Shown here: piece after piece, positions 1-64,000 of the stretch | Layout: each line of letters begins with the position of its first letter | Numbering within the stretch: the stretch's first letter is position 1 | Assembly (NCBI GenBank): GCA_027592755.1 | Contig: JAQCLE010000009.1 | Location: forward strand, 1-64,000 | Direction of reading: 5' to 3' | DNA from: Bacteroidota bacterium | GTDB lineage: Bacteria > Bacteroidota > Bacteroidia > Cytophagales > Cyclobacteriaceae | DNA length: 64,000 bases | Translations under genes and position numbers: made by a program | The notes under the pieces: model-generated | Database searches by the model: none | What the model saw: the letters and a program-made list of their open reading frames with translations, nothing else | What the model was told of the DNA's origin: nothing

Positions 1-254
1 AAACGTGGCAAACATTAAGCATTACGGGATATTGCAACTTTATTCATAAAGGTTCGGATGAGTGTGTAATAAGATGTAGAAGAATGATACCATGGTCTGT
101 AGTTTTAGTTTATAGTTTTCTTCGAAGGTCCTTACATCATATATTTTTACTTGCACCACTTGATGTAAGTTTTTAACTTCAATATTTACCGGTAATGATT
201 GTTTTTATTTGTTATTTTTGATTTGGGTTTGTTAAATTTTAAGAATAATATGCT

Positions 255-1760
255 ATGGATGAATTGAATAGAATAACCAGACTTCTCAAAGAGCGCGTCA
301 GAGACAACTTTTCTGCTATTGATCTTTCCATTAATGAGGTTGATCCCGGCAAAGAGCAGCAGTTATTAAATGGAATACTTCAGGGTGAATTTAAGACCGA
401 TGATGAGGCGGCATTTGGATTATATGGAGCCGATGGAACTGATCAGCGCTTTAGAATGCTTAAATCCCGGCTAAGACATCGATTATTAAACCTGCTTTTT
501 CTTGTTGAATACAAGGATAGTCGATCGAAAATTTCCAACCAGTACGAACAGGAGGCACTTAATTATATTCTGAAAGCAAAAATACTCCGGCGAGAGGGGA
601 TTATCGATGTTGCTGAAAAAATGGTCAATAAAGCCTTATCGATTTCCAAAGAAGCAGAATTCACATCGATAACCATGGATGCACTTGAGGTATTCAGGGA
701 GCTTTACGCCTTTAACTGCAAACCGGCAAATTTTCATCGAAATAATTTGGAACTGGAGAAGACTAGAGCTTTGCTTGTGATAGAAGAACGAGCGATGAAA
801 TTATATTTTAAGCATAGCATGCTGGTTAGAAAATCGGTGAATTCAAGAAAGAAAAGCCTGGTTGATGCCATCAAGGCGACTAATGAGTTGGAGAAGCTTT
901 GGGAACAAACCAAGTCGTATAACATATTCGATCAATATTATATCTTGAAAGTAATGTGTTACGAGTCGGATGGTGATTACGACACCATATTAAAACTGAC
1001 GAAACAAACCGAAGACCTGGTGAGAAAAAATAAAATCAATCCACTACGGTTTGACCAACGTTTTAATGTCTACATGAAAACTTATGCAATGCTAAGGACA
1101 AAGCAATATGAAGAAGGATTGAAATACGCCGAGATGGCGGAAAAATATTTTGAGAAGTCCTCTCGCAATTGGTTTGCTCATGTCGAAAACAACTTCCTTT
1201 TAGCTATCAGGCTAAGAAAATATGATGTAGCTCGAGATGTGATTCTGGATGTATTTAAAAACCCTCATTTCGATAATCTTACGATTAAGGCTTCCCAACG
1301 ATGGAAACTATTAAGAGCGTATCTCTACTATGTTCACCCTTCTGAAGAATTGCTTGAAATCGTAAACTTTGACCAGTTTTATGTATCGCTGAATGTTCTT
1401 AAGGAGGATAAAAATGGCTTTAATGTAGCCTTGATGATTCTTGAATTCATGCACTACCTCAGTAAGAATCAAAATGACAAGTTGTTGGATAAGGTAGAAC
1501 GGCTGGAAAAATACATCTATCGATACCTCAATGATGGTGATGTTACCTATCGGGATAAGTTGTTTTTCAAATTGATGTTGGTCATCATCGATACAGGCTT
1601 CGACGTTGAAACAGCGAAAAAACGCGGGAACAAACTTTACGAGAAATTAAAGACAGCTGAAGAACCAGGTGACGCTTATGCTGAGCTTGAAATAATTCCT
1701 TATGAGGATTTATGGGAACATCTGATGAAGATGATGACAAAAGAATTGGTTTTGGTCTAA
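255..1760 (+). CDS. hypothetical all-helical protein (501 aa)
   Basis: I do not recognise a family. The protein has no signal peptide and no membrane segment, so it is probably cytoplasmic. It is rich in Leu, Lys, Glu and Tyr and reads as successive amphipathic helices (for example KYAEMAEKYFEKSS near the middle), which resembles a TPR-like alpha-solenoid without clear consensus repeats. The start ATG at 255 gives MDELNRITRLLKERV. An ATG two bases upstream is out of frame. A possible -7 element TATTTTTG lies at 213-220, but no convincing -33 TTTG accompanies it. The stop overlaps the end of the convergent ABC transporter gene by four bases. A scaffold role is only a guess from the fold. Confidence 0.8.
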   Translation: MDELNRITRLLKERVRDNFSAIDLSINEVDPGKEQQLLNGILQGEFKTDDEAAFGLYGADGTDQRFRMLKSRLRHRLLNLLFLVEYKDSRSKISNQYEQEALNYILKAKILRREGIIDVAEKMVNKALSISKEAEFTSITMDALEVFRELYAFNCKPANFHRNNLELEKTRALLVIEERAMKLYFKHSMLVRKSVNSRKKSLVDAIKATNELEKLWEQTKSYNIFDQYYILKVMCYESDGDYDTILKLTKQTEDLVRKNKINPLRFDQRFNVYMKTYAMLRTKQYEEGLKYAEMAEKYFEKSSRNWFAHVENNFLLAIRLRKYDVARDVILDVFKNPHFDNLTIKASQRWKLLRAYLYYVHPSEELLEIVNFDQFYVSLNVLKEDKNGFNVALMILEFMHYLSKNQNDKLLDKVERLEKYIYRYLNDGDVTYRDKLFFKLMLVIIDTGFDVETAKKRGNKLYEKLKTAEEPGDAYAELEIIPYEDLWEHLMKMMTKELVLV

Positions 1761-3559
1761 ATCCCAGATGGTATCTTTAATGAACCGGCTTTCAATAATT
1801 CATGGATGCCGGTTTTTTTAAGCGCACCATTCTCCAATTGATAGAGATAATCAACTTCATCAACAAGCTCCAGATCATGTGATATTATTAATGTGGTTCT
1901 GCTCTCCATCAAATTGGATAATGCCTCGTGGACAAGTTTCTCTGAATTGGCGTCCAATGAAGTTGTTGCCTCGTCCAAAATCAATATCGGAGGATCCTTG
2001 AAAACGGCCCTGGCAATGGCGATCCGTTGTTTTTGTCCACCAGAAAGCTTGTTGCCTCGCTCACCAATATTGCTATGATATCCTTCAGCCATTTGCTCAA
2101 TGAAATCACTGGCATTGGCAATAACAGCGGCCATGGTTACTTTCTCCAGGTTAGCATTGGCATCACCTAGTGCAATATTGTTGAAGATGGTATCATTGAA
2201 CAATATGGGCTCCTGATTGACGAATCCGATAAGTTTTCTTAGATCATCCAGGCAGCAATTTTTGAGATTTACATTATCAATGAAAATGTCTCCTTCAGTG
2301 GGGTCATGAAATCTGGCAATCAAATCTGCCAGGGTTGATTTTCCGCTTCCCGAGAGACCAACAAGAGCATAACGTTTTCCTTTCCTGATTTCTAAACTGA
2401 TCCTCTTGAGAATTGGAGTAGATGAATAACCGAAAGAGACTTTTTCAAATCGAATGCTTTCGGTAAATGTTTTTATTCTTATGGGATTCGCCACTTCCTG
2501 AATCTTGAAACTTGTATCCTGTAATTCAAAAACTCTATCGGCGCTCGCAAGCCCTTTTTGCATAAGTGTGTATGCCTGAGAAATAGATTTGGCCGGAGGG
2601 AGTACCTGGGAGAAGATGATTAAAAACGCCAAAAACTCAGGAGCAGACAGACTGCCCTGATTTGAGAGAACTATTTTGCCTCCGATCAATAATATGACAA
2701 CAACCGTGAAAACGCCAAGAAACTCAGACATGGGCCCAGCTAATTGGAATCTTTTCCCAATAATTGAGTCCACATCGGCATATTTTTGAATTTGAGCTTT
2801 CATTTGTTTCCTGGCAAATGTATTTGCGCTAAAAGCTTTTATTATTCTAATGCCCCAAATCGATTCCGAAATTACAGCATTGATCTCACCAAGTATAGCT
2901 TGACTTTTTGCAGCACTTCCTTTCAGTTTTTTAGCAATTCCAGAGATTGCAATTCCAGAGACTGGTAGAAGAATGAGTGAATAAAGTGTTAATTCAGCCG
3001 ATATTGTAAAAAGAATGAACAAGAAACCAATGATGACGAGAGGTTCTTTGAGGAAGACTTTCAGAGCATAAATGATTGATAATTCGATCTCCTGGATATC
3101 AGTTGTAAATCGAGCGATCAAATCTCCCTTCTTCCTTTCAGAAAAGAACCTCAACGGCAGTTCAATAATGCTTTCGAATAACCCGGTCCGCATTTTCGAA
3201 ATCATCGAAATTCGAAGTTTTACCAGGGTAATATCCGCGAGATACCGGAAGAGATTGGCAAAGAAAACGGAGACAAGTACAATCACGCAGATAACCATTA
3301 AAGCCGTGGATTTACCTTCTTTAAAAATTAGCGTATTGAAATAATAATGATACCAGCCTTTTAAAGTGCCAATGCCAATTGTTCCGGGTGCTTCTGAAAT
3401 CACAATTTCGTTTTGGTCAAAAAGAACTTCAAGTATTGGAATAAGTGCTGAAAAATTGATGAGATTAAAAACCACATAAAAAACAGTAAATACACCATAG
3501 GTCAATAAAAATCCTGATAAGGGGGTGGCAAATTGGAGGATTCTGATGAATGTGTGCAT
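1757..3559 (-). CDS. ABC exporter, fused permease and ATPase (MsbA/MdlB type)
   Basis: This is a half-size ABC exporter expected to work as a homodimer in the inner membrane. Residues 1-330 form the six-helix transmembrane domain. Residues 368-600 form the nucleotide-binding domain with Walker A GLSGSGKST (401-409), signature LSGGQ (505-509), Walker B ILILDE (525-530) and the H-loop IISHD. The length of 600 aa is normal for the family. The long first periplasmic loop (about residues 45-80) is a feature often seen in Bacteroidota members. The substrate cannot be read from the sequence; lipid A-core flipping, other lipids or drugs are all possible. The gene lies six bases downstream of the broken Wzi/RemB-like gene on the same strand, so cotranscription is likely. 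Confidence 0.95.
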   Translation of the reverse strand: MHTFIRILQFATPLSGFLLTYGVFTVFYVVFNLINFSALIPILEVLFDQNEIVISEAPGTIGIGTLKGWYHYYFNTLIFKEGKSTALMVICVIVLVSVFFANLFRYLADITLVKLRISMISKMRTGLFESIIELPLRFFSERKKGDLIARFTTDIQEIELSIIYALKVFLKEPLVIIGFLFILFTISAELTLYSLILLPVSGIAISGIAKKLKGSAAKSQAILGEINAVISESIWGIRIIKAFSANTFARKQMKAQIQKYADVDSIIGKRFQLAGPMSEFLGVFTVVVILLIGGKIVLSNQGSLSAPEFLAFLIIFSQVLPPAKSISQAYTLMQKGLASADRVFELQDTSFKIQEVANPIRIKTFTESIRFEKVSFGYSSTPILKRISLEIRKGKRYALVGLSGSGKSTLADLIARFHDPTEGDIFIDNVNLKNCCLDDLRKLIGFVNQEPILFNDTIFNNIALGDANANLEKVTMAAVIANASDFIEQMAEGYHSNIGERGNKLSGGQKQRIAIARAVFKDPPILILDEATTSLDANSEKLVHEALSNLMESRTTLIISHDLELVDEVDYLYQLENGALKKTGIHELLKAGSLKIPSGI

Positions 3560-3564
3560 CTAAT

Positions 3565-5255
3565 TTAGAAGTCGAGAAGCCTTTGTGCAATATTTAATCG
3601 TAATGACAATGCGGTATACATGGTTGTTTGATCAAGGCTATTATTCTCACTATCCATCTTTCTTACTATTTGCTTCAGGTCGATAAAAAAATTATGGCGA
3701 AGTTGATAAGATGCGGTGATGTCTAGCAATCGGATTTTAGTATCAACACCCTGTCCAAGTGTATTGTCGTAGTCATTCTCTCTAGTGTTGTATGATAATA
3801 AAACGTTGCTGCCATAATTTAGACCAGCCGGATCTTTTCCTTGATTAGCCATAATAAGTTTTCCATTAATTGACAACCTAGGAATTGGCTGATACCTGGC
3901 AAGAAAGATTATTTCAGAAAAATTGGCTCCCAGTGGATGCGCGAGAGGTTGCCCGTAATGACTAAAATTCGTAAATGAGCTTTCATGGGAGTAGGTATAA
4001 GGTCTTGCAAAATTCGATTCAATTTGCAGGTCAAGGTTAGAAATACCGATCACGTCTATATATTTAAGTCCCAGTTGGCCAGCAATTTTGTTACCCCACC
4101 AGCCTGATCCATTAAACAGATCACTTACAACCATTTCGTCAAGTAAAAACTGCCCATAAAACGATAGATGTGTACCGGGATTCCATTTAAAATCCATGCC
4201 AATCAAAGCATTATCCGGACTTCCAACCATCTGCTCAATGCCGCGGTAGAAAATTATTGGGTTCAGATAATTTAATTCAAACCTACCACCAACGGAATCT
4301 TCATTTGAAAAAACTGTTGCCTCAAACAAACCTATATTAAGATTATCGCTAAGATTGATGCTCAGGTGGTGTAAGGCCATGTATTTTTAGGAAACCTTGT
4401 TGTACCTAACGATCCCCCCAAAGTCCCAAATGGAGTGAATGGAGCATCTGCAACCAACTCTACAAACAAATTCGTATAATTCAATCGCCAAACCTTGGTG
4501 GTTAGCTTCAGGAAAAAATAATTGCTTGAATTATCAGAAAGAAACATTGATCGAATTCCGTTACCAATGAAGTTCTTGTCATGCCCGAATTGCAAATTTA
4601 TGTGCCTCGTTGCCTGCAGGTCGATATAGCCCCTTACAGTAAAAAAATCCACGCCATGTTTTTGATATTGTTTCCAGAAGCCTTCGTTGGGGACTGCTCC
4701 AAATTCGCTTACATAGTCCTGCCCATAGCTGGGGAAAACGACCTGGTTTTCACCAATGAACGAATAGAAGGCAATTTTGTCATCAATGCGGCCTCTAAGC
4801 TGAGCCCCCCTGGTATTAATGAAAGGTCTGGACTCACTATCGCTATCCTGGCCAATGCTCCAGTAAATGACGGGATTAAGATGTAAATCGAAATCTTTAA
4901 CATTCACATTGATGAAATCACTTTTTTTTCTATACAATTTGCCAAAGAGGGGCTTCTTGCTGGTATTGGAATCTGTGTTAGAGAATTCCCAATTGTCGTT
5001 ATTCAGGTATTCAATGTTGAATTCATCAACTTGCGATCGGTTAGTGTCCGATACTCGTGAATCCAGAAAAGAAGCGATTTGATCCCGTCTGTATGGTTTG
5101 AAACTGCTGAAAAAAGAATTTGAAAATTTTCCGGATTTAATCTCATAGCGATCTAATAGGTGGTAATAATCGGCATTGAGAGGCGCAAATGCACTTTGGG
5201 CCACAAGGTCGGTGCTGACAAGCACTAAGCAACCGAAAATACAGGGCATTTTCAT
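3565..5255 (-). pseudogene. Wzi/RemB-like outer-membrane beta-barrel protein, frameshifted
   Basis: Two overlapping reading frames (5255-4362 and 4380-3565) together encode about 563 residues. The N-terminal part has a signal peptide ending near LVAQ and the motif YYHLLDRYEIKSG typical of Wzi-like capsule-assembly and RemB-like gliding proteins. The C-terminal part has alternating hydrophobic strands ending in LRLNIAQRLLDF, as expected for an outer-membrane barrel. The frame breaks at the T5 run at 4384-4388 (A5 on the coding strand). One extra A would change PKNTWP into PKKYMALHHLSINL, which continues the protein without loss. This is therefore either a recent single-base deletion or a homopolymer sequencing error. 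The family assignment comes from remembered sequence resemblance and is moderate. It lies just upstream of the ABC exporter gene. Confidence 0.7.
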
Positions 5256-5331
5256 AAAGCCAAGTTATAATACACTTTCAACAACGGAAATTTATTTAAA
5301 AAGCATTTATGGGTGTAGTTTTCTGAATCCA

Positions 5332-5362
5332 TTTGATGATAATATAAAAGTCTTTACTTTTG
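5332..5362 (+). promoter_or_regulatory. Bacteroidota sigma-A promoter of rpmE2
   Basis: TTTG at 5332-5335 and TACTTTTG at 5355-5362 are separated by 19 bases. This matches the Bacteroidota primary sigma consensus TTTG-N17-23-TAnnTTTG. Transcription would start near 5370, giving a leader of about 30 bases before the rpmE2 ATG at 5402. Confidence 0.75.
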
Positions 5363-5401
5363 CCGTCCATTTTGAATGGAAGAAAAAACGATTTTAATAG
5401 C

Positions 5402-5647
5402 ATGAGAAAAGATATTCATCCAAACTATAGGGAAGTTGTATTTCACGACACGTCGAGTGATTTCTCTTTTGTAACCAGATCGACTATCAAAACAGATGAT
5501 GAAATTAAGTGGACAGACGGTAATACTTATCCACTGATAAAGATAGAAGTGAGTTCGGCATCCCATCCGTTTTACACTGGCAAGAAATTGTTTGTTGATA
5601 CTGCAGGAAGGGTCGAGAAATTCAATAAGAGATATAAGAAGAGCTAA
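5402..5647 (+). CDS. rpmE2: 50S ribosomal protein L31, type B (zinc-free)
   Basis: The gene encodes the 81-residue large-subunit protein L31. The start at 5402 gives [14 protein letters not shown], the normal N-terminus of type B L31. A start further upstream would add 14 non-homologous residues and lie inside the promoter. [22 protein letters not shown] and the basic C-terminus are characteristic. There is no cysteine, so this is the C-minus form that does not bind zinc. It has its own promoter (5332-5362) and a terminator (5676-5714), so it is monocistronic. Many bacteria induce the C-minus paralogue under zinc limitation, but in Bacteroidota it is often the only copy; no Zur site was recognised. 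Confidence 0.97.
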
Positions 5648-5675
5648 AAACTCTTTGGGAGTAATCTTAGTAATT

Positions 5676-5714
5676 AAGTCCTCTGGAATATTCCCGGGGA
5701 CTTTTTCTATTTTT
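5676..5714 (+). terminator. Rho-independent terminator after rpmE2
   Basis: AAGTCC (5676-5681) pairs with GGACTT (5698-5703), extended by a partly paired inner stem around an AATATT loop. A T-rich tail (CTTTTTCTATTTTT) follows. It ends the rpmE2 transcript. Confidence 0.75.
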
Positions 5715-5831
5715 AACCCAATCTGCCTCGGTAGTGATGACCTGTAGGACATTGAGTTATCTAAACCAATTAGATATATTCAGGCTGATTTAGAATTTTG
5801 CCAATTACAAAATAAAAGATGGAAGCGGTTC

Positions 5832-6950
5832 ATGCGATTTGCTGAGATAGAAGGTTTTGAAGACGTAAAGGAGAGGTTGATAAAATCATCAGGAAGAAAT
5901 CATCATGCTCAGATTTTTTATGGTCAAAATGGATCGCCTAATTTATCTCTGGCCCTGGCTTATGCGACATACATTAATTGTGAAAGTCCAGCCAGGGAAG
6001 ACTCCTGTGGAAAGTGTGCATCCTGCATCAAAATAGATAAGCTTATACATCCGGATCTTCACCTGATTTTTCCTGTAAGCTCAACAGTCAAGGTGAAAGC
6101 CTCAGATGCGATCAGCAACAATTTTATTGGAGAATGGCGCTCCATGGTACTTTCAAATGCTTATCCCTCCATCGATGACTGGCTAAGTTTTTACGGAGCA
6201 GAGAACAAACAAGCCAACATCTCTAAAGAAGAGAGCAGACAAATTATTCAAAAATTGAGCCTCAAATCATTTGAAGCAAAGTATAAAGTAATGCTCATTT
6301 GGCTTCCGGAGTATATGCATCCGGCATCAGCCAACGCCATATTAAAAATTCTTGAGGAGCCCTCGGAAAGAAGCATCTTTCTACTTGTAACCAATGATTA
6401 CCAAAAACTGCTGACCACTATTACTTCCCGGTGCCAGCTTGTGAACATCAGGTTATTCAAAGACGAAGAAATAAGTGCTTTCTTACGGAAGAATCTGGGA
6501 ATTGAAAAAGAAAGGGCAATGAACATCGCCTCACAATGTGGTGGCGATATTTGTGAGGCCAAAAGGTTGGCTGAAGATAAGATTAGTGATTCGGGTTCTT
6601 TATTTAGAGAATGGATGCGACTGTGTTGGAACGGAGACTTTACCTCATTGATTACCTGGGCTGACAACTACCAGGCCCTTTCGAAAGTTCAGCAGAAAAA
6701 CTTGTTTATTTACGGAATCAGCCTTTTAAGGAACGCAATTATCTCAGGATTAAAAATTTCTGAATTGGTTCGCGTTAATACCGAAGATTTTGATTTTGCT
6801 CAAAAATTCGGGAATTCTGTTGACGCAAATAAAATTGAGATGATTACAAATCATTTGGACAAGGCTCACTACCATATTGAAAGAAACGCTAGTCCCAAGA
6901 TTACTTTCCTGGACTTATCTCTTTCAATAGCTAAAGTACTCAAGTCTTAA
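5832..6950 (+). CDS. holB: DNA polymerase III subunit delta'
   Basis: Delta' is the clamp-loader subunit that, with delta and DnaX, loads the sliding clamp. The AAA+ fold is recognisable, but the Walker A position (GQNGSPNLSLA, about 31-41) is degenerate, as expected because delta' does not hydrolyse ATP. The zinc module has cysteines at 50, 59, 62 and 65 (C-x8-C-x2-C-x2-C). The SRC motif appears as TSRCQL near residue 200, and KILEEPSERSIFLLVT is typical of the sensor region. The length of 372 aa is normal. The gene ends four bases before hemC and is likely cotranscribed with it. The AAA+ partner DnaX is encoded at 56.6-58.3 kb. Confidence 0.93.
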   Translation: MRFAEIEGFEDVKERLIKSSGRNHHAQIFYGQNGSPNLSLALAYATYINCESPAREDSCGKCASCIKIDKLIHPDLHLIFPVSSTVKVKASDAISNNFIGEWRSMVLSNAYPSIDDWLSFYGAENKQANISKEESRQIIQKLSLKSFEAKYKVMLIWLPEYMHPASANAILKILEEPSERSIFLLVTNDYQKLLTTITSRCQLVNIRLFKDEEISAFLRKNLGIEKERAMNIASQCGGDICEAKRLAEDKISDSGSLFREWMRLCWNGDFTSLITWADNYQALSKVQQKNLFIYGISLLRNAIISGLKISELVRVNTEDFDFAQKFGNSVDANKIEMITNHLDKAHYHIERNASPKITFLDLSLSIAKVLKS

Positions 6951-6954
6951 TTGC

Positions 6955-7890
6955 ATGTCGGTGGCCACCATAAAAATTGGAACAAGACATAGCAGCTTGG
7001 CAATCTGGCAAGCCAATTACGTCGCTGGAAAATTGCTGGAAAATGGATTGAACGTGGAAATTTTACCCTTTGAAACAAAAGGGGACAAGATCATTGATGT
7101 TTCGATTTCTAAGATTGGGAGTAAGGGAGTATTTACTGAAGAGCTTGAAAGAGCTCTATTAACCGGTGAAATAGATATAGCTGTTCACAGTGCAAAAGAC
7201 CTTCAATCAAGTCTGAGTGATGATCTTGAAATAATTGCATTTTGTGAGCGTGAAATCGCAAATGACGTGCTTATTAGCACGGGGGCTAAGATTGGAAACA
7301 TTTCCGAGATTAAGATTGGCACTTCATCAACAAGAAGGGTGGCCTTGTTAAAGCGTTACCATCCTGGTGCTCAGGTTGTTAATATGCGAGGTAACATTCA
7401 AACGAGGATTTCGAAAATGGAAGCTGGCATCTGTGATGTGCTCATGTTGGCATATGCTGGAGTCCACAGGATGGGTTTGGATGATAAAATAATTAAGGTG
7501 ATGCCCGAAAATCAATTTGTTCCCGCCGTTGGTCAAGGTAGCATTGCAGTTGAGGCTTCTAAGAACCTCGATGCTCAGAAAAAACGGGTCATTAGATCGC
7601 TCCTCAATCATGAAGATACAGCATGTTGTATTTCTGCTGAACGGGCATTCCTCAAAAAGCTTGAAGGTGGTTGTAGCATTCCAGTTTTTGCGAATGCCAC
7701 TTTAAATGAAGGGCAAATTGAAATGGTTGCAGGTATAGTATCATTAGATGGTTCTCAAATTTTGATGGAATTCTGCCGAATGAAAAGGGAAGACCATGAA
7801 AGATTAGGGTTGGAATTAGCCGAAAAAGTTCTTAGTCAAGGTGGTGATAAAATCTTAATGAAGATCAGGGAAAAGCTCTCGGGTCGTTGA
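6955..7890 (+). CDS. hemC: hydroxymethylbilane synthase (porphobilinogen deaminase)
   Basis: The enzyme condenses four porphobilinogen molecules to hydroxymethylbilane in haem and tetrapyrrole synthesis. The N-terminal motif KIGTRHSSLAIWQ, the catalytic stretch AVHSAKDL (near residue 80), the arginines of GTSSTRR and NMRGN, and the cofactor-attachment motif GGCSIPV with Cys240 are all present. The length of 311 aa is standard. The start four bases after the holB stop codon gives a canonical N-terminus, so I see no reason to move it. No other haem genes are in the window. Confidence 0.97.
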   Translation: MSVATIKIGTRHSSLAIWQANYVAGKLLENGLNVEILPFETKGDKIIDVSISKIGSKGVFTEELERALLTGEIDIAVHSAKDLQSSLSDDLEIIAFCEREIANDVLISTGAKIGNISEIKIGTSSTRRVALLKRYHPGAQVVNMRGNIQTRISKMEAGICDVLMLAYAGVHRMGLDDKIIKVMPENQFVPAVGQGSIAVEASKNLDAQKKRVIRSLLNHEDTACCISAERAFLKKLEGGCSIPVFANATLNEGQIEMVAGIVSLDGSQILMEFCRMKREDHERLGLELAEKVLSQGGDKILMKIREKLSGR

Positions 7891-7942
7891 GATCAACCCT
7901 CTTAATCATGAATCAATTTAATTTTGAAAAAAACACTACTTG

Positions 7943-7970
7943 TTTGGTTCTTTAATAAAAAGTAAACTTG
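7943..7970 (+). promoter_or_regulatory. possible promoter of the small membrane protein gene
   Basis: TTTG at 7943-7946 and TAAACTTG at 7963-7970 are 16 bases apart. The -7 element has one mismatch to TAnnTTTG and the spacing is slightly short, so the call is weak. The downstream gene starts at 8034. Confidence 0.35.
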
Positions 7971-8033
7971 TAAATTAAGTCCGATTATTAAATCAATCGA
8001 ACTACGATCCAGATTTCCAACTAAGACCCAACT

Positions 8034-8408
8034 ATGAAAAAATTCAAACTGGTAGTTCGAATTGTTTTTGTCCTATACATTTCTTTATCTGTATTGATTG
8101 GTTACAACGATGAAATCTTAATTAAAGAGGGTTTCAGCATCTTTTGGGATAGAGGGATTTTCAATTTTTATGAAAATATGAAGTACTGGGGCCTTTTTGG
8201 TATCATACTAATTGTACTAGAGTTCTCCATGGAAAATCTGTTGATTTATCGTTTGAAAAAAGAAAACAATGTGAAAGAAGCCGAAATCATCAAGCTGAAA
8301 GCACAGATGTTCGACTTACAAGGCGCTATAAAACAAGAACCAGCTCAAGCCATTGAACCAGCAGTTGAAGAAGAGATAAATCCATCCGAAGATAAGAAGG
8401 TTGAATAG
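8034..8408 (+). CDS. small two-helix membrane protein with coiled-coil tail
   Basis: I do not recognise a named family. Residues 5-25 (VVRIVFVLYISLSVLIGY) and about 53-70 (GLFGIILIVLEFSM) form two membrane segments. They are followed by a charged helical region, LKKENNVKEAEIIKLKAQM, which looks like a short coiled coil. The last 30 residues are acidic and Pro/Glu rich, probably disordered and cytoplasmic. The gene stands alone between hemC and comM with 143 and 149 bases on either side. Start at ATG 8034; no Shine-Dalgarno is visible. A regulatory or adaptor role is possible but not shown. Confidence 0.75.
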   Translation: MKKFKLVVRIVFVLYISLSVLIGYNDEILIKEGFSIFWDRGIFNFYENMKYWGLFGIILIVLEFSMENLLIYRLKKENNVKEAEIIKLKAQMFDLQGAIKQEPAQAIEPAVEEEINPSEDKKVE

Positions 8409-8557
8409 TTGCGTCATATACTTACCGTAAAGTCTCTATCAAAAGCATATTTATCAACAATCCCATTAATTTCTGAAGTTCTTTGTGAATTCCAGTTGAT
8501 CGGCACTAGTTTGATTTTTAGAATGATAACGCGTCATTAGTAAAATATTAATTACCG

Positions 8558-10096
8558 ATGCTAGCTAAAACTTTCGGAAGTGCGGTTTATGGCGTTGATG
8601 CCACCACAATAACAATTGAAGTCAATGTAGGACAAGGTCGTTATTTCTATATGGTCGGTCTACCTGACAGTGCGGTGAAAGAAAGTGAGCATCGTGTTGA
8701 ATCAGCCATAAAGCAATTGGGTTACCGCATGCCAAGGGAAAAAGTCATCGTCAACCTTGCCCCTGCCGACATAAGAAAAGAAGGATCTGCTTATGATTTG
8801 CCAATAGCCCTGGGCATTCTCCAGGCTTCTTCACAAGTGGAGATTAATTCTCTGGGAGATTATATCATCATGGGTGAATTAGCATTGGATGGGATGCTAA
8901 GGCCTATAAAGGGCGCATTACCAATTGCAATTCAGGCAAGGAAAGATGGCTTCAAGGGATTCATTCTTCCTAAGCAAAATGCATCCGAAGCCGCCATTGT
9001 TGATAAGCTGGAAGCAATTGGTGTCAAAAGCCTTCAGGAGGCTGTTGATTTTCTAAAAGGAGAGTTGGTGATTGAACCGTTGAAAACCGATACAAGGGAT
9101 ATATTTTATAATTCTCAAAATAATTATTCTGACGATTTTGCAAATGTTCAGGGGCAGGAGAACATCAAAAGGGCATTGGAAATCGCTGCCGCCGGTGGTC
9201 ACAATGTAATAATGATCGGTCCACCTGGAGCCGGAAAGACCATGTTGGCTAAACGGTTGCCATCAATACTTCCTCCACTTTCCCTTCAGGAGGCATTGGA
9301 AACGACTAAAATCCACTCGGTTGCCGGGAAACTTGGAGCTAATTCTTCACTTACTTCAACACGGCCATTCAGGGCTCCTCATCACACAATAAGCGATGCA
9401 GCACTTGTGGGTGGTGGCACCATTCCACAACCCGGTGAGATAAGCCTGGCAAATAATGGTGTTCTCTTTCTCGATGAATTGCCCGAATTTCAAAGGTCAG
9501 TATTAGAAGTAATGCGCCAGCCTTTGGAGGAGCGAAAAGTGACAATATCAAGGGCTAAAATGTCCATCGAATTCCCGGCCAATTTTATGTTGATTGCCAG
9601 CATGAACCCATGCCCCTGTGGGTTTTACAATCACCCTGATAAGGATTGTGTCTGTGGTCCGGGAGTGGTACAACGCTATCTCAACAAGGTGAGTGGTCCT
9701 CTGCTGGACCGAATTGATTTACATGTGGAAGTAACACCTGTTTCATTTGACGAAATGACTGCCAACCGTAAAAGTGAAAATAGTGAAACTATTCGGAAGC
9801 GTGTTATTGTCGCAAGAGGAATTCAGTCCGAACGATTTAAATCGAATAATAACATTTACAATAACGCCATGATGCCGCCCCAAATGGTCATGGAAATCTG
9901 TAGTATTAGCGAAGCAGGTAAGACTCTTTTAAAACGGGCGATGGAAAAACTGGGTCTTTCAGGAAGGGCCTATGACAGGATTTTAAAAGTTTCCCGAACA
10001 ATCGCTGACCTGGCCGGTTCGGATGACATCGCTATTGAACACCTGGCAGAAGCCATCCAGTACCGAAGTCTTGACCGCGAAGGGTGGGCAACTTGA
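8558..10096 (+). CDS. comM: YifB/ComM-family magnesium-chelatase-like AAA+ ATPase
   Basis: ComM is a hexameric helicase that promotes branch migration of incoming DNA during natural transformation, and it is widespread even in bacteria not known to be competent. The N-terminal domain (1-170) resembles the Lon protease S5-like fold, with GLPDSAVKESEHRV. The AAA+ domain follows, with Walker A GPPGAGKT (221-228) and Walker B GVLFLDELPEF. A cysteine cluster (NPCPCGFYNHP, then DCVCGPG) near residues 350-370 fits the zinc-like insert. The C-terminal Mg-chelatase lid ends in SLDREGW. The length of 512 aa is typical. Its stop codon directly abuts that of the convergent dctM gene with no terminator between them. 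Confidence 0.95.
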   Translation: MLAKTFGSAVYGVDATTITIEVNVGQGRYFYMVGLPDSAVKESEHRVESAIKQLGYRMPREKVIVNLAPADIRKEGSAYDLPIALGILQASSQVEINSLGDYIIMGELALDGMLRPIKGALPIAIQARKDGFKGFILPKQNASEAAIVDKLEAIGVKSLQEAVDFLKGELVIEPLKTDTRDIFYNSQNNYSDDFANVQGQENIKRALEIAAAGGHNVIMIGPPGAGKTMLAKRLPSILPPLSLQEALETTKIHSVAGKLGANSSLTSTRPFRAPHHTISDAALVGGGTIPQPGEISLANNGVLFLDELPEFQRSVLEVMRQPLEERKVTISRAKMSIEFPANFMLIASMNPCPCGFYNHPDKDCVCGPGVVQRYLNKVSGPLLDRIDLHVEVTPVSFDEMTANRKSENSETIRKRVIVARGIQSERFKSNNNIYNNAMMPPQMVMEICSISEAGKTLLKRAMEKLGLSGRAYDRILKVSRTIADLAGSDDIAIEHLAEAIQYRSLDREGWAT

Positions 10097-11416
10097 TTAT
10101 TTTTTCATCAATTCAGGCAGATAACTAACAATCTCCGGAAAGGCCATAACCAGCCCGAGAAAGATCAATTGGATTATTACGAAAGGGAGGATGCCTCTGT
10201 AAATTTGGGTCGTCTTTATTTCCGGAGGCGCAACACCTTTTAAATAGAAAAGAGAAAATCCAAAGGGCGGTGTTAGAAAGGAAGTTTGCAGATTAAGCGC
10301 AAGTAAAATTCCGATCCAAATCAAATCTATACCCAGCGCTGAAAAAATGGGAGCTACAACTGGAACAAAAATGAAGATGATCTCAATAAAATCAATAAAA
10401 AAACCTGCAACGAATACCGCCAGCATCACCACAATTAGGAAAACTGAAGGTGATAGATCCGCGGCTTGAATCAACCCGATAAGGTATCGATCACCGCCTA
10501 GCCCCCTGAAAACTAAAGAAAAAGCTGTGGCACCGATTAGGATTATGAATACCATACATGTGAGGTAAGTTGTTTCAGACATCACCTCTCGATGGACAGA
10601 TTTATTAAACTTCCCCTGTAGAATAGTGAGTAAGGTTGCTCCCAGGGCACCTACGCCAGCAGCTTCCGTTGGGGAAGCTATGCCAGCGAAGATTGATCCC
10701 AATACTGCAAGGATGAGGAGAAATGGTAACAGGAAAGCTTTGACTATCCTTCCAATCATTCCCTTCTTTCGAAATTCATCTATTAAATGCTGGGGCATTG
10801 ATGGGGCCTTATCAGGAAATATTATCGAGTAAACAATGATGTATAAAAGATATAGGATAACCAGTGCGAACCCGGGGATTATTGCTGCGGTAAACAAATC
10901 TCCAACAGAAACATTGAGAACACTTCCAAGTAACACCAAAATTACTGATGGTGGTATGATCTGTCCCAAAGTCCCGGAGGAAGCAATTGTCCCAGTTGCA
11001 ATCTCCGGGCTATACCCTCTTTTCAACATAGTGGGCAGACTGATCATTCCCATGGTTATAACAGTAGCTCCCACTATTCCCGTTGAGGCAGCTAACATGG
11101 CCCCAACTATGACTACTGAAATTGCAAGTCCACCCCGAATGCGTCCAAAAAGCAAGGCCATCGTTTCCAGTAAACTTTCCGCCAGTCCCGACTTTTCCAG
11201 CATTATGCCCATGTAAACGAAAAGAGGAACTGCCAGCAACACAAAATTGCCCATTGTTCCATATATCCGAAGGGATAACAGATAAAAAAAGTCTACATCA
11301 AATACGATAACACCTATAAGAATGGAAAGTCCACCGAGTGTAAATGCTACGGGATATCCAAAAAGGATCAATATAAAAATGAGCGCAAAAAGAATCAGGG
11401 GGAGTGCATCAAACAT
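10097..11416 (-). CDS. dctM: TRAP transporter large permease, DctM family
   Basis: This is the 12-helix membrane subunit of a tripartite ATP-independent periplasmic transporter, which imports organic acids or related solutes with Na+ or H+. Motifs such as FGYPVAFTLGG, GTIASSGTLGQIIPPSV and ASPTEAAGVGALGA are diagnostic. I place the start at ATG 11416 (MFDALPLILFALIF), giving 439 aa. A longer reading frame to 11497 adds a polar, unrelated 27-residue stretch. The start overlaps the last eight bases of dctQ, so the two are translationally coupled. The substrate-binding protein DctP is not encoded nearby, so the substrate is unknown. Confidence 0.95.
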   Translation of the reverse strand: MFDALPLILFALIFILILFGYPVAFTLGGLSILIGVIVFDVDFFYLLSLRIYGTMGNFVLLAVPLFVYMGIMLEKSGLAESLLETMALLFGRIRGGLAISVVIVGAMLAASTGIVGATVITMGMISLPTMLKRGYSPEIATGTIASSGTLGQIIPPSVILVLLGSVLNVSVGDLFTAAIIPGFALVILYLLYIIVYSIIFPDKAPSMPQHLIDEFRKKGMIGRIVKAFLLPFLLILAVLGSIFAGIASPTEAAGVGALGATLLTILQGKFNKSVHREVMSETTYLTCMVFIILIGATAFSLVFRGLGGDRYLIGLIQAADLSPSVFLIVVMLAVFVAGFFIDFIEIIFIFVPVVAPIFSALGIDLIWIGILLALNLQTSFLTPPFGFSLFYLKGVAPPEIKTTQIYRGILPFVIIQLIFLGLVMAFPEIVSYLPELMKK

Positions 11417-11921
11417 CGGTGATGTGTTTTCCCTGGATGACAAAAATTGACCGAATGCAGAATGAAACTGCTTGTAAGAGTAACAAACTAAAACCAATTG
11501 GAATTGCTGATTTTACGAGGAACCTAAAAGGTAGTCCGCCCGGATCGGGAGAACCTTCTATGATATTATAGCTCTCTGCTACAAATGGCACTGAAGAGAC
11601 AATTACTACAATGCAAAGCGGGATAAGGAATATAATTGTCCCTATGAGGTTAACCCAGGCTTTTCCTTTTTCTGAGAATCGGGTGTAAAAAACATCTACT
11701 CTTACATGCCTGTCGGCTTTAAGTGTGTATGCTGCGCCTAAAAGAAAAATCAAGGCGAATACATGGAGTTCCAGTTCAAACAAACTCGCAGAACTGAAAT
11801 TGAACAGGTATCGCAGGATTACATCTGTGCAAATCAACCATACGAGCCCGGTGGTCAGCCAGGACACTGCCTTTCCAAAGAATGCAACAAGTTGTTCGAT
11901 CCGATTGACTAATGTTTGCAT
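11409..11921 (-). CDS. dctQ: TRAP transporter small permease, DctQ family
   Basis: The four-helix small permease partners DctM in a TRAP transporter. The family pattern is seen in LVWLICTDVILRYLF, in the central helix FALIFLLGAAYTLKADRHVRVDVF (residues about 50-74, of which ADRHVRVDV is the most characteristic), and in the last helix near residue 140. The length of 170 aa is normal. It is transcribed ahead of dctM and diverges from rlmN across 76 bases. No solute-binding gene precedes it, which is unusual because DctP is normally encoded in the same operon. Confidence 0.93.
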   Translation of the reverse strand: MQTLVNRIEQLVAFFGKAVSWLTTGLVWLICTDVILRYLFNFSSASLFELELHVFALIFLLGAAYTLKADRHVRVDVFYTRFSEKGKAWVNLIGTIIFLIPLCIVVIVSSVPFVAESYNIIEGSPDPGGLPFRFLVKSAIPIGFSLLLLQAVSFCIRSIFVIQGKHITDV

Positions 11922-11985
11922 GATCTTATTATTAGTCCTAAATATAGTCAGTTCCGATAGTTCCAGTGATGAACGACTAAAGTTC

Positions 11986-11993
11986 TACTTTTG
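11986..11993 (+). promoter_or_regulatory. -7 element of the rlmN promoter, nearly leaderless
   Basis: TACTTTTG matches TAnnTTTG exactly and is followed by C. No clear -33 TTTG is seen about 19 bases upstream. It ends four bases before the proposed GTG start at 11998. Transcription would begin at or just inside that codon, so the message would be leaderless or translated from a later start. Confidence 0.5.
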
Positions 11994-11997
11994 CAAT

Positions 11998-13023
11998 GTG
12001 AAGGATATCCGTAAAATTTCATCTGAAGAACTGACTGATTCGATGTTAGCATTCGGGGAGAAAGCATTTCGAGCCCGTCAGATTGAAGAATGGCTCTGGA
12101 AAAAATCCGGGACTAGTTTTGATGAAATGACCAACCTGTCACTGGAGGTGCGCGATCATTTGAAAAGCAATTTTGCTATCAATGCCATTACGGTTGAAAA
12201 AACACAGATTAGCGCTGATCAGACCATAAAATCTGCCTTTAAGCTTCACGATGATCATTTGATTGAGGGTGTACTAATTCCTGCCGACGACCGCATGACA
12301 GCTTGTGTTTCATCTCAGGTCGGCTGCTCACTAACTTGTAAATTTTGCGCCACCGGTTACATGGACAGAAAACGTAACCTTGATGCTGCTGAAATTTATG
12401 ACCAGGTGGTGGCCATAAGAAACCAGGCCGAAGAGCATTATAATAAGCCTTTGACCAATATTGTATTCATGGGAATGGGTGAACCACTTTTGAACTATGC
12501 CAATGTATTACAGTCGATAGAACATATTACTTCACCCAAAGAACTCGGTATGTCTCCCCGGAGAATTACTGTTTCTACAGCGGGCATAGCTAAAATGATC
12601 AAGCAATTAGCAGATGATGAAGTGAAATTTCGGTTGGCATTATCCCTTCATGCCGCCAACGATATCAAGCGCAACCAGATCATGCCTATTAATGAGACCA
12701 ATTCATTGAAAAATCTTAAAGAGGCACTTCAGTATTTCTATAAAAAAACCAAAAGTCGTCTGACGTTTGAATACATTGTCTTTAACAATTTCAATGATTC
12801 ATTGGAAGATGCAGAGGAGCTTTTCAGGTTTACCAAACAGGTGCCTTCAAAGGTCAACATTATCGAATACAATCCAATTTCAGAAGCCGATTTTACCAAT
12901 ACTGATGAGGACAGGTTGCAAAAGTTTAGCACATTCCTTGAAGACCGGGGAGTAAATGTTCATGTAAGGCACAGCCGTGGAAAGGACATCGATGCAGCCT
13001 GTGGGCAATTGGCTAATAAATAG
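11998..13023 (+). CDS. rlmN: 23S rRNA (A2503-C2)/tRNA (A37-C2) methyltransferase RlmN
   Basis: This radical-SAM enzyme methylates C2 of A2503 in 23S rRNA and A37 in some tRNAs. The iron-sulfur motif CSLTCKFC (C-x3-C-x2-C) lies in the core, and the catalytic methyl-carrying cysteine appears near the C-terminus in DAACGQLA. GMGEPLLNY and ITVSTAGI are family motifs. I choose the GTG at 11998 (V/M-KDIRKISSEELTD) because homologues begin with a KDIR-like stretch; this gives 341 aa. ATG 12043 is an alternative that would lose this conserved segment. The open frame extends further upstream to 11725, but that part overlaps dctQ antisense and is unlikely to be translated. Confidence 0.93.
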   Translation: MKDIRKISSEELTDSMLAFGEKAFRARQIEEWLWKKSGTSFDEMTNLSLEVRDHLKSNFAINAITVEKTQISADQTIKSAFKLHDDHLIEGVLIPADDRMTACVSSQVGCSLTCKFCATGYMDRKRNLDAAEIYDQVVAIRNQAEEHYNKPLTNIVFMGMGEPLLNYANVLQSIEHITSPKELGMSPRRITVSTAGIAKMIKQLADDEVKFRLALSLHAANDIKRNQIMPINETNSLKNLKEALQYFYKKTKSRLTFEYIVFNNFNDSLEDAEELFRFTKQVPSKVNIIEYNPISEADFTNTDEDRLQKFSTFLEDRGVNVHVRHSRGKDIDAACGQLANK

Positions 13024-13089
13024 TCCTATAAAGTAAGGTCGTGTGCATCTGCATATGATCGAGCCAGGTTAAAGAGGAATTCAAAATTA

Positions 13090-14577
13090 TTAATTTAAAC
13101 TTTGATCGGTTGGAAACTCTTTTTCTATTTTTAATTCGGCACGGCGATTTTTATAATGGTCTTCTTCATGGCAGTTAATACCATCGGTACATCTGTTAAT
13201 AATCAGAGACTCACCAAAGCCACGGGCAATTATTCGATTACTTGATATATTGTTTTCTAAAAAATATTTAAGAACATTATTCGCTCTTCTTTCGGAGAGT
13301 TCAAGGTTGTATTCTTCCGTCCCTCGAGAGTCTGCGTGTGCGCTTATCACAAGGACAACGGAAGAGTTTCTTTTTAGAAATTTCAATATTTTGTTAACCT
13401 CTTCTTCATAATCGGATTTCAAGACATCTTCATTATAATCAAATAAGACCAGTCCTTTTTCCAGGAATTGTTCTTCCATTACAAAATCATTCCTGATTGT
13501 GCCTTTCTTTATGTTCAATGTATTTATTGGATGTGAAAGTGGGACATATAGCTCCTTATCAAAGGTAAGCAAGTATTCGTTTCCATATTCGATTAAGAAT
13601 TCATACTCTCCCAATTCATTAGTAATTGTATTTTCTGAAGTAGAAGCAGTCAAATTCTCTAAAGTCACCTTTACATCAGAAAGCATTTGCTGGGTTTCAT
13701 TGCTATAGATAGTACCACCGGCAAACAAATCATGAGCCCACATGAAGACTTTAACACTGTCAATGTCAAAAGTGTTCCTGTTATCATAACTTTTGTCATT
13801 GTGCGATGGGGTATAATCTTTTTTAGAGATTTCTAGTGTATAATCGGTATCAAGAGGTAAATCTAAATGAAACCTCCCGAGTGAATCACTTATAGTTTCC
13901 TTCATCGTCCGTCCATCCATGTCAAGCAGGGAGACATTAACACCTTCAATTGGATAATTCTCTTCAACTTCTATGACTTGTCCGGCAACTATGGAATGTC
14001 TGATGAAGAAGTTATAAATGTTGTCATGTGATTTACTGTTTCGATTCGAAGCAAACAATCCCTGACGACCATTATCGTTCATAATAAAGGAGAAATCATC
14101 GGCCGCTGAATTTGCAGGGAAGCCCAGGTTTACTACTTGAGTAAAGCTGTCATTTGTGTTTATTGAGAAATAAATGTCCAGCCCGCCAAATCCGCCATGA
14201 CCATCAGATGAAAAATAGATTTTGTCGCCTGACGCAAAAGGAAACATTTCGTCATCTTCAGTATTGATCGAACTTCCTAAATTAGTAGGTGTCGTCCATA
14301 CATTTTCTTCCAATCTACTCACATATAGGTCAGTCCCTCCAAAGCCCCCGGGCATGTCAGATGTGAAGTACAGGGTTTTACCATCTTTAGATAAAAATGG
14401 GTGCGCCGTCGAATATTCGTCATCATTGTATTTAAAGGATGTCAAATTCTCAAGATTTCGATCTTCGTCTAGTTCTGCAAAAAATAATTTCAACTTCATT
14501 TGACCGTCTGAACTTCTACCAGAATGTCCTTTGAAGTAATTGTTTCGCGTAAAGACAAGGCTATTATTAGGACCAAA
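13090..14577 (-). pseudogene. OmpA/PD40 (PorE-type) outer-membrane protein, 5'-truncated
   Basis: The visible part has PD40 propeller repeats (LYFTSDMPGGFGGTDLY, IYFSSDGHGGFGGLDIYF), two carboxypeptidase-regulatory-like domains (about 170-340 counted from ATG 14499), and a C-terminal OmpA peptidoglycan-binding domain with ERRANNVLKYF and KNRRAELKI. It lacks the signal peptide, the TPR domain and the first propeller blades found in the 669-residue relative at 52.4 kb. The homologous frame runs upstream of ATG 14499 without a start, reading GPLSFGPNNSLVFTRNNY, and enters the end of the upstream gene. So the 5' portion has been removed rather than mis-started. Any product made from ATG 14499 would have no export signal. 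The two genes probably became joined by a deletion. Confidence 0.75.
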
Positions 14578-16108
14578 GGAGAGAGGTCCTTGAGTTTACA
14601 TTAATATCTATTGAGATCAGATTACTATTATCGAGGCCATCATTTACTTCGAATGTCACCGTTCTGGTCATGGTAACCGGGCCTTCACTTGTGTTTTGAT
14701 AAGTAATGGTACGGAGCGCAAGGGTATAATCATTCAACGTGGCAGTACCCGATAAAATCATTTCACCGGTTAAAGAATTAAAACTGCCGGTGATTCCGGG
14801 TTGGTCAATAAAACTGAGAACATCTTCACCTTGATTGTAATTTTGACTAATATTTATTGTAGCGCCATCCAGGTTTGTATCATCAACATCAGAAACATCA
14901 ATACTCCCATCGATTACAACATTCCCGGAGTTTTCATCATAATTTAAAGTACCCCCGGCACCTGATAATACAGGGGCTGTATTGATAATAACGACCGCAA
15001 AGCTCACGTCCGATTCCGAAACACCCGATGTACATCCCCCAATAATTTGTGCCCTTGCCGTAAGCGAGTCTAATTGCTGAAGGGAAACATCAAGTTGTGA
15101 GCTCCAATTTCCACCAGCGGTTGATTGAATTGTATCCTGGTCAATTAAGTTTTTCAGTGAATTATATACATCTATGAAGATGTTTGCATTCGGTTCAGAA
15201 GTACCTGTAACTAACGATTCGCCAACCTTCACAGGTGCATTAATCGTCGGTTTCGGGGTAGATCCGGATGAAAAACCGGCACAAGTAGCACATAAATCCT
15301 CAAGAATTGTAGGGCATTGATTATCAGACAGATCCTGGAAAGCACACACATTGCAACCACCATAAAGGGTGTCATCCACACCTCCGACATCTGAAATTGA
15401 ACCTCCCAATGCACAAGTTGCTGAAATGTTCGTCACTGAAAAAAAACGCATTTCAGTTTGAAGACTGACCCCAAATTCAGTGATCAAATCAGAAAAAGGA
15501 ACATAGAAATCAAGAAAATAGTCGGGATCATCACAGGTATCAGTTCCTGCGATTGATCTCTGGTAATGCGTATTTTTATCGTATGTCAAGATCACTCCTG
15601 GACAACTATTAATCCCATCAAGGTTATAAACCATTACGCCCTTATTTTCTATCAACGTAATATCAATCTCAAATCCAGGATTGTCAGGCGTGGAATTAGG
15701 GTCATCATCACCCAATCGTCCATCAGTGTCTATCAAAACGGTGTAGCCCTCGACACTGGGTTTGTCCCCTGTCAGGCGGAAACGAAAAATAAGATTACCG
15801 AAATCATCCAGAACACCGTAAGAAGTGAACCCATTGATATCCGCCGCCAAGTCAGTTGTTCCGCAAGCGGGTCCATTTTGAATGTCATTAAGTGTTTCTC
15901 CATCTCCAAAGATGGGCAAACCGAACATTTTCAATTCAAATTCATCAACATAGTAACCGTCGTTGGAAAAGCCTGCAGCAGTTTCGGAAACCCATCCATC
16001 AAGATTTGGATCTAAAACCGCATCGCCTGGCTTGATAACTTCTCCCCTGCCCTGGGCAATAGCTGTCTGGATCGAAATGGCCAATGGTAAAATCCAAAGC
16101 CATTTCAA
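14567..16108 (-). CDS. exported adhesin-like protein, probably 3'-truncated
   Basis: The protein starts with a clear signal peptide (MKWLWILPLAISIQTAIAQ). A domain of about 230 residues, rich in Asp and Gly, is followed by a Cys-rich linker (residues about 250-275) and by Big/cadherin-like modules with VTGTSEPNANIFIDVY and FEVNDGLDN. Proteins with this N-terminus in Cytophagales are usually much longer and end in a type IX secretion sorting domain. Here the frame stops after 513 residues in the unrelated tail SRTSLLWS, which is read from the neighbouring OmpA gene in another frame. No sorting signal is present, so surface delivery by type IX secretion should fail. I cannot name the function beyond adhesin-like. 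Confidence 0.7.
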   Translation of the reverse strand: MKWLWILPLAISIQTAIAQGRGEVIKPGDAVLDPNLDGWVSETAAGFSNDGYYVDEFELKMFGLPIFGDGETLNDIQNGPACGTTDLAADINGFTSYGVLDDFGNLIFRFRLTGDKPSVEGYTVLIDTDGRLGDDDPNSTPDNPGFEIDITLIENKGVMVYNLDGINSCPGVILTYDKNTHYQRSIAGTDTCDDPDYFLDFYVPFSDLITEFGVSLQTEMRFFSVTNISATCALGGSISDVGGVDDTLYGGCNVCAFQDLSDNQCPTILEDLCATCAGFSSGSTPKPTINAPVKVGESLVTGTSEPNANIFIDVYNSLKNLIDQDTIQSTAGGNWSSQLDVSLQQLDSLTARAQIIGGCTSGVSESDVSFAVVIINTAPVLSGAGGTLNYDENSGNVVIDGSIDVSDVDDTNLDGATINISQNYNQGEDVLSFIDQPGITGSFNSLTGEMILSGTATLNDYTLALRTITYQNTSEGPVTMTRTVTFEVNDGLDNSNLISIDINVNSRTSLLWS

Positions 16109-16423
16109 GTAAACTTGAAGGTTTGACGTTAAAAAAGGAATTATTGCGTTAGCTAGTTAAAGTTGAACATGTCAATATACAGTAGATTCAAACAATTCTT
16201 TGATCTTCTGAAGTTCATAAAAGCCGACTGGAAAATAAAAATACATAATTTATTGAACACTAAATGATTGTTTTAGGGATATTCGAGAAGTTAAATCGAA
16301 TGCAAAAAGAACATTGTGTTAAGAGTTAGTAGCAATTAGGGTAATCGCAATTCGTTATTCACAACGTTATAGACAACTTTTTCTACGAACACATAGTTCT
16401 ATTATCATCACATTGAATTGGTA
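16109..16423. other. 315-base intergenic region between divergent genes
   Basis: This AT-rich stretch separates the truncated adhesin gene from the lipoprotein gene. I found no reading frame of note, RNA gene, strong hairpin or exact TAnnTTTG element. It presumably holds both divergent promoters. Confidence 0.4.
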
Positions 16424-17161
16424 ATGAAAAGAGGCTGGATTTATTTATTAGGCATTATAATATTCGTCTATGGCTGTGGGGGGTCAGAGATAAAATTTTC
16501 TGCTCCACAACCAAATGGGGCTAAGTCATTAACAGCATTTCCATCGGATTTCCAATCCAATTTTAATTTTGTATCTGACAGCACGATAATCGGCTATTTT
16601 GATAAGGAGTACTCGATTGCCCCTGATTCAGGAATAACCATTGACGCTAAAAATACCATTGAGATTACTGACAAGGCGGTTTTCAATCATTTGGAAGGCG
16701 CTCTGACCCTTGACTTTAAGATTTTGGAAGATTCCGCCACGCGGGCTCAATTTCCACGAGAGTCGATTATGGACACCTTAATCAATCAATACTACCAAAG
16801 GCCAAATTATCAGTTCACTTTGGCATCCAATGAAGATTCTGTACTTGTTTTCAATGTAAACCTGGTAGATACCATGTTCTACGCTTCAAATCGGAATGTC
16901 ATAAAAAAGTACAAGAAAGGAGTATATCTGAATGTTGAAAATGAGGCAGGGTGGAGTCTTTATCAGATGCTTATGAATGACGACCTATTATCCTTCACTT
17001 CGATTTCTAATGACGATGAAACCATACTTAGAAGAATATTAAAGAACAATGAGGAGGATTATGAAAACGAAGTCGTTTCCCCATCCAAAAATTCTTTTAA
17101 TGAATTTTTGTACATGGGAGGATTTGAGAATAGAATTGGATTGAGAAAGGGCCAAAACTGA
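16424..17161 (+). CDS. hypothetical lipoprotein (245 aa)
   Basis: I do not recognise a family. ATG 16424 gives MKRGWIYLLGIIIFVYGCGG, a signal peptide with an imperfect lipobox (VYGC), so it is probably a membrane-anchored periplasmic or outer-membrane lipoprotein. A TTG six bases upstream is less likely. The mature part is polar, Asp/Asn rich and mostly beta-like in its alternation (for example YQFTLASNEDSVLVFNVNL). It ends in a charged tail. It precedes the broken gamma-glutamyltransferase gene by 88 bases on the same strand, with no evidence of a functional link. Confidence 0.75.
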   Translation: MKRGWIYLLGIIIFVYGCGGSEIKFSAPQPNGAKSLTAFPSDFQSNFNFVSDSTIIGYFDKEYSIAPDSGITIDAKNTIEITDKAVFNHLEGALTLDFKILEDSATRAQFPRESIMDTLINQYYQRPNYQFTLASNEDSVLVFNVNLVDTMFYASNRNVIKKYKKGVYLNVENEAGWSLYQMLMNDDLLSFTSISNDDETILRRILKNNEEDYENEVVSPSKNSFNEFLYMGGFENRIGLRKGQN

Positions 17162-17249
17162 GAGAATAAACGCATCAGATTTACCATAACATATTAGGCG
17201 GCTATAGTCAACTACCCCTGACTATAGCCAATTGGTAGAAATAATAATT

Positions 17250-18962
17250 ATGAAATACATAGCACGCATTTTTATGGTCTTCCTCGTAGTTTACCTCCAA
17301 GGAAACTGGGTTTTTGGTCAGGTATATGCAAGAAACGGCATCGTTGCTACAAGTAGTAAAATAGCCTCTGAAGTAGGGATAGATATTTTAAAAAAAGGAG
17401 GGAATGCGATTGATGCTTCAGTCGCAACTGCATTTGTACTGGCAGTCACCCATCCGACAGCCGGAAATATTGGAGGAGGTGGATTTTTGATATTTATGGA
17501 TTCGTCAGGAACAGCTACCACAATTGACTTTAGGGAAAAAGCACCTCTATAAGCATCACCTAATATGTTTCTTGATGATGAAGGTAATCTAACAAAAGGA
17601 AAGAACCTGTATGGAGAGGAATCGAGTGTTAATCACATTGGTACTAAATCGGTGGGAGTTCCAGGGACAGTGGCTGGTCTGTATCTAGCACATCAAAAAT
17701 ATGGGAGTCTACCATAGGCAGATTTGGTTCAACCTGCCATTGATATAGCAAAAAATGGATTTCCACTCACCTATGACCTTTCTAGAGCGGCCAATTATTT
17801 TAAAAACAATTCCCCTATTCCATTTTTACAGGATTATTTTAAAAAGGACAATGGCGAACTCATGCAATTCGGAGAGCTATGGAAGCAGATTGAGCTAGCT
17901 AATACATTAACAGAAATCCGAGATTATGGCCATGACGGATTCTACAAGGGATTTGTCGCAAAAGAAATTGTCCGTTTTATGAAGGAGAATGGAGGCATTA
18001 TTACCATGGAAGACCTTCAGCGCTATACAGCTATAGAAAGAAAACCGGTTAAAGGAACTTTCAAAGACTATGATATCTACTCGATGCCTCCTCCCAGTTC
18101 AGGTGGCGTGGCACTTATTGAAGTGATGAACCTTATGGAGTTGGCCAACTTGGATTCCATCGAATTCAATTCTGCTGCATACGTACATTTGGTGGCTGAA
18201 GCCATGCGAAGAGCTTTTGCTGATAGAGCAGAACATTTAGGTGATATTGATTTTAATTTAGATACGCCATTAGATAAGCTGACGTCCAAAGCTTTTGCGA
18301 AAACTCGTTTTAACAACATTGATTTGACAAAAGCCTCCGTCAGTGACTCTTCCAAATTTGGGCAACTTTATGATGGGACTAACACTACTCACCTTTCTGT
18401 GGCTGATGCATTTGGTAACGCTGTTTCTTTAACTTACACATTGGAACATGGCTATGGTTCAGGAATTGGATCCAAAAAGCTGGGCTTCATCTTTAATAAT
18501 GAAATGGGTGATTTTAATCCACAGCCTGGGTATACGACTAGGTCAGGTCAAGTTGGTACGGACCCTAACCTCATTCAACCTGAAAAGAGGATGCTTTCAA
18601 GCATGACGCCCACCATTGTGGCGAAAAACGGAAAACCTTATCTTGTTATTGGAAGTCCTGGAGGGAGAACTATAATCAATACCGTATTTCAAACCGTACT
18701 TAATGTGTTAGCCTACGACATGCCGGTAGACAAGGCGATTGAAGCCATGAAAATTCATCACCAATGGTTGCCAGATGTGATCGAATATGAGAGAATGCTA
18801 CTATCTCCAGATACTCGAAAGGTTCTTGAAGAGATGAATCATACGTTAGTCCCGGTTTATTCATTGGGTGAATTGATGGGAATTCAAATAGATCCAAAAA
18901 GGAAAATCATGATTGGAGCTTCCGACTCTTCAAGTCCAGATGGAGCTGCAATAGGCTATTAA
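17250..18962 (+). pseudogene. ggt: gamma-glutamyltransferase with two in-frame nonsense codons
   Basis: The intact enzyme is a periplasmic Ntn-hydrolase that cleaves glutathione and transfers the gamma-glutamyl group. The signal peptide (from ATG 17250) and family motifs are kept: GGNAIDASVATAF, NIGGGGF, SMPPPSSGG, the catalytic-Thr region TNTTHLSVADAFGN, GSPGGRTI and the terminal DGAAIGY. Two stops interrupt one continuous frame: TAA at 17550-17552 (after KAPL) and TAG at 17715-17717 (YGSLP-stop-ADLVQPA, where homologues have Trp, so TGG to TAG). There is no frameshift. Everything else is well conserved, so the inactivation is recent or one or both stops are base-call errors. The reading frame resuming at 17724 has no signal peptide. 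Confidence 0.85.
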
Positions 18963-19034
18963 AATTTCTAACAAAACCTAATCTGCATTAAAACGCAGTT
19001 TAGCCAAACCGTTAGTACCCACTACCGTAACCAA

Positions 19035-19889
19035 TTGAAATTCGCTCTCCTAATCCTGATTTTCCTTCTAAGTTGTGGCGTTCCGCAGCAGGATTATGAC
19101 GTACTGAAATCAGAAAATGACCGACTTAGAAATGACTCCACCGAAATCCAGAGGCAACTCACTGAACTATCCTATTTACAAAACCACTCAGAAGTCAGCC
19201 TTGCCAACACGGAAATCACAGCGCTTAAGTCAAAATATAACGGGCAGAGCTATACCATCAAGATAAAGCTTCCCAGGGGGTATGAAGAAGGTACAGATAG
19301 TTACCCCGTGTTGTATGTTACTGATGCCGAAACAAATTTTGGAGGAACAAGCTACATTGTCCAAAGGTTGATAAAGAATAAATTAATTCCGCCAATATTG
19401 GTCGTAGGCATAGCCTATGATACCGATTATGATTCTTTTTACAGGCTAAGAAGCAGGGATCTTACTCCAATTGATAGCAATGAAATGCGTGACCCAACCG
19501 GTGGGGCAGAAAAATTCAGCCAATTCCTGTCGAATGAATTATTCCCACTTATTGCTGAGAACTATCGGGTTCAGGATAATGAAAGAGCAATTTACGGCCA
19601 TTCCTATGGCGGCCTCTTTGGAAATTATGTGCTCCTCAAAAAATCAGAAGTATTCAACAAATATTTATTACTAAGCCCGTCTCTCTGGTTCAATGATAAT
19701 ATGATGATTGCTGAGTTAGACAAAGCGTCATTGAGCTTTGATCCAACAAGGCTTTATATGGCATCCGGTGAACTTGAATCCCGAATCGATGACCTGCAAA
19801 CACAGTTCATTGAGAACCTTAGCAAGAAGGAACCGAAAAATCTGGTTTTTAAAGGTGAAGTAATGGAAAATGAAACCCATAGAACCTAA
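19035..19889 (+). CDS. alpha/beta-hydrolase esterase lipoprotein (esterase D/Fes-like), C-terminally shortened
   Basis: The fold is that of putative esterases related to enterochelin esterase and esterase D. A lipoprotein signal (LLILIFLLSC) is followed by a short coiled coil (YDVLKSENDRLRND), then the hydrolase domain with YPVLYVTDAE, the nucleophile elbow GHSYGG and a Glu/His region ending ENETHRT. A TAA at 19887-19889 ends the frame there. The same frame continues for 15 codons (FGTGFTNGLRFIYSN) to a second TAA at 19935-19937, and this stretch matches the normal family C-terminus. The likely catalytic His is retained, so partial activity is conceivable. The start is TTG (19035); no in-frame ATG precedes the signal peptide. 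Substrate unknown. Confidence 0.8.
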   Translation: MKFALLILIFLLSCGVPQQDYDVLKSENDRLRNDSTEIQRQLTELSYLQNHSEVSLANTEITALKSKYNGQSYTIKIKLPRGYEEGTDSYPVLYVTDAETNFGGTSYIVQRLIKNKLIPPILVVGIAYDTDYDSFYRLRSRDLTPIDSNEMRDPTGGAEKFSQFLSNELFPLIAENYRVQDNERAIYGHSYGGLFGNYVLLKKSEVFNKYLLLSPSLWFNDNMMIAELDKASLSFDPTRLYMASGELESRIDDLQTQFIENLSKKEPKNLVFKGEVMENETHRT

Positions 19890-20016
19890 TTCGGAACAGG
19901 ATTTACAAATGGCCTTAGGTTCATTTACTCAAATTAAAGCCAAAAACCTGGTCGGAGGTGAACTAATATTTGGAGAAAAATAATGTATGAATTTTGATGC
20001 TGACAGAATTGAATTT

Positions 20017-20376
20017 CTATAGCGCACGCATAAAAACTTCGAAATCAGGAGCAACTAAAAGCTTTGTATTATTTAAGTATACTAAAGGAAAATTGATTCT
20101 ACCTTGATAGTTGGCATTTTTAACTACTTCTAACATTTCAAGAACCTTATCCTCATTCACATCTACGTCATTGAATGAGTACTTCAAACCAACGGAATCC
20201 AATTTGGCTTTGAAATCAATACAATGATCACATGTATTGCTTCCATAAATTACTATTAAAGGCGGCTCAACGGGGGCTTGGTGAATAGTTTCTGATTTTT
20301 CAGGAGAACTAGAGCAAAACGGGAACAAAATCAAAAAAAGTCCGAGAACACTTAACTTAATGAAGGAAATATGCAT
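20017..20376 (-). CDS. glutaredoxin/thioredoxin-fold lipoprotein
   Basis: The first 21 residues form an export signal ending in FPFCSSS, probably a lipoprotein signal although the lipobox is weak. The mature part of about 95 residues has the start of a glutaredoxin fold, LIVIYGSNTCDHCIDFKAKL, with a CxxC redox pair (CDHC). A cis-Pro loop NFPLVYLN and the helix-rich end follow. It is likely a periplasmic thiol-disulfide protein. It lies downstream of the WG-repeat gene on the same strand with 95 bases between them. Partners are unknown. Confidence 0.8.
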   Translation of the reverse strand: MHISFIKLSVLGLFLILFPFCSSSPEKSETIHQAPVEPPLIVIYGSNTCDHCIDFKAKLDSVGLKYSFNDVDVNEDKVLEMLEVVKNANYQGRINFPLVYLNNTKLLVAPDFEVFMRAL

Positions 20377-20471
20377 GAGGTAGTTTTATAAGAGTTTAAA
20401 AACGCGCTTTTTAATCTGTGTAAATTTAACAACGACTATTGATCCAAGTACCAAAAGTATGTCGATCAAGT

Positions 20472-23093
20472 CTACTGAGCACACAATATTTTTTCATACT
20501 CCTCTTCACGATATGCCTGGGACTTGACAGTATCACCGTTGGCATCTGCATAAACGACAATATAGAAATCAGCCTCAGGGATGTGTTTTTCAGCAAAATA
20601 CAGTGGATTATCGGGAGAACCGAGATTAATTATATCATTATAAGTTGGTGCCATTATTTCACCCCTCACATTGCTGAAAACGCCAAAACCTGTGGATGTA
20701 TAGAAATAGGCTAGTTTTTCCGTAACATCGCTTTTTAGGTACTCATATTCACGAATGCCTTCAACTATTATTTCTTCATCAGGAATTGAATACAAGTTCC
20801 ACAATCCGTTTTGCTTCACCAGGCTTATGGAATCATTCCAAAACTCCACTTGCGAGAAGATAAATTCCGACAGTTCTTCGCCCTCACGATTTAGAAAACC
20901 ATAACCATCTTCTTTCAGAGCTACCAGGTAATTCGATGCATATTTTTCGATGCGTTTCAAATAGTTTGGTTTAATAAGAATTTTCTTGGAAAGATCATAT
21001 GCTCCGAATTTACCCTTCGAAAGGATGTTGGCAAGGCTATCTCTCACCTGGCCGATGCCTTCATATGCCGCTTTTACTATGATGAGGCCCTTATCATTAA
21101 GGATGCCTTTTTTGCGCTTGTCTTCAAAAGAAAAATACCCTTCGGTAAGGTAGTCAATGGCATCATAACCGGCACGGAACATCAATTCACCTTTTTCAGA
21201 ATATATACTACTGATCACTTTACCATTTACGAGCACATATTGCGAACTGTCGTTGGGCTGTTGCACACCCAATATCCTGACCTCATCTTCAGGTTTGATG
21301 TAGCGAATTGTGCGAGGATAAAATGCCAGTCGTACAGTGTCACCCTTTTGATAAAAAGTGACATAATCATTAAGTATCCGTATTGAATCAAGATTGAATT
21401 TGGGTGTAAAACCATACCCCTCACCCAATAAAGTCCATGTTGAATCCCTTTGGAGGCCCATCCAGCTCCGAGAAAATACAATGTCTTTGAATGTCTCGTT
21501 GAGGTATGAACCATTTTTCGCCTGGAAGTATGAAACACCTTTGTCAGATTTAACAATCCAGTCATTTTTCAGAGGAAGAATGGTTTGCTCTGATTCACTG
21601 ATGATTTTCTGCAAATTTTTGTTCAAGAGGCTCTCGCGTTTTCCCGAATAACAAAGGAGGTAATCGTTCTTAACGAGCTCAACTTCGTCATAGCGAAAAT
21701 CAAGTTCAAGCTTATTGCCATCAGTCAGCGGAATAAGCTTCTCAAAATTGGTAATTGCCAAAAGACCGTCTTTTTCAAAAATCCAATAATCATTGACAAG
21801 GTAGATATCACTAAACTCATGGTCGGTTAGTTGTTCTCCAAAAACTGAATACAATGCCCAACGTCCATTCTTTTTTGCTTTTATAGCATTGGATTTTAGA
21901 AGGTCAACATCTTCAAATACGGCGTCAAGAATGTCAAAACCACCTTTATGCCAAACACCGTAGCGCCCATTTTTTCGCATCTTTACAAAACCACCCCGCA
22001 AATCAATGGCTTCATCAAAACCACCATTAAAAACAGGTTTACCTAAATAATTAATTAGCCTTAACGCACCGTTTTCTCTTACCTCCAATACGTCTGATTG
22101 GATATTTCCGCAAAAATATTCTTCCTTGATGTAGTCGTATTTTGCCTCTAAAACTGTTTCACCGGAGGCATTCATAAATCCATATTTGTTCAATTCATAA
22201 AAAGGAAGCAGATAGGTCTTGTTCAGATTGATTACTGCCAATAATGAATCTCTTGTATTGTCATCAAATGCGTATTGATCAAAGTATTTCAACCCATAAA
22301 AATCTCTATCGAGATGAAAGAAGCGTTTCATTACGAGCCTTATCCAATCTGAATCGGAATGATTGGTCAGGAATTCCGAAAGGGCTTCATGCCTGTTTAA
22401 TCCTGCAGTTATTTTGAGGACATTGAGTTCAGTTTCCCTTTTATGGGGTGAATTGGGATGGTCAGCAAGAAAATATTGAAGGCTGAGTAACTTACCATCC
22501 TCAGTATAGTCAGAGAAAAGCAATTGTTCATAAGCTTTCTGAGCTTCAGGAATTTGATCTGCATCGGGGAACGATTCAATAAAATCTTTGTATGCTTCCC
22601 ACATGTTAACCTTTCGAGCCTCTTCAAAAGCAAGCGCATTCCGATTTTTTATGGCAAGAGGAATCTGATCGGATAAAGGAAAATGATCCATAAACAAATT
22701 GAAACTCATAACGGTATTCAGAGAGAGCGACCTGTTAAAGGCTTGATTCTCGACCTCTTTCCTCTGGGCTATCAGGTATGATTCATAGATTTTATTTTTA
22801 ATAAGCGCACTTATTGTTTTTGCATCAGCGTATTGAAAATCGTCGATGGCTTTTAGGGCAAAGTAATAAGCCGAATCGATGTTGTATCGTGAAAATGCAC
22901 TGTCCGAGTACATAGTTGAATAGATATATTTTGCTCCCGGATTAATAGGATTTTTTACAAGGGATTTGATCAGATGTTCTTCTGCTTTTTCGAAGTCACG
23001 CTCAAGTAATGCTTTTAGTGCCAGACCATTCTGATCGGCAATTGTTGTACCAGTCAGAACAGTGAAGTATAAAACAAGCAGGATTGATCTCAT
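20472..23093 (-). CDS. exported WG-repeat protein with N-terminal helical repeats
   Basis: The 873-residue protein starts with a signal peptide (MRSILLVLYFTVLTGTTIA). Residues about 20-280 are helical and TPR-like. From about 285 onwards come repeated WG-type beta units such as NKYGFMNASGETVLEAKYD, RYGVWHKGGFDI, GRWALYSVFGEQL, FGAYDLSKKILIKPNY and GYGFLNREGEEL. WG repeats form beta-rich binding surfaces of unknown ligand in many Bacteroidota. It is probably periplasmic or surface-exposed. It faces the downstream glutaredoxin-like gene on the same strand. No catalytic motif is visible. Confidence 0.85.
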   Translation of the reverse strand: MRSILLVLYFTVLTGTTIADQNGLALKALLERDFEKAEEHLIKSLVKNPINPGAKYIYSTMYSDSAFSRYNIDSAYYFALKAIDDFQYADAKTISALIKNKIYESYLIAQRKEVENQAFNRSLSLNTVMSFNLFMDHFPLSDQIPLAIKNRNALAFEEARKVNMWEAYKDFIESFPDADQIPEAQKAYEQLLFSDYTEDGKLLSLQYFLADHPNSPHKRETELNVLKITAGLNRHEALSEFLTNHSDSDWIRLVMKRFFHLDRDFYGLKYFDQYAFDDNTRDSLLAVINLNKTYLLPFYELNKYGFMNASGETVLEAKYDYIKEEYFCGNIQSDVLEVRENGALRLINYLGKPVFNGGFDEAIDLRGGFVKMRKNGRYGVWHKGGFDILDAVFEDVDLLKSNAIKAKKNGRWALYSVFGEQLTDHEFSDIYLVNDYWIFEKDGLLAITNFEKLIPLTDGNKLELDFRYDEVELVKNDYLLCYSGKRESLLNKNLQKIISESEQTILPLKNDWIVKSDKGVSYFQAKNGSYLNETFKDIVFSRSWMGLQRDSTWTLLGEGYGFTPKFNLDSIRILNDYVTFYQKGDTVRLAFYPRTIRYIKPEDEVRILGVQQPNDSSQYVLVNGKVISSIYSEKGELMFRAGYDAIDYLTEGYFSFEDKRKKGILNDKGLIIVKAAYEGIGQVRDSLANILSKGKFGAYDLSKKILIKPNYLKRIEKYASNYLVALKEDGYGFLNREGEELSEFIFSQVEFWNDSISLVKQNGLWNLYSIPDEEIIVEGIREYEYLKSDVTEKLAYFYTSTGFGVFSNVRGEIMAPTYNDIINLGSPDNPLYFAEKHIPEADFYIVVYADANGDTVKSQAYREEEYEKILCAQ

Positions 23094-23215
23094 TGAACTT
23101 TTATGAAGAATTCTTGGGAGGGCAAATTTGCAAAAATTAGGCCACTATAGAAGATGATTAATAATTGATTATTTGAGACGTGGCAATCGTATCTGGAAAC
23201 TGATTTGTTTTAAAA

Positions 23216-23635
23216 TTATGACAAAACAGTAATGACGAGTTGCCTTGACCCACCCCGATCCCGATGTTCACAGAGATAGATTCCCTGCCAGGTGCCAATG
23301 TTAAGTTCGCCTTCAGTTATTGGTATGGAAACAGAAGAGCCTAGTAAAGAACTTTTTAGGTGGGCAGGCATATCATCGGAACCTTCATAAGCATGTTTGT
23401 AATAGGGAGCATTTTCAGGTACTGCCTTATTGAAATGCGATTCGAAATCCATTCTTACGGTTGGATCAGCGTTTTCATTGATGGTGAGACTTGCTGACGT
23501 GTGCTTTATGAAGACTTGAAGGATACCGATTTGAATTCCCCGGATTTCGGGGATCTCCTGAAGGACTAGGTCTGTTATCAAATGAAACCCCCTGGGATAG
23601 GGTTTTAGTGTAATTTCTTCTTGAAAATTCGCCAT
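23216..23635 (-). CDS. YjbQ family protein (UPF0047, secondary thiamine-phosphate synthase-like)
   Basis: The 139-residue protein matches the YjbQ family throughout: VFIKHTSASLTINENADP, the metal-binding HAYEGSDDMPAHLKS and the C-terminal HRDRGGSRQLVITVL. Some members have weak thiamine-phosphate synthase activity, but the true role is unsettled. It is a cytoplasmic trimer by family knowledge. It lies 122 bases upstream of the WG-repeat gene on the same strand. The start is ATG 23635. Confidence 0.92.
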   Translation of the reverse strand: MANFQEEITLKPYPRGFHLITDLVLQEIPEIRGIQIGILQVFIKHTSASLTINENADPTVRMDFESHFNKAVPENAPYYKHAYEGSDDMPAHLKSSLLGSSVSIPITEGELNIGTWQGIYLCEHRDRGGSRQLVITVLS

Positions 23636-23810
23636 TGCATTTAGTTAAGCCAAATTCAACCCTGAGGACAAGTTTCTACCAAAAAAGGGAGAATAAAAAT
23701 AGTATTAATAGAACTGAAGACCTGGGAAAAAGTCTGAAAGAAATTCTCAACCGATTCAACCTCTCCTCTTTTTAATTGTATCTTAGGAAACGGCTGATTC
23801 AAAAAGACAA

Positions 23811-23981
23811 TTGAAACCTGAAGATAAGATACTCATTTCACAGATCAACTATAGAAACAGACAGGCGTTTGAGGTGTTTTTTAAGGACGATGAATACCAC
23901 ATTTACCAATTCAGAAAGCACAAACGATATTTACTCGGTTTCTTGTATAAACTGCCACAAGAATTTCAAATTAATTTTTAG
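23811..23981 (+). pseudogene. relic resembling the N-terminus of an ECF sigma factor
   Basis: A 56-codon frame starting with TTG reads MKPEDKILISQINYRN, then RQAFEVFFKDDEYHIYQF. This resembles sigma-70 region 2 of ECF factors (an I-x-x-GD-x-x-AFE-x-x-F-x-x-Y pattern), although the usual GD is lost. It ends after YKLPQEFQINF where region 2 would continue, and no region 4 is present before the next gene. It fills most of the gap between yjbQ and the glycoside-hydrolase-like lipoprotein gene. TTGTATCTTA just upstream (about 23776-23785) is promoter-like. I infer a decayed sigma gene; a chance resemblance is possible. Confidence 0.35.
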
Positions 23982-23986
23982 GTATT

Positions 23987-26119
23987 ATGAAAGCTCTATT
24001 TCCCTTTTCTATCCGTTGTATTGCAATACTATTACTTCTTGTAGCATGCAATCAGAACAACCAGGTTGATCTCTCTAAGATTGATCCGGGGCGATACGAC
24101 AGTACTTGGTATAACCATACCCCTTTAAGGTTTATACAAACAAATCTTAATGAAATGGATGCCGCTATGGATGTTGACATTTATGTTCAATCATTAGTTG
24201 ATGCCTCTGCCAGTATGGTAGTATTCAATGTTGGGGGAATAAAAGCTTTCTATCCAACAAAACTCCCCTTTCATCACATGAATCCTTATTTGGAAGAAGA
24301 TATAGATTTGGTAGGTGAAGTGATAAAGAAATGTCATGAAAATGGAATAAAATTTATTGCTCGCTTCGATGTGAGCAAGGTAAATGAGTCTATTGCCGTC
24401 CAAAAACCAGAATGGCTCTATTTTGGAACAGACGGGAACGTTGTTAATTACAATGGGGAGGTTCATACATGCATAAATGGCGGATACCAGCAGGAATATG
24501 TTTTTGAAATATTGAAAGAGGCAATTACAGCTTATCCTTTCGACGCAATTTTTTTCAATATGGGTGGTTATCAAACTAGTGATTATAGCCAGGTGTTCCA
24601 TGGCATTTGTCAATGTGAAAATTGTAAGAATCGATTTCGCGATTCAACAGGATTTGAACTTCCTCTAAACATAGATGATAACGACCCTGTATATAGGAAA
24701 TATAATGAATTCCGGAACACAACAACAACAGAACTTAACCAGCGCATAATAAACTTCATCAAAACTCTTGATCCTAACCTTGTATTCCAAAATCGAGAAG
24801 GTGAATTACTCCGTAGCGAATCGGGCACAGGATTTACATCGGGAAGAGACTGGAACTACCATGCAACAGAAAATGTTAAACGTACTCTCAATTCGTTTAA
24901 GGATCAAACCCCCAACGATACTTACAATTATTTAATAGGTATGGATTATCGCCATACCGCCACTTCCCCAAACATTGGGAAGATATTCCTGGCTGAGCAA
25001 ATGCTCAACGGTGCCGGTCCAGGTATCTATTTTATGGGTAGAATGGAAAATCAGTATGACCGTGTATTTCTTCCCACACTCAAAGAAATGTTCGGATTTC
25101 ACAAAAAGAATGAAAAGCTGTTTACAAATGTTCAGTCTTTAAGTAAGATCGGTCTTATAATGGGTTCGAAGGAGGAATACCGAGGTATCATGAAACTACT
25201 TATTGAAGAGCATATTATGTTCGATCTTATTCAAACATCAGTTGTAGGAAGTGAGAAGATTCCACGCAAACTCGAAGACTACGATGCTCTTATTCTTAGT
25301 AATGTTGCAAATATGAGCGATAGTTTTATTTCTATTATCGATGATTATGTGAAGAATGGGGGAAAACTACTAACAACCGGTTTCCCTGGAATAGATGCCG
25401 AAAGCGGTTCACCATTGAATAAAATCAGGCTAAAATCTCTTGGAGTAATGCCTGATTACGAGATGTTTCCACAAACGCGATCAACCTATTTGAAAGTATC
25501 AGAAAATGATAAATCTGCCCTTGGACAGGAGGAATTCAAGGACTTTGATCTAATTATGATGAATTCAGGGTTTTTGAAATGCAAACCCGGTGGAAATGCT
25601 GAAAGTTATCTGAAATTAGTTCCAAACACAATGCATGGCCCACCTGAAAAATGCTATTTTACAGATGATGAAATTACCGCATTTCCAGGGATAGTAACTA
25701 ATCAATTTGGTAATGGGAAAGCTGTTTTTATTCCTTGGCAGATAGGTTCACAGTACGGTTGGAAAGGAAATAATGGTCAAAGGACACTATTCTTGGCAGC
25801 CATGGAGAAGCTTTTAAGGGTTGAAAGCACTTTCGAAACCGATGCTTCTCCACTCATTGAAATGACGCGTTTGGGTAATCGAAATGGGGCATTCGAATGG
25901 ATAGGAATGATTAATCATTCAGGTCAGATTGGAGATGCATTCCGAGAACCAATCCCAATTTACAATTCCACTCTTCGATTTAACCCATTGAGGCCAATAA
26001 AAAGCATCAATCTTGTGCGGTCGGAGAAAGGGCTGGAATTCAAACAAACCGAAGGTTGGGTTGAATGTGTTATCCCTCAGATTAATGATTTTGAGATGGT
26101 ACTATGTCTGTACAAATAA
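23987..26119 (+). CDS. glycoside-hydrolase-like lipoprotein with beta-galactosidase trimerisation-like domain
   Basis: A lipoprotein signal (IAILLLLVAC) anchors the 710-residue protein. Residues about 45-400 look like the TIM barrel of the hypothetical glycosyl hydrolase 6 family (GHL6), with FIARFDVSKV, a CQCENCKNRF cysteine cluster and GPGIYFMGR. Residues about 400-600 look like the glutamine-amidotransferase-like middle domain of GH42 enzymes (YVKNGGKLLTTGFPG, GNGKAVFIPWQIGSQYG). A beta-sandwich end follows. Substrate and catalytic residues cannot be assigned with confidence. It opens a same-strand group with an oxidoreductase, a TIM-barrel isomerase and a sulfatase, which suggests breakdown of a sulfated glycan or glycoside outside the cytoplasm. 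Confidence 0.75.
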   Translation: MKALFPFSIRCIAILLLLVACNQNNQVDLSKIDPGRYDSTWYNHTPLRFIQTNLNEMDAAMDVDIYVQSLVDASASMVVFNVGGIKAFYPTKLPFHHMNPYLEEDIDLVGEVIKKCHENGIKFIARFDVSKVNESIAVQKPEWLYFGTDGNVVNYNGEVHTCINGGYQQEYVFEILKEAITAYPFDAIFFNMGGYQTSDYSQVFHGICQCENCKNRFRDSTGFELPLNIDDNDPVYRKYNEFRNTTTTELNQRIINFIKTLDPNLVFQNREGELLRSESGTGFTSGRDWNYHATENVKRTLNSFKDQTPNDTYNYLIGMDYRHTATSPNIGKIFLAEQMLNGAGPGIYFMGRMENQYDRVFLPTLKEMFGFHKKNEKLFTNVQSLSKIGLIMGSKEEYRGIMKLLIEEHIMFDLIQTSVVGSEKIPRKLEDYDALILSNVANMSDSFISIIDDYVKNGGKLLTTGFPGIDAESGSPLNKIRLKSLGVMPDYEMFPQTRSTYLKVSENDKSALGQEEFKDFDLIMMNSGFLKCKPGGNAESYLKLVPNTMHGPPEKCYFTDDEITAFPGIVTNQFGNGKAVFIPWQIGSQYGWKGNNGQRTLFLAAMEKLLRVESTFETDASPLIEMTRLGNRNGAFEWIGMINHSGQIGDAFREPIPIYNSTLRFNPLRPIKSINLVRSEKGLEFKQTEGWVECVIPQINDFEMVLCLYK

Positions 26120-26229
26120 AGGCAAGATTTAAATCAAAAATTTGGAATGCAACACTGTCGCCGGAGTTATGAAAAGCTTGCGGCTAAGTATTTACCCCCG
26201 GTCATATCGTTTTAGGAAAGGCTAAAAAA

Positions 26230-27246
26230 ATGAAGTTGGAAGTTTGCATTGTGGGCTTGGGAAGGGCTGGGAGGTTTCATCTTAACTCCGTCAAGCAGCT
26301 GGATAAATTCAGGTTAAAATATGTGGTGGAACCCAACTTATCAATGGCTAAAGAAGTACTTGGTGATATTGATTCTACGGTTACAGATGACATTGACAAA
26401 GCACTATCGGATCCTTCACTTGATGCGGTAATCGTTTCATCTCCAACTCAATTCCACTATGAACATGTCCGCAAATCGCTGGAAGCAGGAAAAAATGTGT
26501 TCTCTGAGAAGCCATTAGGGAAAACCCTGGAAGAAATCCAGACCTGCTTCGATTTGGCACACTCAAAGGGATTGGCTTTGCATCTTGGATTTCAACGGCG
26601 ATGTGACAAGAATTTCAATGACCTAAAGGAAAGCATCAAACACATTGGTCAAATCCGAACAATTAAAACCAGCTCAAGGGACAACCCGCAACCTTCCTTT
26701 GAATACTTAAAAACATCAGGTAATATATTTCATGACATGCTCATTCATGATTTTGATATGCTCATTTATCTATTAGGATATAAAATACCTGAATCAGTTT
26801 TTGCTTTCGGACATGCCTATGATAATGACATTGCAAGCATACCGGATTTTGACACAGTTTTGGTGACCATTAAATACCCAGATGGGCTGATATGCTCCAT
26901 TGATACAAGCCGGATTTCTGTATATGGCTATGATCAAAGAATAGAATTATTCGGTGATTTGGGTATGGCCATTGCTGAAAATCAACGGGATAGCACTGTG
27001 AACCTATACACCAGTGCGGGGACAATCCAACGGCCAATAAACTATTCTTTTCCACAAAGGTATCGGGAATCATACTACAAGGAAATAGAGGGTTTTGCCA
27101 ATGAAATTGATAACAAAATTCTTTACAATGTCAGCAGGAAAGAATGCATCCTTGGTCACGTGATAGCCAACGCAGCCCATGAATCAGCAACAACCAACAC
27201 GGTTGTGGACTTTAGTAAATTCAAGCCCTTACTCATTGAAAATTAA
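26230..27246 (+). CDS. Gfo/Idh/MocA family oxidoreductase
   Basis: This NAD(P)-dependent dehydrogenase acts on sugars or cyclitols in the cytoplasm. The Rossmann motif appears as VGLGRAGRFHLNSV at the N-terminus, and the EKPLGKTLEE motif carries the conserved Lys. DMLIHDFDM supplies the conserved Asp/His pair of the active site. With 338 aa it resembles inositol 2-dehydrogenase (IolG)-like members, but no other inositol genes are present. No signal peptide is visible. It starts 110 bases after the glycoside-hydrolase-like gene and is followed by a TIM-barrel isomerase, so it may oxidise the sugar released by that group. Confidence 0.92.
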   Translation: MKLEVCIVGLGRAGRFHLNSVKQLDKFRLKYVVEPNLSMAKEVLGDIDSTVTDDIDKALSDPSLDAVIVSSPTQFHYEHVRKSLEAGKNVFSEKPLGKTLEEIQTCFDLAHSKGLALHLGFQRRCDKNFNDLKESIKHIGQIRTIKTSSRDNPQPSFEYLKTSGNIFHDMLIHDFDMLIYLLGYKIPESVFAFGHAYDNDIASIPDFDTVLVTIKYPDGLICSIDTSRISVYGYDQRIELFGDLGMAIAENQRDSTVNLYTSAGTIQRPINYSFPQRYRESYYKEIEGFANEIDNKILYNVSRKECILGHVIANAAHESATTNTVVDFSKFKPLLIEN

Positions 27247-27415
27247 AAAAAATGAGATATGAATTTTTAAGGAAGGTTTTACAAAAAAAAGCAACTAATT
27301 TCTTCTTTTGAAGATAGGAAAGTGCAATATTTAATATTTCGGCAAAAAACCTTGTATCTTAACCTATAATCATATTATCACCTGTGCGTCAACTTAATTT
27401 TTAATTCTACCACAT

Positions 27416-28336
27416 ATGGACAGAAGAACTTTTGTAAAAACAGGTCTGGCTACTTCAGCTGCGCTAGGACTGCCGTTTGCAGGCCATTCAACTATCACAA
27501 GAAACATTGACACCAAAGCTTTCAAGCTGAAATATGCGCCTCATATTGGCATGTTTAAGCACTCGGCCGGTGAAGACCCAATTGATCAGATTAAGTTTAT
27601 GGCTGATCAAGGGTTTTCTGCTTTCGAGGATAATAGTCTGTCTACCCGGGAGGTCTCACTCCAGGAAAAGATTAGCAAAACCCTGGCCGATCGCAAGATG
27701 GAAATGGGCGTTTTTGTGGGCAACTGGATGATCAGGAGAGGCGATGATTTGGCAAAGGGGGACACAGAGGTCAGAAAGGCTTTTGTGGAAGAGATTAAAT
27801 CCTCCGTAGACGTGGCCAAACGTGTGAATGCCACTTGGATGACCATTGTATTGGGTAACCGGCACCACCGCCTGGAGCCTGATTATCAGACCGCTAATAT
27901 TGTGGAGACACTCAAACAGGCCTCATCAATACTTGAGCCTCACGGCCTGGTCATGGTGATCGAACCGCTCAACCATCTGCATAATCACCCCGATGTATTT
28001 CTGAGTAAAGTCCCTCATGGTTATCTGATCTGTAAAGCCGTCAACAGCCCGGCCTGCAAGATTCTGTTTGATATGTATCATCAACAAATTACAGAAGGGA
28101 ATATTATTCAGAATATTGACTACGCCTATGAGGAGACCGGATATTTTCAGATTGGCGATGTGCCGGGGAGGAAAGAACCGACTACCGGCGAGATGAATTA
28201 CCGTAATATTTTCAAACATATTCATAGTAAAGGGTATGTTGGAATACTGGGCATGGAGCACGGAAATTTTCACCCAAATAAAGAAGGAGAGGATAGACTG
28301 ATTAAGGCTTATCGGGAAGTTGATGATTTTGAATAG
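27416..28336 (+). CDS. TIM-barrel sugar isomerase/epimerase-like protein (hydroxypyruvate isomerase family), exported
   Basis: Residues 1-25 look like a Tat-type signal (DRRTFVKTGLATSAALGL). The mature part is an AP-endonuclease-2/xylose-isomerase-like TIM barrel with VMVIEPLNHLHNHP (metal-ligand Glu), KILFDMYHQQITEGN (Asp/His ligands) and GILGMEHGNFHP (final Glu). This is the hydroxypyruvate isomerase-like subgroup. Export of such an enzyme is common in Bacteroidota sugar loci, though its substrate is unclear. It belongs to the same-strand group at 24-30 kb. The 169-base gap upstream contains AATATTTCGG and TTGTATCTTA, either of which could be a promoter element. Confidence 0.88.
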   Translation: MDRRTFVKTGLATSAALGLPFAGHSTITRNIDTKAFKLKYAPHIGMFKHSAGEDPIDQIKFMADQGFSAFEDNSLSTREVSLQEKISKTLADRKMEMGVFVGNWMIRRGDDLAKGDTEVRKAFVEEIKSSVDVAKRVNATWMTIVLGNRHHRLEPDYQTANIVETLKQASSILEPHGLVMVIEPLNHLHNHPDVFLSKVPHGYLICKAVNSPACKILFDMYHQQITEGNIIQNIDYAYEETGYFQIGDVPGRKEPTTGEMNYRNIFKHIHSKGYVGILGMEHGNFHPNKEGEDRLIKAYREVDDFE

Positions 28337-28484
28337 GTTATTGCTTTAATCTACTAACAAATAAATTTGAGTTCTTCATCTATACTGTTCCTCTTTATAA
28401 AAAAAGAACTAGAAAAGGAATAATTACTTGCAATACTCAATGTTTGTTAATTTCGGAAATGCATTAGAAGAATAAATAAGTTTT

Positions 28485-29939
28485 ATGTTTAATACCCAGT
28501 ATTATTTTTTCCCGCTGATAATCATAATGGCATGTGCTGGCTCAAGTCTCGAGAACACGCAGGACCAACCGCCCAATGTTCTTCTGATTGCCGTCGATGA
28601 CCTAAATGACTGGGTGGGCTGTCTTGGCGGTCACCCTGATGCCCATACTCCGAATATCGATCGACTGGCAGCACAAGGCATGCTCTTTACCAATGCCCAC
28701 TGCCAGTCACCTGTATGCAATCCCTCACGGGCCAGTCTTATGACTTCACTTTATCCCAGTACTTCGGGTATTTATTTTTTGGATCCAGATTTGAAGGATT
28801 CACCAGTCGCTGTTAAGAGTAAACTGATGCCAAATAGATTTGAAGAGGCAGGTTACCATGTCACTGGTGTTGGGAAATTGTTCCATAATGGTGGAAATCA
28901 AAATGAGACGTATATCCCCAATTATGGTGGCCAGTTTGGAGGTTTTGGACCGATACCTGACAAGAAGATTACTACTTATCCTGGTCATCCGTTATGGGAC
29001 TGGGGAGTCTATCCTGAACGGGATGAACAGATGCCGGATTTCCAAATAGCGAATTGGGCAAAGGAGCAATTGGCAATAAAACATGATAGTGCCTTATGGA
29101 TGGGTGTTGGTTTTTATCGCCCTCATGTCCCCCAATATGCCCCCCAAAAGTGGTTTGACCTTTACCCTCTGGAAACCCTCCGATTACCTAAAACTATTGC
29201 AGATGATCTGAAGGATATTTCCCCATACGGGATCGACATTACGCGTCTCGAACATGTGTCACCATCGCACCAGTGGGTAACAGAGAATAATGAGTGGAAA
29301 CCACTTGTACAGTCCTACCTGGCTTGCATCAGTTTCGTTGATGATCAGGTGGGCAAGGTGATGAAAGCCCTGGAAAACAGTAGTTATAAAAAGAATACCT
29401 ACATTATTCTATTCAGTGACCATGGCTTCCACCTGGGTGAGAAAGAACGTTATGCCAAACGAAGTCTTTGGGAAGATGGTACACGTACGCCGATGATCAT
29501 TATTGGCCCAGGAATACCTCAAGGAATGACATGCAATAAACCGGTCCAACTGCTGGATATCTACCCTACTTTATTGGAACTGGCAGGACTTGAGGCGGAT
29601 CCTGATCATGAGGGTCATTCCCTGGCACCCCTCATTAAGGACCCTGAGGGAGAATGGCAATATATGTCCCGCACCAGCTTTGGTCCCGGAAATTATGCCA
29701 TTGTTTCTGAGCGGTATCGATTCATCCAATACAATGATGGTTCAGAAGAGCTTTACGACCACTCCAATGATCCAAGTGAATGGAATAATGTAATTGGAAA
29801 TCCGGAATACACAGAAGTCGTAAAACAGCATAGGCTTCAAGTGCCTCAGGATCGGTATGAAATTCTCGGCAAAGGCTCGACTGGACATAAATCCTATGTA
29901 GCATCTGAAGAGAAGTTCAAATTGAGGAACTCCGAATAG
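28485..29939 (+). CDS. lipoprotein sulfatase of the iduronate-2-sulfatase type
   Basis: The enzyme should remove sulfate esters from sugars in the periplasm or on the cell surface. A lipoprotein signal (LIIIMAC) is followed by the sulfatase fold with metal ligands in LIAVDDLNDWVG. The maturation motif CNPSR has Cys78, the residue converted to formylglycine. LFSDHGFHLGEKERYAKRS supplies C-terminal metal and substrate residues, and WEDGTRTPMI is typical of iduronate-2-sulfatase-like S1 members. The length of 484 aa is normal. No formylglycine-generating enzyme gene is in the window, so maturation must rely on one elsewhere. It is the last gene of the 24-30 kb group and is followed by a convergent gene 11 bases away. 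Confidence 0.95.
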   Translation: MFNTQYYFFPLIIIMACAGSSLENTQDQPPNVLLIAVDDLNDWVGCLGGHPDAHTPNIDRLAAQGMLFTNAHCQSPVCNPSRASLMTSLYPSTSGIYFLDPDLKDSPVAVKSKLMPNRFEEAGYHVTGVGKLFHNGGNQNETYIPNYGGQFGGFGPIPDKKITTYPGHPLWDWGVYPERDEQMPDFQIANWAKEQLAIKHDSALWMGVGFYRPHVPQYAPQKWFDLYPLETLRLPKTIADDLKDISPYGIDITRLEHVSPSHQWVTENNEWKPLVQSYLACISFVDDQVGKVMKALENSSYKKNTYIILFSDHGFHLGEKERYAKRSLWEDGTRTPMIIIGPGIPQGMTCNKPVQLLDIYPTLLELAGLEADPDHEGHSLAPLIKDPEGEWQYMSRTSFGPGNYAIVSERYRFIQYNDGSEELYDHSNDPSEWNNVIGNPEYTEVVKQHRLQVPQDRYEILGKGSTGHKSYVASEEKFKLRNSE

Positions 29940-29950
29940 GACCTGCTGGG

Positions 29951-31360
29951 TCAATTCGAATCTTTCCACTCGTAGGCTCCAATGTCGGGTTTTTCATCCC
30001 GGAGAAATCCACGGATATCAATCTCAATCCCTATTTGAACTCCGGCATCCCTGGCTATGGAGAGAGAATCTATAGAATACTTTGTTTGAAAGGGGCTGGA
30101 AAATCCGGGAAAATTCGTTTCCTGCCCTATAATGTTGTCATTGGTATCAAAGGCTTCCAGGGTGCTTCGTAATATGTTATTTTGAATGAGGAGTGATGAC
30201 GTTGTCGGATCTTCAAGACTGACTAAAAATTCATCCTCCATGTTTCCCCAAATAATTGAATTAATTAGCTCAAGATGCAATTCATCGGACAAAACAGAAT
30301 TGTCAGCAAGTATAATATTATCAGAAAACTGGACTGATGCATCGTTCCTCCTAAAATCATTAGGTTGATTGGTAAAAGTGCAGTGAACATAGCTGTAATT
30401 GCCACCGGCAAAATTGCCTACAAGGTAGGTGCCACAATTATAGATGAGTGAATTATAAGCAAATACATCCGAGGTAAAAGCCAGGATCCCAGCCTGCGAC
30501 ATGTTTTTTATAATTGTATTACTCACAATGACGTCGGGTAAAATGTTATCATCGGGACTCCCAATTCGTAGACCTACCTGGCCGTTGCTAATCACCGCAT
30601 TGTCTATGATGTTGCCTTCACTACCTTCAAGGAAAAATATTCCATTCCATTGACCAGATGAATTTTCAAAAATGCCATCCTGACGAACACTGCTCAGAAT
30701 GACCTGATCCGCGGTGTCTCCTCTTATCTCGATTTGACCTTTTACAAATAATGAGGCATTGTTGTTGAAGAAAACTCGTGTGCCTTTTTCAAGCGTCAAA
30801 TGACAAAGTGAATCAACCAAAACAGCATTTACGATCACATAGGGCCGCTCCGCTGTCCATGTTTCATCGCAACCAAGGATCACATTATTTAGAAAATTTG
30901 CATCCTGTCCCCAACTGATAAGTTTGATGTCTTGTCGGGCATTTCCCTGTCTAAAATTGATGGAATCCTTCACCAAAAAGGGTAAATCCTGGCTTTGAGG
31001 ATCAATGGTTACCTCAACGAGTATAAGCAAGCTATCCTTTCCAAAAACAACAACATCATTGAAAGAAAATCCTTCATCGCCGTTAACGTACATATTGTAA
31101 GGAGATGAAGCACCACCGGCAAGATTTATTTCCGGTATTTTGATGGCTTGTTTGTTTGGATTAAAAACCCTTAACCTTTTCGTGATGCTTCCAACAGAAG
31201 TAAAGAGGGTGTCAAAAAATATTGTGTCTGATGAAAAGGCAATAAATTCCCCGGGGCTTTCATCAATGATTTCCTGTTCAGGTGTGCATGCGCTTATTGA
31301 TAAAAGTACTGAGATAATAAAGGCGAGGGACGAAAAATTAGCAAACCTTTTATCTTCCAA
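29951..31360 (-). CDS. lipoprotein with right-handed beta-helix domain
   Basis: The protein has a lipoprotein signal (VLLSISAC) after a short basic N-terminus. Residues about 30-150 are a beta-sandwich-like region (VFNPNKQAIKIPEINLAGG), and from about 160 on the pattern is that of a right-handed parallel beta-helix (VFFNNNASLFVKGQIEIRG, IIDNAVISNGQVGLRIG, IIKNMSQAGILAF). The C-terminal RDEKPDIGAYEW is a common end of Bacteroidota beta-helix lipoproteins of this kind. It could bind or cleave polysaccharide, but no catalytic residues can be assigned. It is encoded directly downstream of prfA, 18 bases away. Confidence 0.88.
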   Translation of the reverse strand: MEDKRFANFSSLAFIISVLLSISACTPEQEIIDESPGEFIAFSSDTIFFDTLFTSVGSITKRLRVFNPNKQAIKIPEINLAGGASSPYNMYVNGDEGFSFNDVVVFGKDSLLILVEVTIDPQSQDLPFLVKDSINFRQGNARQDIKLISWGQDANFLNNVILGCDETWTAERPYVIVNAVLVDSLCHLTLEKGTRVFFNNNASLFVKGQIEIRGDTADQVILSSVRQDGIFENSSGQWNGIFFLEGSEGNIIDNAVISNGQVGLRIGSPDDNILPDVIVSNTIIKNMSQAGILAFTSDVFAYNSLIYNCGTYLVGNFAGGNYSYVHCTFTNQPNDFRRNDASVQFSDNIILADNSVLSDELHLELINSIIWGNMEDEFLVSLEDPTTSSLLIQNNILRSTLEAFDTNDNIIGQETNFPGFSSPFQTKYSIDSLSIARDAGVQIGIEIDIRGFLRDEKPDIGAYEWKDSN

Positions 31361-31378
31361 ACTATAAATTTTTAAAAA

Positions 31379-32455
31379 TTAGAAAGTCTCGCTTCCTTCT
31401 TTGAGTTTTTCAGCATTTTCCGCGATTCGTAACTGCTCAATAAAATCTCCAATTTCTCCATCCATTATGGTTGGTAGATTATGGGTAGAATACCCAATTC
31501 TATGATCGGTCACCCTGCTTTGAGGATAGTTATAGGTGCGTATTTTGTCTGATCTGTCACCACTTCCAATCAAGGACCTTCGGTGTCCGGCAATTTCAGA
31601 TTGCTGTTTCTTAAATTTCATATCGTATAACCGGGATCTCAATACGGTCAGTGCTTTATCGAAATTGGAATGCTGTGAACGGCCATCCTGGCATTCAACG
31701 ACTAGTCCGGATGGATAGTGTGTAAGCCGTACAGCAGATTCAGTTTTGTTGACATGCTGACCACCAGCACCAGATGACCGGAAGGTATCTTTCCTCACAT
31801 CACGCATGTCAACTTCAACATCAACCTCTTCTGCCTCAGGCATAACGGCAACAGTAGCAGCAGAAGTATGTGCCCGACCTTGTGATTCAGTTGCTGGTAC
31901 CCGTTGAACGCGGTGCGTTCCAGACTCAAACTTCAATTTTGCATAAACATCCTCCCCGGTAACAGAAGCAACGATTTCCTTAAAACCTCCGGCCGAACCC
32001 TCATTCAGGTTCAATATAGAAAATTTCCACCTCTGTGATTCAGCATATAATTGATACATTCTGAAAAGGTCTCCTGCAAAAATTGCGGCTTCATCACCAC
32101 CAGTTCCTGCTCTTATTTCCAGTACAACATTTTTGCTGTCATTCGGGTCTTTAGGGATTAGCAGTTTTTTCAATTCCTCGTTAAGGATCTCAAATTTTGG
32201 CTCTAATTCTTCCAACTCCATTTTAGCCATTTCCCTAAGCTCGTCATCTCTTTCGTTAGAAAGAATCTCCTTGGCTCCTTTGATATCGTTGAACACTTTT
32301 TGATGTTGATTGTATTTCGAGACAATCTTTTCAAGATCCTTATACTCCTTGTTGAGAGTGGAATATTTCTTCATGTCAGCTATAGCATCAGGCTGAACGA
32401 TGAGTTGGCTTACCTCCTCAAAACGGTGCTTTATTTCTTCTAACTTCTCAATCAT
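31379..32455 (-). CDS. prfA: peptide chain release factor 1
   Basis: RF1 reads UAA and UAG and releases the finished peptide. The tripeptide anticodon PAT (187-189 in RVPATES) identifies RF1 rather than RF2, and GGQ lies at 231-233 in SSGAGGQHVNKTES. The length of 358 aa is normal. A TAACTTTG element lies at 32466-32473 just upstream. No frameshift site is present, as expected because that control belongs to RF2. Confidence 0.97.
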   Translation of the reverse strand: MIEKLEEIKHRFEEVSQLIVQPDAIADMKKYSTLNKEYKDLEKIVSKYNQHQKVFNDIKGAKEILSNERDDELREMAKMELEELEPKFEILNEELKKLLIPKDPNDSKNVVLEIRAGTGGDEAAIFAGDLFRMYQLYAESQRWKFSILNLNEGSAGGFKEIVASVTGEDVYAKLKFESGTHRVQRVPATESQGRAHTSAATVAVMPEAEEVDVEVDMRDVRKDTFRSSGAGGQHVNKTESAVRLTHYPSGLVVECQDGRSQHSNFDKALTVLRSRLYDMKFKKQQSEIAGHRRSLIGSGDRSDKIRTYNYPQSRVTDHRIGYSTHNLPTIMDGEIGDFIEQLRIAENAEKLKEGSETF

Positions 32456-32465
32456 AGCTATCTTA

Positions 32466-32473
32466 CAAAGTTA
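32466..32473 (-). promoter_or_regulatory. -7 element upstream of prfA
   Basis: On the minus strand TAACTTTG matches TAnnTTTG. It lies 10 bases upstream of the prfA start codon, so the leader would be very short. A -33 TTTG at the usual spacing is not evident. Confidence 0.45.
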
Positions 32474-32547
32474 GTAAAGGGGAATGAGGTTGAAGGAATT
32501 TTGCTTTATACAAAGGATATCGTTTGCCAGAAATTGCCAGATATAAC

Positions 32548-33390
32548 CTATTGCTCCAGCATATTTAGCAGTTTCGTTAATTTGTTCTTAAGGTTTCTTC
32601 GGTCGACAATAAAATCGAGAAACCCGTGATCAAGGACAAATTCGGAGCTTTGAAAGCCTTTTGGTAAATCCTTTCCAATGGTTTCCCGGATTACTCGCGG
32701 TCCAGCGAAACCTATGAGAGCACCTGGCTCGGCGATGTTAAAATCCCCAAGCATGGCGTATGAAGCGGTTACTCCACCTGTTGTAGGGTCAGTTAATAAG
32801 GATATATACGGGATTTTAGCCTCAGACAAAAGAGCAAGTCGCGCTGAAGTTTTTGCCATTTGCATCAGGGAGAATCCGGCTTCCATCATTCGTGCACCAC
32901 CTGATTTGGAAATCATAAGAAATGGGAGCTTATTTTTATGGGAGTAATCAATTGCCCGGGCAATCTTTTCACCCACTACTGAACCCATTGACCCACCAAT
33001 AAAAGAGAAATCCATGCAGCCAACAACGATCTTAATGCCGTTCATTTTCCCAACCGCCGTTCGCTCAGCATCTTTAAGATTAGTTTTTTTCTGAGAGGCT
33101 TCAATTCTTTTTGGGTAGGGCTGTGAGTCAGCGAATTTCAGTGGATCCGCCGAGGACAGTCCGGCATCGAGCTCTGTATACTTATTACCATCAAAAAGTA
33201 TTTCAAAATACTCTTTGGATCCAATTCTAACGTGATACCCGTCTTCAGGGCTGACGTAGCAATTGTTGCGGAGCTCACGCATGTGAACGATGGTACCGTT
33301 TGGTGTTTTATACCAAAGACCATCAGGAGCTTCTTTTTTCTGGGCAGTAGGTGTAACAATGCCCTTTTCAGTTCTTTTAAACCAAGCCAT
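32548..33390 (-). CDS. accD: acetyl-CoA carboxylase carboxyltransferase subunit beta
   Basis: AccD with AccA transfers the carboxyl group from biotin to acetyl-CoA, the first step of fatty-acid synthesis. The crotonase-like core is clear: [22 protein letters not shown] in the middle (of which [11 protein letters not shown] is diagnostic), [26 protein letters not shown] and GFAGPRVI. The N-terminal zinc ribbon is degenerate: the WYKCPxC and VCPxC positions read WYKTPNG and VSPED, so none of the four zinc cysteines is kept. As I recall, this is shared by Bacteroidota AccD. The length of 280 aa is normal. The gene is followed by a gap of 92 bases and prfA on the same strand. Confidence 0.96.
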
Positions 33391-33455
33391 ATATTATAAA
33401 TGACTTCAAAGATAGGTATTTAATGATTCCATTGTTGAGGTAATCCTCTGAGTGT

Positions 33456-33704
33456 TTATTCGACCTCTTCATAATCAACATAATCTCCGTCCTTGAACTT
33501 TTGATCTTTTTTGTTCTTGTCAGGTATGTGCTCGATATCGAGGTTGCTACCAGGCGCCTTACGCTTTTGAGCCTTATGTTGCGAATTAAAATTCCCCTGA
33601 CGTTGGGCTTCGCTAAAACCTGAGTAAAGCACTTTGAATATAAACCCACCAACTTTGTACACAATATAGCTGATGAGAAAAAGTATAAGGAGAAATTTGA
33701 ACAT
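33456..33704 (-). CDS. DUF4834-type small membrane-anchored protein
   Basis: The 82-residue protein has one N-terminal membrane segment (LLILFLISYIVYKVGGFIF) and a basic, polar tail that turns acidic at the end (GDYVDYEEVE). This layout fits the DUF4834 family of Bacteroidota, whose role is unknown. It lies between accD and carB on the same strand, 32 bases downstream of carB. A second overlapping frame on the same strand at 33377-33664 is an artefact. Confidence 0.75.
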   Translation of the reverse strand: MFKFLLILFLISYIVYKVGGFIFKVLYSGFSEAQRQGNFNSQHKAQKRKAPGSNLDIEHIPDKNKKDQKFKDGDYVDYEEVE

Positions 33705-33736
33705 TCGATAAAAGTATTGACAACCTCAAATTTAAC

Positions 33737-36550
33737 TTATTTACTAAGGTATAGGTTTCGTTCAGAATAGATTTTCAGGAAATAATCATCCATCAGGTCA
33801 TCTATAAAGTAAATTGACTCGCCGGTAGATTTCATTTCAGGCCCTAATTCCTTGTTCACATTTGGAAATTTATCGAAGGAAAAGACAGGTTCTTTAATGG
33901 CATAACCCTTTTTCACAGGTTTAAAGTCAAAATCTTTCACTTTCTTCTTTCCGAGCATCACTTTGGTGGCATAATTTACATAGGGCTCCTTGTATGCTTT
34001 ACAAATGAAGGGAACCGTTCTGGAAGCACGAGGGTTTGCCTCAATGATATATACCTTATCATTCTTTATAGCAAATTGTATATTGATAAGGCCGACAGTT
34101 TTGAGTGCTACTGCTATCCGCTCTGTATAATTTTCAATTTGCCGCATTACAAAATCCCCAAGATTATAGGGAGGAAGGACGGCATAGGAATCACCGGAGT
34201 GTATGCCGGCGGGTTCAATATGTTGCATTACCCCAATGATATATACATCTTCGCCATCGCAAATCGCATCGGCCTCTGCTTCGATAGCTCCTTCAAGAAA
34301 ATGATCCAAGAGAATTCGCCCATCGGGTTTGTCCTTAAGTATCTCAACGACATGCTGCTCAAGCTCCTCTTCATTGATAACAATTTTCATACTCTGCCCT
34401 CCAAGCACATACGAAGGCCTCACCAACAATGGGAATCCGATTTCCTTTGATAATTCAACAGCTGACTCCGCATCCTCAATAGTTCCGTATTCCGGGAATG
34501 GAATATTGTTTTCTTTCAACAGGTCAGAAAATCGTCCGCGGTCTTCAGCAAGATCCAGGGCGTTGAAACTCGTGCCAAGGATTTTAATGCCATGGCGTTC
34601 GAGTTTTTCGGACAGTTTTAAAGCGGTCTGCCCACCCAGTTGAACTATCACCCCTATTGGTTTTTCAAGCTGAATGATGTCGTAAATATGTTCCCAGAAA
34701 ACAGGTTCGAAATATAACTTATCGGCGATATCGAAATCCGTGGAAACTGTTTCAGGATTGCAATTGATCATGATGGTCTCATAACCGCATTCCTTTGCGG
34801 CCAATACACCATGCACGCAGGAATAATCAAATTCAATCCCCTGGCCGATGCGATTTGGCCCTGAACCCAGAACGAGAACTTTCTCCCTGTCAGACACAAT
34901 CGACTCGTTTTCTTCAGAAAAAGTAGAATAATAATAAGGTGTTTGTGCTTCGAATTCTGCAGCGCAGGTATCAACTAACTTATAAACCCGGTTGATGCCC
35001 ATTTCGGTTCTCTTTTTGTAAACCTCGCTTTCCAGGCATTTCAATAGGTGTGCAATTTGTCTGTCGGCATAACCTTTTTGTTTGGCTTCCAGAAGAATTT
35101 CTTTTGGAATCGTTTCAATAGATAGTTTTTCGATCTCTTTTTCAAGTATGATTAACTCTTCGATCTGATTCAAGAACCAGGGATCAATTTTCGTCAACTT
35201 TTGGATTGTTTTAGTTGGAATCCCGAGTTTGAAGGCATCATAAATATGGAATAATCGATTCCAGCTCGGATGCTCCAGACTGTAAAGGATGGCGTCCTGA
35301 TCCTTAAGTTCACGGCCATCAGCCCCAAGTCCATTTCTTTTGATTTCCAGGGATTGACATGCTTTTTGAAGGGCTTCCTGAAAATTTCGGCCGATGCCCA
35401 TTGCTTCACCAACCGATTTCATTTGCAAGCCAAGCTTCCTGTCAGAACCTTTGAACTTATCAAAATTCCACCTCGGTACTTTTACAATGACATAATCGAC
35501 TGTGGGTTCAAAAAAGGCCGAGGTAGTTTTCGTTATTTGATTATTAAGCTCGTCCAGGTTATAACCAATGGCCAACTTAGCCGCAATTTTGGCAATTGGA
35601 TAACCGGTCGCTTTTGATGCCAATGCAGATGACCTCGATACCCGGGGGTTAATTTCTATTCCGATGATTTGATCACTTTCGGGATTCACCGCAAATTGGA
35701 CATTACATCCCCCGGCAAATTGGCCGATGGCATTCATCATTGTTTTGGCCAGGTCACGCATCCTCTGATAAATCGTGTCAGGGAGCGTCATTGCAGGAGC
35801 CACAGTAATAGAATCGCCTGTATGAATCCCCATTGGATCAAAATTCTCAATGGAGCAAATAATTATTATGTTTCCAATGTTATCCCTCAAAAGTTCAAGC
35901 TCATACTCCTTCCAACCCATTATGCTTTTTTCCACCAGCACTTCATGGATAGGTGATGCCTGCAAGCCATCGTTCAAAGCATTATCAAATGCTTTTGGGT
36001 CATTAACGAAACTACCACCTGTTCCACCTAAGGTAAATGAAGGTCTGATGACCAAAGGGAATCCAATTTCCTGGGCAATTTCCTTCCCTGTTAAAAAAGA
36101 AGTAGCTACTTCACCCTTGCAAACATCCACACCGATCTCATGCATTTTCAACCTAAATTTTTCCCTATCTTCAGTGGTCTCTATTGCTTTGATGTCAACG
36201 CCAATCATCTTAACTCCATATTTTTCCCAGATTCCGGCATTCTGACATTCAATTGCAAGGTTAAGTGCCGTCTGACCTCCCATGGTTGGTAAGACAGCAT
36301 CTATCTGGTGTTTTTCTAGAATTTCCCGGATTGATTGCTTGGTGAGTGGTTTGAGGTAGACATTATCCGCGGTGACTGGATCTGTCATTATTGTGGCTGG
36401 ATTGGAATTAATCAGTGTGACTTCAATTCCTTCTTCTCTGAGTGATCGGGACGCCTGACTTCCTGCATAATCAAACTCACAAGCTTGACCGATGATTATA
36501 GGCCCGCTCCCGATGATGAGGACTGACTTTAAACTCTTATCTCTTGGCAT
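33737..36550 (-). CDS. carB: carbamoyl-phosphate synthase large subunit
   Basis: CarB makes carbamoyl phosphate for arginine and pyrimidine synthesis from bicarbonate, ATP and ammonia delivered by CarA. The protein starts PRDKSLKSVLIIGSGPIIIGQ and has two homologous ATP-grasp halves (GGTGGSFVNDPKAF in the first, VRPSYVLGGQSM in the second), each with an N-terminal preATP-grasp domain (LVLGSGPNRIGQGIEFDY in the second). At 937 aa it stops about 130 residues short of the E. coli enzyme, lacking the C-terminal MGS-like allosteric domain that binds UMP and ornithine. I believe this short form is normal in this lineage. CarA is not in the window. Confidence 0.97.
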   Translation of the reverse strand: MPRDKSLKSVLIIGSGPIIIGQACEFDYAGSQASRSLREEGIEVTLINSNPATIMTDPVTADNVYLKPLTKQSIREILEKHQIDAVLPTMGGQTALNLAIECQNAGIWEKYGVKMIGVDIKAIETTEDREKFRLKMHEIGVDVCKGEVATSFLTGKEIAQEIGFPLVIRPSFTLGGTGGSFVNDPKAFDNALNDGLQASPIHEVLVEKSIMGWKEYELELLRDNIGNIIIICSIENFDPMGIHTGDSITVAPAMTLPDTIYQRMRDLAKTMMNAIGQFAGGCNVQFAVNPESDQIIGIEINPRVSRSSALASKATGYPIAKIAAKLAIGYNLDELNNQITKTTSAFFEPTVDYVIVKVPRWNFDKFKGSDRKLGLQMKSVGEAMGIGRNFQEALQKACQSLEIKRNGLGADGRELKDQDAILYSLEHPSWNRLFHIYDAFKLGIPTKTIQKLTKIDPWFLNQIEELIILEKEIEKLSIETIPKEILLEAKQKGYADRQIAHLLKCLESEVYKKRTEMGINRVYKLVDTCAAEFEAQTPYYYSTFSEENESIVSDREKVLVLGSGPNRIGQGIEFDYSCVHGVLAAKECGYETIMINCNPETVSTDFDIADKLYFEPVFWEHIYDIIQLEKPIGVIVQLGGQTALKLSEKLERHGIKILGTSFNALDLAEDRGRFSDLLKENNIPFPEYGTIEDAESAVELSKEIGFPLLVRPSYVLGGQSMKIVINEEELEQHVVEILKDKPDGRILLDHFLEGAIEAEADAICDGEDVYIIGVMQHIEPAGIHSGDSYAVLPPYNLGDFVMRQIENYTERIAVALKTVGLINIQFAIKNDKVYIIEANPRASRTVPFICKAYKEPYVNYATKVMLGKKKVKDFDFKPVKKGYAIKEPVFSFDKFPNVNKELGPEMKSTGESIYFIDDLMDDYFLKIYSERNLYLSK

Positions 36551-36584
36551 TAATGGGGGATGGTAAGGTTAGAACAAATTGCGG

Positions 36585-36592
36585 CAAATTTA
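36585..36592 (-). promoter_or_regulatory. -7 element upstream of carB
   Basis: On the minus strand TAAATTTG matches TAnnTTTG and is followed by CC. It lies 34 bases upstream of the carB start codon. TTG occurs 14 bases further upstream, shorter than the usual spacing to -33. Confidence 0.5.
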
Positions 36593-36743
36593 AAGGTGAT
36601 TCTTTTCAATCCATATGATTAAATTAATTTATAAAAATGGGAAGCTTAAAGACACGAGAATGAGTGGAGTTCAACTTTAACCACACCTCACAGGAATTTT
36701 AAAGAGTTGTTAGTATTATGCCGTACCATTTACCCGAACAATT

Positions 36744-36848
36744 TCATAAAACATGTTCAACGAAATGATATAACCCCGCATGCAATCCGTCGTGATAAAT
36801 TAAAAAATCGAAGGCATCATCTAGGTTGTTGATTTCAAAACCATAGAT
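36744..36848 (-). pseudogene. relic of a DinB-family C-terminus
   Basis: Just after the amidohydrolase stop codon, a short minus-strand frame reads IYGFEINNLDDAFDFL, then IYHDGLHAGLYHFVEHVL and a stop. This resembles the last third of DinB/DUF664 proteins, where a HDGxHxG helix carries metal-binding His residues. There is no start codon or N-terminal part, and the frame runs into the end of the amidohydrolase gene in a different phase. I infer a gene fragment left by deletion. The rest of the 297-base gap to carB holds only the carB promoter element. Confidence 0.4.
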
Positions 36849-37963
36849 TAATCCGGAAATGCAGATCCGTCAATATTTGGCACAATCCTCAAAGCATTTT
36901 TGTAATAGAGTTTCTTGAGAACCTCGTCCGGAAGATTCAAACCGTACATCGGCCAGAACGCATGATACTTCTTGTAATATGGGAAGTACTCGTCCGCTGT
37001 TTCGAGGACTCTGAAATAGGTGTAGTATTCTTCGGGATTGTAAGCGTCTTTTCCAAAGAGGACCCGGTCCTGGTATTTGATAAAGAATTCTTTGGCTGCC
37101 CTGGGCTGCCTTCCCAATTCAGCAATGATTGCCCCAATTTCCACATTTACATTAGGATTCTCGTCGAGATGCTTCCCTAGTTTGGCCAGATCATTGGCCA
37201 TCCAGCCCATGTGGGCATTGATGAAGGTTGTATTCCTGTGGTTTCTGAAAACATTATGCTGCTCCCTGATAATCTGATCGAAGGGTGCAGGATTGGTGTC
37301 GGACCTTTTTCTCCCAGGATGGGTTTTTAGTTCAAGCCAACGTTCGTTGTTTGCATCAAAAGGTTCCCAAAATTGTTTTGGGTCCGCAGAATGGATTAAC
37401 ACGGGAATGCCAAGCTCTCCACATTTTGCCCAGGCTGCATCCAATCGGGGGTCGTCGACAGGAATCCTGTTACCTTTGCTGTCTTTCCAGTTGAAACCGA
37501 GCCCTTTATAAATTTTGAGCCCGTTGGCACCAACTTTGAAATCATCTTCTATTTGCTGTGCCAGTTTTTCGCTATATCCTGGTTCATCAATTCCCTGATC
37601 AGAGATGTTGGTAAAAATTATGAATCGATTGGGGAAGTTTTTCTTTACGTTTTCAACGCCTCTTCGAAGGTGATCTGCATCACCCCTTCCCCGCCCGCTC
37701 AGGTTCACCATAACCTGCATGTTCAAGGCATCCATTTCCGAAGCCAATTTTGACAGGTCCATATCGGGCATTCCAAATTGATGATTATGAACATCAATAA
37801 ATGGGAACTTTGCCCGTGTTAGCGGGTGCTCCGGGACGACAAGGGACGATGGTGGGTTGTAGGTCTCGAAATCCATTGATGAGCCAGACATTTCGCTATT
37901 TGTTTGGGCATTGCAACGCCAAAATGCAAATGGTAAAACCAGAAGAGTCAGATAAAATTTCAT
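36848..37963 (-). CDS. exported amidohydrolase-family protein (amidohydrolase 2 type)
   Basis: The N-terminus (MKFYLTLLVLPFAFWRCNAQ) is a signal peptide. The mature protein is a metal-dependent TIM barrel of the amidohydrolase-2 class: FIDVHNHQFG carries the HxH ligands, VLIHSADP another His, FINAHMGWMA the next and LFGKDAYNP the final Asp. GANGLKIYKGLG supplies the strand with the conserved Lys. Family members include decarboxylases and lactonases, so the reaction is uncertain. It is likely periplasmic. It is the nearest intact gene upstream of carB on the same strand, with a relic between them. Confidence 0.9.
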   Translation of the reverse strand: MKFYLTLLVLPFAFWRCNAQTNSEMSGSSMDFETYNPPSSLVVPEHPLTRAKFPFIDVHNHQFGMPDMDLSKLASEMDALNMQVMVNLSGRGRGDADHLRRGVENVKKNFPNRFIIFTNISDQGIDEPGYSEKLAQQIEDDFKVGANGLKIYKGLGFNWKDSKGNRIPVDDPRLDAAWAKCGELGIPVLIHSADPKQFWEPFDANNERWLELKTHPGRKRSDTNPAPFDQIIREQHNVFRNHRNTTFINAHMGWMANDLAKLGKHLDENPNVNVEIGAIIAELGRQPRAAKEFFIKYQDRVLFGKDAYNPEEYYTYFRVLETADEYFPYYKKYHAFWPMYGLNLPDEVLKKLYYKNALRIVPNIDGSAFPD

Positions 37964-38062
37964 TTCGTAGTATTTATCAAGAAAGCGCTAATTACATCAA
38001 TTCAACTCTGCTGTAGTACAAATTTATTACCAACGGATAATACCGACGGGAAATGGCGACTA

Positions 38063-38733
38063 TCACTCCCCCAGAATGGCAGTTTTTAGGAATTGATTCA
38101 AGGGAGATGCTGCCTGGTAATCCTTAACCAAAATTGGGATGAGCTTATCATCAAAGATCAAATCAGCAGGGTATTTTTTGAAATAGTAAAATCCTTTATT
38201 CGCTATTAGCGGTTGTTGATCTGCTATTTCCTGAAACTCAGCAGATAGCCTTTCATTTTGTTCGCCGTGAATCTCACCAAAGACATCCTTGAATTTCTTA
38301 TCATTCAACAGCCTGCTGAATTCATCGAGGTTTTCTTTTATATGCATCCTGACATTTTGGAGATCATCCTTTTCAAGCATATGGCAGCCGCTGTATGACC
38401 TGCATCATCATTGTTAATTTGGATGTACATCCCGGGAAGTCTCATGTTTTTTTTCCCATGTGCTGAAATGATGGCCGACATCTGGGTCTTATAAGGAGTT
38501 TTGTCTTTGCTAAATCGAATGTCTTTATTGATGCGCATCATTGCTCCTTTGGCATCGTGAGGAATTGGTCCTTCAATATCATGAAGAGCATCGATCAAAT
38601 CAGTTAGAAAATTTATGAACGGGTCCTTAACATTTTTTTCATAACTTTTTTTGTTCGCGTGGAACCAATCAGTGTTGTTGTTATTAGATAAATCGTTAAA
38701 AAAATCAGAGAAATTGGAAGTGAAGTAGGCCAT
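38063..38733 (-). pseudogene. DUF2461-family protein, frameshifted
   Basis: Two overlapping frames (38733-38338 and 38380-38063) make one protein of about 223 aa, the usual length for DUF2461 (TIGR02453). The first part has FFNDLSNNNNTDWFHANK and INKDIRFSKDKTPYKT. The second has MLEKDDLQNVRMHIKEN and KGFYYFKKYPADLIFDDKL. The break falls at 38396-38397: the coding strand reads GCAGGTCATACAGCGGC where a three-base codon should stand between GGT and TAC, so one base is missing. Adding one base restores GLYSGCHMLEKDDL. The function of the family is unknown. Confidence 0.85.
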
Positions 38734-38911
38734 GATGGTTTTCGTTAAAATTTATAATTTGAAAAAACGGTACAGCCCATTTGAAGAGCGGCAAATTTCA
38801 TTTTCAAAGTTTGCATGATTCATGAAATGGCAATCCGATGAGCGATAGCTTTCTAATTTTATATATTTTAGCTCGTTGATGAAACATATAGAAATCCTAA
38901 AATAATCTTAA

Positions 38912-40525
38912 ATGACCTTTTCGACACTTGACATTATTGTTTTTGTTACCTACTGCCTAAGCATTGTTGGTATCGGCCTCTATGTTTCCAGGGATAAAAA
39001 GGGACATCAGAAAAACGCTGAAGACTACTTTCTTGCTGGTAAATCCCTGCCGTGGTGGGCCATTGGAGCATCGCTGATAGCGGCGAACATTTCGGCAGAA
39101 CAATTTATTGGGATGTCCGGATCGGGGTTTGCCAGTGGCCTGGCTATTGCTTCGTATGAGTGGATGGCGGCATTGACTTTACTTATTGTAGGTAAATACT
39201 TCCTGCCCATATTTATTGAAAAGGGATTGTACACCATTCCTGAATTTGTAGAGAAGAGATACAGCACGCAATTAAAAACTATACTTGCTGTTTTCTGGAT
39301 TGGCTTATACGTTTTCGTAAATCTTAGTTCAGTTCTTTATCTGGGTGCTCTCGCACTGGAAACAATCATTGGAGTTCCTATGATATATGGAGTATTTGGG
39401 TTGGCTCTATTTGCGGCAGCCTATTCACTTTATGGTGGATTATCGGCAGTTGCATGGACTGATGTAGTGCAGGTAATATTCCTGATTTTTGGTGGTTTAT
39501 TAACAACCTATCTGGCGCTTGATACTTTGTCTGATGGTCAAGGGGTAATAGTAGGTTTTAAGCAAGTTGTAGATGCCGTTCCCGAAAGGTTTCACATGAT
39601 ACTTGATGAATCCAATCCTGAGTATACCAATCTTCCTGGCATATGGGTTCTGGTAGGAGGCCTTTGGGTTGCGAACTTATATTATTGGGGATTTAACCAA
39701 TACATTATTCAAAGAACACTTGCTGCAAAATCAATCAGAGAGGCCCAAAAAGGCATTTTAATGGCTGCCTTCCTGAAGCTTGTCATTCCTTTCATAGTTG
39801 TCATACCGGGAATTGCCGCCTATGTAATGGTAAGCGATCCGGAAATCCTTGCACGCTTGGGAGAATTAGGACAGTCTAACATTCCAACTGCTGGTCAGTC
39901 CGATAAAGCCTACCCTTGGCTATTGCAACTTCTACCTGTGGGATTTAAAGGGATAGCATTCGCAGCGCTTACAGCTGCAATTGTCTCCTCACTTGCCTCA
40001 ATGCTCAACTCTACTTCCACTATTTTCACAATGGACATTTATAAACAGTACATTAACAAAGAGGCAAACGACAAACAGACGGTCAATATGGGAAGATTGT
40101 CTGCCGGAGCTGCCTTAATAGTTGCTTGTGTGACGGCCCCTTTGCTCGGCGGAATTGATCAGGCGTTCCAATATATTCAGGAGTATACAGGCATTGTTAG
40201 CCCCGGAATACTGGCAGTATTCATGCTTGGCCTTTTCTGGAAGAAAGCAACAAACAAAGGAGCAATTTGGGGTGCTATTCTATCAGTACCAATCGCCATG
40301 ACCTTCAAACTATTTCCCGAAATACCATTTATGAATCAAATGGGTTTGACCTGTCTTCTTTCCATGTTGGTTATTGTAGTTGTAAGCTACCTTGACGGCA
40401 AAGGATCTGACAGTGAAAAAGGAATAGTTATGAACGGAGACTTGTTCAAAACCAGCCCATTATTTAGTATTGGTTCATTCGCTCTTTGCTTGATTTTAGT
40501 TGCATTGTATGCTCTATTTTGGTAG
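38912..40525 (+). CDS. sodium/solute symporter (SSS family, sugar-transporter-like)
   Basis: This inner-membrane symporter of about 14 helices couples Na+ entry to solute uptake. It has the SSS hallmarks KNAEDYFLAGKSLPWWAIG, IAANISAEQFIGMSGSG, and the sodium-site region AALTAAIVSSLASMLNSTSTIF. The first helix and the AEQ motif resemble the bacterial sugar transporter vSGLT, so a sugar is the most likely substrate, but myo-inositol or another solute is possible. The length of 537 aa is typical. It stands alone; the thioredoxin-like gene begins 27 bases after its stop. Confidence 0.93.
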   Translation: MTFSTLDIIVFVTYCLSIVGIGLYVSRDKKGHQKNAEDYFLAGKSLPWWAIGASLIAANISAEQFIGMSGSGFASGLAIASYEWMAALTLLIVGKYFLPIFIEKGLYTIPEFVEKRYSTQLKTILAVFWIGLYVFVNLSSVLYLGALALETIIGVPMIYGVFGLALFAAAYSLYGGLSAVAWTDVVQVIFLIFGGLLTTYLALDTLSDGQGVIVGFKQVVDAVPERFHMILDESNPEYTNLPGIWVLVGGLWVANLYYWGFNQYIIQRTLAAKSIREAQKGILMAAFLKLVIPFIVVIPGIAAYVMVSDPEILARLGELGQSNIPTAGQSDKAYPWLLQLLPVGFKGIAFAALTAAIVSSLASMLNSTSTIFTMDIYKQYINKEANDKQTVNMGRLSAGAALIVACVTAPLLGGIDQAFQYIQEYTGIVSPGILAVFMLGLFWKKATNKGAIWGAILSVPIAMTFKLFPEIPFMNQMGLTCLLSMLVIVVVSYLDGKGSDSEKGIVMNGDLFKTSPLFSIGSFALCLILVALYALFW

Positions 40526-40552
40526 ACGTTTTGCCTTTAATTTTTGAAAGAA

Positions 40553-41332
40553 ATGGATTTTAAGAAAGAGGTTATTGAAAAAAGTGAAGAGCTTCCAGTA
40601 GTTGTTGATTTCTGGGCTCCCTGGTGTGGACCTTGTAAACATCTTGGGCCAATTATCGAAGAGCTGGCTTCAGAACAAGCAGGGAAATGGGAGTTGGTTA
40701 AAGTCAACACTGACGAGGAGCAAGAGATATCAACTCAATACAAAATCAGGGGTATACCGGCCGTTAAGATGTTTGTTAAGGGAGAGGTAATAAATGAGTT
40801 TACCGGTGCATTGCCAAGAATTCAGATTGAGAATTGGCTCCAGGAACATTTACCTGATGAAAGAAAAAATGCATTGGCTGATATCCAGAAGCGTCTTGAT
40901 TCAGGTGAAGATGCAGGCAAAGAACTATCGGATTTTGTTGAGCAAAATCCAGATATGGATACTGCCAAGTTACTTTTAGCTAAGCACCTTGTATTCAATC
41001 ATCCGGAAAAAACCGACCTAATTATTAAGGATTTATCAGTGCCCATTAAGTTTATCAAGCAAATTGATGTTTTGAAAACCTTGATTGAATTTATGACTTG
41101 CTCTCTCGAAACGGGTTCTGATTTGGTTGATAAAATTCACCTGGCAAGGCAGGCTACCCGGTCAAGGGATTTTGATAAGGCAATAAGTACCCTAATTGAG
41201 GTAGTGATGATTGACAAGAGCATCTGCAATGAAATTCCCCGCAAAGCCACGATCGCTATTTTTCTTCTACTTGGTGAGCAGCATGAGATGACGATAAAAT
41301 ATCGTCGCAAATTTGATATGGCCTTATATTAG
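40553..41332 (+). CDS. thioredoxin with TPR-like tail (CnoX/YbbN type)
   Basis: Residues about 1-105 form a thioredoxin domain with the intact active site WAPWCGPCKH and the cis-Pro loop RGIPAVKMF. The rest (to 259 aa) is helical and resembles the TPR tail of CnoX/YbbN, a holdase that can hand thiol-protected proteins to GroEL or DnaK. E. coli CnoX lacks the CxxC pair, whereas this protein keeps it, as many other lineages do. The start ATG 40553 is preferred to the upstream TTG 40544. No export signal is present, so it is cytoplasmic. FkbM and DinB genes follow closely, so the three are likely an operon. Confidence 0.85.
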   Translation: MDFKKEVIEKSEELPVVVDFWAPWCGPCKHLGPIIEELASEQAGKWELVKVNTDEEQEISTQYKIRGIPAVKMFVKGEVINEFTGALPRIQIENWLQEHLPDERKNALADIQKRLDSGEDAGKELSDFVEQNPDMDTAKLLLAKHLVFNHPEKTDLIIKDLSVPIKFIKQIDVLKTLIEFMTCSLETGSDLVDKIHLARQATRSRDFDKAISTLIEVVMIDKSICNEIPRKATIAIFLLLGEQHEMTIKYRRKFDMALY

Positions 41333-41336
41333 GCCT

Positions 41337-42128
41337 GTGGCTAATCCTATTAAATCCTTTTACAAAAGGAATTCAAGAAATCTTCTTTTCGAGCAGTTTT
41401 CAAGGTTTGGATTGGCTATCAATCGAATCTATGAAAACCGAAATTATGATTTTCGAACAAATGGAGAACTTGAGGTCATAAGAAAATTAAAACAGCTGAA
41501 TCCAGAAATTATCCTTGATGTTGGAGCCAATGAGGGTGCCTATTCAGAAATGTTAAGAGGTAATTTTCCGGATTCAAGAATTATGGCTTTTGAACCAGGC
41601 AAAGAAGCTTTTAAAAATCTTGAGAGTAAAGCTTCACGATTGCTCCTGAATGTTTATCAAATTGCTTTGGCGGATTATTCTGGCAAAGGAAATCTTTATC
41701 AAACCGGACCTTCGGAGCATGATTCATTGTTGGAATTGGAGGGAATGAATCGAGAAGAGCAGGGATTTACTGAGGTGGACGTAATGACTGGGGATGACTT
41801 TATAGAACAGAAAGGAATTAAAAGCATTGATTTTCTTAAAATTGATACTGAAGGTTCAGATTTGAAAGTTATTCGGGGTTTTGAAAGGATATTTGCAAAA
41901 CAGCTTATATCGGTTTGTCAGTTTGAATATGGCTATGCTAACATCACAAGTCGTGACCTGCTCATCGATTTTTACAGGTTTTTTGAAGAAAGGGGCTATG
42001 TTGTTGGCAAAATTTATCCAAAAAGAGTTCTATTTAGAAATTACAATGTGAGGCAGGAAGATTTTTTGGGACCCAATTACCTGGCAGTAAAAAACGATAT
42101 GACTGATTTGATAAAAATGCTATCATGA
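41337..42128 (+). CDS. FkbM-family SAM-dependent methyltransferase
   Basis: The SAM-binding motif ILDVGANEGAYSEML is followed by AFEPGKEAFKNLE and the second half motif IDFLKIDTEGSDLKVIRG, typical of FkbM methyltransferases that O-methylate sugars or polyketides. I choose the GTG start at 41337 (VANPIKSFYKRN), four bases after the thioredoxin stop codon, giving 263 aa. A TTG at 41313 would overlap the upstream gene by 20 bases. The stop codon overlaps the DinB start as ATGA (42125-42128), showing translational coupling. The target is unknown; a glycan is likely. Confidence 0.88.
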   Translation: MANPIKSFYKRNSRNLLFEQFSRFGLAINRIYENRNYDFRTNGELEVIRKLKQLNPEIILDVGANEGAYSEMLRGNFPDSRIMAFEPGKEAFKNLESKASRLLLNVYQIALADYSGKGNLYQTGPSEHDSLLELEGMNREEQGFTEVDVMTGDDFIEQKGIKSIDFLKIDTEGSDLKVIRGFERIFAKQLISVCQFEYGYANITSRDLLIDFYRFFEERGYVVGKIYPKRVLFRNYNVRQEDFLGPNYLAVKNDMTDLIKMLS

Positions 42129-42586
42129 AGGAGTATTTCTCAAACCTTTTTCGCTATAACCTATGGGCGAATACTCAGGTCATGAAGGTGCTTTTGAAGC
42201 AGCAATTGATCCCTGAAAAATCCTTGTTATGGATGAGCCACATTATTGCAGCGGAGATAATCTGGTTTTCCAGGATTTCAGAACAGGACATTGAAAGTAT
42301 AGATCTCTGGACGACCGTTCCAGTTGATGAATTAAAGCCTCTTCAGGAGAAATTCGATGCGCTGTATATTAGCTATACTGATCGGAAAGTTGATTTCGAC
42401 GGTGAAGTGTCCTATAAAAACACCCTTGGGATTTCACATAAAAGTAAAATATTCGATATTCTGATTCATGTTGCCAATCACGGTACCTACCACCGTGGAC
42501 AAATTGCTGCTAACTTGAAAGCAAATGACATTCAGCCGATATCCACAGATTTCATATTTTGGAAAAGAGAGACCTTAATGAACTAA
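42125..42586 (+). CDS. DinB-family metalloprotein
   Basis: The 153-residue protein is a four-helix DinB/YfiT-type bundle. The metal-ligand pattern is seen as LWMSHIIAAE near residue 38 and as HVANHGTYHRGQ near residue 118, giving three His ligands. It starts in the ATGA overlap with the FkbM gene, so it is translated in the same operon. DinB-like enzymes are often thiol-dependent S-transferases, but the activity here is not known. A relic of another DinB gene lies at 36.7 kb. Confidence 0.9.
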   Translation: MKEYFSNLFRYNLWANTQVMKVLLKQQLIPEKSLLWMSHIIAAEIIWFSRISEQDIESIDLWTTVPVDELKPLQEKFDALYISYTDRKVDFDGEVSYKNTLGISHKSKIFDILIHVANHGTYHRGQIAANLKANDIQPISTDFIFWKRETLMN

Positions 42587-42597
42587 AACTTATCCTT

Positions 42598-43419
42598 ATG
42601 CAAACGAATAGAAATACCAGTACATGTCTTGGAATGATTGTATTAATGGCTTGTTTTTCATGTCCCGATATGAAAGCCCAGGAGAAACCTTCATACAATT
42701 GGCCCAATGGCAAGAAGGCGGCGGTGAGCCTGACTTTTGACGATGCCCGGGCATCGCATCCAACCGTTGGCGCTGACTTTTTCAGACCTTATGGGGTCAA
42801 AGCCACATTTTACGTTGTGCCGTCAGCAGTAGAATCAAGGCTTGAAGGATGGAAAAGAATGGTAGCAGACGGTCATGAAATCGGTAGTCATTCAATGCTT
42901 CATCCGTGTACAGGAAATTTCGATTGGTCCAGAGACAAGGCCATTGAAAATTACACCCAGGCCAGTATGCGTGAGGAATTGGTTGAATCAAAAAGAAAAA
43001 TTAAGGAATTACTTGATGTTGAGCCGGTTTCTTTCGCCTATCCGTGTGGGCTGAAATATGTAGGAAGAGGGATTGAAACCGAAAGTTATGTGCCAGTTGT
43101 GGCGGAATTATTTTCATCGGGAAGAGGATGGATGGATGAAGCTAGGAATGCCCCTTCATTTGTCGATATGGCTCAGTTGCAGGGTACAGAGATGGATGGG
43201 AAAGACTTCGAATCTGACATTAAGCCGATCCTTGATGAGGCCATCGAAAACGGTTATTGGATCGTTTTAGCTGGTCACGAAATTGGAGAAGGGGGCAGTC
43301 AAACCACGAAAATGAGCATGTTGGACGAGTTAATCAAATATGTTCAACAACCCAATAGTGAAATCTGGATTGCGTCCGTTGATGAGATTGCCAGGTACAT
43401 AGCGGACCAACGGAAGTAA
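42598..43419 (+). CDS. exported polysaccharide deacetylase
   Basis: The mature protein is a carbohydrate esterase family 4 (NodB) domain. The catalytic motif TFDD (46-49) and the metal-ligand motif SHSMLH (His98 and His102) are present, followed by FAYPCG and LAGHEIG, which carries the conserved C-terminal His. The start is ATG 42598 (MQTNRNTSTCLG), giving a signal peptide that ends near MKAQ and a total of 273 aa. An upstream in-frame start would lie inside the DinB gene. It is expected to remove acetyl groups from an N-acetylated glycan in the periplasm. It lies 11 bases after DinB and likely shares its transcript. Confidence 0.93.
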   Translation: MQTNRNTSTCLGMIVLMACFSCPDMKAQEKPSYNWPNGKKAAVSLTFDDARASHPTVGADFFRPYGVKATFYVVPSAVESRLEGWKRMVADGHEIGSHSMLHPCTGNFDWSRDKAIENYTQASMREELVESKRKIKELLDVEPVSFAYPCGLKYVGRGIETESYVPVVAELFSSGRGWMDEARNAPSFVDMAQLQGTEMDGKDFESDIKPILDEAIENGYWIVLAGHEIGEGGSQTTKMSMLDELIKYVQQPNSEIWIASVDEIARYIADQRK

Positions 43420-43899
43420 TCATTTAGTTTCCTGGAGTTTTTCCCGAATTTCTGATCTAAGGAAAAGAATAAATGGCTTGAGGTTTCGATATTGATGCCC
43501 GGCGATTTGCAACTTTTTTTTGTCCTGGAAATTAAGTTGAATAAATGGGTAGCGTCTGCCTCGACCATCATACCACTTGATAAGACATTTTTCGAGGCCA
43601 GTTAGGGGATATCTTTTGCTTAAACCCAATCTATTTTTCACGACTAAACTGTTGTTGTTGATACTAATGGAAGCAATCTGAAATCTATTAAAGGCAACAC
43701 TCAACCCAAAGCCTGAAATGGCAAAAGTCAAACCGATAATACCATTATTAAATGACAAAAGATTGCTGACCATTAAACGCAAATCTCCTGAGGCCATTGA
43801 GTAAAAAAGAAAGTAATAGAAAATGTTTACCACTAGAATTGGGATTTCTACATTACCCAATATGTTGCTCTTTTTTATCGAGATTGATTCTTGAGGCAA
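43420..43899 (-). CDS. hypothetical membrane protein with PH-like C-terminal part
   Basis: I do not recognise a named family. Residues about 18-36 (VEIPILVVNIFYYFLFYS) and 47-67 (NNGIIGLTFAISGFGLSVAF) are two membrane segments. The remainder is a beta-rich tail, ISINNNSLVVKNRLGL and YPFIQLNFQDKKKLQI, similar in layout to bacterial PH-like membrane proteins and to the protein at 59.4 kb. The stop abuts the convergent deacetylase stop directly. Start ATG 43899. Function unknown. Confidence 0.7.
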   Translation of the reverse strand: MPQESISIKKSNILGNVEIPILVVNIFYYFLFYSMASGDLRLMVSNLLSFNNGIIGLTFAISGFGLSVAFNRFQIASISINNNSLVVKNRLGLSKRYPLTGLEKCLIKWYDGRGRRYPFIQLNFQDKKKLQIAGHQYRNLKPFILFLRSEIREKLQETK

Positions 43900-43930
43900 A
43901 TTCTGATGATTGTATTTGTTAGACCAAAGG

Positions 43931-43961
43931 TAAAAAAGAAAGCATCCCCTTACGAGGATGC
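43931..43961 (-). terminator. hairpin with T-tail on the minus strand
   Basis: On the minus strand GCATCC and GGATGC form a 6-bp stem (43961-43942), followed by TTTCTTTTTT. This is a good Rho-independent shape for a minus-strand transcript coming from the right, but no gene is seen there. It may instead be part of a transcribed structured RNA. Confidence 0.45.
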
Positions 43962-44112
43962 AATCAGATGGATTGAAATGAGCACCATTAGAACGAGTTA
44001 TTTGACTCTTAATTGTTTTTATTGGATTATTTTATGTCAATCCCGCAAATGGAGTCGACTTCAGGATGATCCGGTAATTCAAATAAGTATGATGAACATA
44101 AATATTTATTTA

Positions 44113-44136
44113 AGGGGGCTTTAGCTCCCTTTTTTT
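44113..44136 (+). terminator. Rho-independent terminator
   Basis: A 7-bp stem (44113-44119 with 44124-44130, one G-U pair) has a TTTA loop and is followed by seven T. Orientation is plus. No plus-strand protein gene ends before it, so it ends either read-through or an untranslated RNA. Confidence 0.7.
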
Positions 44137-44301
44137 ATGACTTAAGTTAGAGATTCAATTTTCACTCCCTTAACCTTCCACATAGAACCAGTTTTATTAT
44201 TATCTTAAAAACTCTAATTTGCCAAACCCGGAAGTTTTTATTCGGGTTTAGTTTATTTAGAGCTTAATCAATTTAATAATCCCTAAAACTGACGTATTAC
44301 C

Positions 44302-45225
44302 ATGAGGTTAAAAGCACTTTTAATTGTAACAATTCTTACCTGCTCACAGGCTTATAGCCAGCAGATAACACTTACCAAGGAACAAATCATAGCCATCACA
44401 GCGGACTGGACCGGCCAACGATCTGAAGATGGAAGGCCTTACGTTTCTGAAGAATTACTTAAGCGATTGAAGAATATCTCCATCGAAGAGGCCTGGGGGT
44501 TTTTAAGGAATAAAGGATATCACAATCAATTCGAGGGTGATTGGATGATTTTAAAACCCGGAGAATCCATGACTGGCAGGGCACTTACCGTGCAATATAT
44601 GCCTAGCCGATCCGATTACCACGACAAGGTGATGGCGAAGGGTAAAGAACAAAACAGGATTGGGAACTTCAATTCCTGGCCAATTGATATGCTTAAGCCC
44701 GGTGATATATACATAGCAGATGGTTATGGAAAAATCATCGACGGAACTCTTATAGGTGATAATCTCGGAAACGCCATTTACGCCAAATCTAAAAATGGTG
44801 TCATTTTTTATGGGTCAGTTAGGGATAATGAAGGCCTTGAAAAGATTGAGGGCTACAACCAATGGATAAAAGGCTACGATCCTTCCTATATCCAGGGAAT
44901 GATGTTAGGAGGGATAAATATTCCAATTAGAATTGGGAGAGTTACTATCCTTCCGGGGGATGCTATTTTGGCCAAAAAAGGTGGAATCATTGCCATCCCG
45001 GCTCATCTATTAGCAGAGCTTGTTATTAGTGGGGAATTCACAGCCCTCCGTGATGAATTTGGCCATAAGATGCTAAGAGATGGCACTTACACACCTGGTC
45101 AAATAGACCGTCAATGGACAGACGACATTAAGGAAGCATTCCTTTCCTGGATCAATAGCAATTCAGACAAACTACCAATGTCAAGGGCCGAACTGGATGC
45201 CTATATGAAAGAAAGAAACTGGTAA
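44302..45225 (+). CDS. exported RraA-family protein
   Basis: A signal peptide (LLIVTILTCSQAYSQ) precedes an RraA-like domain (PF03737), recognised by LKPGDIYIADGYGKIIDG, GNAIYAKSKNGVIFYGSVRD, and RVTILPGDAILAKKGG. RraA-fold proteins include aldolases and decarboxylases of 4-carboxy-4-hydroxy-2-oxoadipate as well as regulators of RNase E; an exported one is unlikely to regulate RNase E. The gene is 307 aa because of extra N- and C-terminal extensions. It is followed by an enolase-superfamily gene 37 bases later, suggesting a two-step sugar-acid conversion. TAATTTG at about 44215 may be part of its promoter. Confidence 0.88.
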   Translation: MRLKALLIVTILTCSQAYSQQITLTKEQIIAITADWTGQRSEDGRPYVSEELLKRLKNISIEEAWGFLRNKGYHNQFEGDWMILKPGESMTGRALTVQYMPSRSDYHDKVMAKGKEQNRIGNFNSWPIDMLKPGDIYIADGYGKIIDGTLIGDNLGNAIYAKSKNGVIFYGSVRDNEGLEKIEGYNQWIKGYDPSYIQGMMLGGINIPIRIGRVTILPGDAILAKKGGIIAIPAHLLAELVISGEFTALRDEFGHKMLRDGTYTPGQIDRQWTDDIKEAFLSWINSNSDKLPMSRAELDAYMKERNW

Positions 45226-45261
45226 TAAGTTCAAAAAATATTCAATCCTAAACATTTAATT

Positions 45262-46716
45262 ATGCTAACTCCATCAGACAAATTATTAGAAAAATATGGC
45301 GTAAAACTGCCAGAAAAAGCAGAAGAACGCGTCCCTGAAAACAGTAATGCCCGTCGGGATTTCTTTAAGAAAGCGAGTGTTGGCGGACTAATGCTCGGTG
45401 GTTTTATGTTCAGCTCTATCGAAGATACGCTGGCCCACTCAACGTCAAAAGTGAACCGTTTTTCGGCTCCTTCAGATTTAAAAATCACTGACATGCGATA
45501 TGCAGTTGTGATGAATGGCGGTGGACGTTGTCCGGTTATTAGAATTGACACCAATCAGGGCATATCCGGCTACGGTGAAGTACGGGATGGAGGATCATGG
45601 CGCTATGCGATGTTTCTCAAAAGTAGAATTCTCGGAATGAACCCATGCAGTGTGGAAATGATCTTCAAAAGGATCAAACAATTTGGTTACCATGCCCGAC
45701 AGGCTGGTGGTGTTTGTGCCGTGGAAATGGCGCTTTGGGACATTGCCGGAAAAGCCTACAACTGTCCTGCTTATCAAATGCTTGGTGGAAAGTACCGAGA
45801 TACCGTTCGGCTTTATGCAGATACACCAATGGGTAGGGATGAGGATGATTTCACAGCCCGAGTAGCCAGGAGAATGGATGAGCAAGGCTTCACTTTCCTA
45901 AAGATGGACTTTGGAATTGAGCTGGCTGATCCTGAAAACATTGTGAACAGTAATTTCTGGCAGATCAACCGGCAATGGAGCAACGAGCCTATGTCTTATG
46001 GTGCAATGGAGCACCAATTGGTTCAAACACAAATCACCGACAAAGCCCTTGATCAAATGGTGTCACGAATAGAAAAAGTAAGGAATAAGATTGGTTATGC
46101 CATACCACTTGCCTCTGACCACTATGGACACTTTGATCATAACAATGCAATCAGGTTGGGGAGGGCAGTTGAGAAATACAGGCTCACCTGGCTGGAAGAC
46201 ATGATTCCATGGCAATTTACCGATCAGATAAAGATGATTTCCGATGCTATTGAAACTCCATATTCAACAGGAGAAGATATCTATCTTAAAGAGGAGTTCA
46301 TCAAATTAATTGACGCAAGGGCGGTAGACATTGTACACCCTGACCTTGCTACATCCGGTGGTTTACTTGAAACCAAGAAAATCGGTGACTATGCCCAGGA
46401 GAATGGCGTTGCCCAGGCCATGCACTTTGCCGGAACACCAATATCGTTTATGGCCAATGTTCATTGTGCGGCAGCTACACAGAATTTCATGGCGTTGGAG
46501 CATCACTCAGTTGATATCCCGTGGTGGCAGGATTTGGTGAAAACCAAGCATACCATGATCGAGAAAGGTTTTGCGCTTGTTCCTACCGCACCAGGTTTAG
46601 GTGTTGAGCTGAATGAAGAAGTTGCCAGACAACACCTTGATCCGGAAAACAAGCAGTTTTTTGAGCCTACTCCGGAATGGGACATTGATAGGTCGTGGGA
46701 CAGGCTTTGGAGCTAG
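45262..46716 (+). CDS. enolase-superfamily protein (mandelate racemase/muconate lactonising type)
   Basis: The fold is shown by YGEVRDGGSWRY, a lid domain, GGVCAVEMALWDIAGKAY, and LGGKYRD. Barrel motifs follow: FLKMDFGIEL (catalytic Lys region), PLASDHYGHFD (metal Asp), WLEDMIPW (Glu), STGEDIY (Glu) and HPDLATSGGLLETK. MHFAGTPISFMANVH supplies the catalytic-base region. Residues 33-50 (ARRDFFKKASVGGLMLGG) look like a Tat or membrane anchor signal, preceded by about 30 extra polar residues. The reaction is probably dehydration or cycloisomerisation of a sugar acid or lactone. It forms a pair with the RraA-like gene and ends before a terminator. Confidence 0.88.
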   Translation: MLTPSDKLLEKYGVKLPEKAEERVPENSNARRDFFKKASVGGLMLGGFMFSSIEDTLAHSTSKVNRFSAPSDLKITDMRYAVVMNGGGRCPVIRIDTNQGISGYGEVRDGGSWRYAMFLKSRILGMNPCSVEMIFKRIKQFGYHARQAGGVCAVEMALWDIAGKAYNCPAYQMLGGKYRDTVRLYADTPMGRDEDDFTARVARRMDEQGFTFLKMDFGIELADPENIVNSNFWQINRQWSNEPMSYGAMEHQLVQTQITDKALDQMVSRIEKVRNKIGYAIPLASDHYGHFDHNNAIRLGRAVEKYRLTWLEDMIPWQFTDQIKMISDAIETPYSTGEDIYLKEEFIKLIDARAVDIVHPDLATSGGLLETKKIGDYAQENGVAQAMHFAGTPISFMANVHCAAATQNFMALEHHSVDIPWWQDLVKTKHTMIEKGFALVPTAPGLGVELNEEVARQHLDPENKQFFEPTPEWDIDRSWDRLWS

Positions 46717-46748
46717 TTGTTTGATAATTTAGACAAAAGATCAAAGAC

Positions 46749-46784
46749 AAAAGACCCTGGCTAAATTGAGCTGGGGTCTTTTTG
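46749..46784 (+). terminator. Rho-independent terminator after the enolase-superfamily gene
   Basis: AAGACCC (46751-46757) pairs with GGGTCTT (46774-46780), extended by five more pairs inside around the loop AAATTG, then a T run. It closes the RraA/enolase unit. Confidence 0.8.
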
Positions 46785-46877
46785 CGATAGATTCAAAGTG
46801 CAGGAAGCTGAAATCTCTTTGCCCGAGGTTACCAAACTTTTAAGAGGTATTAAAAACCCGTTAAGGTATTGGACTGA

Positions 46878-47176
46878 TGGAATAGAAACTTGCCCAATGA
46901 GATGATTAAGGATTATGTAAGTAATTTGAAAAGTCAAAAAGCGATAAAACTGAATTGTCGAAGGGATGATTTTTTACCCATATTCCACCAACAAGCAGCA
47001 CCTTTAGCGAAAAATTGGAAAAATTTGGCATCAATCATTTTGCAGAAGAATATAACGGTTCTCACATAGATAAAATCTATAGCAATAATGGAAGGCTTAT
47101 AAATGACAGGCTTCCATTCTTTAACACATATCTAAAATTTAAATGGGCCAAAACGTGCTACAACAACTATATATGA
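46878..47176 (+). pseudogene. relic of an alpha/beta-hydrolase (esterase) C-terminus, frameshifted
   Basis: The region holds two joined frames with no start codon or N-terminal part. The first reads NEMIKDYVSNLKSQKAIKLN and ends near 46970. The second reads STFSEKLEKFGINHFAEEYN then GRLINDRLPFFNTYL. These match the C-terminal part of family esterases, where the catalytic His follows an EEYxGxH motif; here NGSH keeps it. The frames meet at the T6 run 46970-46975, where one more base joins them. The intact gene is gone, and the remaining 300 bases of the gap 46717-47303 hold only the terminator and nothing else I can recognise. Confidence 0.6.
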
Positions 47177-47303
47177 AATCATAGCACTCTTCAAGATAGT
47201 CACGCTACATATACTAACCGTTATTCAAATATCGCTGAGCGGCATGGACTGTCCCAAAGCATCGGGAGGGCGAATGGGCGGCTAAAGCCAACACCTGAAG
47301 TAG

Positions 47304-48701
47304 TTACAAAATATATTGACTCAAATCCTTATTCTTCACCAGCTCTGACAACCGTTCTTTAACCATATTTCTCGTTATTGATATTTTTGAATTTGCCGGT
47401 ATTTCATCCGGAACATCAAAAAGGAATTCATTTAGCAAATGGCTCATAACCGTATGCAACCTTCTGGCACCTATATTTTCAACTTCGCTATTGATATCAA
47501 ATGCGATTCCCGCTATTTCTTCAAGTGCATCATCCTGAAATTCAAGACTCACGCCTTCCGATTCGAAAAGTGCCTGGTATTGCTTGGATAAGGCATTTTT
47601 AGGTTCTTTTAGAATCCTCAAGAAATCATTTTTAGTTAGATTTTGGAGCTCTACCCTAATTGGGAACCGACCCTGCAGCTCAGGGATTAAATCCGAGGGT
47701 TTCGCGAAATGGAAAGCTCCTGCTGCTATAAATAAGATGTGATCCGTATTGACAATTCCATATTTAGTGGTTACGGCACTCCCCTCAACTATCGGGAGCA
47801 AGTCACGCTGAACACCTTCACGGCTAACATCCGGACCGCCCCCAGACCTTTTTGACCCTCCTGCTATCTTGTCAATCTCATCAATGAATATTATTCCGGT
47901 ATTTTCAGCTTTTCTCAAGGCTTCTTCTTTTACCTCGTCCATATCTATGAGTTTCGAGGCTTCATCGTCAAGCAGGATTCTTCTCGCGTCCGCAATTGTT
48001 ACCTTTCTCTTTTTATTCTTTTTTGGAAGCATTCCGCCGATCATCTCCTGGATGTTCATCATTGAGGCTTCGTCCATCATGCCACCTCCAACCATACCAA
48101 TGCCCCCGGCATTGGATTGTTTAACATTCACCTCAATTTTTCGATGGTCGAGTTCTCCATTGCGAAGTTTTTCCCTGAAGCGCTCCCTCGTTTTTTCATT
48201 TAGCTCCTGCTCTGACTTAGGTTCTTCATTCAATTCCACTGAAGCCTGGATTGGCCTAACAGGGGTCTCTTTAATTGGCGGAATCAGCGTGTCAAGGATT
48301 ATGCTTTCCACAATTTCAGTGGCCTTTTCCATGACTTCCTCTTTCTTTTTAATCCTGACAATATTGACTGATTGCTCTACAAGATCACGCACCATACTTT
48401 CAACATCCCGGCCGACGTATCCAACTTCAGTAAATTTACTGGCTTCAACCTTGGTGAAGGGTGCATCGGAAATCTTGGCTAACCTCCTGGCTATTTCTGT
48501 TTTGCCAACACCTGTGGCACCAATCATCAGGATATTGTTGGGAATAATCTCTTCCTTAATGTCGGAGGTTACATTCATTCGACGCCAACGGTTCCGAAGG
48601 GCTATTGCAACATTACGTTTGGCATCATCCTGGCCGATAATGTACTTATCAAGTTCGGTAACAATTTGCCTTGGGGTCAGATAATTATTTTCTGATAGCA
48701 T
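47304..48701 (-). CDS. hslU: HslU, ATPase subunit of the HslUV protease
   Basis: HslU is the AAA+ unfoldase that feeds the HslV peptidase. Walker A is GATGVGKTEIARRL, followed by the pore-loop signature GYVGRDVESMVRDL. The I-domain insert (about residues 130-240, rich in Met, Glu and Lys) is present, and Walker B is IIFIDEIDKIAG. The C-terminal sensor-2 region has NIGARRLHTVM and the end is KDLSQYIL, the tail that inserts into HslV. The length of 465 aa is normal. The partner hslV is not in the window. It starts three bases after porQ, with lon further upstream, so the protease genes may share a transcript. Confidence 0.97.
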   Translation of the reverse strand: MLSENNYLTPRQIVTELDKYIIGQDDAKRNVAIALRNRWRRMNVTSDIKEEIIPNNILMIGATGVGKTEIARRLAKISDAPFTKVEASKFTEVGYVGRDVESMVRDLVEQSVNIVRIKKKEEVMEKATEIVESIILDTLIPPIKETPVRPIQASVELNEEPKSEQELNEKTRERFREKLRNGELDHRKIEVNVKQSNAGGIGMVGGGMMDEASMMNIQEMIGGMLPKKNKKRKVTIADARRILLDDEASKLIDMDEVKEEALRKAENTGIIFIDEIDKIAGGSKRSGGGPDVSREGVQRDLLPIVEGSAVTTKYGIVNTDHILFIAAGAFHFAKPSDLIPELQGRFPIRVELQNLTKNDFLRILKEPKNALSKQYQALFESEGVSLEFQDDALEEIAGIAFDINSEVENIGARRLHTVMSHLLNEFLFDVPDEIPANSKISITRNMVKERLSELVKNKDLSQYIL

Positions 48702-48704
48702 CTT

Positions 48705-49730
48705 TTAAGCTTTACTTTTCTTTTTGATAATTGAGTGCATATTGGTGGAAATAGTAAAATAATTACCCCCTCCTGCTACATGATAGATGGCCCTGGTATA
48801 GGCAAATTCAAAGGTTTTGATTCGCACAACAAAACCAAATGAGATGCCGGCTCCACCGGACTTGGCATCCAATCGTAATTCTTTTCTGATCAAATGGTTA
48901 TAACCAGCTCTTATGTAAAAATTCCTATGAATTAGAAACTCTGTTCCAATATTGAAATGACGAAATACTTTATCAAAAACCCCGGCTGGGGTATTCACAA
49001 GGGTGGTTTCGCTTGTCGGATCGAAAAATGTCAGGTCTCCTTTGTATAGATTGTAGCTCGTGATTGAAAACCTCACGGGCATGTGTTCCGGTTTAAAAGT
49101 TATCCCGAGTTGAACATCAAACGGAAGTTGGGAATTGGCAGTTGAGGTATAATTACTGAGATAGAATCCAAGGTTTTTGAATACCAGACCAGCAGTAAAA
49201 TCTCTTTCCGGATGTTTAAATTGTCCACCAATATCCAGCATTAGTGCCGTGGCCCGGTATGATTCAATACCTGTTCCTACAAATTTCAGATTTACCCCTA
49301 AAGAAAAGACACTTATTCGATGGCTGTAACCCACAACCAATGCGAATTCATCCGCATTGAACGATCCTGTTGCTATACCAGCTTGATCAAAGCCATCGAA
49401 TTGTCCGAAATCCATATACTGAACACCAAATCCGATGATTCCTGCTTTTTTGAATTTTTGGGCATATGAAATATTGTTCAATCCCACATCAGCCATGAAC
49501 CCCAAATGGGTAAAAGCAATACTTCCGGATTTTACAGAGTCAAGTAGTGCCGGATTGGACAGAAAACCATCAACATTATTGTCGAAATGCGAAACATTAA
49601 CACCTCCTAACGCGGCAGTTCGTGCATTCGATGGGAGATTTATAAACTCAAAAGATCTGCGCCCACCAAATTGAGCTTGTACAAAAATTGGAAAAAATAT
49701 AAGATAGAATAAGACAACCTTTCTATTCAC
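48705..49730 (-). CDS. porQ: type IX secretion system protein PorQ
   Basis: PorQ is an outer-membrane beta-barrel of the FadL/PorV-like group that the T9SS needs for cargo handling and export. A signal peptide (VVLFYLIFFPIFVQAQ) is followed by the family start FEFINLPSNARTAALGG and VDGFLSNPALLD. The strands alternate as expected and end in YFTISTNMHSIIKK. The length of 341 aa is typical. It sits between lon and hslU with gaps of 14 and 3 bases, so it is cotranscribed with the protease genes. The other core T9SS genes (porKLMN, sov) are not in this window. Confidence 0.93.
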   Translation of the reverse strand: MNRKVVLFYLIFFPIFVQAQFGGRRSFEFINLPSNARTAALGGVNVSHFDNNVDGFLSNPALLDSVKSGSIAFTHLGFMADVGLNNISYAQKFKKAGIIGFGVQYMDFGQFDGFDQAGIATGSFNADEFALVVGYSHRISVFSLGVNLKFVGTGIESYRATALMLDIGGQFKHPERDFTAGLVFKNLGFYLSNYTSTANSQLPFDVQLGITFKPEHMPVRFSITSYNLYKGDLTFFDPTSETTLVNTPAGVFDKVFRHFNIGTEFLIHRNFYIRAGYNHLIRKELRLDAKSGGAGISFGFVVRIKTFEFAYTRAIYHVAGGGNYFTISTNMHSIIKKKSKA

Positions 49731-49744
49731 AAGGATAGGTTAAG

Positions 49745-52219
49745 CTATTGATTAACGACATTATCCACTACAAATTCAATAGCGTTCTTAATTTTTTTCG
49801 GCTCAAGTGCCAGGTCAATCACTTCATCCACCCAATCAACATAATTGATTTTCAGATTTGAAATATAATGCTCCGGAATATCATCCACGTCTTTTTTGTT
49901 GCGATGACATAAGATTAATTCTTTGATTCCCGCTCTTTTAGCTGCCAGAATCTTCTCTCTGATTCCGCCAACCGGGAGCACCTTCCCCCGCAGGGTTATT
50001 TCCCCCGTCATGGCAATTTTATCCCGGACTTTACGCTGGGTAAACAATGAAGCCAATGATGTAAACATCGTTATGCCAGCGGAAGGCCCATCTTTCGGGA
50101 CTGCACCAGCCGGAACATGAATATGTAAATCATAGTTGTCGAATATCTTATAGTGGATACCAAGTTTTTCAGCATTTGACCTAAGATAAGAAAGAGCAGC
50201 AGTAGCAGATTCTTTCATTACATCTCCCAATTGACCTGAGAGGGTTAATTTCCCCTTCCCTCTGCTTAAGCTTGACTCTACGAATAAAATTTCACCTCCC
50301 ACTGGTGTCCATGCCAGACCGGTAACAATGCCTGGAAGATTATTGTCCTGATAGAGCTCTTTATCGAAAACTTCTGTACCGAGCACTTCAACTACTTCTT
50401 TTGGAGAGATAGTTTTGGTATACTCTTCTTCCATCGCGATAGACTTGGCCACATTTCTGATCAATGATCCAATGCGTCTCTCGAGATTTCTTACACCCGA
50501 TTCCCTGGTATAGCTCTCAATAGTTTTGGCGATAGCGGATTTTGTTATTTTAAAGTCCGACTTGCTAAGTCCATGTTCATTTCTCTGCTTGGGGATCAGG
50601 TGCCTTTGAGCAATCTGAATCTTCTCTTCAAGTGTATACCCATTGATCTCAATGATTTCCATTCGATCCCTTAGCGCCGGATGGATTGTATCAAGTGTAT
50701 TGGCAGTGGCCACAAAAAGCACTTTTGAAAGGTCATAATCAACTTCAAGATAATTGTCCTTGAAGGCATAATTCTGCTCGGGATCAAGTACTTCTAAAAG
50801 TGCAGATGAAGGATCTCCTCGAAAATCGGAATTGACCTTGTCTATTTCATCCAATACAAAAACAGGATTTGAACTGTTGGCCTTCTTTATGTTATTGATG
50901 ATTTTACCGGGCATGGATCCGATATATGTTTTTCGATGGCCTCGAATTTCTGCTTCATCATGAACACCGCCCAGTGACATTCTGACATATTTGCGGCCCA
51001 GTGCTGTGGCTATTGATTTTCCAAGGGAAGTTTTACCAACTCCGGGAGGGCCATATAAACATAAAATCGGCCCTTTAAGATCATTTTTTAATTTTAAAAC
51101 GGCCAAATACTCTATAATTCTATCCTTTACTTTTTCAAGGCCAAAGTGATCTCTGTCAAGAATTCTCTTTGCTCTTTTGAGGTTGAAATTATCTACGGTG
51201 AATTCCTGCCATGGAAGGTCGACCAGTAGCTCCGCATAGTTGATTGTTACCGGATATTCTGATGATGCCGGGTTCATTCTTTGGATTTTGTCTAACTCCT
51301 TATTGAAGTGGATTGCCACGTCCTCTGGCCATTTTTTGCTTCGACCTTTAGCTCGAAGGTGCTGGACCTCCTGGTCGGGGCCTTCATGACCCAACTCATC
51401 CTGTAAAACCTTCATCTGCTGACGGAGGTAATAATCTCTTTGTTGCTGATCTATGTCCGTATGGACCTTATTTTGTATTTCATGCTTAAGTTCCAGTAGC
51501 TGGATGTCCTTGAGCATGAATTCGAGTAATAAATGTGCCCGCTCCATCCCATCGTTGGTCTCCAACAATCGCTGCTTTTCAGCAACCTCAACGTTTACAT
51601 TAGAAGCGAGAAAATCAGTCAGAAAACTGGAGCTTTCGATGTTATCAAGCGCTATCTGGGCTTCAGATGGGATATCAGGATTTAACTTCAAGATTTTTTT
51701 AGCCGAATCTTTCAATGACTGAATTATGGCTTTCGCTTTGCGGTTGTTGGAAGCCGGGAAATTTTCATCAATAAGCCTTACCCTGGCAGTCAAATAGGGA
51801 TCTTCGTGTAGGATTCCCTCTATTCCGAATCTTTTTTTCCCCTGGATGATGATAGTAGTATTTCCGTCAGGGAGTACGAGCATCTTAAGAATTCTTGCAA
51901 CAGTTCCTATCTGGAAGATGTCTTGAGCGCCCGGATCTTCCACTTTGTTCTTCTGGGCGGCAACGCCGATAATTCGGTCTCCTCTATAAGCCTTCTTTAC
52001 CAACCGGATCGATTTCTGTCTTCCAACTGTAATTGGAATCACAACACCGGGGAAAAGGACCGTGTTTTTTATTGGTAAAATGGGCAATTCTTCAGGGAGA
52101 TCATCTTTAGTGAAATCCTCTTCGAGATTGGGATTGATCAACGTAACCAATTCGCCATCATCTCCTGTCACATTAACCAATGCAAGTGCTTTTATATACG
52201 GATCGTTGTCTCTATTCAT
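49745..52219 (-). CDS. lon: Lon protease (endopeptidase La)
   Basis: Lon is the ATP-dependent serine protease that removes damaged and regulatory proteins. The N-terminal substrate domain ([19 protein letters not shown]) is followed by a helical region with the [19 protein letters not shown] stretch. The AAA+ module has Walker [15 protein letters not shown] and Walker [11 protein letters not shown]. The C-terminal protease domain has the catalytic Ser in [13 protein letters not shown] and the catalytic Lys in [21 protein letters not shown]. The length of 824 aa is normal. It is the first gene of the lon-porQ-hslU unit and diverges from the PorE-like gene across 146 bases. Confidence 0.98.
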
Positions 52220-52365
52220 AGGTACTGTTTAACTGCCATTCTGACACACGTTGTATTCAATCATGGTATAATTTACGAGGCTTGTATAAATTGCAATAGC
52301 TATGCCAAAAAACCGGTGGTTTTGATCAATAACTAATCTTTGGATATCTTACTACCTCTATACTC

Positions 52366-54375
52366 ATGAAGCAAATCATGGCAGGGAATGCAGGTTTCGG
52401 GCATCGCCGTAGAGGTATTTTATGCCTCTGGATATTAATTTTAACTTGTTTTCACGGTTACGGTCAGAAAAATATCGTTATCCCGATCGATTCTGCCCTC
52501 ATCAACGAACAGTTCAATCTGTTTGAATTCAAAAACATTAATAAAATTGCTGATTACCGGGATGAAGCCAGGCTTGAAAGGATTTATGGACTTGATAAAG
52601 CGGAAAGGTGGGAAGAATTGTACCACGCCCTTAAGGATTATGCAGGTAATTTCGGGATAAGGAATTTTTATAGTGATACCTACCTCATCTGGAAACTTGC
52701 CAAGCTAACAGAACTTTTTGGAGACGCCGAAGAAGCGAAATCTCTCTATCGATTGGTTTTGAAGCACCATCAAATTGGCATTGATATCAAGGAAATCGAG
52801 CTTTATTACGACTCACTAAATACTCAGGAAATCGAACTTTACGTACCCATTGACTATTACTATGAGTTGGTTGAATACAGGAAGGCCATTGATACCTTAC
52901 AGCCTCCCCGAGGCGTACTGCTGAACATGGGCGGGAGCATCAATTCACGGCTCGCCGATTACGGCCCTTCACTCAGCGTAAATGATCAAACATTGATTTT
53001 TACATCAAAAAGAAATGAAAAAGTAAGACACATGGAGACCGTTAAAAATGAAGATCTTTTTTTTAGCAGAAGGGATGGGCGATTTTGGTCGCAGAGCGAA
53101 GAAATACCGGGAATTAATACGATTTATAATGAAGGATCAGCTTATTTAAGCCGAGATGGTAAAACACTCTATTTCTCACGATGTGATTCTCCCGATTCAT
53201 ATGGTGACTGTGATATTTTCGTAACTGCAATGCAGGCAGACAGTACATGGGGAGAGGTAAAGAATCTTGGCGTGAATGTTAACAGCCTTGCCTGGGATTC
53301 ACACCCGGCGCTCTCCCATGGTGAAGATACCCTCTATTTTGCTTCTGACAGGATTGGGGGCTTCGGCCTTTCAGATATCTATTTTACCTATAAACTGCGA
53401 AACGGGGGATGGGCAGAAGCTCAGAACATTGGCCCGGTGATCAACACACGACATAATGAAGTCAGTCCATTTTATCACCCGGAATATGATATGATCTATT
53501 TTAGTTCCAATGGTCAACTTTATGTTTTTGGTGAGTACGACATTTACAAGACTTACAAATTCGGAAAGAGTTGGACGGAACCAAAAAATATTGGGCCACT
53601 GGTTAATGGTATTGGAAGCGAATTTTATTTCACCATCGACTCAAAATCTGAATACCTATTTTATGCAAGAACAGCAACACAGGATTTGGACAAAATGGAT
53701 TTGTATTCATTCCCGTTGCCAAATGAAGCCAAACCAGGCGCTCTGACAAGAGTCAGAGGATCACTACTTGATTCTCTAACAGGCAAGCCCTTTAGCGGTA
53801 TTGTTTCAATTATTGATTTGGATGATGGAGTGGAAGTTGCACCAAAATACCTTAAGGCTGATGGTAGCTTTGAGTTTGATTTAATCAATAATAAGAACTA
53901 CCTGCTGATCATCCAGGGAGATGATTTTTTCAGGATTGAAGAGATGTTTTACCTACAAGGCCCGGCTGAGTTTAATAAACTTACCGATCCTATTTCCAGC
54001 AGGGTCAAATTTGAATCAATTCAATTTGGGAACAGCAAGGCTGACCTGAGACCTGAGATGTTTGGCGATCTTAATAAGCTTGTCAATTTCATGTATGATA
54101 ATCCGGATTTTTTACTTCGAATTTCAGGTCATACTGATTCCTCCGGAAATGAGGCATTTAACCTTCAACTCTCTAAGGAACGAGCCAAGAACATCAGGGA
54201 CTACATTGTTCTTTTTGGCGATGTGGAAGGCCACCGTGTTGAGGCGGAAGGATTTGGTAGCGCAAAGCCTTTGGTAGAAGAGACTGACGAAGAGAGAAGG
54301 TCCCTTAATCGTCGGGTTGAGTTTGAGATCTATCGGCCTGGTATTGCGCAACCAGGGTCAGGTACTGATAATTAA
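52366..54375 (+). CDS. PorE-like OmpA-family protein with PD40 propeller
   Basis: The domain order is signal peptide (n-region HRRR, cleavage near HGYGQ), helical TPR-like region (about 30-165), PD40 beta-propeller (FTSKRNEK, LYFSRCDSPDSYGDCDIFV, LYFASDRIGGFGLSDIYF, about 190-455), a carboxypeptidase-regulatory-like domain (about 465-545) and a C-terminal OmpA domain (RISGHTDSSGNEAFNLQLS, RRSLNRRVEFEIY). This layout matches PorE of the type IX secretion system, which links the outer-membrane complex to peptidoglycan; many paralogues exist. It diverges from lon-porQ-hslU, consistent with a T9SS role but not proof. The stop overlaps the end of the convergent fucosidase gene. Confidence 0.88.
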   Translation: MKQIMAGNAGFGHRRRGILCLWILILTCFHGYGQKNIVIPIDSALINEQFNLFEFKNINKIADYRDEARLERIYGLDKAERWEELYHALKDYAGNFGIRNFYSDTYLIWKLAKLTELFGDAEEAKSLYRLVLKHHQIGIDIKEIELYYDSLNTQEIELYVPIDYYYELVEYRKAIDTLQPPRGVLLNMGGSINSRLADYGPSLSVNDQTLIFTSKRNEKVRHMETVKNEDLFFSRRDGRFWSQSEEIPGINTIYNEGSAYLSRDGKTLYFSRCDSPDSYGDCDIFVTAMQADSTWGEVKNLGVNVNSLAWDSHPALSHGEDTLYFASDRIGGFGLSDIYFTYKLRNGGWAEAQNIGPVINTRHNEVSPFYHPEYDMIYFSSNGQLYVFGEYDIYKTYKFGKSWTEPKNIGPLVNGIGSEFYFTIDSKSEYLFYARTATQDLDKMDLYSFPLPNEAKPGALTRVRGSLLDSLTGKPFSGIVSIIDLDDGVEVAPKYLKADGSFEFDLINNKNYLLIIQGDDFFRIEEMFYLQGPAEFNKLTDPISSRVKFESIQFGNSKADLRPEMFGDLNKLVNFMYDNPDFLLRISGHTDSSGNEAFNLQLSKERAKNIRDYIVLFGDVEGHRVEAEGFGSAKPLVEETDEERRSLNRRVEFEIYRPGIAQPGSGTDN

Positions 54376-55823
54376 TTCGGAGTCAGATAAACTTCAAGAT
54401 TGGAAATAACCGGGCAAGCTTTGGCCTCAATGTTTATCCTGACAATTGACGAAGCAGTTTTTTCAAATTGTACAATTCTACGGTTCCCTATAGTGGTTCC
54501 ACTTGTAATTTCAACATACTCCTTTCCCATAAGAGCCTCAACCGAAAAGGATTTAACCCGTTGCCCCAATGCAATATTCTCCTGAATTAAAATGGTGTTC
54601 ATTTCAACTGTTTTGCCAAAATGAATTTCCAGCGATGCTGATGTTATTTCATCCTTAGTTGACCAATAGGTTTCAGCACTATCATCTAATACCAAATCAG
54701 GGCTGAATTTGGAGGATTTGCCTCTCACGTTTGATGCATTGATGGAGGCCCCATCAGTCAAGTCAACAGAAAAGGCCCTATCTCGGTACGCCTTGAATTC
54801 CATCAACCGGGCCACGTCATTTTGGTGTATTAATCCGCGTCGGTCGGGGGGAAGGTTAAGTAGCAGATTACTATTCATGCCCACCGAATGCAACCAAATA
54901 TCAACCAATTGATCAACTGATTTTACGAGGCTGTCTTGTTCCTCATGATAAAACCAGCCCGGTCTTATGGAAACATCCACCTCTGCGGGCAGCCATGTAT
55001 CGCCATCTTCATCTCCATTCTGAAGTTGTTTATTGACCCCACCAACCCCGGGATAAAGGTTTCCACCATTAATTGTTGACCAGTTTGTCTCATTGGCATA
55101 TCCTCGTTCATTGCCAACCCATCGAATGTCCGGGCCCCCGTCGCTGAACATTGCTGCCATCGGTTGAAGTTCGCGGACTATTTTCCGGGTATTTGGCCAG
55201 TCATAGTAGGTTTTATTGTCAATCTTACGGATTTCATTGGATCCCCCATAATAACCGTCACCACCGTTGGCGCCATCAAACCATACTTCGAAGATCTCAC
55301 CGTAGTTGGTCAGCAATTCACGCAACTGGTTACGATAATAGTCTATGTATTCCGGAGTACCGTAGGCCTCATGGTTTCTGTCCCACGGAGACAGGTAAAC
55401 ACCCAACTTTAAACCATATTCATCACAGGCGTTCCGTAATTCCCTCAGAATATCGCCTTTGCCATCCTTCCATGGAGAATTTTTAATGGAATGTTCTGTA
55501 AAAGCCGACGGCCAAAGGCAAAAACCGTCGTGATGCTTGGCAGTGATGATGATTCCTTCCATGCCGGCTTCTTTTGCTACCCTTGCCCACTGTCTGCAAT
55601 CCAGTTCAGTGGGGTTAAAGTCTGCGGGGGATTCATCCCCATAACCCCATTCTTTGTTGGTAAAAGTGTTGGGTGAGAAATGGATGAAGGCGTAATACTT
55701 CATTTTGTGCCATTCCTGCTGTCTTTGACTTGGAATGGCCCCGAAGGGCTCAGGAGGTGTCGTCTCCGAACAAGAGATCTGGATAAGGGCGATTAAGAAA
55801 ATAATGATTTTTGATATTTTCAT
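54372..55823 (-). CDS. alpha-L-fucosidase, GH29, lipoprotein
   Basis: This retaining enzyme cleaves alpha-linked L-fucose from glycans. The start ATG 55823 gives a lipoprotein signal (MKISKIIIFLIALIQISC) and 483 aa; the longer frame to 55856 would overlap the DUF2520 gene. GH29 motifs are HFSPNTFTNKEWG, IITAKHHDGFCLWPSAFT, WDRNHEAYGTPEYIDYY and the nucleophile strand EIFEVWFDGANG (catalytic Asp). NLLLNLPPDRRGLI follows and a C-terminal F5/8-type carbohydrate-binding domain is present (about 360-483). The surface lipoprotein would release fucose from algal or other fucosylated glycans. It lies 13 bases after DUF2520. Confidence 0.95.
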   Translation of the reverse strand: MKISKIIIFLIALIQISCSETTPPEPFGAIPSQRQQEWHKMKYYAFIHFSPNTFTNKEWGYGDESPADFNPTELDCRQWARVAKEAGMEGIIITAKHHDGFCLWPSAFTEHSIKNSPWKDGKGDILRELRNACDEYGLKLGVYLSPWDRNHEAYGTPEYIDYYRNQLRELLTNYGEIFEVWFDGANGGDGYYGGSNEIRKIDNKTYYDWPNTRKIVRELQPMAAMFSDGGPDIRWVGNERGYANETNWSTINGGNLYPGVGGVNKQLQNGDEDGDTWLPAEVDVSIRPGWFYHEEQDSLVKSVDQLVDIWLHSVGMNSNLLLNLPPDRRGLIHQNDVARLMEFKAYRDRAFSVDLTDGASINASNVRGKSSKFSPDLVLDDSAETYWSTKDEITSASLEIHFGKTVEMNTILIQENIALGQRVKSFSVEALMGKEYVEITSGTTIGNRRIVQFEKTASSIVRINIEAKACPVISNLEVYLTPN

Positions 55824-55836
55824 GAGGGTGGGTTTA

Positions 55837-56619
55837 TCACAAGTTCTTGGAATCAATAATGCTTTTGGAAATTATCTTATATAGTCTCTGGTAACTTTCG
55901 TTTTCCTCAAGGAGTTCCATATGCATCTCCATTGTGGAATGATCTTCCCGGATGGCCGGGCCGGTTTGGGAATCAGAAGCCCCGATTTCAATTGCTTTGT
56001 CAACTGTTTCCCTGATAAGCGGTTCCAGCAGGCTGAAGTCCAGGTTGTTTTCAGATGTAATTTCGTCACCGATGGTTAGCATGTGGTTCACGAAATTATT
56101 AACAAAAACAGCAGCAAGGTGAAGTTGCAATCGCTTTTCAGAATCTACCAGCGCTACCCGTTTGCTCAATGATTTGCCAACCTGTTCTAACATAGCCAGC
56201 CCCTCCGGGGTGTTCGCTTCAGTGAGTATTGGTATCTCGGGAAAAGAAATTTTCCGGTTTCTCGAAAATGTTTGGAGCGGGTACAGAACGCCTATTGAAT
56301 CAGAGGCTGTCAATTCAAGAACACTCATCGGAATGCTGCCGGAAGTGTGGACGATCAGACATTGGTCGGGAAGAACTATTTCACCGGCGATTTGTTCAAT
56401 TGCATAATCGGAAACGGCAATAAGGAATAGCACAGAGTCGCTTCCTGAAAAATCGAGGTTATCTGAAGTGTTGGCGCTATAGAGGTTTTGGGAGATTCTT
56501 TCGGCCTCGTCAATCCTTCGGGCATAGACTTCATTGATGATGTACCCTGCTCTTTCCAGAGCCGGAGCCAAATGACTGGCAACATTGCCTGCGCCAATTA
56601 TGGTGACTTTCATTTCCAT
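55837..56619 (-). CDS. DUF2520-family Rossmann-fold protein
   Basis: The N-terminal NADP-binding Rossmann motif VTIIGAGNVASHLAPAL and HTSGSIPMSVL resemble the F420-dependent/ProC-like oxidoreductase fold. The C-terminal helical half is DUF2520 (LHLAAVFVNNFVNHMLTIG, GPAIREDHSTMEMHMELL). The length of 260 aa is typical. Family members are sometimes annotated as dehydrogenases, but the substrate is unknown. Its ATG overlaps the stop codon of dnaX tau (TAATG at 56619-56621), so translation is coupled to full-length tau. Confidence 0.9.
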   Translation of the reverse strand: MEMKVTIIGAGNVASHLAPALERAGYIINEVYARRIDEAERISQNLYSANTSDNLDFSGSDSVLFLIAVSDYAIEQIAGEIVLPDQCLIVHTSGSIPMSVLELTASDSIGVLYPLQTFSRNRKISFPEIPILTEANTPEGLAMLEQVGKSLSKRVALVDSEKRLQLHLAAVFVNNFVNHMLTIGDEITSENNLDFSLLEPLIRETVDKAIEIGASDSQTGPAIREDHSTMEMHMELLEENESYQRLYKIISKSIIDSKNL

Positions 56620-58297
56620 TAATAATCAGGATCAAGACCCAGACGGTCTTTCAACTTTAGCAATACGGGATTGCGCTTTGCCATGTCATTGAACTTGTCC
56701 ATATCGGTGTACAGATTTTCTTCCTCCACTTTTTCGGCCAATACATGGCTGATTAAAATTTTAGAATTGCGCAGCTCTTTTCGCAGGTAGCTAACAATTT
56801 CTTCCTCAAGCTTTTTAAACACATTAATCTCAACGCCATTTTTCACACTGATTTCAAGGACATGATTTTCCTTCAACACGGGTTTTTTTCTTAAAATCAT
56901 TGCTTCATGATCAGCCAGGATTCCCTTCTTCTTTTCAAAGTACTCATCCCATTTCTCAAATAACACTGCTTCTGTAAAAGCATTTTCGGGCAGTTCCGCC
57001 TCGTCTGCGGCCCTTTCGGTCTTTTCGATTTCTTCCGGAAGTTCAATTTTCAGACTTGGTGTATTTTTTGGCGTTTGTCCTTCCTTTTTTGGAGTTCGGG
57101 TAGATACTTGAGGAGAAACCGGTGGTGGAGCAGGGGGTTCCTGAGGTTTTTCTTTAGCTTTTTCAGGCAGGGGTGAACTCAGCTGACTTTTTTTTTTACT
57201 TCTTCGCCATTTGGTAAAGCCTGTGCAAGGGTGATCGCTGAGTTTAGATGGGCAAGTTTCAACAAGGCCAACTCCACTTGCAATCGCTGGTTCTTGCTGG
57301 TTTTGTAATTGATGTCACATAGGTTGAGAATGTTCAATCCCGACAGCAGGAATGACACGGGGGCTTTTGCCGCCTGCTCTGCATATTTTTTCTTTACTGA
57401 ATCTGCTGCGGTGAGTAGGGGGATTGTAACAGCATCCTGGCAGACAAGCAGATCGCGTAAATGCTCACTCAGGCCAACTATAAAATTATGCCCGTCAAAA
57501 CCATCTCTCAGGATTTCATCAAAAATCAGGAGGGATTGAGAGGTGTCTTCATTAAGCAGGTAGTCGGTAATTCGGAAATAATAATCATGGTCAAGGATGT
57601 GCAGGTTACTGATCGTATCCTTGTACGTAACCTTGTGGTCCGACGAAAAAGTAACGATCAAATCAAAAATAGAAAGCGCATCCCGCATGGCGCCGTCCGC
57701 TTTTTGAGCAATTAGATGGAGCGCCTCCTCTTCCATTTCAATTCCTTCCTTTTCAGCTATTGTTTTTAACTGGTCTGTAATGTCGGAAATCTCAATTCGG
57801 TTGAAATCATATATCTGGCACCGCGACAGAATGGTTGGAATTACCTTGTGTTTTTCTGTGGTGGCCAGGATGAAAATGGCATAAGAAGGTGGTTCTTCCA
57901 GTGTTTTCAGGAATGCGTTGAAAGCCTGATTTGACAGCATATGAACCTCATCTATGATATAGACTTTGTACTTGCCCTGCTGAGGAGGATACCTCACCTG
58001 GTCTATCAGGTTGCGGATATCATCCACGGAATTATTGGAGGCGGCATCTAGTTCATAAATATTAAGCGAAACAAGGTTTTCGAGGTGCCCCGTTGCTTCG
58101 AAGTTGTTGATAAGCCGGGCCAGGATTCTTGCACAGGTTGTTTTACCTACCCCCCGGGGGCCACAAAACAACAGCGCCTGCGCCAGTTGATTGTTATCAA
58201 TCGCGTTTTTCAGCGTGGTGGTAATATGCTCCTGTCCTATGACCTCTTCAAAGTCTTTGGGCCGGTATTTCCTCGCTGAAACAACAAAATTATCCAT
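56619..58297 (-). CDS. dnaX: DNA polymerase III subunit gamma/tau, with A9 frameshift between gamma and tau
   Basis: The zero frame (58297-57179) encodes 372 residues with Walker A FCGPRGVGKTTCARIL, DEVHMLSNQAFNAFLKTLEE and the SRC motif, that is, domains I-III. It ends KKKVS-stop straight after A9 (57188-57196 on the minus strand). The -1 frame continues SQLSSPLPEKAKEKP, a Pro/Lys/Glu-rich linker, then a helical tail (FEKWDEYFEKKKGILADHE, ending DRLGLDPDY), which is the tau-specific part. Full tau would have 559 residues. A hairpin (AGCT..TTCA with TGAA..AGCT) starts three bases after the run. Slippage on A9 in transcription or translation would give both products, as known for Thermus and E. 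coli dnaX. No zinc cysteines are present in domain I, as I recall for the lineage. A10 in the true sequence would give one continuous frame. Confidence 0.9.
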
Positions 58298-58352
58298 TTC
58301 CGAAAGTTAAAAAGGTTTGACGGGTTTTGGAGGTTTTAGAGATGGAATGTTA

Positions 58353-58621
58353 TCAATTGGGAAAAGAATTATAGATATCTTTTCGATGCATGAACCTTGA
58401 AAACGTGACCAGATCATTTTCTTTGTAAAACCCAAGTCTGTATTCACCTACCCGTATCCTAAAGGCGGACTTGTGACCTTCATCTTTTTCACATTGGCAA
58501 TTCTATTGATATTGCTGGCTGATTTTACTTCCTCAATTATTGAAATCACCCTGGTTTTTGTCATCGCTCGTTTGAGCCTTTTTAAATCCCAGAGAAAAGA
58601 GGCTTCATATTTAACCTTCAT
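58353..58621 (-). pseudogene. RelE/ParE-type toxin, frameshifted
   Basis: The first frame reads MKVKYEASFLWDLKRLKR and VISIIEEVKSASNINRIANV, the start of a RelE/ParE toxin. It is cut short after KKMK. The other frame continues RIRVGEYRLGFYKENDLVTF and SRFMHRKDIYNSFPN, the normal C-terminal beta strands and active region. One extra G at 58477-58478 (GG to GGG on the coding strand) restores KKMKGHKSAFRIRVGEYRLG over 89 residues. The toxin is therefore inactive unless the base is a sequencing error. It starts 10 bases after the antitoxin stop codon, in normal antitoxin-toxin order. Confidence 0.8.
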
Positions 58622-58631
58622 CCAGGCAGAA

Positions 58632-58829
58632 TTAGCTTTGCAAGGCTTTCATGACCTCTTCTTCACTTACAAATTCATTCTTCCGGGATTCCTCCATACA
58701 CTTGAGTAGGGCCAGGTCCTCACGATCCTGGTCCTGGTAAATGGATACTTTCAATCCCATTTTTTCAGCCATTTCACGTAGCTTTTTGATTTCACTCTTT
58801 TTATCTGACGTTATAACTAAGCTTTGCAT
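58632..58829 (-). CDS. small antitoxin-like protein upstream of the RelE-type toxin
   Basis: The 65-residue protein reads MQSLVITSDKKSEIKKLREM then a helical charged tail ending VSEEEVMKALQS. This layout (short beta strand, then helices) is common among Bacteroidota antitoxins paired with RelE-type toxins. The gene precedes the toxin by 10 bases. Its own promoter element (TAACTTTG at 58875-58882) lies about 45 bases upstream. The family is not one I can name. The toxin being broken, the antitoxin may be kept without a partner. Confidence 0.7.
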   Translation of the reverse strand: MQSLVITSDKKSEIKKLREMAEKMGLKVSIYQDQDREDLALLKCMEESRKNEFVSEEEVMKALQS

Positions 58830-58874
58830 CTTGTTTTTTATAAAGGGAGTATAAATCTAGCTATTTCTGATTCT

Positions 58875-58882
58875 CAAAGTTA
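58875..58882 (-). promoter_or_regulatory. -7 element of the antitoxin gene
   Basis: On the minus strand TAACTTTG matches TAnnTTTG. Transcription would start near 58868, leaving a leader of about 40 bases before the antitoxin ATG at 58829. No -33 TTTG is evident at the usual spacing, and no clear operator repeat is seen around it. Confidence 0.45.
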
Positions 58883-59054
58883 ATAAACTTGCACTGTCAT
58901 TTTCCTGACGAAGAGCTATGAATTCTAAACATGAGAACATTAGGTCAGTCCGGTCGCTACAAAAGCTTCCAATCTAAGCTTGAGCGTCATCACATTTTCC
59001 TGCGCAAAATTATTTCCGTATTTTTATTTCAACCTTCAATTCAAGTAGAAACAT

Positions 59055-59260
59055 ATGCCCTGTAGAGTTGGAATTACCACCAACCCAGTCAATCTCAAAG
59101 CAGACTGGGAAACCAAAGTTGTTCAATTAACAGCAAAAAAAAGGCCCGGGAACACGAAGACCGCTACGCTGAAAGGTATGACTGCCAGGCATCGCATAGC
59201 GGGGCTGAGGCTAATGGTCCGTGGCATGTCTATCGGTTTGAGTATTTGAGGAAGAAGTAA
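59055..59260 (+). pseudogene. small conserved hypothetical protein, frameshifted at A8
   Basis: The first frame starts MPCRVGITTNPVNLKADWET, typical of a small family of about 70-80 residues of unknown function with a conserved MPCRVGITT start. It runs off frame at an A8 run (59135-59142). The other frame then gives KAREHEDRYAERYDCQASHS and GPWHVYRFEYLRKK, which matches the family end (a Y-x-C-x-A/S-H pattern and WxVYxFxY). One more A joins them into 68 residues. The middle appears about nine residues shorter than I would expect, so a second deletion is possible. It lies in the gap right of the antitoxin gene. Confidence 0.55.
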
Positions 59261-59274
59261 TTTAACGAGGTTAT

Positions 59275-59433
59275 TCAATCCTGCTTTGGCAACCTCCCTG
59301 CCGCTTTCAATGCGTTATTGATAATAAATTCCAACTGGCCATTGGTACTCCTAAAATCATCGGCTGCCCATTTTTCCAATGCCTTTAAAGTCGATTCGTC
59401 TACCCTGAGGACGAAGGGTTTCTTTTTTGCCAT
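59275..59433 (-). CDS. Arc-family ribbon-helix-helix DNA-binding protein
   Basis: This 52-residue gene was found by reading the minus strand. It encodes MAKKKPFVLRVDESTLKALE then KWAADDFRSTNGQLEFIINN and ends RLPKQD. That is the Arc/MetJ ribbon-helix-helix pattern: one beta strand (PFVLRVD) for DNA contact and two helices. It starts one base after the stop codon of the upstream gene (59435), so it is cotranscribed with it. With the SPFH gene it makes a three-gene group seen in other bacteria. It could autoregulate the operon or bind the other products. Confidence 0.85.
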   Translation of the reverse strand: MAKKKPFVLRVDESTLKALEKWAADDFRSTNGQLEFIINNALKAAGRLPKQD

Positions 59434-59434
59434 G

Positions 59435-59974
59435 CTATTGCATTTGCCAGTTTTCTTTCAGTTTGTCGATTGCGCCATTCAATTCTTTTGGCTGTTGTGT
59501 GCCAATCAATAACTTTTTACCATTCTGAAATACTATCTGCAGGCCCCATGACCCTTTGATATTATAGGCCCTGTTTCCTGAGAAGGTTCTCCGATGACCC
59601 CAGCCACCGAATTCAAGTATGGCGTTATATTTTCTCACAACAACTTCTTTGACATCACTCTTTTCAAGTGTTTTGTAGTTGCTGAAATAGGGGAAGAACT
59701 TGTAACGAATACTTCCTTCGTCAACCTGAAGAACAAGTTCATGCAGGTGTAAAAGGATGAAAATCCCTAGTAGAATTGCAAAAATGATCACAGAAGTAAT
59801 AATTAATGTGCTATCTGACATTGGCCGGCCTCCCCATGGTTCGCTAATAATTAACTGTGTATAAAGTCCTTTCCCAAATAGTCCTACAATTGGACAGAAA
59901 ACAGCGATCAATAGATACCACGACCAGGTATACCTGAATGTCTGAACTTCTTCAAATAGGACTTTTCCTTTCAT
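59435..59974 (-). CDS. membrane protein, DUF6141-like
   Basis: The 179-residue protein has two membrane segments (about 17-40, SWYLLIAVFCPIVGLFG; and 55-78, LIITSVIIFAILLGIFILLHL) followed by a PH-like beta-rich domain. Characteristic strings are YKTLEKSDVKEVVVRKY, FGGWGHRRTFSGNRAYNIKG and KKLLIGTQQPKELNGAI. I take it to be DUF6141-like; the match is from memory. It lies between the SPFH gene (3 bases upstream) and the Arc gene, forming one operon. Function unknown, probably tied to the SPFH membrane protein. Confidence 0.75.
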   Translation of the reverse strand: MKGKVLFEEVQTFRYTWSWYLLIAVFCPIVGLFGKGLYTQLIISEPWGGRPMSDSTLIITSVIIFAILLGIFILLHLHELVLQVDEGSIRYKFFPYFSNYKTLEKSDVKEVVVRKYNAILEFGGWGHRRTFSGNRAYNIKGSWGLQIVFQNGKKLLIGTQQPKELNGAIDKLKENWQMQ

Positions 59975-59977
59975 TTC

Positions 59978-60826
59978 TTAATTGTATAATGTCCCTGAAT
60001 TAACAACAGGAGTCACGTCTTTGTCAGCACAGAGCACAACCATTAAATTACTGACCATTGCGGCTTTCCTTTCCTCGTCCAGCTCAATGATGTTTTTCTT
60101 GCTGAGTTCATCAAGCGCCATATCGACCATGCTTACAGCTCCTTCTACAATCTTATGCCGGGCGGCTACGATGGCTGTTGCCTGCTGTCTACGAAGCATG
60201 GCGCTGGCAATTTCTTCTGCATAAGCCAGGTACCCTATTCTGGCCTCCAATATCTCTATTCCGGCAATATGAAGTCGGTCCTCCACTTCTTTTTCCAGGG
60301 CCTCATTCACTTCATCAAGACCAGACCTTAGGGTCATCTCTTTTTGTTCGTCATCAAAATTATCATAAGGATATCGGGCTGCCATTTTTCTTACTGCCGC
60401 ATCAGTCTGTACACGAACAAAATTTTCATAATTGGATCAAATCAACTTTTAGCGAGAGGTATCCTTTACCCGCCACACCAGGATGACCGAAATCATAATG
60501 GGATTCCCGATTTTATCATTGACCTTGACCCGCTCACTGTCAAAATTCCTCGCTCTCAGTGAAATGGACTTTTTGTAATAGAAGGGGTTCGCCCAAAAGA
60601 AACCGTTGGATTTTATGGTACCCTTGTATTTTCCGAAAAGCGTCAAAACCCTTGAACCATTGGGGCAAACAAAGAAAAACCCCGGGAGAATAAACAGAAA
60701 AGCTATAAGTGGTACTACACCTATTCCAGTTCTAATTGTTAAAATTGTTACAGCCAGGAAAACCACCTCAACTACTAACATAATATAGGCGGAGATCGGC
60801 TTATTTATTGTTTCTTTCGAGTTCAT
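59978..60826 (-). pseudogene. SPFH/Band 7 domain protein, interrupted by a short frame excursion
   Basis: Two segments in the same frame belong to one SPFH protein. The first (60826-60449) has two membrane segments near the N-terminus and the SPFH strands GFFWANPFYYKKSISLRARN and NPIMISVILVWRVKDTSR. The second (from 60427 on) has NYENFVRVQTDAAVRKMAAR, LRSGLDEVNEALEKEVEDRL, LRRQQATAIVAARHKIVEG. Between them stand TAA (60449-60451) and TGA (60437-60439). Reading this small stretch in another phase removes both stops (LKVDLIQ), so one deletion and one compensating insertion explain it. It is the first gene of the SPFH/membrane-protein/Arc operon. SPFH proteins organise membrane microdomains. Confidence 0.7.
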
Positions 60827-61122
60827 AGACTTTTTTTTAAGTGATATTATAATAATATCATTTTGATATACGTATGAGGAGTCAAAAGGTTAGGAAAAAA
60901 AACAGGGTCATCACCAGTACGCCATTCCTAACGACGTGCCGTGAAGATCAGGAATCTTATTTAATCTTATTTTAGAAGCCTTTGAAGATTAGGAGTACGA
61001 TTGGCGATTTTAAATGCTTACTGTAAAGCTGATAAGGGATTTGAAAATGCTATCAATATTATTAGTGGAACCTCTTATTTAACATAATAAAAAAATTATA
61101 TAGCGCCCATGTGGAATTAGAA

Positions 61123-61371
61123 TTAGTCAACGTGTTTGTCAAACCAGGTTTTGAGGCGTTTCTTTAAAAACATGCGACCATAATCTGTCTTGAAATACTT
61201 CAAATCTTATGGCATCCTCGCCAAGGCGCTCAGGTAAATAGCACATTATGTAATGCCTGGAGGACAAACCATATTTGGCGGTGAGTTCAGGCAAGGCCGA
61301 ATTCTGATGGGTTCACCTTTGTTCTCGAAATATCTATTGCTTTGTTTGTTATTTTTATCTGAAGCATTCAT
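61123..61371 (-). pseudogene. degenerate minus-strand coding remnant
   Basis: I do not recognise the family. From ATG 61371 the sequence reads MNASDKNNKQSNRYFENKGE. A different phase then gives LPELTAKYGLSSRHYIMCYL and PERLGEDAI, and a third phase KYFKTDYGRMFLKKRLKTWF ending DKHVD. All three look protein-like in succession, which suggests one small gene of about 80 residues with two frame breaks. The LTAKYGLSSRHYI part could be a helix-turn-helix. The start lies 15 bases from the divergent caspase gene. The 296 bases to its left (60827-61122) hold nothing I can identify. Confidence 0.3.
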
Positions 61372-61386
61372 ATTTAAAGGTTAATT

Positions 61387-63795
61387 ATGAAGCACTTAGG
61401 CGCTGTTTTTCTGATCTTATTATTAGTGCTATTTGTATATCCATCATGTACCAGGGCGCAGGAAGTAGATGAAACCCGATTGGAGTTTTTTGATAAACAA
61501 CTTGTATCCCTTCAGGTAGGAATGACTGTCTCCCAGGATCGCCGGTATGCCGCCTTCCTTTTTGAAAATAAAACCCTGAGAATATTTGATCTTACCATCT
61601 CCAAATTTGTCAGGGAATTACCGCTGGAATATGAGGAAATAGCTGAAATCAGGTACGCACGAGATGGCCTTCATCTCATTGTGATAGAAACTACCGGATT
61701 CCGGGTCATTGATTTGCAAACTGGAGAGGTGAAAATGACCAAATCCTATGAGAATAAACTCAATATAGCTGATGTATCACCCGTGGATGATGTTTTTGCA
61801 ATTGGAACCAAGAGGGAGCTGGATATCTTTGATCTTACGACTTTTTCCAAAATACATTCCATTCCGGTTGAAAACGATGTTTTCGCCTTGTCCTTTCATC
61901 CTACCAGAAGTGAACTGCTTTACTATCCCCAGATAGGCCTGACGAAAATATTTAGTAAGAAAAATTCATCATTCATTTTTGATTATAACAATGGGGAAAA
62001 GGTCACTACGCTTGAAAAAGTAATGATGGCAAGCTATGATGCCACCGGTGAGCATGTGATTGGTTATTATGTAAACATCGCCGGCTATTATTTCTTTCAC
62101 TACAAACCCGGTACGGATATGAGTCGTAGCTGGGTCTTTAAAGCATACACGAATGCAACTAGAAGGCAGAAAGAAAACAGAGGTGGCCTTGATTTTTTTA
62201 CTAAAATCCTGCATCATGGCGACAAGGTGATCGGCTCAGGGGGCTACAGAGGTTTTAGTGTATTTCAAATCGGTGGAGGAGAGGTATTTACCACAAAAAC
62301 AACCACGCGGGACCGGGGACAAAGTCGCCTGGGGATGACGAGCAATTTTTATGTTCACAGTCAGTATGCCATTAGTGATGATAAAGTACTGATCAACGCT
62401 TATGGGGACAATATCAACCAGATCTATAGTGTAAGCCAAAACAAAATTGTTGGCAATATCTTCACCGATGGTGACGCAGATTATGCCGTGGTCTCACGCG
62501 ACGGTCGTTTTGATGGATCATCCAAGGCTTCGGAAAAACTTTACTGGACCTCACGAAAATCCTCCAGGAAAACCCCCGTATCCAGTACGTTTGAAAGAGG
62601 TTTTACCCCTGGGTTATTACTCCAGTTGTTGGACAGCAATGAAGTACTTGCAGATTTTGATATCGACGCCGAGATTGATCAGGTTCCGGCTATAGCCTTC
62701 AGCACATTTAATGGTTCACCTATCAAAAAAAGTGCGAATGTGGATGTAATACCTGAATTCAGCAGCAGTCAGAAACTGGTGACTTTTGACATTTCTATTA
62801 CCGAAAATTTTGAAAATGTTGAGCAGCTTAAATTATTTCAAAACCGCAAGCTAATCGCCCTGGAAGAAAATCCTTCAAAGAACACCTCTTTCAGTGCAAG
62901 TCTGACCAGTTCATTCGGAAGTCAAAACTATTTTTATGTGGTGGCCACTTCAAAATCAGGAATTGACTCGGAAAAACAAAAACTCGTGGTCAACTATTCG
63001 GGGCTGACTGATTCAAAACCTCGTCTTTTCCTTGTTACCGTGGGCATCAATGAATACCGTAATCCAAAATACAACCTCAATTACGCCGTAGCGGATGCCG
63101 ATGCCTTTAAAACCTCATTAGCCCGGGGCGCCAGCTCATTGTTTGATGGGATCCGACATATCGATGTGCGCAATGACAAATTCACAAAAGCAGGACTTAT
63201 GGTTGCAATGGACCAGGTACAGCGAGAGGCCAGGGAACAGGATATGTTCATATTTTACTATGCTGGGCATGGGGTCATGTCAGAGGGAACGGAACGTAAA
63301 ATCGAGTTTTTCATTGCACCCTATGATGTGACCCAACTTTACGGAAAAGATGATCTTTTATATGAAAAAGCCATCTCCGCAGGAGAGATCGAAGAGGCTT
63401 CAAGAAAAATAAATGCACAAAAACAGGTGTTCATTCTGGATGCCTGTCAGTCGGCCGGGGCCCTGGATGCTGTTGCCCGACGGGGGGCCGCTGAAGACCA
63501 GGCCATTGCGAAACTGGCACGAAGTACGGGTACATTCTGGATAACAGCCACAGGTTCAGACCAGTTTGCAACGGAATTTGAGTCGCTTGGTCATGGCATT
63601 TTCACCTATTCGTTAATTGAAGCCCTAAGTGGCAAAACCGACGGAGCCAATCCCGATAAAAGTATTACCGTCCGGGAGCTGACTACTTATATCGAGGCCC
63701 GTGTCCCGGAATTATCGGAAGAGTTCAAGGGTAAGTTGCAGTTTCCCTCCAGTTACTCTTTTGGCAATGACTTTCCTCTCGTGGTGTACGAGTAG
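61387..63795 (+). CDS. exported caspase-family (C14) protease with N-terminal beta-propeller
   Basis: A signal peptide (LLLVLFVYPSCTRAQ) precedes a WD40-like propeller of about 340 residues (LRIFDLTISKFVREL, FRVIDLQTGEVKM, LDIFDLTTFSKIHS). A linker of Ig-like strands follows. The C-terminal caspase domain has LFLVTVGINEYRN, the catalytic His628 in YYAGHG and the catalytic Cys687 in ILDACQSAGAL, both in the correct context, and it ends YSFGNDFPLVVYE. With 802 aa it is a periplasmic or surface protein by its signal. The propeller may sense a ligand and trigger the protease. No activating partner is evident nearby. Start ATG 61387. Confidence 0.92.
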   Translation: MKHLGAVFLILLLVLFVYPSCTRAQEVDETRLEFFDKQLVSLQVGMTVSQDRRYAAFLFENKTLRIFDLTISKFVRELPLEYEEIAEIRYARDGLHLIVIETTGFRVIDLQTGEVKMTKSYENKLNIADVSPVDDVFAIGTKRELDIFDLTTFSKIHSIPVENDVFALSFHPTRSELLYYPQIGLTKIFSKKNSSFIFDYNNGEKVTTLEKVMMASYDATGEHVIGYYVNIAGYYFFHYKPGTDMSRSWVFKAYTNATRRQKENRGGLDFFTKILHHGDKVIGSGGYRGFSVFQIGGGEVFTTKTTTRDRGQSRLGMTSNFYVHSQYAISDDKVLINAYGDNINQIYSVSQNKIVGNIFTDGDADYAVVSRDGRFDGSSKASEKLYWTSRKSSRKTPVSSTFERGFTPGLLLQLLDSNEVLADFDIDAEIDQVPAIAFSTFNGSPIKKSANVDVIPEFSSSQKLVTFDISITENFENVEQLKLFQNRKLIALEENPSKNTSFSASLTSSFGSQNYFYVVATSKSGIDSEKQKLVVNYSGLTDSKPRLFLVTVGINEYRNPKYNLNYAVADADAFKTSLARGASSLFDGIRHIDVRNDKFTKAGLMVAMDQVQREAREQDMFIFYYAGHGVMSEGTERKIEFFIAPYDVTQLYGKDDLLYEKAISAGEIEEASRKINAQKQVFILDACQSAGALDAVARRGAAEDQAIAKLARSTGTFWITATGSDQFATEFESLGHGIFTYSLIEALSGKTDGANPDKSITVRELTTYIEARVPELSEEFKGKLQFPSSYSFGNDFPLVVYE

Positions 63796-63809
63796 GAAGC
63801 CACTGGGCT

Positions 63810-63838
63810 TTTACTTTTTACATTGATGAAAAAGTAAA
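63810..63838. repeat. 10-bp perfect inverted repeat (TTTACTTTTT/AAAAAGTAAA)
   Basis: TTTACTTTTT (63810-63819) and AAAAAGTAAA (63829-63838) flank a nine-base loop ACATTGATG. It lies 14 bases after the caspase stop codon. I remember near-identical sequences scattered in many Bacteroidota genomes. It lacks a T-tail in the plus direction, so it is not a standard terminator. The remaining 160 bases of the window hold nothing recognisable. Confidence 0.5.
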
Positions 63839-64000
63839 CAAAAAATATTCAGAATATTGACTTCGACCAGAAGCCAACGCATTCATAGTTGCCCACATTT
63901 TGTTCCACCTGCTGTAGCTGAAGAAATAGCTGGCTCTTTAGGCCTACTGTTAAAAATGTCAAAAGAAAGCTCGGATGTACCATGAAATGAAGGGAGTGCG

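Follow-up and report, generated by a model that had tools for sequence, protein, structure and literature searches.

On the minus strand of the window (the whole 64,000-nucleotide stretch of DNA that was analyzed), the N-terminus of an exported adhesin (16108-14597) abuts a PorE-like OmpA/PD40 gene that has lost its head and retains only the C-terminal two thirds (14595-13090). The observation itself, a headless OmpA gene joined to a 3'-truncated adhesin gene, was confirmed, and it is probably explained by a real deletion of ~4 to 6 kb that put a single T9SS type-B surface module out of action, in a genome that is decaying and apparently rich in IS. Judged by homology, chance is excluded as the source of the juxtaposition, because each partner is independently homologous over ~490 aa to one of two genes that are separated by several kb in relatives. 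The locus would be a remnant rather than a working member of a T9SS type-B module, a deletion pseudogene pair predicted to derive from a known module, and it suggests gene decay, not a novel system. If the deletion is real, it offers a clean breakpoint and the one-step inactivation of a whole T9SS cargo/anchor/peptidoglycan-tether module, in a Cytophagales-like genome apparently caught amid IS expansion and gene decay and with a congener free of such a load. If it is an artefact, adhesin/PorP loci in draft metagenome genomes give false truncated genes. Either way, both ORFs in the window are to be treated as fragments.

The junction and its two partners

The adhesin ORF (16108..14567, minus strand, 513 aa) starts with a signal peptide (MKWLWILPLAISIQTAIAQ); its C-terminal end reads ISIDINVNSRTSLLWS followed by the stop codon, and it closes with DINVNSRTSLLWS. 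The adhesin remnant proper (14597..16108, minus strand), delimited by homology, comprises the signal peptide, a long N-terminal domain, and one cadherin-like module (~14594-14986). It was 67% identical to its homologue in the congener G001 (contig C458), with the match ending at DINV (14597), and 43 to 45% identical to the homologue in G028, and no Pfam or NCBIfam model matched it. Compared with the adhesins of relatives, it lacks further repeats and the C-terminal type-B sorting domain (CHU_C/TIGR04131).

The reading in the OmpA frame (14592..13090) starts with QGPLSFGPNNSLVFTRNNY and opens at QGPLSFGP with no start codon. The remnant was 62% identical to a G001 protein (contig C587); the match begins around residue 239 of that ORF, within (H)EGPLSFGP. 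On this homology and on its Pfam domains, 13090..14595 (minus strand) was assigned to a 5'-truncated PorE-like gene, in which part of the beta-propeller (PD40, ~14320-14403), CarboxypepD_reg (~13801-13989), and the OmpA domain (~13189-13446) follow one another on the minus strand. In the ORF list, the first ATG ORF that is left (13090..14499, minus strand) encodes 469 aa without a signal peptide. A complete PorE-like protein has a signal peptide, TPR, propeller, CarboxypepD_reg, and OmpA; only the C-terminal part is present here, and the signal peptide, the TPR, and the first ~238 residues are missing, while TPR was found in the OmpA protein of an intact relative and in the N-terminus of the congener's. 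Neither the protein nor its counterpart in the intact relative reached the NCBIfam cut-offs set for PorE (NF052230) or CHU_0125 (NF053607).

Homology to G001 and an in-frame stop placed the breakpoint at 14590-14596. A TAA read at 14598-14596 in the OmpA frame implies that OmpA-derived DNA starts no earlier than 14595, and adhesin-derived DNA reaches ~14590 at the furthest, leaving at most ~6 bp (ACTCAA) that can be assigned to either side of the deletion junction (minus strand). Frame reading showed that the last stretch of the adhesin ORF with its stop (14567..14593, minus strand), SRTSLLWS, is OmpA-derived DNA read in another frame, save for the first codon, which lies within the ambiguous junction. 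The initial annotation had noted an exported protein with a signal peptide and this odd tail, an OmpA frame without a start, and a breakpoint at about 14586-14594; the signal peptide and the out-of-frame origin of the tail bear out the first point, no ATG precedes 14499 in the OmpA reading, and the proposed interval fits the homology-based one.

No IS copy or IS end was found at the junction, and none of the contig-end repeat families matched the window near 14590. An inverted repeat of 6 bp at 14590-14569 (AGGACC...GGTCCT) lies in coding sequence (GP...GP), is not conserved in the congener, and was set aside as a chance feature. The most likely route would be illegitimate recombination with little or no homology, a single deletion of ~4 to 6 kb whose junction microhomology would not exceed ~6 bp.

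Gene order in relatives and the ancestral module

In five genomes of the same family (G005, G006, G011, G028, and G032), an adhesin with a CHU_C/TIGR04131 type-B sorting domain is followed, tightly packed, by a PorP/SprF gene (ORFs of 303 to 321 aa) and an OmpA/PD40 gene (734 to 746 aa); the Pfam and NCBIfam names of the trio were verified on G028, a complete single-contig genome, and on G005 for the adhesin only. This is the order that the initial annotation had predicted for the ancestral locus (a long adhesin with a T9SS sorting domain, a PorP/SprF-like gene, and the OmpA gene), and the comparison of gene order that it proposed found the full trio in these relatives. In G001 (isolate OFTM329), the one congener compared, the adhesin runs at least 843 aa past the break until the contig ends, and a separate contig carries an intact OmpA gene of 737 aa preceded by a PorP tail. 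Relatives have both genes in intact form, together with the DNA between them, and the PorP/SprF gene that they carry is absent between the adhesin and OmpA genes of the window. By arithmetic, the loss amounts to ~5.4 kb with G028 as the yardstick and to at least ~4.2 kb with G001. The adhesin homologue of G032 (G032:C128, L046 ~9190) has an in-frame TAA within its module region.

A wider census of a Bacteroidota set covered 84 loci. The OmpA N-terminus was present in 79 of 81 assessable genes, PorP lay directly upstream of OmpA in 60 of the 76 loci with enough upstream sequence, and a CHU_C protein stood next to PorP in 57/59 of the PorP-bearing loci. An adhesin remnant joined compactly to an OmpA gene was seen in no relative examined, this census included. 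That observation weighs against a native and functional compact arrangement, in which a short secreted protein would be followed by a short OmpA protein, as the two long and open ORFs might suggest; so do the adhesin without CHU_C, the OmpA piece with no signal peptide and an incomplete propeller, and the derivation of SRTSLLWS from OmpA DNA out of frame. We regard this arrangement as the least probable of the explanations considered.

The ancestral locus fits the PorP/PorE module in predicted domain content, although its OmpA protein falls under the curated PorE thresholds. In Porphyromonas gingivalis, a type-B CTD protein binds PorP, PorP binds PorE (a TPR/beta-propeller/CarboxypepD_reg/OmpA protein), and PorE binds peptidoglycan; in Flavobacterium johnsoniae, six porP-like genes adjoin porE-like genes (PMC9143113). 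The protein types encoded by the intact relatives are the same three as in PG1035-PorP-PorE of P. gingivalis and the F. johnsoniae pairs, whereas in the window the cargo has no CTD, no PorP is left, and the PorE-like protein lacks its N-terminal part.

The ancestor would have had an adhesin with a type-B C-terminal signal, anchored by a PorP/SprF-like outer-membrane barrel that was in turn tied to peptidoglycan by a PorE-like periplasmic protein (TPR, beta-propeller, CarboxypepD_reg, and OmpA). The deletion would have taken the later adhesin repeats with the sorting domain, porP in its entirety, and some 238 residues from the start of the PorE-like protein. What is left of the adhesin would still be exportable by Sec, but could neither cross the outer membrane by the T9SS nor be anchored. 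The surface module is predicted to be inactive, since it would be left without a secretion signal, without the barrel, and, in the tether, without the export signal and the TPR part.

Assembly evidence

The host assembly comprises 4.21 Mb in 196 contigs and has a completeness of 98.01%; the window is part of its contig C188 (66,217 bp). An OmpA N-terminus, a PorP orthologue, and an adhesin C-terminus belonging to this locus were not found among the binned contigs of that assembly. Other contigs held only paralogues (C47, beside a gldK-like gene; C14; and a truncated copy on C90), and the C90 PorP was rejected as the missing gene, being 68% identical to another PorP of the congener (C135). A single deletion removing the adhesin C-terminus, the middle gene, and the OmpA N-terminus, as first suggested from the sequence, is supported by the gene order in relatives and by the lack of these pieces in the host assembly.

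The main competing explanation is an assembly error, in which an adhesin locus that is rich in repeats or varies between strains was collapsed or misjoined, the missing 4 to 6 kb resides in unbinned short contigs, and the species has the normal trio. Adhesin repeats are difficult to assemble, contigs of the congener likewise end within the adhesin or PorP at such loci, several similar sites in one assembly may have a common technical cause, and contigs too short for binning could carry the missing pieces. Moreover, the reading frames of both remnants are otherwise clean and uninterrupted by stops, so that the event would be either recent or not real. Against such an error, neither a long shared repeat nor an N gap lies at the join, no N runs occurred in 1.15 Mb of sampled host contigs, and the missing pieces, which are not repetitive, were not recovered from the assembly. 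In the sampled host contigs, ends sharing a common repeat were mostly identical for their first 64 to 69 bp only and then diverged, the pattern expected of a graph assembler halting inside a repeat, which suggests that joins required long overlaps. Together, the overlap of at most ~6 bp, the lack of N runs, and the halting of contigs 64 to 69 bp into repeats make a false join unlikely; a join with an overlap of ~6 bp is hard to produce without crossing reads. The truncation on C90 (see below), moreover, is internal to its contig, beside tsaD. We consider an assembly error unlikely on balance, though it retains appreciable weight; the junction is probably physical DNA in the population.

Surface adhesin loci often differ between strains, and the host genome is a multi-contig draft assembly, probably from a metagenome; intact and deleted alleles might thus coexist in a mixed population, of which the assembler retained the simpler, deleted path. 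No trace of an intact allele was seen in the binned contigs, and we hold this to be very improbable. It overlaps with the preferred explanation, because the deletion would still be real.

Other truncations, repeats, and disrupted genes in the host genome

What the locus adds beyond the known module is modest, namely, that the host genome has further similar truncations and is heavily loaded with IS-like repeats. On C90, a PorP/SprF gene (~18717-19610) begins abruptly at about residue 48 of its 68%-identical congener orthologue (L185:3614-4564), which is intact and stands behind a CHU_C adhesin. The host has no such adhesin there, and a tsaD-like gene lies just upstream of its headless PorP. 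On C47 (~35939-37730; L218:5939-7730), a 488-aa exported FG-GAP protein leads into the final 80 residues of a different PorP/SprF. The latter truncation is less certain, because no close intact orthologue was found. A DDE transposase gene lies ~0.8 kb beyond it. The host genome thus has at least two, and probably three, such truncations, and the clearly cut PorP pieces of G001 (C587, C425, and C80) were all at contig ends rather than contig-internal.

Eight repeat families accounted for 91 of 132 sampled contig ends in the host, with up to 28 copies in the sample, compared with 0/40 in G001 and 4/28 in G006. Both ends of C188 (window start, ~1-68; L239 end) belong to such families. An IS expansion is likely behind the repeated contig ends, since one family flanks a DDE transposase inside a contig (L243:4032-4937); the other families were seen as ends only.

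Deletion pseudogenes occur in bacterial genomes that have undergone IS expansion. Like those genomes, the host has many repeated IS-like contig ends, window genes split by nonsense codons or frameshifts, and several truncated loci. Unlike them, it has no IS at the junction, and no genome-wide excess of disrupted genes was detected by a coding-potential scan, reference tblastn, or congener orthologues, a comparison of low power that covered only ~50 kb of host sequence. Decay would be the cause of the deletion. It is doubtful, and we give it little credence, that repeated losses of the same polarity (the sorting signal of the cargo together with the 5' part of the anchor gene that follows) from type-B adhesin/PorP/PorE modules during an IS burst reflect loss of surface adhesion under selection, as opposed to random decay.

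Three other genes in the window, and apparently a fourth, were also interrupted. A gamma-glutamyltranspeptidase gene (17232-18962, plus strand) has an in-frame TAA at 17550 and a TAG at 17715 in an otherwise single open frame. A DUF2461 gene (38063-38733, minus strand) consists of two overlapping ORFs in different frames that cover profile positions 3 to 105 and 113 to 208, and a Band_7/SPFH gene (59978-60826, minus strand) is in two pieces covering profile positions 8 to 75 and 113 to 170. At 3565-5255 (minus strand), two overlapping ORFs in different frames, which had no Pfam match, resemble a single outer-membrane protein that a frameshift has divided.
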